From Promethearchaeota archaeon (GTDB taxonomy: Archaea > Asgardarchaeota > Lokiarchaeia > Sigyniarchaeales > SOKP01): a stretch of DNA of 40,588 nucleotides. The stretch covers positions 1 through 40,588 of the forward strand of contig SOKP01000139.1 of the NCBI GenBank assembly GCA_004375715.1, given 5' to 3'. Made by a program: the position numbers and the translations under genes. This document shows positions 1 through 40,588 of the stretch, piece by piece (positions within the stretch are counted from its first letter, which is position 1; every line of letters starts with the position of its first letter). A model generated the notes under the pieces. It saw only the letters and a program-made list of their open reading frames with translations. It was not told the origin of the DNA and did no database searches.

Positions 1-1258
1 AATCTGCGCAACAAGTGCCAAAAATCTTTTCCTCGGGGTTATATACTCGCGGTCCTGTAACTCTTAAGTTGTAAAGAGCACCCCCGAGCGCATACAGTTG
101 TTCTTTCTTTAAATTATTTAAAGACATGGCAACAGCTACAGGATTAAAAACATCAAGAATTCTTTCGCTATTTTTTTCAGCAACAATTTTTAATTTCGCT
201 TCTAATAACTTTCGATTTTGTTGTTGCTCATCTAATAATTGTTGATAACCCTCGACGCCTAAAGATAACATCGATATGAGAAAGTTCACAACTGGGGTCG
301 CAGAGGCGCGACCTGCGTACGATTGGCTTATCTTGGTTATGACCTCTTCAGATGGAGATGCTATTACAGCGCCACCTATAGGTGTTAAGAAATTCTTATC
401 TGTTGATTGAATAATTGCGTCTATTCGGCCTGCATCGAGACCAATTCGGATTAAATTCATCCACTCCGGGCTCTGTACGCCGTAAGCATTGATGACAATG
501 TGAACCAAATCGTGTTCTTTGGCAAATTTACTAATCTCTTTTATGTTATCGTGTTCTCGAGGAGGGAAAAAACTCGTTAATGATAGCACCGCAAAGCAAT
601 CCTCGTCCAAACTGGCTTTAATATCCTCAATTGGGATTCTCACAGCATCTCCAAACTTCTTGCCCTTCACAATTTTCATTTTAGCACCAATCAGAGTAAA
701 CGCTTTGATAAGTGCATTATGATCAACCTGTGGCACGATAACAGTTCTCTTGCTGAGCAGTTTGTCATCATCCCAATTCGGACGGAGAGCTCCTAAGCAT
801 AACGCTAAAGACATACCAGTACATAATGGGACTACTATAGCCTTCTTAACATTTGGTAAACCAAATTTTTTTAGAAAATTAAGAGCTAAATAATTACTAA
901 GCTCGTACATTATCGATCCACCAGGAGCTTTAGGTTGTGGTGCGGTAAGGAAACCACTACGCCCGACTCCATGACAGAATCCTGCCGAAGTTTTCAATTG
1001 TAAACTAGAGGCGATTCGTGCTTCACGCTCTCCTACACGAGACGCTTTATCGTCTTTATCGGTGTCCATATTAGAAAGGGTTTGGAGTAAAAATTCGATT
1101 TGACTTTCGCTCCAAGGCTTTTTAGGGACATTTTTTTGTTCAAACAAGTTTTGGATAGGTTTTAAAAAATTATTCAAGACTAATTGGCCTCTATTTAACA
1201 TATTTTGAGGAATCGGTGTACTCTTGAAATAATCAATAATTTTACTAAAATCAACCAC
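1..1258 (-). CDS. spcS: O-phosphoseryl-tRNA(Sec) selenium transferase (SepSecS), 3' end cut by window edge; GTG start (start uncertain)
   Basis: Own translation of minus strand: VVDFSKIIDYFKSTPIPQNMLNRGQ...ASSLQLKTSAGFCHGVGRSGFLTAPQPKAPGGSIMYELSN...VPLCTGMSLALCLGALRP...INAYGVQSPEWMNLI...GRIDAIIQSTDKNFLTPIGGAVIA...YAGRASATPVVNFLISMLSLG, matching recalled SepSecS motifs. Absent from the ORF track. Confidence 0.93.
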   Translation of the reverse strand, partial: MVDFSKIIDYFKSTPIPQNMLNRGQLVLNNFLKPIQNLFEQKNVPKKPWSESQIEFLLQTLSNMDTDKDDKASRVGEREARIASSLQLKTSAGFCHGVGRSGFLTAPQPKAPGGSIMYELSNYLALNFLKKFGLPNVKKAIVVPLCTGMSLALCLGALRPNWDDDKLLSKRTVIVPQVDHNALIKAFTLIGAKMKIVKGKKFGDAVRIPIEDIKASLDEDCFAVLSLTSFFPPREHDNIKEISKFAKEHDLVHIVINAYGVQSPEWMNLIRIGLDAGRIDAIIQSTDKNFLTPIGGAVIASPSEEVITKISQSYAGRASATPVVNFLISMLSLGVEGYQQLLDEQQQNRKLLEAKLKIVAEKNSERILDVFNPVAVAMSLNNLKKEQLYALGGALYNLRVTGPRVYNPEEKIFGTCCAD

Positions 1259-1306
1259 TCTTATCACGGATTTTTATTTAAAATGTAATGGCGGCCCCCA
1301 GGGGGA

Positions 1307-1337
1307 TTTTCTTGGAAAAAGGAAGTCTTTTTCCGCA
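1307..1337 (-). other. tRNA-Sec intron 2 (~30 nt) inside the T-loop; boundary ambiguous by 1 nt
   Basis: GGGG TTCGAT GC GGAAAAAG ACTTC CTTTTTCC AAGAAAA T CCCC: the T-loop holds 37 nt instead of 7, including a perfect 8-bp hairpin; removing 30 nt restores TTCGAAT or TTCGATT. Confidence 0.78.
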
Positions 1338-1370
1338 TCGAACCCCTATCCCTCCACAGGATAACTGGGT

Positions 1371-1398
1371 TTCTTCATTATTAGCAGTTGTAAAGGTT
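1371..1398 (-). other. tRNA-Sec intron 1 (28 nt), canonical position 37/38
   Basis: GCTGGG CTTC AA^A...GAAG AA^A CCCAGT: 4-bp CTTC/GAAG helix with 3-nt AAA bulges (bulge-helix-bulge); splicing gives the 7-nt loop CUUCAAA. Confidence 0.85.
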
Positions 1399-1523
1399 TT
1401 GAAGCCCAGCGTCTGAGACCACCCCGACCGCCGGGGGCCATATAAAATTTTACTTTAAGGAATATTATTAGTTATTTTTATTGAATTTTTCGATTTTTAT
1501 TTAATTATCTAATATTTCAATTA

Positions 1524-2192
1524 CTAGGATATAATTCTGTCTTTAATATCCTCGCAATTAATTCGACGACAGCCAGGAGTCATGAGACCTAAATTGTAGA
1601 CGGTATCTATAAAATTGACAATTATATGAGAAGTTGCTCCAAATATGATATATTTTTTATTATCTGGAGAGAAATAGTTATATTTACCGACGCCAATTAG
1701 TTCGTCTTTGAGTTTATACGTTCTTTCCTTGAATTTTTTTTTATCCGCAAAAAATGTTATAGGGATTTTAACAATTTCCTTGACTTCACTATCTTGTTTT
1801 ACCATTTTTGTATCCTGGTTAATAAAAGCAACAAATGCAGTTATAATAAAACCTTTAGGTGTAAGGTGGTCATCAATACAACCTAAGATGCTAACCTCAT
1901 TTTTGGGGATTCCAAGTTCTTCATCTAGTTCTCTTAAGGCAGTATCTAGATAAGAGGTGTCTAATGTTTGATCGAATTTTCCTCCGGGAAACGACATTTC
2001 ACCGGAATGTTTATCATTAGTGCTTTTAGTTCTTCGAATTAAAACTAAATCGTATGGTTTATCGTTGTAAGGAATAATTAGAAATATAATAGCAGAATTA
2101 ATAAAACGGGGATGTGAAAGAAAAAGACGATCTGGAGAATCAAAATCTTTTAATTTTCTTCTGATCAGTTTTTCGTTAAAAATGAATTCCAT
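1524..2192 (-). CDS. Nudix hydrolase, CoA-pyrophosphatase-like
   Basis: Nudix box FPGGKFDQTLDTSYLDTALRELDEELGI. Confidence 0.85.
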   Translation of the reverse strand: MEFIFNEKLIRRKLKDFDSPDRLFLSHPRFINSAIIFLIIPYNDKPYDLVLIRRTKSTNDKHSGEMSFPGGKFDQTLDTSYLDTALRELDEELGIPKNEVSILGCIDDHLTPKGFIITAFVAFINQDTKMVKQDSEVKEIVKIPITFFADKKKFKERTYKLKDELIGVGKYNYFSPDNKKYIIFGATSHIIVNFIDTVYNLGLMTPGCRRINCEDIKDRIIS

Positions 2193-2225
2193 CGTTAAAC
2201 GCTTTTCACATATATGATTAATTAA

Positions 2226-2930
2226 TTAAAACTTTTTAGTAATTTTGTCCCTGTACTTTATATATTCTTTCAAATCTTTGATTTTTTCCAACTTGAATCG
2301 CTTGAGACCTAAGCTCGATAAAGTAAATCCGTATATGATTTCAATAAAAGTCACAATCATATAGGCAGTTGCCCCCCATACAGTATATTTTTGACCATTG
2401 TCTTTATCAAAGTAATTAAAATAAAAAACGGGAAACTTATTACCATCTACCTCAATTGCTTGTTCTCGAAATTGAGTTTTACTCGTGAAAAAATCTATGG
2501 GAATTTTCAATATTCTTTGAACTTCTCTTTCTTCTCTTATTAGCTGTTGATTTTTATCAATAACCGCCACAAAAGGCGTTATAATATATTTGGTCATAGT
2601 TGGAAAGTCGTCAAGACATCCAATAATCTTTATGTTTTCCCTAGATACTCCAATTTCTTCTCCAGATTCTCGTAGTGCGGTATCCTTTAATGTTAGGTCT
2701 CTATTTTTTTCAAATTTTCCCCCAGGAAATGACATTTCACCCCTATGTCTTGTTCCTAAGTTTGAACGATGAATGAGAATTAAGTCGTAGGGTTTGTTTT
2801 CGTATGGAATTATTGAAAAAAGCACTGCTGATCTTGTGAAAAAATCGTCTCTAAGTGAAATACGTGAAGGTGAATCACATTCAAACAGTTTACTCTTGAT
2901 GAGAGTTTCCTTGAAAATTAAAGAATCCAT
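2226..2930 (-). CDS. Nudix hydrolase, CoA-pyrophosphatase-like (tandem paralogue)
   Basis: FPGGKFEKNRDLTLKDTALRESGEEIGV; colinear similarity to the neighbouring ORF. Confidence 0.85.
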   Translation of the reverse strand: MDSLIFKETLIKSKLFECDSPSRISLRDDFFTRSAVLFSIIPYENKPYDLILIHRSNLGTRHRGEMSFPGGKFEKNRDLTLKDTALRESGEEIGVSRENIKIIGCLDDFPTMTKYIITPFVAVIDKNQQLIREEREVQRILKIPIDFFTSKTQFREQAIEVDGNKFPVFYFNYFDKDNGQKYTVWGATAYMIVTFIEIIYGFTLSSLGLKRFKLEKIKDLKEYIKYRDKITKKF

Positions 2931-2965
2931 TTGTTTAGGAAAAAATTTAAGATGGTAAATATTTT

Positions 2966-3316
2966 ATGATTATAATATTCATTCCTAATAAAATATTTAG
3001 TAAGTGGTTAAATGTGAAGCTGCCAAAAGAACTTAGAGAAAAGGGTGACTTAAGTAATACAGCAAGCAAATCTAAAAACTGTTCTATCAAAGGTTGTAGA
3101 GAAATTGCGGTTAGATCTCTATCGGAAAACAAGTGGAAGCCGTTTGTAGAGAAGGCGCAGTTAAAATACATAGAGAACAAGCAACACAAAATTTATCTTT
3201 GTAAATTGCATTATAAAGACGCTAATAAGTATAGAAAGTCCCAAGAAAAGAAGTATCAAAAGAAAGGATTTTTAGAGAATTCTGTGGCGTCTGCAAGGGG
3301 AAAACGCTGGGATTAA
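2966..3316 (+). CDS. Small basic putative zinc-binding protein (start uncertain)
   Basis: ORF with C-x4-C ... C-x2-H pattern (NCSIKGCREIAVRSL...IYLCKLHYKDA). Confidence 0.55.
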   Translation: MIIIFIPNKIFSKWLNVKLPKELREKGDLSNTASKSKNCSIKGCREIAVRSLSENKWKPFVEKAQLKYIENKQHKIYLCKLHYKDANKYRKSQEKKYQKKGFLENSVASARGKRWD

Positions 3317-3332
3317 CTTCTTCTATAACTAT

Positions 3333-3458
3333 TTAAGGAAAAAAATTCATCTGATCGTAAAGTGTATTAATAAAAAGATATTCGCTATTTACAAGTCCTA
3401 TTGTTAATATTGATAAAGCAATTACAAAAATTATAAACCCGACTAGTTTTTTTCTCAT
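3333..3458 (-). CDS. 41-aa single-TM microprotein
   Basis: MRKKLVGFIIFVIALSILTIGLVNSEYLFINTLYDQMNFFP*; signal/TM-like N-terminus; below ORF-track length. Confidence 0.45.
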   Translation of the reverse strand: MRKKLVGFIIFVIALSILTIGLVNSEYLFINTLYDQMNFFP

Positions 3459-3512
3459 AATAATCAGATGTAATAATATTCGAAACAAATTAAAAATTTA
3501 GGTTTATTTAGA

Positions 3513-4382
3513 TTACTTCGTAAGATCTTCCAATGTCTTGATCTTTACATCGATCTTTTTAATTTTTATCTCAAATTCCTTGTTTTTTGCTTCGTAAGCT
3601 TCGTCTGATATTTCTTTTGCTGAAAATCTTCCTTTGTTAAGATTTTTATCCGCCCGAATTTCAACTTTTTCCATTTTTAGCTCTTTAATCCAAAGTTTCA
3701 TACCTGTGATTAAATCTTCTCTCTCAGATTCGAGATTCTCTTTTTCTTCTTTATACTTTTTTCGTAATTTTTCAAACGAACCTTTATCCACTTTGAGGAG
3801 TTTAAATTCCTTTGAGAGGTTCTTTAGCTGATAAATTTTTTTATCGATGTCGTTTTGAATTCTCTGAACTATGAAAGGTTTATCCATCTTTGGCTCTATA
3901 TCGCTTTCTTTCTGTTTTAGCTCTGATATTAAAGTTTTAATGGCAGTAACTTTTATGTTAATCGATTTATTATATTCTTCATCTACATTATATCGGGGAT
4001 CTTTTATTTCTTTTTGAATTTCCTTTAGCTTATCAAGTAATATTTCTTTATTTAATTTGATATCGTTGTATTCAATGTTCAAAATCATCTGTTCTTTTAC
4101 TTCAAACGGGAGAGGTTTCTCAACATGATCCTCCTCAGCTTTTTTTTTCTTCTTCTTTTTCGCTTTTCTATCTGGTTTTTCAGATAAACTCTCGTCGTCT
4201 CCAAAACTTTCTTCTGCGATTTCTTCCTTGGGTGTTATCTTATCCCTAATGAATTCTTTAACTTTCTCAACTTCTGTTTTTTCTGATTTTTTAACACCTG
4301 CTAACACGGGTTTCCCACAGATAATACAAAATTTGTCCTCACTTTTTAGAGGATTTCCGCAATAGACACAATATTTTGCCAT
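3513..4382 (-). CDS. N-terminal zinc-ribbon, long coiled-coil protein
   Basis: MAKYCVYCGNPLKSEDKFCIICGKPV double CxxC ribbon followed by a K/E-rich helical region. Confidence 0.7.
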   Translation of the reverse strand: MAKYCVYCGNPLKSEDKFCIICGKPVLAGVKKSEKTEVEKVKEFIRDKITPKEEIAEESFGDDESLSEKPDRKAKKKKKKKAEEDHVEKPLPFEVKEQMILNIEYNDIKLNKEILLDKLKEIQKEIKDPRYNVDEEYNKSINIKVTAIKTLISELKQKESDIEPKMDKPFIVQRIQNDIDKKIYQLKNLSKEFKLLKVDKGSFEKLRKKYKEEKENLESEREDLITGMKLWIKELKMEKVEIRADKNLNKGRFSAKEISDEAYEAKNKEFEIKIKKIDVKIKTLEDLTK

Positions 4383-4562
4383 AAACCACTCACTTTTCGG
4401 TATGTATTAAAACAAGATATAATAAAAAGATATTACATTTGTAATAAATGTAATTTGGAGTCCAATAATTAAAATCGATACCAGCTTTAAAATGACGGAT
4501 TTACTTTTTAGTATTTTTTATATTAAAAAATATTAACTTAAAATAACTATTAAATCACATAG

Positions 4563-5999
4563 ATGATAGAAATTGAGAAGAAAGTGCCTATTCATTTGGG
4601 TTTATATGGGCACATAGATTCAGGGAAAACTGCAGTCGCTTCTGTGCTAAGCGAATTTATTTCAACTGCAGGAATTGATGCACACCCACAGAGTAAAGAA
4701 AGGGGAATAACTATAGACTTGGGATTTACCAGTTTCATTTTAGAAAATTATTTAATAACTTTAGTCGATGGACCAGGACACGCCGATCTAATTAAAATAT
4801 CCGCAGCTTCAGTAGAAATAATAGATTGTGCTTTAATAGTGATTGACGTCAATAAAGGCCCTCAGATTCAAACTGGAGAACATCTTATAATGATTGATTC
4901 ACTCAATATAAAAGACATTATCGTTATACTAAATAAAACTGATCTGTTCAAGGGAAATATTGAAAATGAAGTTGAAAAAATAAGAGATTTTTTTAAATCT
5001 ACTTCTTTTGGTTCAGAAATACCTATTTATGCCGTTTCAGCTAAAGAACAGAGTGGATTTGAGGGTTTAAAACGTGGGATATTGGAAAAAATCAAGAAAT
5101 TAAACATTAACCGAGACTACGAAGGCAGCATAATTATCCCAATAGATCATCATTTTTCGATAAAGGGACGAGGAGCGATAATAACGGGGACAATATTAAA
5201 GGGAAAATTGGATCTTAATCAGAATTTAGATGTAATACCGGTTAACACATCAGGAAGGGTAAAATCTATTCAAATTTTTCACCAGGAAGTTAGTTCTGCT
5301 AAAGCAGGAGATAGGGTTGGGATCAATTTAAAAGGACTTGATATTAAAAAAGTATACCGTGGTTGTTATGCTACAAATAATAAGGATTCGTTCGAGTTGG
5401 GCGATATAATTGAAATTCAAGTGAATCAGAATAAATTATTTAAACCAATTACCAAATTTGGAACCCAAGTTCATGTCACAGTAGGAATGTTTACATTATC
5501 AGGATTTCTATTTCCTTATTATATCGATAACCAAAAAAAGATTCAGTTAGAGAGAACCGGAGAATTAATAAAATACAAGGCCTACCTGTGGTTAAACGAG
5601 AAGATTTTCTTTAATAAAGAAAGATCAACACTGTTGATTAGCAGACTTGATCTTTCACCAACAACTTTAAGAATACTCGGGGCTGCTGAATTGATCAAAA
5701 TTCTCCATCAACCTCCTATTTTATACAAATACAAATTGAAAAAAGGATTCGTTCAAAATTCAGAGCACCCCCAAGGGGTCGTTTGTCGTGGTTTAGCACA
5801 AAGTATTGAGGGGGCAAAAAAATTAATCGGTCGAAAGTTGGAACCTCCGTTTTCAAAAATTGTTGATACATTTGGAACTAAAGGTTTAGTGATCGTAACA
5901 ATTGAAGATAAAAGCAAAATCGTAGAAAAAGGGGATATAATTACTCTAAAAGAATTAAGGAGTTTTACGCTGAAATCTAAAAAAGATTTAAATTTATAA
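4563..5999 (+). CDS. selB: Selenocysteine-specific elongation factor SelB/EFSec
   Basis: GTPase motifs GHIDSGKT, DGPGH, NKTD; ERGITIDLGFTSF and overall layout typical of archaeal SelB. Confidence 0.93.
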   Translation: MIEIEKKVPIHLGLYGHIDSGKTAVASVLSEFISTAGIDAHPQSKERGITIDLGFTSFILENYLITLVDGPGHADLIKISAASVEIIDCALIVIDVNKGPQIQTGEHLIMIDSLNIKDIIVILNKTDLFKGNIENEVEKIRDFFKSTSFGSEIPIYAVSAKEQSGFEGLKRGILEKIKKLNINRDYEGSIIIPIDHHFSIKGRGAIITGTILKGKLDLNQNLDVIPVNTSGRVKSIQIFHQEVSSAKAGDRVGINLKGLDIKKVYRGCYATNNKDSFELGDIIEIQVNQNKLFKPITKFGTQVHVTVGMFTLSGFLFPYYIDNQKKIQLERTGELIKYKAYLWLNEKIFFNKERSTLLISRLDLSPTTLRILGAAELIKILHQPPILYKYKLKKGFVQNSEHPQGVVCRGLAQSIEGAKKLIGRKLEPPFSKIVDTFGTKGLVIVTIEDKSKIVEKGDIITLKELRSFTLKSKKDLNL

Positions 6000-6031
6000 T
6001 GTGCTAATATAATATTAATTAAGGTGAAAAA

Positions 6032-6469
6032 ATGGAAAAAATTCAATCGTCGGAAATTAACATCGATCGTGAATTATTAGCTGAGATAATGCGCAGTCTA
6101 GAACAATTAGAGAGTTCCACAGACTTGGAGGGGAGTGCAATTGTCTCAAAAACGGGATTAAGAATAGCTAGCTCTGAAACAGCCGATATTGTAGCAGATA
6201 TTTATAGTGCAAGTCCGGCTACTTTAATTTCGTTGGGAGAAAAAATCAGTACGGGTTTGGGTCAAGGAGATCTAAGAGAAATCGTGATTAGGGGAGTAAA
6301 AGGTTACACCATTATATTAGTTGGCGATGCAGATAATAAGTTCATGCTACTTACCAACTGCTCCAAAGGGTACAAATTGGGCTACTATTTCCACAAAATG
6401 CGTAAATCTTTTCGAGAAATGGAGCCCATTCTTAAGAGAATTGAAACGACTGATTTACATACTTCGTAA
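6032..6469 (+). CDS. Roadblock/LC7 domain protein
   Basis: LEGSAIVSKTGLRIASSETADIVADIYSASPATLISLGEKISTGLGQGDLREIVIRGVKGYTIILVGDADNKFMLLTNC. Confidence 0.85.
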   Translation: MEKIQSSEINIDRELLAEIMRSLEQLESSTDLEGSAIVSKTGLRIASSETADIVADIYSASPATLISLGEKISTGLGQGDLREIVIRGVKGYTIILVGDADNKFMLLTNCSKGYKLGYYFHKMRKSFREMEPILKRIETTDLHTS

Positions 6470-6521
6470 TTTTGTTTAGAAATAAATGTGCATATTTATA
6501 TAGGCTCATTTCCTACGACTT

Positions 6522-7136
6522 ATGTTACAGATAATGAGAAAAAAATCTAAATTTTTTATAACAGCTATATCATTGACAATCTTACTGTCCATTTTCGTTT
6601 CGTGGAGCCTTTATATGGAGAATAATGGAATCTATTCTATCCCTGCGGATTTTTATGGAACATCTAAGGAAGTTTCATTAAACGAGATGACAGAATTTGC
6701 TATTATATATAATATATCAATTTATTTGCCATTTACATTACCTAGCAATCTATCGTTGACAGCAATTTATCTCAAAGAATCACCATTCATAGCAATTGTT
6801 GTCTACAGTGCGGAAGATAACAAAGATTATAAAACTGCAGAATTAACCATCCAGTTAGCTTCATTACCACCAGAATTTATACCAACATATGATCAACTCT
6901 TATCTCAGGTTGAAGACTCTGAATTTGAATCAGCCCTTGAGATCAATGGCTGGCCAGTGAAAGTAAATGAGAAGGCGAACTCTGGTGGTGATCCTGAATT
7001 TAGGGAAAAATATGGAGATTATACGCTCTTAGTTTGGGTCTGGATCGAGGAAGTTGGATATACAATATGCGCGCCAACGCTGGAGACAGAGGATGTAGTA
7101 CAGTTGGTAGGAAGCATGAAGTTAATAACATTATGA
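6522..7136 (+). CDS. Membrane-anchored secreted protein, unknown function
   Basis: N-terminal TM (FFITAISLTILLSIFVSW) and extracellular-like domain. Confidence 0.6.
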   Translation: MLQIMRKKSKFFITAISLTILLSIFVSWSLYMENNGIYSIPADFYGTSKEVSLNEMTEFAIIYNISIYLPFTLPSNLSLTAIYLKESPFIAIVVYSAEDNKDYKTAELTIQLASLPPEFIPTYDQLLSQVEDSEFESALEINGWPVKVNEKANSGGDPEFREKYGDYTLLVWVWIEEVGYTICAPTLETEDVVQLVGSMKLITL

Positions 7137-7235
7137 TTTTGTTTAGAAATAAGCGTACTTATTGAAAATCGATGATTATGTGTGTGTATGAAGTTAAAAC
7201 AACATTTATTAACTTACTTTGAATCTTACTAGTTA

Positions 7236-7676
7236 ATGAGTGTGAAAAATAAGCTTAAAAATAAATGGAATGAATCTAAACAGCATTGGTCGTTACTAGC
7301 TATTGGAATTTATGTTGGTGCGTTGATAATTTTATGGATAGAATACTTTAGAGGATCTTTATCGTTACTAGGAACAACGTTATATACGTTTGTAACGCCA
7401 CCAGTATTGATATTCATCTATTATATCAGAAAATCGATACATCAGAGAAATATTTATAAGTTCATATTTATAATACTGGGTGGTGTGGCGTTAGGTTGGC
7501 CGATATGGGCTTTAATAAGCTTTATCCTTATTGGTGCGACTTGGTCTCCATTTTATAATCTCCAAGGTATATCAAGAACAATAATATTAATTTCGACAAT
7601 AGTGTCATCTTATAGCGTTGCAGCATACATCTTCTATAAATGGGGTAATAAGAGAGACTTTAGACCTTTCATGTAG
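7236..7676 (+). CDS. Multi-pass membrane protein
   Basis: Four hydrophobic segments; similar layout to the next ORF. Confidence 0.6.
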   Translation: MSVKNKLKNKWNESKQHWSLLAIGIYVGALIILWIEYFRGSLSLLGTTLYTFVTPPVLIFIYYIRKSIHQRNIYKFIFIILGGVALGWPIWALISFILIGATWSPFYNLQGISRTIILISTIVSSYSVAAYIFYKWGNKRDFRPFM

Positions 7677-7722
7677 CTCATAGTAATTAGTCGTTTTAAA
7701 ATATTTAAATGAAAAAAAGAAA

Positions 7723-8223
7723 GTGAATGAATTGAAAGAAAATTCAAATAAAAGGAACTTGAAAGAAAAAATCAAAATTTTCGGGAAGAATCTTAATAAA
7801 AACTGGGTTTATGTTTATATTGGAGCTTATGGATCATGGATGATATCATCTTGGGGGTTATTTTTTGTCGGGATTTACGATTTAGGACGTGTTATCTTTT
7901 CAACAATCTTAGGTTTAGCATTTTTTCTTTTAATATATACTCTTAAACGTATTAGAAATCTTAAACTCTTGAAGCTCATTACTGGAATAGTCTTAGTAAG
8001 TTTCGGTATATTTAGTCTCGGTGGTATCATGTGGTTTATTATTGGTTATGTACTTGTTCAAGCTCCTTGGGCTCCCTTACGAATTTTGATTGGAGATGCG
8101 GTAATAAGGGGGAGAATTAATCTCCTAATTCTAATATCTTCGTATGCAATTGGTGGTTATATAATGTATAGAATTGGCAAAAAAAGAAAATGGAGACCCC
8201 CTGCTCATTTTGAAATTGAATGA
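7723..8223 (+). CDS. Multi-pass membrane protein (probable paralogue of previous; GTG start)
   Basis: Similar layout and motifs (WAPLRILIG.. vs WSPFYNLQG.., GGYIMYRIGKKRKWRP vs VAAYIFYKWGNKRDFRP). Confidence 0.6.
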   Translation: MNELKENSNKRNLKEKIKIFGKNLNKNWVYVYIGAYGSWMISSWGLFFVGIYDLGRVIFSTILGLAFFLLIYTLKRIRNLKLLKLITGIVLVSFGIFSLGGIMWFIIGYVLVQAPWAPLRILIGDAVIRGRINLLILISSYAIGGYIMYRIGKKRKWRPPAHFEIE

Positions 8224-8311
8224 CTCATATTAATCTGACTTTGGTTGAGGATACTACCCAAATAGACGATAAAGGAGCTAAAAGTTTGTTTAGATTTAAG
8301 TGTGCTTATTT

Positions 8312-8694
8312 CTATACGAGTTGCCACTCAATTAAATCTCCATCTTTCAAGGTAAATACCGAAGCCCCAATACTAGGGCTAAACCCATTAATCTTATATA
8401 TCCCACTCCCTCTAACATTATCAATTTCTCTTACAATAACCCCCCAACCAAAATCGTCATAGTCGATTTCACACCACTTATCTAAAGCATCTAAAGCGGT
8501 AGTTTTTCCACCATCAAGAGTAAAATTTAGTCTTGTTTTGACTGTTCCATTGTTATAGTCTACTGAAGAGATATATCGTTGACAGATTCTAAAGGCTCGG
8601 GTTTTTTGTACAAACTAAAATTAAAAATAAGTAAAGACGCTAGTAACGATACTCCAACAAGAACAATAAGTGTATTTTTTACTTTCTTTCTCAT
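8312..8694 (-). pseudogene. DUF4430 / transcobalamin-C-terminal-like secreted protein, frameshifted near 8565
   Basis: Frame 1 MRKKVKNTLIVLVGVSLLASLLIFNFSLYKKPEPLESVNDISLQ* then frame 2 VDYNNGTVKTRLNFTLDGGKTTALDALDKWCEIDYDDFGWGVIVREIDNVRGSGIYKINGFSPSIGASVFTLKDGDLIEWQLV*; one added base would join them. Confidence 0.7.
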
Positions 8695-8725
8695 AAAATC
8701 TTCCTAAAAAATAAAAATAAAAATT

Positions 8726-9205
8726 TTAAATAAACTTTGACTTCTTGCGTGTTTTCGCGGTAACTAATAACAAGGCTCCTACTATAATTATTCCTATCAA
8801 CAAGATTGGGAAGGAGGGTATCGATTCTTCAGGTGCTGGTGCTGGTGGTGAAGGTGTTTCTTGGGGTGAATATCCAATGATACTCATTTCTAAAATGTAT
8901 GGATTTAATAATGTATCTACCCACAATAAGAGCCCCGTTTGTTTTTCGTAAATTAAATGCGTCTTCTGCTCAAATCCACCTACTTGTTCGTAACTAATTT
9001 TTAGTGTTAATTCTGTCTCCTCGATCGTAACTTCACCCGGATTAACTGCAGCTAAAGCTATTTCTTTTATGAAAGTTATGTTATCAATTGAGGGCATCAC
9101 GTAATCAGATTGGAGTCCTTCGAATCCGATTCCCATCTGCAGCGATGCTTCACGATTAGATATGTTATTAAGGGAAAGAATTGGGCCAATTGGGCTTTTA
9201 TACAT
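8726..9205 (-). CDS. Surface protein C-terminal region with Pro-rich linker and TM anchor
   Basis: ETPSPPAPAPEESIPSFPILLIGIIIVGALLLVTAKTRKK; ATG overlaps the stop of the upstream gene. Confidence 0.55.
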   Translation of the reverse strand: MYKSPIGPILSLNNISNREASLQMGIGFEGLQSDYVMPSIDNITFIKEIALAAVNPGEVTIEETELTLKISYEQVGGFEQKTHLIYEKQTGLLLWVDTLLNPYILEMSIIGYSPQETPSPPAPAPEESIPSFPILLIGIIIVGALLLVTAKTRKKSKFI

Positions 9206-9580
9206 GTTTCCATTTAACAGTATCGTTATCTAGTAAATTGTAATAATTCGCAGCTATATTTGAGGGAGGTTCATTATTTACTGTGTATATCCAACTTCCA
9301 ACACTATTAATTTCTGTTACATATATTAACAAACCATAATTTTTAATGGTAATTTCGCAACAATTTAGGAGAAGGTGATACGCTGTAGTTTGATAATTAG
9401 TCAAACTAATATTTTCAAATTTTTCATTCGTTTTTACTCCAGAATAATCGATAATTAAGGTAATATTATCAACGCTGTATTGTTTCACTGCTCTTTCTCC
9501 CTCGTTTTGAATGATAGGAGATTGTGGATTTTGGAGGAGGAGTGAATTATAAAAAAATAGTAAACTAAAGCAAGAAACAT
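9198..9580 (-). pseudogene. DUF4430-like secreted protein with frameshift in a T-homopolymer (~9551-9557)
   Basis: MFLALVYYFF + (shift) YNSLLLQNPQSPIIQNEGERAVKQYSVDNITLIIDYSGVKTNEKFENISLTNYQTTAYHLLLNCCEITIKNYGLLIYVTEINSVGSWIYTVNNEPPSNIAANYYNLLDNDTVKWKHV*. Confidence 0.6.
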
Positions 9581-9598
9581 GTAATAAATTGGAAAAAT

Positions 9599-9897
9599 TT
9601 ACTTTTTTGTATCAACAGAACCACCAGCGGATTCAATTTTCTCGATCGCACGTTTTGAAGCCTTGTCAACGGTGATATTGATTTTATTATTGATTTCACC
9701 GCGACCCAAGATTTTTTGAACATTAAGGTCTTTCATATTAATCGAATACGTCGTTCCTGTTTTCGTCGCAATGTTTTTCTGAGTTAAATCTTCAATTTTT
9801 AAATCAAGGTCTTTAATATTTAAAGTGTTTACTTGATAAATCCGCCTTATATCTTGTGGTCTCTTAAAGCTTTTTTTTTTCCAAACTTTGTATCCAT
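9599..9897 (-). pseudogene. C-terminal fragment of ribosomal protein L15 (duplicate)
   Basis: KRPQDIRRIYQVNTLNIKDLDLKIEDLTQKNIATKTGTTYSINMKDLNVQKILGRGEINNKINITVDKASKRAIEKIESAGGSVDTKK*; 151 bp (9672-9822) identical to 22819-22969; break point upstream and A10 frameshift. Confidence 0.92.
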
Positions 9898-10146
9898 AAT
9901 AATTGCCGAACTGATTCTAGGTCTTTGGCAAATATAATTTTTTTTTCTCTAATTTAATTTTAAAAATCCAATTAAAGAAATAAGCATAGATTAATTTTTA
10001 TATACCCTATTTTCTTCTCCTAGCTTAAAGTCTGGATAAGGTGTTGCTATAAAATAATTGATTGTTGGTCCAATTAATCATCTTTTAAGAGAATTGAACT
10101 TGAAAAGAATTAATACTATCTTTTCATATTATAATTACATTGAAAT

Positions 10147-10803
10147 TTACTTTTTAATTATAGATTCATAGAATTCTATTGATTGGTTATAATCATCAAT
10201 AGTATTTATGTTATACATCAGTCTAACATCATCTAACACTAAATTGAATTGATTGATCTCTGGTTGATTGATTAACCGTCCATCCAATATATTATAACCT
10301 GCAGAAATTAATTTTTCTCCATCCTTAAAAAAATAAAATTCCGATGGTATCTTGAGTCCAAGTTTTTGATAAGATTTTACCGGGATCATTACAGATAAAG
10401 CGGAATATCTTAATGTAGAAAACTTATTAACTATGATATCTAGAATTTGTGATGTTATAAAAGGAGTATCTCCTACCAATGTAAGAACTAATTCAAGACC
10501 TAATTTTTGTATAACGGAATGAATATCTTGAAGATAACCTTTCCCTTCGGTTTCAAATAACTGTATTTGGGGATATTTCTGCTTTATAAACTCATAGGTA
10601 GATTTCGCCTGTGGAGAAGATGCAATAATTAGCTTTGATATGGTTTTTGCATTTAGAGCTGCTTTAATTGAATAATCGATAATTTTTTGATTACCTAAAG
10701 GTAATAGTAATTTTTCCTTAAATTTAAAGGATGTTTTGCTAAAATCGAAACGAGAATTCTTTCCACCAGCCAATAGGATCGCAGGGATTTTCACATTAAT
10801 CAA
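10147..10803 (-). CDS. cobY: Adenosylcobinamide-phosphate guanylyltransferase (CobY-like NTP transferase)
   Basis: AILLAGGKNSRFDFSKTSFKFKEKLLLPLG; located beside cobS. Confidence 0.82.
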   Translation of the reverse strand: MINVKIPAILLAGGKNSRFDFSKTSFKFKEKLLLPLGNQKIIDYSIKAALNAKTISKLIIASSPQAKSTYEFIKQKYPQIQLFETEGKGYLQDIHSVIQKLGLELVLTLVGDTPFITSQILDIIVNKFSTLRYSALSVMIPVKSYQKLGLKIPSEFYFFKDGEKLISAGYNILDGRLINQPEINQFNLVLDDVRLMYNINTIDDYNQSIEFYESIIKK

Positions 10804-10820
10804 TAAATAAAGGTAATTAA

Positions 10821-11666
10821 TTATATTATGGCAAAATTGAAGGATATGAATAAAATAATTAAACTAAATGCTCGTGTAATTTCATTAAGAGCTCCTATAC
10901 AATCACCAGTAATGCCATTAAAATTGCGATATGAGATAAAAATAATAACCAGAAGTGGAATAATTGAACACAAGAAAGATATGATAATAATTGGTAGTAT
11001 GTCCGGAATTGTTTTTAAAATTAAATTTTCAATTAAATATGGGATTAAATTCGATAAAGATAAAGATCTAAGATAGTAAAATACAAAATTGTGGATGTAC
11101 ATACTTAAAAGAGCAAAAGTTATAGCAAGAAGGTAAGAAGCGAACATATTTTTCCAATTATTTGCTTTAATAAATTCCGTAGCCATAGGAGTATCTACTG
11201 ATTTCCCTATCGAACAAACCGCAACCATATTAAATTTAGCAATAATTTCGCTTAGAATCAAGACCGCAAACACATAATTTAGTGAATGTGCTATTGATAA
11301 GAAGGTTATAGTTAAAACTATGAATCCTAAACTAAATCCGCCCGCTCCTATAGAGACATCATGCATTACATCAATCTTCTTTTGAGGATCACCTACAACC
11401 ATTAAACCATCCCCAAAATCTAGTAAGCCATCAAGATGGTGTGCTCCAGTTATATAAATTAAGCAAGCAAGGCATAATGCAGAAACTAATAAAGGGGGAA
11501 GGAAAAATGTAAGTAGAAAGGATATTGAGCTTAAAATTAATCCTATAATAAATCCAATAATAGGAAATAGCCAAATTTTATTTGCTACTTCGCTAAAATT
11601 TTTAATTTCGACTTTAATTGGAATCCGTGTTAAAAAACTTATACAAAATTTCAGACCTTCGAACAT
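10821..11666 (-). CDS. cobS: Adenosylcobinamide-GDP ribazoletransferase (cobalamin synthase)
   Basis: FLTRIPIK..., GAHHLDGLLDFGDGLMV, NGITGDCIGALNEI motifs. Confidence 0.92.
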   Translation of the reverse strand: MFEGLKFCISFLTRIPIKVEIKNFSEVANKIWLFPIIGFIIGLILSSISFLLTFFLPPLLVSALCLACLIYITGAHHLDGLLDFGDGLMVVGDPQKKIDVMHDVSIGAGGFSLGFIVLTITFLSIAHSLNYVFAVLILSEIIAKFNMVAVCSIGKSVDTPMATEFIKANNWKNMFASYLLAITFALLSMYIHNFVFYYLRSLSLSNLIPYLIENLILKTIPDILPIIIISFLCSIIPLLVIIFISYRNFNGITGDCIGALNEITRAFSLIILFISFNFAII

Positions 11667-11729
11667 ACTAAACCAATATCCTTTTTATTTAAATATATAA
11701 CCAAATATCACTTCATTGCGCATAATTCG

Positions 11730-12812
11730 CTAAAAAATTAATTGTAATAGGGTTATTACTGTAGAGATTATTAGTAAAAAGGTGAAAGAAAACAACAGAA
11801 TTGTGTTTTTAATTAATTTATAACTTAAAATAATATCTTCTGGTATCAATTCTCGATTTTTAACACCTAATTTATAATGATTTTGTTTCTCTAATTCAAC
11901 ATTTAAAAGTCCTGCGATGGCGCTCATCGTCCATCCTGCATTTATACTTTCTGTTATATTTCTGTGTTCTTTTAAGATCTTCCAGCCATTTTTTATATCT
12001 AAGTGATAAAATTTTCCTACCAAAAACATAAACAATACAGTAATCCTTGTAGGTAGAAAATTCGAAAAATCATCTAATTTCGCTGATGCAAATCCAATAT
12101 TAATATTTTCGGTATCTTTATATCCCACTATACTATCACCAGTATTTATTATCCGAAAGAGATATGCACAGGGGATACCTAAAAATAACCAAAGATAATT
12201 ATGATAAATATATAAATAGATTAAAGTACCAACTAAATTTGAGAATAAATAAAACCAAATAACACTAATCGCAGAATCAGTAGAACTTTCCGCGATAACT
12301 TCGACAGAAGCAGATATAACATAGTTTTCACTTAACTGTTGCGTGTTTCTTCTTACAATATAAGATAATTTCTTCCTTGCGAATTCTAAATCCTTCTCCT
12401 TTAATGCCTGACATATCGGTATCGTGGTTGTTCCTAAGTATTTTATTGCAAAAGACCATTTTAAAATAAATCCGTTTATAGCACAATAAAAAGATATAAA
12501 TATAAGGTTAAATAAAAAATTACCTTGAAAATATTGAAAAGGCAAAATAGACCATAGGATTATTTGAATAAGATAAAGAAGGGTACCAAATAAAAGAAAT
12601 GGTAAAATAATGAGGAAAAATCCGTTTATTCTATCAATTGTCTTTTTTCCTGTCAGTAAATGTTTTTTTAGCCAATTAATTGTTCTACCAATTAATTGAA
12701 CTGGATGATATTTTAATTCTGGGTCTCCTAATGTTAAATCAAACAATAAAGCGAATAATAATACAAGCGAGGGAATTAACCATAAGTATGTAGTATATAT
12801 GAATTCGCTCAT
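11730..12812 (-). CDS. cbiB: Adenosylcobinamide-phosphate synthase CbiB
   Basis: DLTLGDPELKYHPVQLIGR, INTGDSIVGYKD, NAGWTMSAIAGLL motifs. Confidence 0.92.
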   Translation of the reverse strand: MSEFIYTTYLWLIPSLVLLFALLFDLTLGDPELKYHPVQLIGRTINWLKKHLLTGKKTIDRINGFFLIILPFLLFGTLLYLIQIILWSILPFQYFQGNFLFNLIFISFYCAINGFILKWSFAIKYLGTTTIPICQALKEKDLEFARKKLSYIVRRNTQQLSENYVISASVEVIAESSTDSAISVIWFYLFSNLVGTLIYLYIYHNYLWLFLGIPCAYLFRIINTGDSIVGYKDTENINIGFASAKLDDFSNFLPTRITVLFMFLVGKFYHLDIKNGWKILKEHRNITESINAGWTMSAIAGLLNVELEKQNHYKLGVKNRELIPEDIILSYKLIKNTILLFSFTFLLIISTVITLLQLIF

Positions 12813-12818
12813 AATTTC

Positions 12819-14330
12819 TTATTTTATTCCCATTATTTGTAAGATATAATTAAGATCAATACTGGATTCTATTATTTTTGTAAGCTTATCCAAATTTTTT
12901 TCAATAACAGAGTTAAAATCATAACTAGAAGTACTATGACTATGCTCTTTCTTTTTTTTTAATAGCATTTTTATTAATTTCTTTCTGAAACCATTATTTT
13001 CAAATAATCCATGAATAAATGTGCCGATAATATTTTGTGAATCATTAGTTATTCCGAGAGCCGGGGAGATTTGATTTGAAGAATTTTTTAAAGGTTGAAA
13101 GATTAAATTCTGTTCAGAATTAAAATTAACTTCTCCCATATGGATTTCATACCCCTTTATAGGTTCACCTTCAAATTCTTTCATTCCGGAAAATCTAACT
13201 TCTATTTGTCGTGTGATTTTTTGATACTCCTTAAATTGTGTTGAAATGGGCAAGTATTTAAGACCTTCATAGACATTATCAATATCTCCTTCAATAGCCG
13301 GGTCAATTATTTTTTGACCAAGCATTTGATATCCACCACAAATTCCAATTATAAGCACGTTTTGTTTATGTAATTCTTTCAAAACCTGAACGAACCCCTG
13401 TTTTTTAAGCCATATTAAATCCTGAATAGTATTCTTAGTACCCGGTAAAATTATTAAATCTGGATCGTGTATCTCCCATGGATATTGAACATAAAATAAA
13501 TTTATATCTTCTTCCCAACTTAATGGTTCAAAGTCTGTGAAATTAGATATTTTGGGGAATTTTATAACCACGATATTTAATTTCCCATTATGATCAGTAT
13601 TTTTTAAACCTAAAGAATCTTCAGAGGGGAGTTTTAAATTATCTATATATGGGATGATTCCTATAGATTTTTTATCGATTAATTTTTCAATCTTTTTAAT
13701 CCCTGGTATAAGTAACTCTACATCTCCTCTAAACTTATTAATTACAAATCCTTTGATTAATTGTTGTTCCTCTGGGTTTAGTAATTTAATCGTCCCATAA
13801 ATTGAAGCGAAAACACCACCCTTATCTATATCTGCTATAAGAATTACAGGAACATTATATAATTTTGCTACAAACATATTTGCAATTTCCATTTCTGAAA
13901 GATTTATTTCAGCAGGACTGCCAGCTCCTTCAATAATTACTATATCGTTATTTTCCATTAAATACGATAAAGATTTTTTAATGGCTGGAATAAGTTTTGG
14001 TATTATGGACTTATAGTATTCATTCACTGAATAATCTATGAAAGGTTTACCCATTAGAATTATTTGTGATTTATTATTTCCTTTAGGCTTCAAAAGAATT
14101 GGATTATGTTCTTTAATTGAATCCGTTCTTGCTGCAATTGCTTGTAATACTTGAGAGCGAGCAATCTCCTCTCCACTTGCCGTCACAAAAGAATTTAATG
14201 ACATATTTTGAGATTTAAAAGGAGCGACTTTATAACCCATATTACTAAAGATACGACATAGCGCCGCTACAAATAGAGTTTTACCCGCATCTGAAGCAGT
14301 TCCTTGAACCATTAATGTTTTAGCTGTCAT
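12819..14330 (-). CDS. cbiP: Cobyric acid synthase
   Basis: MVQGTASDAGKT, FKSQNMSLNSFVTASGEEIARSQVLQAIAA, IIEGAGSPAEINL, GICGGYQMLG. Confidence 0.95.
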   Translation of the reverse strand: MTAKTLMVQGTASDAGKTLFVAALCRIFSNMGYKVAPFKSQNMSLNSFVTASGEEIARSQVLQAIAARTDSIKEHNPILLKPKGNNKSQIILMGKPFIDYSVNEYYKSIIPKLIPAIKKSLSYLMENNDIVIIEGAGSPAEINLSEMEIANMFVAKLYNVPVILIADIDKGGVFASIYGTIKLLNPEEQQLIKGFVINKFRGDVELLIPGIKKIEKLIDKKSIGIIPYIDNLKLPSEDSLGLKNTDHNGKLNIVVIKFPKISNFTDFEPLSWEEDINLFYVQYPWEIHDPDLIILPGTKNTIQDLIWLKKQGFVQVLKELHKQNVLIIGICGGYQMLGQKIIDPAIEGDIDNVYEGLKYLPISTQFKEYQKITRQIEVRFSGMKEFEGEPIKGYEIHMGEVNFNSEQNLIFQPLKNSSNQISPALGITNDSQNIIGTFIHGLFENNGFRKKLIKMLLKKKKEHSHSTSSYDFNSVIEKNLDKLTKIIESSIDLNYILQIMGIK

Positions 14331-14686
14331 TTATTTTTACTGATTTGGTTTATGATTATTTTTTTTCTTAAATTTTTCAATTCTTCTTTACTAATTAAAG
14401 AAAAATTTTTATTTAATTCAATTAAACCCTCTAAAATTTTATAAGCAATATCTTGCTTATGATGAAATATACAATCTGTACATGACCAGACTTCTTTTCC
14501 CGAGGTTTTACTAATAATATAGCGACCTCCAGTATCAACTTCTTGACAAGGATAAAATGGGCAATAACAAAACGTACAATCTTCTAGCCCTTCATGACAA
14601 GGGAAAAATTTACAGAAATTATTTTTCCCAAGTAATTTCTTCCTTATTAAAAAAATGTTGATGAGATTTCTTCCTTTTTCATGCAT
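14327..14686 (-). CDS. Cysteine-rich small protein associated with cobalamin clusters
   Basis: CKFFPCHEGLEDCTFCYCPFYPCQ...WSCTDCIFHH. Confidence 0.75.
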   Translation of the reverse strand: MHEKGRNLINIFLIRKKLLGKNNFCKFFPCHEGLEDCTFCYCPFYPCQEVDTGGRYIISKTSGKEVWSCTDCIFHHKQDIAYKILEGLIELNKNFSLISKEELKNLRKKIIINQISKNK

Positions 14687-14717
14687 ATAAAGTCATATTT
14701 TATTCATTTTTTTTTGA

Positions 14718-15884
14718 TTAATTACAAACAGAATTAAAAGTCCTTATTAGTTTACAATTTAGATCTCTTGATTTTATCGCTACCCTTATATAATAATCAT
14801 CCAAACCATTATAATTCGAGCAATCTCTTACTAAAATATTTTGCTTTAACATCTGATTTGTTATATATTTGGATGAAAGGGAAGTATTCTCAGTATTAAT
14901 TAAAAGATAATTTGTTGATGTAGGATAAATTTTGAGACCTTTTATTTTAGCTAACTCCTCAGAGACAAATTTACATTCTTCTTTGAAATATCTTACACTA
15001 TTTTTTATGAAATCTTTTGAATTGAGTAACTCTTCTGCAAGTTCCTGAGCAACATTATTTACTGGCCATAATGTTTGAACTTTCTTTAAAAAGTTAATTA
15101 ATTTGGGGTTGCCTCCTCCAAATCCAATTCTTAACCCAGGAATGCCGAAGAATTTTGTAAATGAACGTATTACAAATAAATTTTCATACTGCTTTACTTT
15201 GGTTATCAACGAGTTTTCTTCACCCGCAAATTCAATAAAAGCTTCATCTAAAAAAACCATAATTTTTCTTTCCTTAGCATAGCAAATTAAGTCTTCCATA
15301 GCTTCTATATTATCTAAATACCCATTAGGATTGTTTGGATTGCATATAAAAACACATTTTGGTTTTTTCGCAAGTTGTTTCTTAAGGGATTGAAAATTTA
15401 ATTGGAAATTTCTTTCTGGTAGGCGATATTCATTTATAACAACTCCACCACGCTTCTTTATTGCCCATTCATATTCAGAAAATGTTGGTTGGCACACCAC
15501 TATTTTATCTTTTTCTTGTACAAAGGTACTCACAAATATATTAATTAAATCTATTGAGCCCCCACCTATTATTAGATTATTAGGAGTCAAGATATTTTGG
15601 AAATATTCAACTAAAGATTTCTTTAGTTGCATCGAATCAGAATCGGGATATCTAGAAATTCTAGTTAATGATTTCATAATAGAATTCATATACGGCTCCA
15701 ATTCTAAAAGATGATTAATGTTTGTACTAAAATCCAAAAGTCCTGATTTATTTATTTCATCCTTGTATATCTCTCCCCCATGAGATTTTCGTTTAAGTTT
15801 CAAAAGATTCTTATCTACAAGTTCAGTCAATTTCAACTTATCAGACACCAATTTCTTTCTGAATTGCTTCAATAACCTTATCAC
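14718..15884 (-). CDS. cobD: PLP aminotransferase-family, threonine-phosphate decarboxylase CobD-like
   Basis: DFSTNINHL, VCNPNNPNGYL, FLDEAFIEF, SFTKFFGIPGLRIGFG. Confidence 0.85.
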   Translation of the reverse strand: MIRLLKQFRKKLVSDKLKLTELVDKNLLKLKRKSHGGEIYKDEINKSGLLDFSTNINHLLELEPYMNSIMKSLTRISRYPDSDSMQLKKSLVEYFQNILTPNNLIIGGGSIDLINIFVSTFVQEKDKIVVCQPTFSEYEWAIKKRGGVVINEYRLPERNFQLNFQSLKKQLAKKPKCVFICNPNNPNGYLDNIEAMEDLICYAKERKIMVFLDEAFIEFAGEENSLITKVKQYENLFVIRSFTKFFGIPGLRIGFGGGNPKLINFLKKVQTLWPVNNVAQELAEELLNSKDFIKNSVRYFKEECKFVSEELAKIKGLKIYPTSTNYLLINTENTSLSSKYITNQMLKQNILVRDCSNYNGLDDYYIRVAIKSRDLNCKLIRTFNSVCN

Positions 15885-17103
15885 TACTTCGAATAATAAT
15901 GATATTTTTTTTTAAGACTAAATGATTATAGATGGAAGTTGCCTCTCCTTTTGTAAAATCTCGTTCATTAATTGAACTCTCTTCAATTATAATAATTTTA
16001 TTATTGGTGGTTGTTAATACTTCAAGATTACGTAAATTTCCCTTTCCGAATGGTATATTTACTAAAATTACTAAATCTACCTCATCTACGACTTTCTTTA
16101 ATTGTTCATATGACCTCTCCGAAATAGAAGAAAATGGCCATTCTGTGATTACCTTATAGCCCAACTCTTCTGCGAGCTTTAAATCGTCATCTAATAAATT
16201 TACCACTCCAACTGAAATATCATAGTTACTGATCCGGGGTAGAATATTTAGAGCAGAGCCTCCTCCCGCAATAATATGGATTCTTTTTTTCTTCTGAATA
16301 TCTTTTGAATTTGGATTTTCCAAATTATTAGGATATTTTCGTATGGGAGTTATATATATAGACCCTGTATATGCATTTTTCTTTATAGCAACTTCAATTC
16401 CATATACTTTCTGAATGTTTTCTTTAGTTAATACTTTTTTAATCTCACCGAAATCCTCAATACCTCCTTGATTCATAAGTAGAATTTTATCACAATATTG
16501 AGCTGCAATATTCAAATCATGAAGTACCACTATAACAATAAGACCTTTTTCAACATAAGTCCTAAATAAATTCATAAATTCTAATTGATAATTAATATCT
16601 AAATGAGAGGTGGGTTCATCCAATAGTAAAATTTTCGTTCTTTGAGCAATGGCTCTGGCAATTATTACTTTTTGTTGTTCTCCGCTACTCAATTGATTAA
16701 AATTTCTGTCTCTTAGATCATTTAACCCTAATTGTGTTATAACATCACTTAAGATTTTTTGATCTTCTTCTGATTCTCCAGAGAAGCGACTAATATGGGC
16801 GTATCTCCCCATCTTTATTATTTCACTTACCTTATAATCAAATTCAACATAATTAGTTTGATTTACGAGCGATAATTGTTTTGCAATTTCACGTATAGAA
16901 AGTTTCTTTAAATTGATATCTTCAATAAATACTTGTCCATAATTCTGTCGTAAAATTCCACTTAATAATTTCAAAAAAGTAGTTTTTCCACATCCATTTG
17001 GACCTAAAATTCCATATAAATGTCCCTTTTTAAATTGAATGGATATATCCTTAATTATTTGCTTGGTTTTATAACTAAATCGAAGATTTTTAGACGATAT
17101 CAT
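15841..17103 (-). CDS. btuD: Cobalamin ABC transporter ATPase with extra C-terminal domain
   Basis: Walker A GPNGCGKTT, LSSGEQQKV signature, LLLDEPTSHLD; ~150-aa Rossmann-like extension HIIAGGGSALNILPRI.... Confidence 0.88.
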   Translation of the reverse strand: MISSKNLRFSYKTKQIIKDISIQFKKGHLYGILGPNGCGKTTFLKLLSGILRQNYGQVFIEDINLKKLSIREIAKQLSLVNQTNYVEFDYKVSEIIKMGRYAHISRFSGESEEDQKILSDVITQLGLNDLRDRNFNQLSSGEQQKVIIARAIAQRTKILLLDEPTSHLDINYQLEFMNLFRTYVEKGLIVIVVLHDLNIAAQYCDKILLMNQGGIEDFGEIKKVLTKENIQKVYGIEVAIKKNAYTGSIYITPIRKYPNNLENPNSKDIQKKKRIHIIAGGGSALNILPRISNYDISVGVVNLLDDDLKLAEELGYKVITEWPFSSISERSYEQLKKVVDEVDLVILVNIPFGKGNLRNLEVLTTTNNKIIIIEESSINERDFTKGEATSIYNHLVLKKNIIIIRSSDKVIEAIQKEIGV

Positions 17104-17145
17104 TATGGACTAACTCTATTGAGTAATAATAAATAAATAAACAAT

Positions 17146-18204
17146 TTATAGCAATTCTCCTGATTTCTTTTTTTTAATAATTAAATATACAAAAAATGGA
17201 CCACCTAATAAGGAAGTTAATATTCCAACGGGGAGTTCTAAAGGAGGGACTAAAGTTCGTGCCACTAAATCTGCCCATAATAATAATAGCGCACCCCCCA
17301 CTGCTGAAAATACTAACAACTTTCGATTATTACTTCCAATTAACATTCGCATGATATGGGGGATTATTAAACCTACAAATCCAATACTACCACAGAAAGC
17401 TACTGTTGTTGAGGCCAAAAGCGTCATTAAAATTAACATAACTTTTTTAGAGCGCTCTACATTTACACCGATGGATTGTGCTGTAGCGTCTCCCAACACC
17501 ATCGCATTCAAATCCCTTCCGTAAAAAAATAATATGACAAAACCATTTATGAAAATCACAAAAATTACAAAAAATTCGATCCAAGTAGTCCCCCAAAAAC
17601 TTCCCATAAGATATGTTAATAAAAAATGAGCATGTTCTTCGGAAAAATACAAAATAAAACTTGTAAATGCTGAAAAGAAATAAGAAATTGCAATTCCAGA
17701 TAATAAAAGGGCAGACATTGATAAGTGATATTTTGTTTTCGATAGATTATAGATAGTAAATATCGCAATACACGAAAAGATAAATGATACAAGAGGTAGC
17801 GTAAAAATGCTTAATAAACCAGAAATTCCTAAAACAATACTTAGCGCAGTTCCAAATCCCGCAGATGAGGATATACCGATAATATAAGGGTCTACGATTG
17901 GATTCTTAAAAAGTCCTTGGGCTACCACTCCTGCAATTCCTAACATTGCTCCAACGGTGACTGCCATAAGGACTCGGGGTAAACGTAAAATTAATATAAT
18001 ATTTTCCTCTCCTGCTGTCCACATTATATCTATATTGAATCCAAGAGAATTTAGTAGAATTCCAAAAACCTTATTAAAACTAATAACAACACTTCCAATG
18101 GAGACAGCAAGAATTATACTGATAAATACGGTTAAAATAAGAAATAATAAAATTGGTATAAAAAACTTCTTTTTATCTCTAATTCGAAGTATTTTTTCAT
18201 TCAT
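17146..18204 (-). CDS. btuC: Cobalamin ABC transporter permease
   Basis: FecCD/BtuC motifs: LRLPRVLMAVTVGAMLGIAGVVAQGLFKNPIVDPYIIGISSSAGFGTAL, GFVGLIIPHIMRMLIG. Confidence 0.93.
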   Translation of the reverse strand: MNEKILRIRDKKKFFIPILLFLILTVFISIILAVSIGSVVISFNKVFGILLNSLGFNIDIMWTAGEENIILILRLPRVLMAVTVGAMLGIAGVVAQGLFKNPIVDPYIIGISSSAGFGTALSIVLGISGLLSIFTLPLVSFIFSCIAIFTIYNLSKTKYHLSMSALLLSGIAISYFFSAFTSFILYFSEEHAHFLLTYLMGSFWGTTWIEFFVIFVIFINGFVILFFYGRDLNAMVLGDATAQSIGVNVERSKKVMLILMTLLASTTVAFCGSIGFVGLIIPHIMRMLIGSNNRKLLVFSAVGGALLLLWADLVARTLVPPLELPVGILTSLLGGPFFVYLIIKKKKSGELL

Positions 18205-18225
18205 TTTTCTTTAAAGTAATTTTAT

Positions 18226-19173
18226 TTACGGAAATAACATTGGATACAAATAGCGAGTCATATTTTCCAAAGCGTCAACTATTCGTGGTCCTGGTCTTAA
18301 ATAAATATCATCAAAAACTTTATAAACTCGATTATTTATACACGCATTTATAACATTATATCCTGCTCTCTCGCATACTTGTTGCGAATACCAAGGAGCG
18401 CTATGTTCGGTAATAAATATCACATCAGGATCGCCATTGATAATTGCTTCATGACTTACTACAGGGTATTCTAAGTTTATATTCCCAAAAATATTGATTG
18501 CTCCAGCTTTATTAATCATATCGTTTATGTAAGATTTTCCCCCTACAATCTTAGGAGACTCCCAAATCTCGAAATAACTATCTAATATTTGAGAATAATT
18601 TAAGGTATTAGTTTTATTAGTTATTATTTCCATATTGTAACTCATATTACTCATTAAATATACTCCATTAGTTCTCTTATTGACTAAATTACCAAATACT
18701 CCCATATTTTCTATGATCTCATCCAATGTATTAGCTATAATGAGGACTATAGCATAACCTTGGTTTTCTAATTGAGCAACTGACTCAGCATTCCATTTAG
18801 ATGCAATTATTAAATCTGGATTTAAAGTAGCAATAATTTCAAGATTAGGAGTTGAAAAACCTCCTATGCTTGTGATATTTGTTGCGTCCGTAGGATAATT
18901 ACAATAATCGGTAACTCCAACTAATTTATCTTCAGCTCCTAAGGCAAAGATAGTTTCAGTCACGGAAGGTGACATTGATACTATTCTTTGTGGAACATCC
19001 GGTACATAAACTTGTCTATTCATTGAATCAACAAATAAATGAGTATTTGGTGGTGCTGTTTCTGGTGTAATTAAATTCATTACTAACATCCCAAGTCCAA
19101 AAGTACTTCCACCAATAACCAATACTAATACTACAAAAACTGTTAATGATTTTTTTTTTTCCATGTAGATCAC
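18226..19173 (-). CDS. btuF: Cobalamin-binding periplasmic-type lipoprotein/anchored binding protein
   Basis: PQRIVSMSPSVTETIFALGAEDKLVGVTDYCNYP...IGGFSTPNLEIIATLNPDLIIAS. Confidence 0.92.
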   Translation of the reverse strand: MIYMEKKKSLTVFVVLVLVIGGSTFGLGMLVMNLITPETAPPNTHLFVDSMNRQVYVPDVPQRIVSMSPSVTETIFALGAEDKLVGVTDYCNYPTDATNITSIGGFSTPNLEIIATLNPDLIIASKWNAESVAQLENQGYAIVLIIANTLDEIIENMGVFGNLVNKRTNGVYLMSNMSYNMEIITNKTNTLNYSQILDSYFEIWESPKIVGGKSYINDMINKAGAINIFGNINLEYPVVSHEAIINGDPDVIFITEHSAPWYSQQVCERAGYNVINACINNRVYKVFDDIYLRPGPRIVDALENMTRYLYPMLFP

Positions 19174-19194
19174 TTACTAAATATAGTGAAGAGG

Positions 19195-19255
19195 GTGTTT
19201 TAAAAGTTCGGAAAAACTAGTATAAATTTCCTATTCCCAAAAATTCTGGGAGTTA
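19195..19255 (+). repeat. 61-bp inverted repeat, left copy (upstream of btuF operon)
   Basis: gtgttttaaaagttcggaaaaactagtataaatttcctattcccaaaaattctgggagtta; exact reverse complement at 20511-20571. Confidence 0.97.
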
Positions 19256-19530
19256 AGAGGTCCTACACCTCTTAAACGAGGACATTAAAAATTGAATTTT
19301 AATTTTTTTAAATCTTAATTTGATTTAATTGTAGTAATTTATCAGATCTTTTTTCGAGGAGTATTTTAATTTAGCATCGTCGTATGTTGTTCCAAAAAGA
19401 TTATATTCTCTATATTATCATTTATTATGCCCATATTTAAACTTTGAAGGTACAATAAGGTTAAATTATCATAACTTTTTTAAAACAAATTTTCTGTATA
19501 ATACTATCCTAAACCAAAAGGCAAAAAATA

Positions 19531-20439
19531 ATGAAAAGAAATCCTTATGAACTTCAAAGGTCAGTACAATCTTTAGCTGCTTCAGGACAACTTGATCGTG
19601 CCATTGACCTACTTGAAAAAACCGTCGAGAACGATTCAAGTTATATGGAAGCGTGGATGTTACTAGGCTCTATTTTTAGATCAATTGGAAAATTAGATAT
19701 GGCAATCGAAGTTTGCAAGAAATCTTTAGAGCATATTCCTAATAATTCGACAATTTGGGTAAATCTTGGTCATTTATATATAGAAAATAACCAGCATGAT
19801 CAAGCTATGGAACCACTTAAAAAAGCGTTATCAATTGATTCAAGAAATCCTAGTGCGTGGTATTCGCTTGGTATGGCATCTATGGCGAAAGAGGAATATA
19901 GCCAAGCAATTAATGCATTTCAGAAAACTATTAAACTTGATCCTACCCGATTTAATGCATGGCTTAATTTAGCATCTTCACTGGATGATATGAAAAAATA
20001 TAAAGAGGCAATTAAAACCTATAAAAATGCCCTAGAACTTCAACCATCCTCATTTAATGCATGGATTGGACTAGGAATGGTTTATGTGAATAATGGTGAT
20101 ATCAGTAAAGCAATTGAAGCTTATCAGAAGGGCTTAAAAATTGATCCTAATGTAGCATCAGCATGGTTTCATCTTGGGACAACTCTTTCTAAAGCTAATA
20201 AATTAGATAAAGCGATCGATGCTATAAAGACCGGATTAGGTATTGATTCGACTATCGCTCAAGCATGGTTTGATCTCAAGGATGTATATGAGAAAAAGGG
20301 AGATAAAGAGGGTGAGATCTGGGCTCTCAAAAAAGCGATAGCAACAGGTAAGATTGATATTGAGTTCACAAATTCAACTGATCCTGAAGAAATTATGAAA
20401 ATGATTGATAAGTGGAATGAAAAAAACAAAAATAAATAA
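19531..20439 (+). CDS. Tetratricopeptide repeat protein
   Basis: Multiple ~34-aa TPRs (e.g. AWYSLGMASMAKEEYSQAINAFQKTIKLDP). Confidence 0.93.
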   Translation: MKRNPYELQRSVQSLAASGQLDRAIDLLEKTVENDSSYMEAWMLLGSIFRSIGKLDMAIEVCKKSLEHIPNNSTIWVNLGHLYIENNQHDQAMEPLKKALSIDSRNPSAWYSLGMASMAKEEYSQAINAFQKTIKLDPTRFNAWLNLASSLDDMKKYKEAIKTYKNALELQPSSFNAWIGLGMVYVNNGDISKAIEAYQKGLKIDPNVASAWFHLGTTLSKANKLDKAIDAIKTGLGIDSTIAQAWFDLKDVYEKKGDKEGEIWALKKAIATGKIDIEFTNSTDPEEIMKMIDKWNEKNKNK

Positions 20440-20510
20440 AATTATTATAAACGAGTAAAGCTCTTCTGAAATATTTTTTGAAGTCGTCATATTAGAGGAG
20501 TAGGGTCTCC

Positions 20511-20571
20511 TAACTCCCAGAATTTTTGGGAATAGGAAATTTATACTAGTTTTTCCGAACTTTTAAAACAC
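20511..20571 (-). repeat. 61-bp inverted repeat, right copy (upstream of cobT)
   Basis: Exact reverse complement of 19195-19255; similarity extends beyond both ends. Confidence 0.97.
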
Positions 20572-20655
20572 TCCCTACACTATATTCTCCATAATCTATA
20601 ACTGCAAAGAATTGATAATATGATAATAAAAAACTGAAAGAGAAGAAATAAAAAT

Positions 20656-21747
20656 ATGACAGATATTATTGAAGTAAACAATATTAAAAAAACTCAAGAG
20701 GTTCTTCCAATTTTAGCTGGAAAAAAACCTTTTTTCCTGTGTGTAATTGCAAATACTGAAACTGCTAAAACACCCGGAATTTCGGCTGCGGGTGCAAATC
20801 CAGAAATTACTGATTATACACCAGCAGCAGATATGGAATATCTTTATTTTGAAAAGTGTAAATCTATTGAAGGTGTACCAATTACTCCAGATGGCATTCC
20901 AACACCTGCTTTAATCACCAGAGCAGCATTAGAACTAACATCAATTCCAATGGTACCAGCTATAGGTGGTCTAAATATTTATCCTCAAACCCCTTACATC
21001 GAATTTGGTGGAAAACCCGGAAGTGATATTTCCTTAGGTAATGCTGTTAAGAATGTCCAAGAAGTGTTTCAATTGGCCCAGAGGTTTGGAACTGAAATTG
21101 CAAAGATTTTTGATTATATAGTATTAGGCGAAAGTGTTGCAGGGGGAACTACTACCGCATTAGGAGTATTAACAGCTATGGGAATAAAAGCTGACAATAA
21201 AATAAGTAGCAGTCTGCCAATAAATCCAGTGGATTTAAAGAAGCAAATCGTTGGAAAAGGATTGAAAGCATGTAGATCAAAACCGGGGGATTTTAAAAAC
21301 GATCCATTGAAAGCAATTGAACAATTAGGAGATCCAATGCAACCTGTTTTATCTGGAATCGCAATTGGAGCAGCTAAACACATTCCAGTCATGCTTGCGG
21401 GAGGCACTCAAATGGCAGCAATTTGCGGAATAATACATGCACTGAATCCCAATGTAATGAATAATATAATGATTGGCACAACCAAATGGATTATTAATGA
21501 TAAATCATCTGATTTGAAGGGAATTATTAATCAAATTAATCCAGAAATACCAATATTGGCAGCAAATCTTGATTTTAGCCAATCTAAATATGATGGTCTC
21601 AAAGCATACGAAAAAGGAATTGTTAAAGAAGGAGTTGGTGCGGGAGGTATAACCATTGCCTCAATATTAGCAAGTAATGGAGATATCTCTATTGAGAAAA
21701 TTCATCAAAAAATTGAAAGTAATTACTCAAAACTAATAAATAAATGA
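20656..21747 (+). CDS. cobT: Nicotinate-nucleotide-dimethylbenzimidazole phosphoribosyltransferase, archaeal CobT type
   Basis: FFLCVIANTETAKTPGISAAGANPEITDYTPAADMEYL, GESVAGGTTTALGVL, VMLAGGTQMAAI. Confidence 0.9.
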   Translation: MTDIIEVNNIKKTQEVLPILAGKKPFFLCVIANTETAKTPGISAAGANPEITDYTPAADMEYLYFEKCKSIEGVPITPDGIPTPALITRAALELTSIPMVPAIGGLNIYPQTPYIEFGGKPGSDISLGNAVKNVQEVFQLAQRFGTEIAKIFDYIVLGESVAGGTTTALGVLTAMGIKADNKISSSLPINPVDLKKQIVGKGLKACRSKPGDFKNDPLKAIEQLGDPMQPVLSGIAIGAAKHIPVMLAGGTQMAAICGIIHALNPNVMNNIMIGTTKWIINDKSSDLKGIINQINPEIPILAANLDFSQSKYDGLKAYEKGIVKEGVGAGGITIASILASNGDISIEKIHQKIESNYSKLINK

Positions 21748-22427
21748 AATTTGAATATTATTTATTTGATTTAGATAACTGTATTTTGCTTTTTAATGAA
21801 CCAGAAATCTATTTTAGTCGGCTTTTTGCTTTAACAATGGAATTCTTTACAAATATTATTCCAAATCATGAAGAATTAAAAATGGTGTTAACTTCTTCAA
21901 ATATTAATCAATTAATTGAACAATATTGGAAAATTGAAAATGTAGATGAGTTTTGGCATCATTACCAGAATTTAGATATCCAAGAAAGAGAAAAATTAAT
22001 AGATAAAGGAAAAATTTCCTTGGATTCTACTGCTATTATGGTTATCAAAAAATTGAAGAAGGCCAATAAGAAAATTGGATTGGTGACTAACTCTCCTCGC
22101 TATATCGTGGATATATTAACGCAGAAATTCAATTTCAGTGCCATCTTTGATGAAATTTTTAGTATTGACTATGAAAATAATCCCACATTCGCAAAACCAT
22201 CTCCTGAAGGAATAAATTACATTTTAAGTAGATTTAAATTTAATAAGAGGGATTGTATGGCTATAATGATTGGAGATTCGGAGGTAGACATTAGAGCTGC
22301 AAAAAAGGCTAATATATTTGCCTGCTTAATAATCAAGGAGGTTATCACAAAAAATTTAGATTTTACATCTTGGGAAGAAAAACCTGACTATATTATCCAT
22401 AATTTTACTGAACTACTAGCATTATAA
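21744..22427 (+). CDS. HAD-superfamily phosphatase, start overlaps cobT stop
   Basis: YYLFDLDNCI, LVTNSPR, MIGDSEVDIRAAKKANI. Confidence 0.88.
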   Translation: MKFEYYLFDLDNCILLFNEPEIYFSRLFALTMEFFTNIIPNHEELKMVLTSSNINQLIEQYWKIENVDEFWHHYQNLDIQEREKLIDKGKISLDSTAIMVIKKLKKANKKIGLVTNSPRYIVDILTQKFNFSAIFDEIFSIDYENNPTFAKPSPEGINYILSRFKFNKRDCMAIMIGDSEVDIRAAKKANIFACLIIKEVITKNLDFTSWEEKPDYIIHNFTELLAL

Positions 22428-22736
22428 GAAAAAATATTCTATATAAAATATTATTACATTAAATTTAAAAAAAAAAAAAAATCTAAGATATTAAAACACT
22501 TACGATTTCTTTAAAATAGTTGAAAACTTTAATATCTTCTTTTAAATAAGGTTTACTCTAGATTTTTCTTAAGGTAATTAGTCATTTAGGAACGCTGAAA
22601 TATATTCCACTTAATAGGAAATGTTTTAGTTTTTGTATTCCTACTGCCTGGATTAATTCAGGTGATTATAAAATTAATAAATTAATCCTAACAAAAACCA
22701 AGCTAAAAATTAAGTTAATAGATAAATCTAAAGTTA

Positions 22737-23219
22737 TTATTCTGCTTCTGATATGAGCGAAACTTTGCCACCAGCGGATTCAATTTTCTCGATCGCTCGT
22801 TTAGAAGCTTTATCAACAGTGATATTGATTTTATTATTGATTTCACCGCGACCCAAGATTTTTTGAACATTAAGGTCTTTCATATTAATCGAATACGTCG
22901 TTCCTGTTTTCGTCGCAATGTTTTTCTGAGTTAAATCTTCAATTTTTAAATCAAGGTCTTTAATATTTAGGGTGTTTACATGGTAAATCCGCCTAATATC
23001 TTGCGGTCTCTTAAACCCTTTCTTACCAAAGTCCCAATCAGGATCGGGAAATCCCAATTCTTTTTGCTTTAGATAATAGGATTTTTTACTTTTCTTCCAT
23101 CCTGTTGTTTTTCCTTTTCCAGCCCTTTGACCCGCTTTTCGGTGTTGACCAACTCTACCATAGCCTACAGTTCGAGTTCCTCTCATTTTTCGTATTCTTT
23201 TAGGAAATTTTCTCGTCAT
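22737..23219 (-). CDS. rpl15: Ribosomal protein L15
   Basis: KMRGTRTVGYGRVGQHRKAGQRAGKGKTTGWKKSKKSYY. Confidence 0.96.
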   Translation of the reverse strand: MTRKFPKRIRKMRGTRTVGYGRVGQHRKAGQRAGKGKTTGWKKSKKSYYLKQKELGFPDPDWDFGKKGFKRPQDIRRIYHVNTLNIKDLDLKIEDLTQKNIATKTGTTYSINMKDLNVQKILGRGEINNKINITVDKASKRAIEKIESAGGKVSLISEAE

Positions 23220-23236
23220 TTTATTTAACCCTCTTA

Positions 23237-23773
23237 TTACATCATTTTGTGAAGTATTACATTTATAAACTGATCTACATAGCCCAGAGTTCCGCCTTCG
23301 TGGTAATGTCTTTTAATTGTTCCGCGGTGTCCTTTTCTTGGGGGATGTAACCGAAAAACTGGTTTTATTTTATACACATCTTTTACTCGATATTTAATTT
23401 CCCCAGATATAAGCGCTTTTGAAAATCCTTTCAAATCTTTGTACTTAGTTAGATGTTTAATATGTTCATCCGTGAGTGGTTTATTTCCTTCAACTTTTCC
23501 TCTGGTTCTTAATAAGCGTAAGAGCGTTTTTTCGTCAATTTCGCCATAGGCAATATAATCTTTGCACTTATTAAGCATGCCTAAGTAACTTTTTTCGCCC
23601 CATATAAGGACTCCATGGTTTACCTTGTGCATTCTTAGCATTTTTAAAGAATCTAATATTGTGCGTTTCATTCCTGGTGCGCCCCTTATACGAATTGCAA
23701 AGTGCAACGCAGGGGGTTTCGGAGTTTTAGTTTTTGATTTTTTTCTTACAATTACATTATTTTCAGCCATCAT
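23237..23773 (-). CDS. rpl30: Ribosomal protein L30
   Basis: FAIRIRGAPGMKRTILDSLKMLRMHKVNHGVL; archaeal L30 layout. Confidence 0.95.
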   Translation of the reverse strand: MMAENNVIVRKKSKTKTPKPPALHFAIRIRGAPGMKRTILDSLKMLRMHKVNHGVLIWGEKSYLGMLNKCKDYIAYGEIDEKTLLRLLRTRGKVEGNKPLTDEHIKHLTKYKDLKGFSKALISGEIKYRVKDVYKIKPVFRLHPPRKGHRGTIKRHYHEGGTLGYVDQFINVILHKMM

Positions 23774-23789
23774 TTACACCACTCATCAG

Positions 23790-24440
23790 TTATAAATTGA
23801 AATTAAATTTATGAGCATTCTTAAGAGCATTAAAGGTAGCTTTTACTAGGTTTTCGCTAGTTCGCGTATCTCCGAAGGATTTGCTCCATATATCTTCTAT
23901 CCCAGCCAACTTTAACACTTGTTTTACCTTATCAGCACAAACTAATCCAACTCCTTGCGGAGCAGGAATCAAGTATATTTTGACAGAACCGCACTTTCCA
24001 TCTACTTTAAAAGGTACGCTGTGAGTATGGCCGCAACCACATTCTTTACTACCGCACCCTCTAATAACAGGAACCACGGCAAGCTTCGCCCTGTCAATTG
24101 CTTTTCTAATTGCTGGTCCTACTTCTCTTGATTTAGCTGAACCAACACCGATAAACCCATCAGCTCCAACGATAACGACCGCTTTAAATCTAGATCGTTG
24201 ACCGCTAGCTGTCATCTGTTGAACCATATTTATTGTAATAACGCTTTCTTGGAGTTGAGGAAGAAGAACATTAATTATTTCTTTTTCTTTTACAACAAGA
24301 TTGTTCCCAAATATTTTATCCAAAGTGATTAATCCACTTTGTACAAGTTCTCCAAGTTTGGTCTTAGGAATCCAACCTTCATTAATAGGTCTCGGACTTC
24401 TTGGTTTTCTCTGATTTCTCTGATTTCTCCGTTGACTCAT
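23790..24440 (-). CDS. rps5: Ribosomal protein S5
   Basis: GWIPKTKLGELVQSG, VVIVGADGFIGVGSAKSREVGPAIRKAI. Confidence 0.96.
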   Translation of the reverse strand: MSQRRNQRNQRKPRSPRPINEGWIPKTKLGELVQSGLITLDKIFGNNLVVKEKEIINVLLPQLQESVITINMVQQMTASGQRSRFKAVVIVGADGFIGVGSAKSREVGPAIRKAIDRAKLAVVPVIRGCGSKECGCGHTHSVPFKVDGKCGSVKIYLIPAPQGVGLVCADKVKQVLKLAGIEDIWSKSFGDTRTSENLVKATFNALKNAHKFNFNL

Positions 24441-24452
24441 TTAATTCACCTT

Positions 24453-25046
24453 TTAAACACTTTCTTCAATTTGTTTTAATGTATTGGAAATATCTTTACT
24501 GATTTTTAATGGATTTACATTATTTTTTTTTATATACCCTGAGAAAACTTGTTCGTATTTTTCGGGGTCCTCGGTTTTTAGAAGATTTGCATATCTCTCA
24601 ATGTGAGAGCCATTGACAGTTTCTTCTATATTTTCAGGAAAGAAAGCCTCTTTATGAGGGATCTCTAAACCAGAAGTTACGATTCCTTTAAATGCTGCCA
24701 ACACGCGATTTTTGTGATAAAATATTCCCAAATCAAGGATTGCTTCTTGAACATTTTGCTTTTTTGCTCTAATTCCTGCTAGAAATCCTGTTAAGTATGC
24801 TGCGGGAATGTTTCCAGTATTTGCATTCCATCCAAATTTGGTTGTTAATTCTTTAGAATGCGCAGAAACTATGATTTTATCTCCTCCTAGCTTTGATTGA
24901 ACAATTTGTACTGTGATATGATTATTTGAAGCCCTAATTACTGCTCTTAATTTTTTAGATTTTAATAATTTTAATCTTTTGTGGTAATTCGTTTTTCCTT
25001 CTGCTCTCCTTCTGAATGGTCTTCGATATCTTGGTCCTTTTGCCAT
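24453..25046 (-). CDS. rpl18: Ribosomal protein L18
   Basis: MAKGPRYRRPFRRRAEGKTNYHKRLKLLKS. Confidence 0.96.
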   Translation of the reverse strand: MAKGPRYRRPFRRRAEGKTNYHKRLKLLKSKKLRAVIRASNNHITVQIVQSKLGGDKIIVSAHSKELTTKFGWNANTGNIPAAYLTGFLAGIRAKKQNVQEAILDLGIFYHKNRVLAAFKGIVTSGLEIPHKEAFFPENIEETVNGSHIERYANLLKTEDPEKYEQVFSGYIKKNNVNPLKISKDISNTLKQIEESV

Positions 25047-25049
25047 AAT

Positions 25050-25505
25050 TTATCTACCTCTTCTAATTAAGTCTTTTTCTTTGATGTAACGGTTCATTTG
25101 CGCAACGCTAGTAAACATTCCGCCTTTAGCGTTTTTATATAACTTTCTATAAGTTGCGGTAGTAATCAATTTTCGATCTCTTAATTTTTTAAGCTCCCGT
25201 CTCTGAGGGCGAATTCGATTCATCCACTTTTTTTTCTTTGGAGTTCGTGCCCCTTTTTTTCCTTTTCGTTTTCCTATGCCTCTAGCCCTACCTTTTTTCT
25301 TGCGTTCATGAAGTAAGTTCTTTCTATATTTTGAATTGCCTTTTTTATATTTTTTTATAATAATGCCTTCTTTTACCAAATTGCGGATGTCTTCTCGAGT
25401 GATTGCCATTTTTATTTCATCTATTAAGTATGGATCGAAATAAACCCGGTTCTCACCACATTTCAAAATTTCCGCTGCCATTCTTTTTTGGGCTTTTAAA
25501 CTCAT
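25050..25505 (-). CDS. rpl19e: Ribosomal protein L19e
   Basis: LKAQKRMAAEILKCGENRVYFDP, GKRKGKKGARTPKKKKWMNRIRPQRREL. Confidence 0.96.
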   Translation of the reverse strand: MSLKAQKRMAAEILKCGENRVYFDPYLIDEIKMAITREDIRNLVKEGIIIKKYKKGNSKYRKNLLHERKKKGRARGIGKRKGKKGARTPKKKKWMNRIRPQRRELKKLRDRKLITTATYRKLYKNAKGGMFTSVAQMNRYIKEKDLIRRGR

Positions 25506-25543
25506 TTTTTATCACATGAAATTATATAATTATGAGAATTTTG

Positions 25544-26014
25544 TTAGTCCTCGTCTTCAAGTAAATCATCATCATCATCATCCAGTTCTTCAATAGAAGA
25601 TTTAAGTGCTGCTTCTAGACTATCTATCTCTCCTTGCGATATTCCAATATTAAGGACTTTAAATCCTCTATTTTTAGCATAATCTATTAGGTGTATTCTT
25701 TTTTTAATGCCTAATGTAGTAGAAATTTTAATTGCGTGTTTTTTATTATTTAAGGTTTTCAAATCATCAATAGTTTCGACTCTTACCTCTTCATATCCTG
25801 ATGGATGTAATCCACGTATCTTTTTAGGACCTCTATACCCTGGTGAAGGTGATTTGACTCCTGATTTAGATTTTATTCTAGTTCGTGAATCAATTCCTCT
25901 TGCTTTTCGCCAAGAATCTTTCACTCTTACATATCTCCAAGATTCTACTCTTCTAAAGGAGGGGCGCTTCTTATTTATTTTTTTCCTAAGTTCTATTAGT
26001 CTTTTCTGTTCCAT
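25544..26014 (-). CDS. rpl32e: Ribosomal protein L32e
   Basis: KRPSFRRVESWRYVRVKDSWRKARGIDSRTRIK. Confidence 0.95.
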   Translation of the reverse strand: MEQKRLIELRKKINKKRPSFRRVESWRYVRVKDSWRKARGIDSRTRIKSKSGVKSPSPGYRGPKKIRGLHPSGYEEVRVETIDDLKTLNNKKHAIKISTTLGIKKRIHLIDYAKNRGFKVLNIGISQGEIDSLEAALKSSIEELDDDDDDLLEDED

Positions 26015-26029
26015 ATCTCTTACCTCTTT

Positions 26030-26608
26030 TTATTTTATCTCCCAGGTAACTTCGTCTCCGCTTTGAATTTTATAGAGGTATACACCATCTTGAAACACTC
26101 TTGGGTCTTTCTTTCTTATTCTGCAAGCTTTTTTTATGTTCGCAGCAGTTTGACCTAATGTTTCTTTATCGGGTCCAGTTAATATTACATCCTCGCCGTC
26201 AATTTTAACATCTACATTTTTCAGATATTTAGTAACCCTTGGAGCTCTCTCCCCAAGGAAGTTAACGACGTGAATTTCCATTTTATCAGGTATTACTTCC
26301 ACTGTGCATGGAAAATGACTATAACATACTTTACAAATATACTTATAGTTTACTTGAACGCCATTTATTAAATTTTTAATTAGATTGATAATAGTTTTTA
26401 CCAAAGCAAGGGTTCCACTTTTTGGGAAGTTAGTGGTAAATGTCATAAGATTTCCTTCAATTATAACCTTTATACCTCTTATATGCGAAAAGTTTTTTGT
26501 TATCTTTCCGTTAGGTCCACTTACAGTAATATGATGGTTTCCGTCAAGGGTAACAGTAACTCCCTCCGGAATTTCCAGTTCTTCTTTAAAAAATGCTACT
26601 TTTACCAT
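26030..26608 (-). CDS. rpl6: Ribosomal protein L6
   Basis: LEIPEGVTVTLDGNHHITVSGPNGKI; IGEERAPR-type LGERAPRVTKYL. Confidence 0.96.
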   Translation of the reverse strand: MVKVAFFKEELEIPEGVTVTLDGNHHITVSGPNGKITKNFSHIRGIKVIIEGNLMTFTTNFPKSGTLALVKTIINLIKNLINGVQVNYKYICKVCYSHFPCTVEVIPDKMEIHVVNFLGERAPRVTKYLKNVDVKIDGEDVILTGPDKETLGQTAANIKKACRIRKKDPRVFQDGVYLYKIQSGDEVTWEIK

Positions 26609-26637
26609 TTATCTTTACCTTTTTTTTTTTAACTGTG

Positions 26638-27050
26638 TTAATAGACATAACAAAGCGTCATACCGCCGATATGTTTTTCTTCGGCTTCTTTCATGGTCAT
26701 AATACCTTGATTTGTAGTTAACACGATTATTCCTAAACCAGGTGCTGGTAGTAACTTCCTTTCAAGTGATTCGAACTGCGAGACATTGTGATTAAGTCTC
26801 ATTAAACCAGCACAATGATTAATTTTACCTAACAACGCGACTTTGAATTTACCTTGCCTGCCATCGTCATACCTTTCAAATTTGCGTCTAATAGGTTTTT
26901 CTATTAGATTTCGCCTATATAAGCGTGTTGCTGAAAGATACGAAGAACCATTTGGTTTAATTTAGATGCAGGACTAATTGTTACTTCCTTCTTCTTCGCT
27001 TTTTCTGAATTTTTAAGATGATTACACATATCGGCTAATGTATTAGTCAT
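26638..27050 (-). CDS. rps8: Ribosomal protein S8, reading frame broken by an apparent -1 indel near 26903-26910
   Basis: MTNTLADMCNHLKNSEKAKKKEVTISPASKLNQMVLRIFQQHAYIGEI*|..IEKPIRRKFERYDDGRQGKFKVALLGKINHCAGLMRLNHNVSQFESLERKLLPAPGLGIIVLTTNQGIMTMKEAEEKHIGGMTLCYVY*. Confidence 0.92.
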
Positions 27051-27207
27051 TTTCAATCCGTACTTTTATTTTTTAAAATTATCTAAGCTTAAATTGTAAA
27101 ACAATAAATGTCTCATAATTAATTAATTTTTTCAATTTGAGTCTTGGAGTCTATGAAAGATTACTTAATTGAGATATTTCGTTTCAATTAGAGTTACTAT
27201 ATTATTA

Positions 27208-30200
27208 TTAAATAGAGTCTTCTGCTTTTTTCTTCCAATAATAATAGTTGCTTTTTGAAATATCTGGAAAATGAGAATAAAATTCTTTAAGTGTCATTTC
27301 TGGATGCATTTGATAATAATCTAAGAATTTTAGATAATCAATTTTATTAAGTACTCCTTTAATGTCATCATATTTTAATTTCATTAATTGTTCTCTTGAA
27401 GGATTTTTATAACCTATATAATTTATGAAGTTTTTAATCACATTCCATTTATATTTTTCACTCTTAAAATTCCAACATAAAGCAATTAGATATCGTGTCC
27501 TTTCTAAAGAATCGTGGTTTAATTCTTTAGCGATTTGACTTATATCTTTCTTTTGAGCTAACATTTTTGAAAGTATTGGTTTTGTAATCAATATTCTTGC
27601 AGTTCTTAAATTTCTCCACCATTCAGGAATATATTCCTTTCTGATAGTCTCCCAAGGAACTCCATCAAATTTTTTATCCATTTCATAGCTATCTAAGCCT
27701 TGTATAATTAGTGATTTTAACCTTTCTTTTATGAGCATCTTACGTTTATCCTTAAAATCTATATTCCAAAATATTTCACTACTCCACTTAGAAATGGTAT
27801 GGCTATTTACCGTTGAAAATAGGTTTTCACTAAGGTATGTTGCACTATAACCATGACTCATCAAAGTTTCTAAAACTGGTTTTAAATAGAGTTTTCGTGC
27901 ATTTCGGAGACTCCCCCAATATTCATTAATCCTCTTTGTTATAACATCTTTAGATATAACTCTGTTATATTTTTTAGCAAAAATTTTGGAAATATCTGGG
28001 CTCCATAATCCTAGTGCAATTAATGGAATTAATGCCGAGCGGGGGATAGGTATTAAAGAACCTCCACCACCACCCTTGCTGATGTTGCCGATTCTCTTAG
28101 GATAAAGTTTTTTAAAATGTTTTATCCAGTATTTTTCTTTAGTCCGAAGTTTATTGTCGCTCCAACAAACTTCAAGAATCTCATAAGTAAAAGATTTATT
28201 AGCCCCTAAGTATCCTATCCCTTGTGCATTCAACGGATGAACTTTTCTTAAATTTTCCCCTTTAGTCTCCAGATATCTCATGAGAGTGTGAATTCTAAGA
28301 TTACTTAATTCAATAAATGCGTCAGTATTATACCAATACCATCTTTGAGAAAACCTTTCAGTAGTTAGACCAATCTGAATTAATCCATTAGAAATTGGAT
28401 CTCCATTAATATCTTTTATTTGAGTTATTTTATATACTATTCCTGACCACCCATGCAATCCTCTTTTTTTATATATGGTTATTAACTGTTTTATAGGAAA
28501 AGATCCCCCAAATCTCTTATTGCTAATTTCTTGATGATCCTTTTCTTTTACCCATTTAACCATATTATCAATATAAGGTTGTATTAAAGAGTTAAAATCA
28601 ATTTTTATAGGCTTGTGCAGGTAGCAGATCTGTTCTGAGATCACTTTAAACGGGCTTAATTTGTGTTTTATAGTATAATCTCGAAAAGTAGCAAAACCAT
28701 GTTTCTTAGCCCATTTATTAAGAGTTTTATTAAATGTTGTCTTATTATTTTGAATTAAATCCATAACATTATAGAAAGATTTAGGGAGAAGACCAATATT
28801 AATTGCTATTTTAGAACATATTTCCCCTAAATATGACCGAGTAAGGTATTTTCCTTCCTTATATAATAATTCTTGATGAAATTCGATAAATCTTAAAAGA
28901 TGATTTTCTAATATGTCAGCTCCCAAAAAAAAATTATACATTTCATCAATTTCTCTCTGTGATTTTTTTATGTTAATTTTTTTTTTTTGTTCTTTCCTTA
29001 ACTCTTTATAATTCTGCGAGATCTGCTCAAAAAACCTGCTATGGACTCGATTCTCATGAAATCTGTTCATAAGTTCAAACCTATGTTTGTTAATATATTT
29101 TTTAATAGCACGAATATTTACCAAAAGTTCTAATTGGATAGCATCGAATTGGTGTAGTTTTTCTATCAAAGATTTTATTGCATTCTTTTCTTCTTCGGAG
29201 AGTTTTTCGTGTTTAGACTTTTCATATAATTTCATCAACTTTTTAGTCAAATTTTCGAACTCCTTATACTTCTCAAGGGCTTTTTCTAACTCAGATTTAA
29301 GTTCAATGTTGCACTCATCCTCAGAAGCTTCTTTAATCCATCGTTTAAGGGTTGTTTTCCAGCCTTCTTCTTCAATTTCTTTTTTTATTTCGCTTTCACT
29401 TTGAGAATTTTTAATCTTTTCCGATTCTAATTCTCGTTGTTCTAACCATTGGATATAGCCTTTTGTTCTTTTTTTAGCATATATCGGTCTCTTGTCCGTT
29501 TGCTGGTGATATAATTCTTGAAGATGTTCATCTTCCTCTTCTTCAGTTTCTTCACTTGCTAGCTTTGAACCATCTTCAAGTAACTCTTTCTTCTCTTCGG
29601 ATTCGCTTTCGATAGTTTCTAATTCTCGTTTTAACACTTCCATTTTTTCTTTATTCTCAACATTTTCGCAAGTTTCTGCTTTCTTTTCCTTGTGTAAAGT
29701 AGATGTTTGCTCAATTTGATCTAGTTCTTCCGCAATTGAATTTTGCTCTTTAATCTCTAAATTGGCTTCTTCAATTTTTTCATTTACATTCGATCCTACT
29801 TCATTTTCTTGTTTATTATTTATTTCTTTTTGATAATTGCTTGCTGCTGCTTCCATTTGCTCATCGATTTCTTCTTGGGACTTTACTTGTCGATGCAATT
29901 GCTCTTCAAGTAAATTTTCTAAATTTTCTTCAAGCTCAGTTCTTTCTATAGCTTCCTCCACTCTCACATCTATTTCTTCTTGCGATTTCCCTTGTTGAAC
30001 TAAAATCTCTTCCAATTCAACAGCCTGCTCTATTAAATCTACTCTATCTAAATCTTCTTTTAGAATTCCTACGCTCTCTTCGTCCTCGAGATCTGCTAGC
30101 TTTGATTTCTTTATTTCTTGCTCTTCATATAATTTTTCTAATGTCTCGCCAAACTCGGATGTTTCTATGGTTTCCTCTATGGCTTCCTCTACCTTCATAT

Positions 30201-31290
30201 CTATTTCTTCTTGCGATCTTTCTTGTTGAACTAAAATTTGTTCTAATTCAACAGCTTGCTCTATTAAATCTACTCTATCCAAATCTTCTCTTAGATCTTC
30301 TACGCTCGCCTCGTCTTCGTGATTTACTTGTTTTAATTTCTCTAGTTGTTGTTCTTCGATTATATTTTCTGCTTCTTTTAGCGTATTATATATTTCCTCT
30401 GCTTCGTGCATTATTTCTTCTATCTCTTCAGAGGACTTTTCTTCTCGATCTAATTCTTCGCGAATATTCCATAAATATTCAAATTCCTCCGTACTAGTAA
30501 TTTCCTTAGATGTCTCATTTATTTCCTCCAAGTTCTTAGATTCCTCTGTTACTTCTTGCCTAGATTCTTCAATTTCCTGGTCTTCTTTACTATATTGTTC
30601 GCTTACTACCTCATTTTCTTTTAAATTTTCGTAATATTTCTCGGCATGATACGCTGAATTTTCTCCAACTTGTGGTTCTAAAACTTCGTCTTCCCCTTTT
30701 GTTTCTCGAGCAAATTCGGCTAGTTCTTCAATTTTATTTATGAATTCGATTTCTTCGGTATTTACAATAGGATCTGGATTATCTGGAATTTCTTCTAGGG
30801 GAATTTCGATTTCTTCCTCTTGGTCCTGGTCTTCCACATCTTCTTCACTGTCATCAGTTATAACTATAGTCGTTGTTTCAGATCCAACATTTTCGATTAA
30901 ATCTTCTTTATTGGATTCTCCATTTTCATTGCTATTTTTATCTATCTCATCTTTTTCTCTCTCGTTTTGTACATCATCGTTCCAATCGATCTCATCCCAT
31001 ATTGAATTCTCCCTCTGGCCTTGTCCATCATCGCTCCAATCGATTTCATCCCATATTGAATTTCCTCCCTCATTTTGCACATCACCGCTCCAATCGATCT
31101 CATCCCATTCTTCTCCAGCGGATTCTTGTTCTGGATCCTCTCCAACATTTTCTATTTGTTCGTTCTCGAGATCTCTTTCGACCTCTAATTCAAAGTCTTC
31201 GTTGAAGTCATCGTCATTTTTCTCTTCATCTACTTCTTTCTCTTCTCCTAAATATCCCACTTCATCTTCATTTTCACTTTCAAAATCCAC
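27208..31290 (-). CDS. 1360-aa protein: acidic repeat/coiled-coil N-half, GIY-YIG nuclease-like domain (~28060-28470), repeated HTH-like C-terminal region
   Basis: GWSGIVYKITQ...IQIGLTTERFSQRWYWY...TYEILEVCW...KEKYWIKHFKKLYPKRIGNISKGGGGG fits GIY-YIG homing-endonuclease motifs; N-half extremely E/D rich. Confidence 0.75.
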   Translation of the reverse strand: MDFESENEDEVGYLGEEKEVDEEKNDDDFNEDFELEVERDLENEQIENVGEDPEQESAGEEWDEIDWSGDVQNEGGNSIWDEIDWSDDGQGQRENSIWDEIDWNDDVQNEREKDEIDKNSNENGESNKEDLIENVGSETTTIVITDDSEEDVEDQDQEEEIEIPLEEIPDNPDPIVNTEEIEFINKIEELAEFARETKGEDEVLEPQVGENSAYHAEKYYENLKENEVVSEQYSKEDQEIEESRQEVTEESKNLEEINETSKEITSTEEFEYLWNIREELDREEKSSEEIEEIMHEAEEIYNTLKEAENIIEEQQLEKLKQVNHEDEASVEDLREDLDRVDLIEQAVELEQILVQQERSQEEIDMKVEEAIEETIETSEFGETLEKLYEEQEIKKSKLADLEDEESVGILKEDLDRVDLIEQAVELEEILVQQGKSQEEIDVRVEEAIERTELEENLENLLEEQLHRQVKSQEEIDEQMEAAASNYQKEINNKQENEVGSNVNEKIEEANLEIKEQNSIAEELDQIEQTSTLHKEKKAETCENVENKEKMEVLKRELETIESESEEKKELLEDGSKLASEETEEEEDEHLQELYHQQTDKRPIYAKKRTKGYIQWLEQRELESEKIKNSQSESEIKKEIEEEGWKTTLKRWIKEASEDECNIELKSELEKALEKYKEFENLTKKLMKLYEKSKHEKLSEEEKNAIKSLIEKLHQFDAIQLELLVNIRAIKKYINKHRFELMNRFHENRVHSRFFEQISQNYKELRKEQKKKINIKKSQREIDEMYNFFLGADILENHLLRFIEFHQELLYKEGKYLTRSYLGEICSKIAINIGLLPKSFYNVMDLIQNNKTTFNKTLNKWAKKHGFATFRDYTIKHKLSPFKVISEQICYLHKPIKIDFNSLIQPYIDNMVKWVKEKDHQEISNKRFGGSFPIKQLITIYKKRGLHGWSGIVYKITQIKDINGDPISNGLIQIGLTTERFSQRWYWYNTDAFIELSNLRIHTLMRYLETKGENLRKVHPLNAQGIGYLGANKSFTYEILEVCWSDNKLRTKEKYWIKHFKKLYPKRIGNISKGGGGGSLIPIPRSALIPLIALGLWSPDISKIFAKKYNRVISKDVITKRINEYWGSLRNARKLYLKPVLETLMSHGYSATYLSENLFSTVNSHTISKWSSEIFWNIDFKDKRKMLIKERLKSLIIQGLDSYEMDKKFDGVPWETIRKEYIPEWWRNLRTARILITKPILSKMLAQKKDISQIAKELNHDSLERTRYLIALCWNFKSEKYKWNVIKNFINYIGYKNPSREQLMKLKYDDIKGVLNKIDYLKFLDYYQMHPEMTLKEFYSHFPDISKSNYYYWKKKAEDSI

Positions 31291-31306
31291 TTTAATTTTA
31301 AGACCT

Positions 31307-33274
31307 CTATGATTTATTCATTAATTTAGGGACATTATCATCTGCTGTTCTCATTAAATACCGTTCATTGTTTGTTATGACTAAAGCATATCTTTCCTGG
31401 AGTGTTAATAACATTTCTCTCTCGCTTCTAATTCCGGTGAAAATTTGATTGCTTGGATATCCTAATTGGAACAAAATTTTCATCCTTGCAGAATCAATCG
31501 CGATACCGTGGAGTAAGTAAGCGTGTTGTTCAGCAGTAATGATTCCTACACCTTTAGACCTACATTCGTTTACAATCCTTGTATAGAAAGAGTTAGTTTT
31601 GTTTTTCATTATAAATTCGGGAGAATCGGGGTGGCTATCACCTGGTTTACCTAAAAGTCGATGAGCTTCATCTAACATCAAGAGATATTTCAACCTGTTG
31701 GATTTTTCCTTATCGATTGGAATTAAATTATCAATCATATTTAGAATTAGCATACCTATTAAATGTTGTTCCTCTTCTACACAGTTAGTTAAATCTATTA
31801 TGACGAATCCTCCATCCTTCCATTTTTTAAACCATCCTGGAATATTTTCCCAAGCATCATCAATGAGGTTGAGCGTAGCTTCAAGATCGTCTCTATAGAA
31901 TAATTCGCCAATTCTTCGTTTAAATGTCGCACGAATATGTTGCTTGAATTCTGGTTCCCAAGATTTCGCTTTCATATTATCATCAACGCAATAAAAGAAT
32001 TTTTTGATGGTTCCTGGAAATTTATTATATTTTGAATATAGATGTCGAAGCGTTTCAGAAAAAATCCCCGGTCCAAGATGTTTTAATCCTAAACAAGCAG
32101 CAAAAACATTGCTCGTCTCTTTAATAGAGATCATGGTTCTATTAAAAGGTGTAATATATGGTAATCTAAATTTTTTTGATGGAAACTTATATACTTCCGC
32201 CATTGGATAATAGTCCTCTAAATCCGATTCTACAAAATTCAGAATCAATATTCCAACATCAGGTCTCTTCCTATAAATTGTGTGTAAAAGTATTTTGATT
32301 AATGTCGATTTTCCCGTTCCAGTTTTTCCAAAAATATTCAAATGGGTAGTAAGACTATCTATTGCTATTAATGTGGATTCTGTGCTTAAGACACCCCTGT
32401 TCATCTTATCTCCGATATACACATAATTAGGATCGTTCTTATTTATTGCCAGATTAACAATATTTCTGTTTTCTAGAATAGGAGGTTTTTCCAATGGCAT
32501 TTCTGGTGGAATACCAAAATCGATCAAATAAGGCTTAATATAATGTGGTAAAAATTCTCTAGGGAGAGGCCCATATTTGGGTTTCTTGGGAAACACTTTA
32601 GACATCAGGATATTCCTCCAAAAAGATGGATGTACGAATTCACATTCTGCTTTCTGATAAGGCGGTATAGACATATCAGAAACGAAGTACCTTAAGATCG
32701 CCTTTATTTTTAATCCCTGTTCTTCTAAATCCATCGGGAAATCTGGATTTGGATTCAAAGAAACAAAAGTTCTAAGCATGAATTTGAGCGGTTCCGGACT
32801 TACCTGTAAATTATCTCTTTTCCATAAAATAAAAAATGTTGCATCCATTTTCTTTTGGGGGGATTTATAATAATTGATTATCTTCCTAAGAAGGTGCAAT
32901 TTTAACGGAGAATTTGAAGGAAGAATAAGTTCGTAAAGGTTTCTATTAATTTCTAAAAACTTCGAGTAAAGTGGATACACGCTTACTTGCCCATCTAATC
33001 CTTTATACCTCTCTTGTAAATTGTATAATAAAGCTCCACCTAATTCTTCTGCCATTTCGATAGTTTCAGCGAAAAGAAAAAATGTCCAAGAAAAACATTT
33101 TCCTAAGTTGAATTCTACGCCATAAGTTAAATAATCTCCAAACGGATCGTATAACCATGAAGTATCTGTTAATTGACGGTTTAACGCATATTCTTGGCTA
33201 CTGATTATTTTTTTTTCCTCACTCGGTAAAACCTGCGTTATATTAATTTTTGACTGATATCCCACAATTTCCAT
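31307..33274 (-). CDS. HerA/FtsK-like (DUF87-type) ATPase
   Basis: Walker A FGKTGTGKSTLI; Walker B YLLMLDEAHRLL; C-terminal RSKGVGIITAEQ. Confidence 0.85.
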   Translation of the reverse strand: MEIVGYQSKINITQVLPSEEKKIISSQEYALNRQLTDTSWLYDPFGDYLTYGVEFNLGKCFSWTFFLFAETIEMAEELGGALLYNLQERYKGLDGQVSVYPLYSKFLEINRNLYELILPSNSPLKLHLLRKIINYYKSPQKKMDATFFILWKRDNLQVSPEPLKFMLRTFVSLNPNPDFPMDLEEQGLKIKAILRYFVSDMSIPPYQKAECEFVHPSFWRNILMSKVFPKKPKYGPLPREFLPHYIKPYLIDFGIPPEMPLEKPPILENRNIVNLAINKNDPNYVYIGDKMNRGVLSTESTLIAIDSLTTHLNIFGKTGTGKSTLIKILLHTIYRKRPDVGILILNFVESDLEDYYPMAEVYKFPSKKFRLPYITPFNRTMISIKETSNVFAACLGLKHLGPGIFSETLRHLYSKYNKFPGTIKKFFYCVDDNMKAKSWEPEFKQHIRATFKRRIGELFYRDDLEATLNLIDDAWENIPGWFKKWKDGGFVIIDLTNCVEEEQHLIGMLILNMIDNLIPIDKEKSNRLKYLLMLDEAHRLLGKPGDSHPDSPEFIMKNKTNSFYTRIVNECRSKGVGIITAEQHAYLLHGIAIDSARMKILFQLGYPSNQIFTGIRSEREMLLTLQERYALVITNNERYLMRTADDNVPKLMNKS

Positions 33275-33297
33275 CTATAAATCTCCTCCTCCTAATT

Positions 33298-34056
33298 TTA
33301 CCACTGAGTTTCTCTCTCAGGTGTAGTAAGTTTAACTCTTCTTCGAGTTAATGCTTTTGGCTTCATATATTTTATCCTTTTTTGATTTTTCTTGCCAAAG
33401 ATTTTGTAATACATATTTTTTAATCCTTTAAATCCAAAATAAAATCCGTAATACCCAAAAAAAACTATTAAATATGCTACAATTTCGTGGAAGAATTGAA
33501 TTTGATAATAATTAACAACATACCACACTGTGGATATTGATAATATCGTTAAAACGGTTTGATACAATGAATATCTCCAGTCAAATTGAAACGCTCCAAA
33601 TATCGCTAATAGATCAGCAAACGAAGGTGCTGCACTTAATACCAACGACATCATAACAACTATATAAACGAAAAAAATCAGAACATCCAGGTTTGGGTTT
33701 TTTATCTGCTCCCATAAAAAGAAAAAAAGCCAAAAGGAAATGTAAAGGGGTGCTAACCCAATTAGTAATGCTTGTAAAAATGTTAATTTCATGTAGTCTT
33801 CCAATTCAACTCTTCCCCCGTATTTTAAACCAAATTTTGATTTGCCATCTGTGCGTTCGAGTAATTTTATGCGCCGTACACGAGTATTGGTTACCACACA
33901 CATTAACGCGTGAGAAAGTTCGTGGATTATGATGCCAACAACGGCTATACATCGAAAAATCGCGTGTAATGGATTTGGTGCATACTTTAAAAGGATAAAT
34001 GACATTACAATTGAAAATACAGCAAAACCTACCATAACTATGATTTCTTCAAACAT
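33298..34056 (-). CDS. M50-like membrane metalloprotease homologue
   Basis: HELSHAL in a TM segment; several TM helices. Confidence 0.65.
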   Translation of the reverse strand: MFEEIIVMVGFAVFSIVMSFILLKYAPNPLHAIFRCIAVVGIIIHELSHALMCVVTNTRVRRIKLLERTDGKSKFGLKYGGRVELEDYMKLTFLQALLIGLAPLYISFWLFFFLWEQIKNPNLDVLIFFVYIVVMMSLVLSAAPSFADLLAIFGAFQFDWRYSLYQTVLTILSISTVWYVVNYYQIQFFHEIVAYLIVFFGYYGFYFGFKGLKNMYYKIFGKKNQKRIKYMKPKALTRRRVKLTTPERETQW

Positions 34057-34137
34057 TATCTTGATTATAAAATTTTATTTGAACTTTACTAGTACTTTAA
34101 ACTGCTTGTTTATAAAAGGAAAAACAAAATTAAATTC

Positions 34138-35046
34138 TCATAAATCTTTAAAAATACCACTTTCTTCTAAAATTTCAACCCGTTTTCTAAACCCTTTTAC
34201 CTCATCTTCTATTCCTAGGGGGACAAACAATGTTCTTTGAATTGATTTTTGAAGCGAGCTCGGGCTAATATTTAAAGATCTACTTATCGAACTTAGAGTT
34301 AGTTTTTCGCGTTTTAAAAGCGTTACTGATATTCCTGTAACTAAACCAGCAATAACTTCTTCTTTTGAATCTTTAATGAAGTCCCAGAACTTATTTAAAA
34401 CCTTTTTTGATTGGTTGTATAATATTCCGTAACCTACAATACCTTGTATTCTTGTAAGAACATATTTTTTGCGATCTCTTGTCTTATATGTCGACCAAAA
34501 TAGTTCCATCTTCTTTCTAAACGCAACGAATTTCCTTTTTTCTATCTCTGAAACTTCAAGAAGCGTTTTTAAATCTATAACAATATTCGCTTCCTTATAG
34601 TAAAAATAGATAATCCATGGAATACATTTCTCAGGGTTTCGAAAAGTGGTTCCAGAACGGATATAAGGGAGAATTTCTATGAATTTATTAAGAATTATAG
34701 AACTGTCTTTTTTTGATCGTCCTAGCTTTTCAAGGATTGTTTCAGCCAAAGAGGACGCTCTGTTCAAAACTTTTTTGTTATGTGTTATAATAGCATCTAA
34801 TTTATTAAGAAATTGCATCTTTCCACTTTCTGTAGCCATTTTTCGTTCTCCTACGTTTCCGATTGTAGTTTTACTGATAATTTTGTATTGAAATTGTGTC
34901 TTTTCAAAAAAGGCTTTAGATCCAAATTTCATTGTTCTTTGAACAGTCCCACAGGTTCTGCATACATAGCCAGAACTTGTTTCTGAGATTTCGCCTGAAC
35001 TGCAATGGTAGCAAACATCCAATTCACCTTTAACTTTTGTTTTCAT
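34138..35046 (-). CDS. Divergent transcription factor B (TFIIB-like)
   Basis: Zn ribbon CYHCSSGEISETSSGYVCRTCGTVQ plus two helical cyclin-like regions ending SISRSLNISPSSLQKSIQRTL. Confidence 0.8.
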   Translation of the reverse strand: MKTKVKGELDVCYHCSSGEISETSSGYVCRTCGTVQRTMKFGSKAFFEKTQFQYKIISKTTIGNVGERKMATESGKMQFLNKLDAIITHNKKVLNRASSLAETILEKLGRSKKDSSIILNKFIEILPYIRSGTTFRNPEKCIPWIIYFYYKEANIVIDLKTLLEVSEIEKRKFVAFRKKMELFWSTYKTRDRKKYVLTRIQGIVGYGILYNQSKKVLNKFWDFIKDSKEEVIAGLVTGISVTLLKREKLTLSSISRSLNISPSSLQKSIQRTLFVPLGIEDEVKGFRKRVEILEESGIFKDL

Positions 35047-35272
35047 GAGTTTTCACCTGTTGTTTTTTTTTTTGTTGAAAACAACATCTGATTCTTTATA
35101 AAGGAAAAAAAGAAAAAAGCCCAGAAAAGCAGTTTTGTTAATAAAGAGGTGCTAAAGGATTCTTTACCTAAAATTTTAGCATTTTGTATTTTTGTCTTTC
35201 ATTTTTCCTTTTAAATAAAAGGAGTTTATAATATTATCAAACCAATAAAAATAAAGTATAAGGTGGTTTGTA

Positions 35273-35932
35273 TTGTTAAAAATATTAAATAAAAAAAGCA
35301 TAAAATATAAGTTAAGAAAGAAAACCATAGAAAATTTAAAAAAGATTTTGGGAATGAGAGGTGAAGGAACGAAGGAGTCACCCATTGTAATCGACGATTT
35401 AGGCGATGTAGTTGTAGAAATTTCACTGGTTATCAATGGACTGTATATTGTTTTGAAGAATCTTACGATTTCAAAGCTTTCGATAGCAGGGTCCCAACAT
35501 GTTGTAATTGAGGAGTGTTTTATCGCCGATTTAAAACTTAGGGAGAGTAAAAATCTCACTTTTAGAAGTAATACAATTTTAAGGATCGAGCAGATATTGT
35601 GTAGAAGTTGTGTTTATGAAAATAATAGCATTTTACAGAAGGAATACTCTAAACTAATTAATAACGCACACGAGAGGAGAGAATTTTTCTTTATATGGAT
35701 TCTTCTTGGAGTAGGTATGTTATTCACTTATATCGGACTTAATTCGTTAATAGCGTCGTATTATAATTACGTTTCGATAATAATGTTACTTTCGGGGATA
35801 TCATATTCAATTGCGATGATAATTATGATAAATCGACATTATCAGACAAATAAAATCTCCCCAAATAGGTACGACGATTTCTCATTTCAAGAGATAGAAG
35901 CAATATCAAACACTTCTATTAAAATTGTTTAG
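35273..35932 (+). CDS. Beta-helix-like domain plus two TM helices (TTG start)
   Basis: Short beta repeats (LKNLTISKLSIAGSQHVVIEECFIADLKLRESKNLTFRSNTIL) then two hydrophobic segments. Confidence 0.55.
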   Translation: MLKILNKKSIKYKLRKKTIENLKKILGMRGEGTKESPIVIDDLGDVVVEISLVINGLYIVLKNLTISKLSIAGSQHVVIEECFIADLKLRESKNLTFRSNTILRIEQILCRSCVYENNSILQKEYSKLINNAHERREFFFIWILLGVGMLFTYIGLNSLIASYYNYVSIIMLLSGISYSIAMIIMINRHYQTNKISPNRYDDFSFQEIEAISNTSIKIV

Positions 35933-36332
35933 GAGAGGAAGATATCGGATGAGTCGTAGAAAGCAAATTCTATTACCAGGAAGGAAAAAGAAAAGTTCTA
36001 AAGCATTATGGATCGCATTAGGAGTATTTGTTTTCGCTTTGGTTGTATTTCCATATTTTGGGAATAACCTGAGATATCTTATCAGTTCTAGTTTAGCTCC
36101 ATTAATGGATGCTGGAACTCTTCTTCAGGCTATTGGGTTATTACTTATTGTTGGGGGTATAGGTGGCATGTTTTTTCGTTTGGGAGACCAACGCGTCAGT
36201 AAGCGCTCCCTTAAAATAACATTAGTAGGACTTCTAATGTTAGTGATTGGGTTATTTCTGAGCAATCCTTTAAACTTAACTAGCTTTTTTACAGGAGGGT
36301 CGAATAACAGGGGATATCACTTTTTTTACTAA
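35925..36332 (+). CDS. Small membrane protein
   Basis: Three hydrophobic segments; start overlaps previous stop. Confidence 0.6.
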   Translation: MFRRGRYRMSRRKQILLPGRKKKSSKALWIALGVFVFALVVFPYFGNNLRYLISSSLAPLMDAGTLLQAIGLLLIVGGIGGMFFRLGDQRVSKRSLKITLVGLLMLVIGLFLSNPLNLTSFFTGGSNNRGYHFFY

Positions 36333-36547
36333 AGGCGAAAATATTTAATCCCTGTATTGAACCCGAAAATGACCACTAGTACTACACTAACAAGCAGAAT
36401 CTTTAAACCTTTGCTTTTGAAAGGTCTTCCTCCAAAGAATAGTAAAAATGCTCCCACTACCAACCCAAATAAACCAATAAGGGAGCCTAAAGCCATTAAA
36501 AACTCAAAACCAGCCATCACATCTGAAAAATATGATCCAACATCCAT
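36329..36547 (-). CDS. Small membrane protein
   Basis: MDVGSYFSDVMAGFEFLMALGSLIGLFGLVVGAFLLFFGGRPFKSKGLKILLVSVVLVVIFGF; promoter motif upstream. Confidence 0.55.
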   Translation of the reverse strand: MDVGSYFSDVMAGFEFLMALGSLIGLFGLVVGAFLLFFGGRPFKSKGLKILLVSVVLVVIFGFNTGIKYFRL

Positions 36548-36875
36548 TTCTAATCAAAATTGTAATGTTTTCCTTTTTGATAGATCTATAAATCAAACCT
36601 ATTTAAAAGGAAAAATGCATCTTTCAATCGAGAAAAAATTCGTTTTGTATCGGACTATTAAAGAAATTAAGGAAGAAAAGTAGTAAATCTCGTTAACAAT
36701 CCCGTGAAAATACCACTCATTAAAGAGACTAGTGATTTTTTGCATCCTTTCCTTTATTTATGAGCTACCACAAGCTTATCGTAACAGTTAAAAGAGCCAT
36801 AAAGGAGAAGATGGTCATTCCATAGTATATTGTTTTCTCGTAAGGATTCACCACCGTACTAAGATCAGAAATGTT

Positions 36876-36954
36876 ATTTAATCCAAATGGATTTCTTCTT
36901 AGCTCTTTCAGAGTTTTTAAGATTATTACACATATCGGCTAATGTATTCGTTAT
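36876..36954 (-). pseudogene. 5'-end fragment of rps8 (start codon now ATA)
   Basis: ITNTLADMCNNLKNSERAKKKSIWIK*; matches S8 N-terminus MTNTLADMCNHLKNSEKAKKK. Confidence 0.92.
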
Positions 36955-36982
36955 TTTCTACACCTCATACTAAATTATTATT

Positions 36983-37129
36983 TTAATCGTACCTATAAAA
37001 TCCAATATCTTTTCCAATTTCGTAAAAACATCGACGACATATATATAAGCCATACCTTCTTATTATACCTCTATGAGTATGACATCGTCTACACTCTCTA
37101 TGACCTTTACCTATTTTACCTTGCGGCAT
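36983..37129 (-). CDS. rps14: Ribosomal protein S14 (zinc-binding)
   Basis: MPQGKIGKGHRECRRCHTHRGIIRRYGLYICRRCFYEIGKDIGFYRYD*; absent from ORF track. Confidence 0.95.
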   Translation of the reverse strand: MPQGKIGKGHRECRRCHTHRGIIRRYGLYICRRCFYEIGKDIGFYRYD

Positions 37130-37148
37130 AATCATCAATTTTGTTTAT

Positions 37149-37754
37149 TTAAATATAATCTAATTCTAATTTGTCTACAATTTCGACTCCAAAATTCTTT
37201 TTCAAGAAGTATTGCGCTTCTATTCTAGACACGTAGTGGTGTTTGGGAACTTTTGCTCTACTTTTTCTTCTGTATTTTACTCTCATTCCAGGTCTTACGA
37301 TTCTCCCGACGACATCAAGACCCCAAATACCAATGACATTATCATATTCAACTCCGGGAATGGTAATATGTTCAGTAATACCAAAACCGAAATTTCCGTA
37401 ATTATCAAAACTCTTTCTAAGAAATTTATCATTGTTAACAACAAGTAATCGTTTCAGTAACTTTTCTGCCTTTTCTTCCCTAATAGTTACCATTGTGCCT
37501 ATTGGTCGTCCGATTCGCAAATTGAACTCTTTAACATTTTTTTTAGAAAGTGTTTTCACAGGTGTTTTGCCAGAAATAGTTTGTAACACTGTAGCTGCTC
37601 TTTCTAGTTCTTCACCGCCTGCACCTACTCCAATATTTAGCACAACCTTTTCTAAATATGGTTTTTTCATAGGGTTAGCCCACATTTCTTCAAATGTCTT
37701 CTCTTGCTCTTTTATAGATTTTTTCTTGAGTTCTCTTGCTGCTTTCGATGTCAT
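37149..37754 (-). CDS. rpl5: Ribosomal protein L5
   Basis: MKKPYLEKVVLNIGVGAGGEELERAATVLQTISGKTPVKTLSKK. Confidence 0.96.
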   Translation of the reverse strand: MTSKAARELKKKSIKEQEKTFEEMWANPMKKPYLEKVVLNIGVGAGGEELERAATVLQTISGKTPVKTLSKKNVKEFNLRIGRPIGTMVTIREEKAEKLLKRLLVVNNDKFLRKSFDNYGNFGFGITEHITIPGVEYDNVIGIWGLDVVGRIVRPGMRVKYRRKSRAKVPKHHYVSRIEAQYFLKKNFGVEIVDKLELDYI

Positions 37755-37775
37755 TATTTAGTTCCTCTTATAATT

Positions 37776-38120
37776 TTATTCTGAATTTGGTAAATTAATC
37801 TCCGATTGATCCTCTCCTATTATAAAAGTATAATCGTAGAGTGTTTCAGTATGTTCTGAATTATGTTGTATAGAAACTGTACTAGCTTTCGGACCAAATC
37901 GTTTTAATATAGTTAAAACTTTTCCTAGCTGTCCTATGTTTTTACCGGATATTATAATTGCTAGATTCCCTTCTTTAAATTTTAATACTTTTAGAATTTC
38001 TTGTTCAGGAATCGAAATTTTCAATACATCCATATTAGCACATTCCAATTGCATAACACCACCGAAAATCTTAAATATATTATTTTTAAAAATTGTATTA
38101 TTAGTTCTTTTTCTACTCAA
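37776..38120 (-). pseudogene. N-truncated ribosomal protein S4e (C-terminal part only)
   Basis: DVLKISIPEQEILKVLKFKEGNLAIIISGKNIGQLGKVLTILKRFG matches the S4e C-terminal/KOW part; the usual N-terminal half is missing. Confidence 0.82.
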
Positions 38121-38318
38121 TTTGTAATGATTAAAAATTTAGCATGTTTAATTAATTTTTTTAAAATACCAGAAAGAATACTTACTAACCGTTAGCTATA
38201 ATTATTTAGTAAGGAGTTTGACATAACAAGCCCTTCTCCATAATCGAATTATATTTAAACATAAGTGATAATAGTTTTGGACACATTTTACCCTTCATTT
38301 CTTCTATAAGAAGAAATG

Positions 38319-38522
38319 ATCAGATATTCAATTTTTCCCTTAAATCATTGAAAAAGTTATCTAGATCTGATTTATCAATTACATTAACACTCGTAAAATT
38401 GTCTATTTTCACTTTATCTCGTGTAAATTTATAATTTGAACGACCAATATCGTTCCATTTTGGACCAGGTTCATCAAATTCAAATCTGACATCAAAGTTG
38501 AAATAAAAATCAAGCGGCTGGA
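38319..38522 (-). pseudogene. 3' gene remnant
   Basis: Open frame VVQPLDFYFNFDVRFEFDEPGPKWNDIGRSNYKFTRDKVKIDNFTSVNVIDKSDLDNFFNDLREKLNI* without start. Confidence 0.45.
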
Positions 38523-38700
38523 CAACCTTGATGTAGAAAATAAAAGAATCCGAAGCCCTAAATACTATAAGAATAGAGAGAGACTTCGTTCGCTAATAGG
38601 TGAAAGTAAAATTATCTTTATAGAAAGATTCTCAAAATTAGGAAGAATACTTGCAGATATCTTTGACAAAATTGCAGCAGGCGATAATCCATTAATTTAA
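38508..38700 (+). pseudogene. 3' gene remnant, convergent with previous
   Basis: IKRLDNLDVENKRIRSPKYYKNRERLRSLIGESKIIFIERFSKLGRILADIFDKIAAGDNPLI* without clear start. Confidence 0.4.
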
Positions 38701-38843
38701 GAAATCAATTAATTATCTAATTCCTTTTCTTAATTTTAAAATACCATTTTGCATTTTAGATATACCTTATCGGTTAACTACTATATAAATTAAACAATAT
38801 TTCGTTATAAATAATAAAGAGAGTTTTGAAAGAATAATATTAT

Positions 38844-39569
38844 TTACATTACTATCCAATAAAATGGTAAAACCAAAAAAAATTGATATAATATATAAAT
38901 ACATAGGATATAAATTGAAAGTAGTAATGGATACCGAAATTTCTTATTATAGACAGCAGAGAAATAATTGCTAATTCGATAAGGTAAAACCCTTGGAAGA
39001 AAAAAACCTGAATTTTCGTAGTATAATTGGAATTCTTTGGGATACTTTTTTTTTAATTTAATATCTCCAATATCAGAAAAAATAATCATTATGAATATAA
39101 ATTGAACCCATGAGACAAAATCACCCAGCCTAAATCCATGAAGTAAGAATAATGGAAAAGCCATGATAATTATAGAGAGATTTTGAGGATGCCTTATATA
39201 TTTATATATCCTATTTTGTACCAACCCAGAATTCTTTCTAATTCCAATTACTAAACATGCCAAAGAAATAATGAAAAGAATAAGACCAATTACAAAAATC
39301 ATTGCTTTCACATATCTCCAATTATCTGTGAAAAAAAAAGAGATATCTAAATACGAATTCAGCCAACAAACTTGAAGAGCTTTTGAAAAAATTGAAGGAT
39401 CAGCTAAATACCAAGAAATATCATAAAAAGCTAAGAAAAATACAAAAATTCCACTTATTAATAACATTGGAAATAGAATACTAGCTAGAACGGAGCTATA
39501 AAGTACATATATACTAAAAAATTTTAAAGATTTCTCTAAAATATTTTTTAATAATTTTCGTATATTCAT
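38844..39569 (-). CDS. Isoprenylcysteine/phospholipid methyltransferase-like membrane protein
   Basis: VQNRIYKYIRHPQNLSIIIMAFPLFL and downstream KLKKKYPKEFQLYYENSGFFLPRVLP typical of ICMT/PEMT-like proteins. Confidence 0.7.
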   Translation of the reverse strand: MNIRKLLKNILEKSLKFFSIYVLYSSVLASILFPMLLISGIFVFFLAFYDISWYLADPSIFSKALQVCWLNSYLDISFFFTDNWRYVKAMIFVIGLILFIISLACLVIGIRKNSGLVQNRIYKYIRHPQNLSIIIMAFPLFLLHGFRLGDFVSWVQFIFIMIIFSDIGDIKLKKKYPKEFQLYYENSGFFLPRVLPYRISNYFSAVYNKKFRYPLLLSIYILCIYILYQFFLVLPFYWIVM

Positions 39570-39629
39570 AAGAGTATAGTATTAGATCATTATATTTATA
39601 TAAAATAAAAAAAACGAATAATTAATTAT

Positions 39630-40588
39630 TTAATTATCTAATCTTACACTTGTACTTCCATAAATCTTTATATGAGTACCGTAGATCCAATCAATATCAC
39701 CATTTTCTCCACTTGGTGAGTAACCATAATCCTTATATAAATTATGAGTATTGATGTAACTAATTGTTGCTTGATATACTGTTTTGTCAGATTGACATAA
39801 ATCGTACCAAAAGTCTCCAGTAAACTCATCGTTATGCTTTCCTGGAACGTCTACAGTGGCACCTACAAAGGCTGCAGCCCCATAATCTACAAAAGCTTTT
39901 GCCATATGAGGGATACCATCATTACCCGAATAACCATGGCAAACCGTAGCATGAATTATCATATCGTAGGGATATACATCTACTTCTATATCATATAATG
40001 GATCATAATCATGATACCAAAGAGCTTCAATTTCGCTCGGATAGATATATTCATACACCCAATGACCAAAGATCCACCAATCAATAACCCAATATCTTCG
40101 AATATACCAAGCAGTATTCAGTGCTGGACTGCCTTCTGCATACACAGCATAAGCTTTAATGTCATGAACATAACCATGTCCTCCTTCAATAAGATCTCGA
40201 TTGTAAAATTGGAGGTCATTTTTTACTTGAGCTTCTGTTGGGGTTCTCCTATAAATGCCATAATCTATTTCAGTATATGGTTCCCAATAATCATCTGGTA
40301 AATCTTCCGCGAGATTAACTATAGAATAATCAGAGCACTCATGTGCGAGACCATATTGCGTACATGATATTGAGCGAGTAGTTTCAATTTCTTCTTTTTC
40401 GTTGTTTTGATAAACACTTATGCTAGAGCTTTGAAAATCTTTTAATGATTGGATCATATTCTCAAGACTATTTGTTTGAGTATTTCCTACAACGTTTAAA
40501 TGGACAACTTCAATTTGTTGATTCAAATAGGGATCGAATGACTTATGTCCTTTAGAAATTAAACCATTATAACAATATTGAGAATCTC
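39630..40588 (-). CDS. Secreted protein, possible clan CD (caspase/gingipain-fold) peptidase; 5' end runs off window
   Basis: IIHATVCHGYSGNDGIPHMAKAFVDYGAAAFVGATVDVP resembles the Cys-containing strand/helix of clan CD enzymes; frame open to the window edge. Confidence 0.45.
   Translation of the reverse strand, partial: DSQYCYNGLISKGHKSFDPYLNQQIEVVHLNVVGNTQTNSLENMIQSLKDFQSSSISVYQNNEKEEIETTRSISCTQYGLAHECSDYSIVNLAEDLPDDYWEPYTEIDYGIYRRTPTEAQVKNDLQFYNRDLIEGGHGYVHDIKAYAVYAEGSPALNTAWYIRRYWVIDWWIFGHWVYEYIYPSEIEALWYHDYDPLYDIEVDVYPYDMIIHATVCHGYSGNDGIPHMAKAFVDYGAAAFVGATVDVPGKHNDEFTGDFWYDLCQSDKTVYQATISYINTHNLYKDYGYSPSGENGDIDWIYGTHIKIYGSTSVRLDN

Follow-up and report, generated by a model that had tools for sequence, protein, structure and literature searches.

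Two predicted introns in the tRNA-Sec gene of a Lokiarchaeota genome

Introduction

Positions 1289-1439 of the window, the 40,588-nt stretch of Lokiarchaeota DNA analysed here, can be folded into a tRNA-Sec once two segments are taken out, which raises the question of what these segments are and what they mean for Sec decoding. The first-pass annotation of this DNA had described one intron at 37/38 and another in the T-loop, and had proposed that splicing of the latter gates Sec decoding. Position 59/60 is among the known non-canonical intron sites of archaeal tRNAs (PMC4090602), and up to three introns are found per archaeal tRNA (PMC8450103). For tRNA-Sec, a 31-nt T-arm intron was described in Lokiarchaeota by Mariotti et al. 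2016, as cited in PMC5330540 and PMC9499178, and in these citations it was later termed the only archaeal case. Our reading, to which we assign a probability of roughly 0.94, is that the window carries a functional-looking and apparently the sole tRNA-Sec gene of its genome, interrupted by two archaeal tRNA introns of the ordinary kind that would be cut by EndA and the exons ligated to a 93-nt product.

Results

Structure of the tRNA-Sec gene

The sequence is as first described except for its orientation: the gene is on the minus strand, with its 5' end at 1439 and its 3' end at 1289 (Table 1). With both inserts removed, ARAGORN recognises a tRNA-SeC(tca) of 93 nt, whereas neither the precursor nor either of the singly spliced forms is called. 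The spliced fold is of the 9/4 type, with a 9-bp acceptor (GGCCCCCGG when reverse-complemented), the 4-bp T-stem GGGG/CCCC, a long variable arm, the anticodon UCA and G73. Its anticodon stem is CUGGG/CCCAG, enclosing the loop CUUCAAA, and the D-stem is of the archaeal seven-pair type, with one G.A mismatch (G15.A26) among the seven positions in the window's clade. The gene also encodes CCA (GCCA at 1289-1292), a feature outside the definition of the 9/4 fold that is said not to be encoded in archaeal tRNA-Sec (PMC9499178). Contrary to that statement, nearly all of the Asgard tRNA-Sec genes that we read encode CCA.

In the raw window ARAGORN found no tRNAs and Rfam gave no matches at the gathering threshold; the Rfam tRNA-Sec model RF01852 matches intronless orthologs at 54-61 bits. 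A covariance model was trained on 11 rows, D-intron rows being excluded because the D intron was misplaced in the MAFFT alignment. It matched the window gene over its full length at 83.7 bits, a score obtained with the window's own sequence among the training rows, and gave one good tRNA-Sec match in the genome, which is about 84% complete.

Table 1. Features of the tRNA-Sec locus and neighbouring Sec genes in the window
Feature	Position	Strand	Remarks
tRNA-Sec gene	1289..1439	-	151 nt unspliced, 93 nt spliced, G73-CCA included; covariance-model match
Exon 1, 41 nt	1399..1439	-	acceptor 5' strand, D-arm, anticodon 5' half, UCA, CUUCAA at end
Intron 1, 28 nt, position 37/38	1371..1398	-	absent in many relatives
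Exon 2, 34 nt	1337..1370	-	A38, anticodon 3' strand, long variable arm, T-stem 5' strand, T-loop UUCGAU
Intron 2, 30 nt, T-loop position 59/60	1307..1336	-	UUCGAUU in intronless relatives
Exon 3, 18 nt	1289..1306	-	U60, T-stem 3' strand, acceptor 3' strand, G73, CCA
Intron 1 central BHB helix, 5' side, CUUC	1401..1404	-	
Intron 1 central BHB helix, 3' side, GAAG	1373..1376	-	
Intron 2 relaxed BHB central helix, 5' side, UUCG	1339..1342	-	
Intron 2 relaxed BHB central helix, 3' side, AGAA	1309..1312	-	3 bp + G.A
Intron 2, 8-bp hairpin, 5' arm (GGAAAAAG)	1327..1334	-	
Intron 2, 8-bp hairpin, 3' arm (CUUUUUCC)	1314..1321	-	
SepSecS (O-phosphoseryl-tRNA(Sec):selenium transferase)	2..1258	-	TIGR03531 454 bits; PF05889; GTG start; gene cut by contig edge
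SelB/EFSec, Sec-specific elongation factor	4563..5999	+	TIGR00475 234 bits, E 3.5e-69; curated cut-off 242, just missed

SepSecS starts 30 nt past the 3' end of tRNA-Sec on the same strand (gap 1259-1288), a distance so short as to suggest that the two may form a tRNA-mRNA co-transcript. In most of the family members examined, too, a tRNA precedes SepSecS in the same orientation. SepSecS is present in 59 of the 61 genomes of the window's family, and the named records among its relatives are Candidatus Lokiarchaeota MAGs. Besides SepSecS and SelB, the genome encodes a KTI12/PSTK-family kinase, two SelD genes, each containing a single in-frame TGA, and three FlpD-type proteins (L227-L229) with two in-frame TGA codons each, which are likely selenoproteins; this set of genes makes it very probable that the genome uses Sec decoding. 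Elsewhere in the window, a cobalamin-related cluster was recognised by eye at 10147-19173 (CobS/CbiB/CobQ-like, CobD-like aminotransferase and BtuCDF-like transporter), and positions 27208-31290 encode a protein of 1360 aa that has no NCBIfam matches and whose long N-terminal part is acidic and repetitive.

Presence and absence of the inserts in relatives

The tRNA-Sec gene was fully parsed in 59 family genomes, comprising the drawn set and a few added from a later phylum search. Minus its inserts the gene measures exactly 93 nt in all 59. This length was displayed for 51 genomes, and because the parser enforced the same body lengths throughout, the independent evidence in the 59-genome count is that a parse with intact stems exists in every one. 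Inserts occur at three sites, in the D-arm after nucleotide 17 (D), at 37/38 (A) and in the T-loop at 59/60 (T), and are combined as follows: none in 19 genomes, D in 7, D+T in 20, A+T in 10 (the window included), A in 2 and T in 1. The 19 genes without any insert read CUUCAAA and UUCGAUU, precisely the junctions predicted for the window, so that both intron positions given by the first-pass annotation are borne out. The same A+T gene is shared by nine genomes forming one clade of the window's genus; among them the exons hardly vary and the introns drift, and more generally it is the intron sequence outside the BHB that drifts among relatives. D introns show an equivalent pairing of GUCG with CGAU, and the one exon change in this motif, to GUUG, is matched by CAAU. 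The inserts are thus present in some orthologs and absent from others around an intact mature tRNA, as BHB introns are, and this pattern strongly supports the reading of both as introns. One genome that consists of a single contig (G038) has two tRNA-Sec genes (L024 and L133), each with a D-arm insert and 125 nt long according to the model.

The splice sites

At intron 1, the 4-bp CUUC/GAAG central helix and the two 3-nt AAA bulges are as described in the first-pass annotation, which had called the site a textbook BHB. Folding gave no helix on the intron side, however, and the site is for that reason strictly of the hBH/BHL type rather than a full hBHBh'.

Intron 2, with its 30 nt and 8-bp hairpin (1336-1307), had been considered to lack a strict BHB. 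This holds for the window, where exon UUCG stands opposite the four bases preceding the last two of the intron and forms three pairs and one G.A, but it understates the relaxed BHB, which is complete in 12 of the 29 distinct T introns of relatives. The pairs U54-A, U55-A/G and C56-G are present in all 29, that of G57 being the one found in 12. Mean pairing over the 29 distinct introns was 3.41, as against 1.75 when shuffled (maximum 2.31 in 2000 shuffles), and the predicted register scored best, with lower scores in other registers. As the first three pairs are conserved without exception and pairing exceeds that of the shuffles, intron 2 is predicted to be a relaxed BHB intron and not an insert devoid of a BHB. 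In two other Asgard families (f26 and f20) the T introns pair at all four positions. Covariation in the intron-2 hairpin is weak, pair 6/20 being broken in four of seven distinct introns, and it is set aside as evidence. Minimum-energy folding of intron 2 did not form the 3-bp UUC/GAA helix; taken with the missing intron-side helix of intron 1, this indicates that cleavage may depend on context.

Introns in other tRNAs and other Asgard families

The window's genome carries inserts at the same T-loop place, with matching exon-intron pairing, in tRNA-Lys(UUU) and tRNA-Phe(GAA), and tRNA-Arg(GCG) has a T-loop insert with less clear exact boundaries that is probably an intron. Removal of the inserts led ARAGORN to call all three tRNAs. 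The T-loop inserts of these loci (L198, L202 and L195 for tRNA-Lys, tRNA-Phe and tRNA-Arg) lie at about 59/60, one of them together with a D-arm intron, and the raw forms of the genes are missed by ARAGORN. Further tRNAs of this genome carry anticodon-loop or D-arm introns. From these predicted genes, a T-loop intron is not special to tRNA-Sec.

Across the phylum the covariance model matched 117 of 232 Asgard genomes, the matches in two of which (G134 and G135) are other tRNAs; these and a match on G158:C38 were rejected as tRNA-Sec on their sequences. Outside the window's family we found a T-loop intron in f26, an anticodon-loop intron in f7, D-loop and T-loop introns in f20, and in one f8 genome D-loop, T-loop and perhaps variable-arm introns. 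No introns interrupt the genes of f28 or those retrieved from the sister families f3 and f4. A 177-nt tRNA-Sec in genome G061 (L125) seemingly has D-loop, variable-arm and T-loop inserts.

The splicing endonuclease

Two EndA genes were found in the window's genome. The alpha gene encodes 200 aa, has its nearest counterpart in the A. pernix alpha chain 3p1z (chain B) and retains the catalytic Tyr/His/Lys residues. The beta gene, cut by a contig edge, encodes at least 105 aa and is without the catalytic His; the beta subunit of P. aerophilum EndA has only 96 aa (PMC6379350). At the gene level this is a catalytic alpha with a structural beta lacking the triad, as in the (alpha beta)2 type, and a majority of Asgard genomes likewise have two EndA genes. 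Two-subunit (alpha beta)2 EndA has broad specificity (PMC6379350) and in other organisms cleaves relaxed BHBs, and the likely need for such an enzyme put forward in the first-pass annotation is in keeping with these genes.

In the processing that we propose, the 3' end of each intron would pair in the precursor with the exon just 5' of its splice site, and the pairings CUUC/GAAG at 37/38 and UUC[G]/[A]GAA at 59/60 would create bulge-helix-bulge-like sites. By analogy, we infer that the Loki two-subunit EndA cuts both introns and that a ligase, normally RtcB, would join the exons into the 93-nt 9/4 tRNA-Sec; expression of the precursor is likewise presumed, along with its cleavage and ligation.

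Turnover of introns

On a quick SepSecS tree with several weak branches, a minimum of 12 changes in D, 3 in A and 13 in T accounts for the distribution. Three sister pairs (G017/G001, G058/G056 and G032/G034) differ at both D and T. The upstream region and the tRNA of G058 and G032 are similar to those of intronless lineages, and their downstream SepSecS region is similar to that of the sister; because the flanks differ in affinity in this way, part of the apparent intron losses is probably allele replacement by recombination. Genomes G019 and G004 share about 98% identity in each flank. They differ in the T intron and also in one compensated T-stem pair, which is G68-C78 in one and A68-T78 in the other, as would follow from exchange of the T-arm in one event. 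No genome has D and A together, an absence that is not significant, A having arisen only about three times on the tree. Introns would then have been gained, lost and moved among three sites, partly by allele replacement, with the mature tRNA unchanged.

Discussion

The proposal that unspliced tRNA-Sec cannot bind SepSecS or SelB, with splicing efficiency tuning Sec decoding, has some structural appeal, as a T-loop left unspliced might well perturb the elbow on which the Sec machinery relies and the T-loop site is the weaker, relaxed BHB. The main reason to suppose a gate specific to Sec falls away, however, because in this genome tRNA-Lys(UUU), tRNA-Phe(GAA) and, probably, tRNA-Arg(GCG) have similar T-loop introns. 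The introns are, moreover, gained and lost freely, being missing in the close sisters G017, G058 and G032 with SepSecS kept, and they drift outside the BHB. We regard a regulatory gate as very improbable.

More improbable again is that an unusual tRNA-Sec keeps both inserts as structural expansions that are never removed. Unusual insertions and deletions, not termed introns, were reported in 2021 for the tRNA-Sec of all Sifarchaeia and some Lokiarchaeia (PMC9723677), and intron 2 does fold a stable hairpin; yet a retained T-loop insert would interrupt UUCGAUU, the inserts are exactly present or absent in close relatives with the 93-nt body unchanged, and the pairing at the splice sites is conserved. 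The first-pass annotation had itself named a conserved insertion in relatives as the counter-case, and it is the coming and going of the inserts that favours introns. A decaying pseudogene or a misassembly might be suspected in a draft MAG whose contig ends inside SepSecS, but that suspicion is scarcely credible for a gene repeated across a clade of nine genomes with its exons held nearly constant, and which is the only good tRNA-Sec match in a genome with UGA-containing selenoprotein candidates. Two spliced introns in a working tRNA-Sec gene is thus the reading we retain.

Much of this is expected variation. The two-intron gene is real, but a T-loop intron of tRNA-Sec is already known for Lokiarchaeota, and the case of Mariotti et al. 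2016, as cited, agrees with ours in gene, lineage and arm and nearly in intron length. That case has one intron; here there is a second at 37/38, and a D-arm intron in relatives. The non-canonical introns of Thermoproteales and other archaea share the 59/60 position, the BHB-type site and the occurrence of several per gene, and differ from the present ones in that the host here is tRNA-Sec and the organism an Asgard archaeon (PMC4090602, PMC8450103). Within Asgard archaea, over 90% of the tRNA genes of Atabeyarchaeia and Freyarchaeia, which are other classes, have introns, again multiple and at non-canonical positions (PMC11291895); the main text of that paper makes no statement on tRNA-Sec introns. 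The tRNA-Sec of Daphnia pulex shares an anticodon-loop intron at 37/38 (PMC5330540), but it is eukaryotic, has that single intron and is presumably unrelated in origin. What is apparently new, being unreported in the papers searched, is the 37/38 intron of an archaeal tRNA-Sec, the D-arm intron of its relatives and their rapid turnover.

The literature claim of a single T-arm intron as the only one in archaeal tRNA-Sec is thereby corrected, and introns are the probable explanation of the unusual insertions in Lokiarchaeia tRNA-Sec. Standard scans with Rfam and ARAGORN miss intron-bearing tRNA-Sec genes, so that the use of Sec in Asgard genomes can be underestimated. A wider proposal, towards which we remain more doubtful than inclined, is that Asgard tRNA-Sec may be a site of fast intron turnover, with at least three sites repeatedly filled and emptied, D and A mutually exclusive, and several sites often emptied at once through an intronless allele. 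Sister pairs with and without introns offer a clean natural experiment in the gain and loss of tRNA introns and, if the fast-turnover reading is true, the mechanism of tRNA intron loss would become directly testable.
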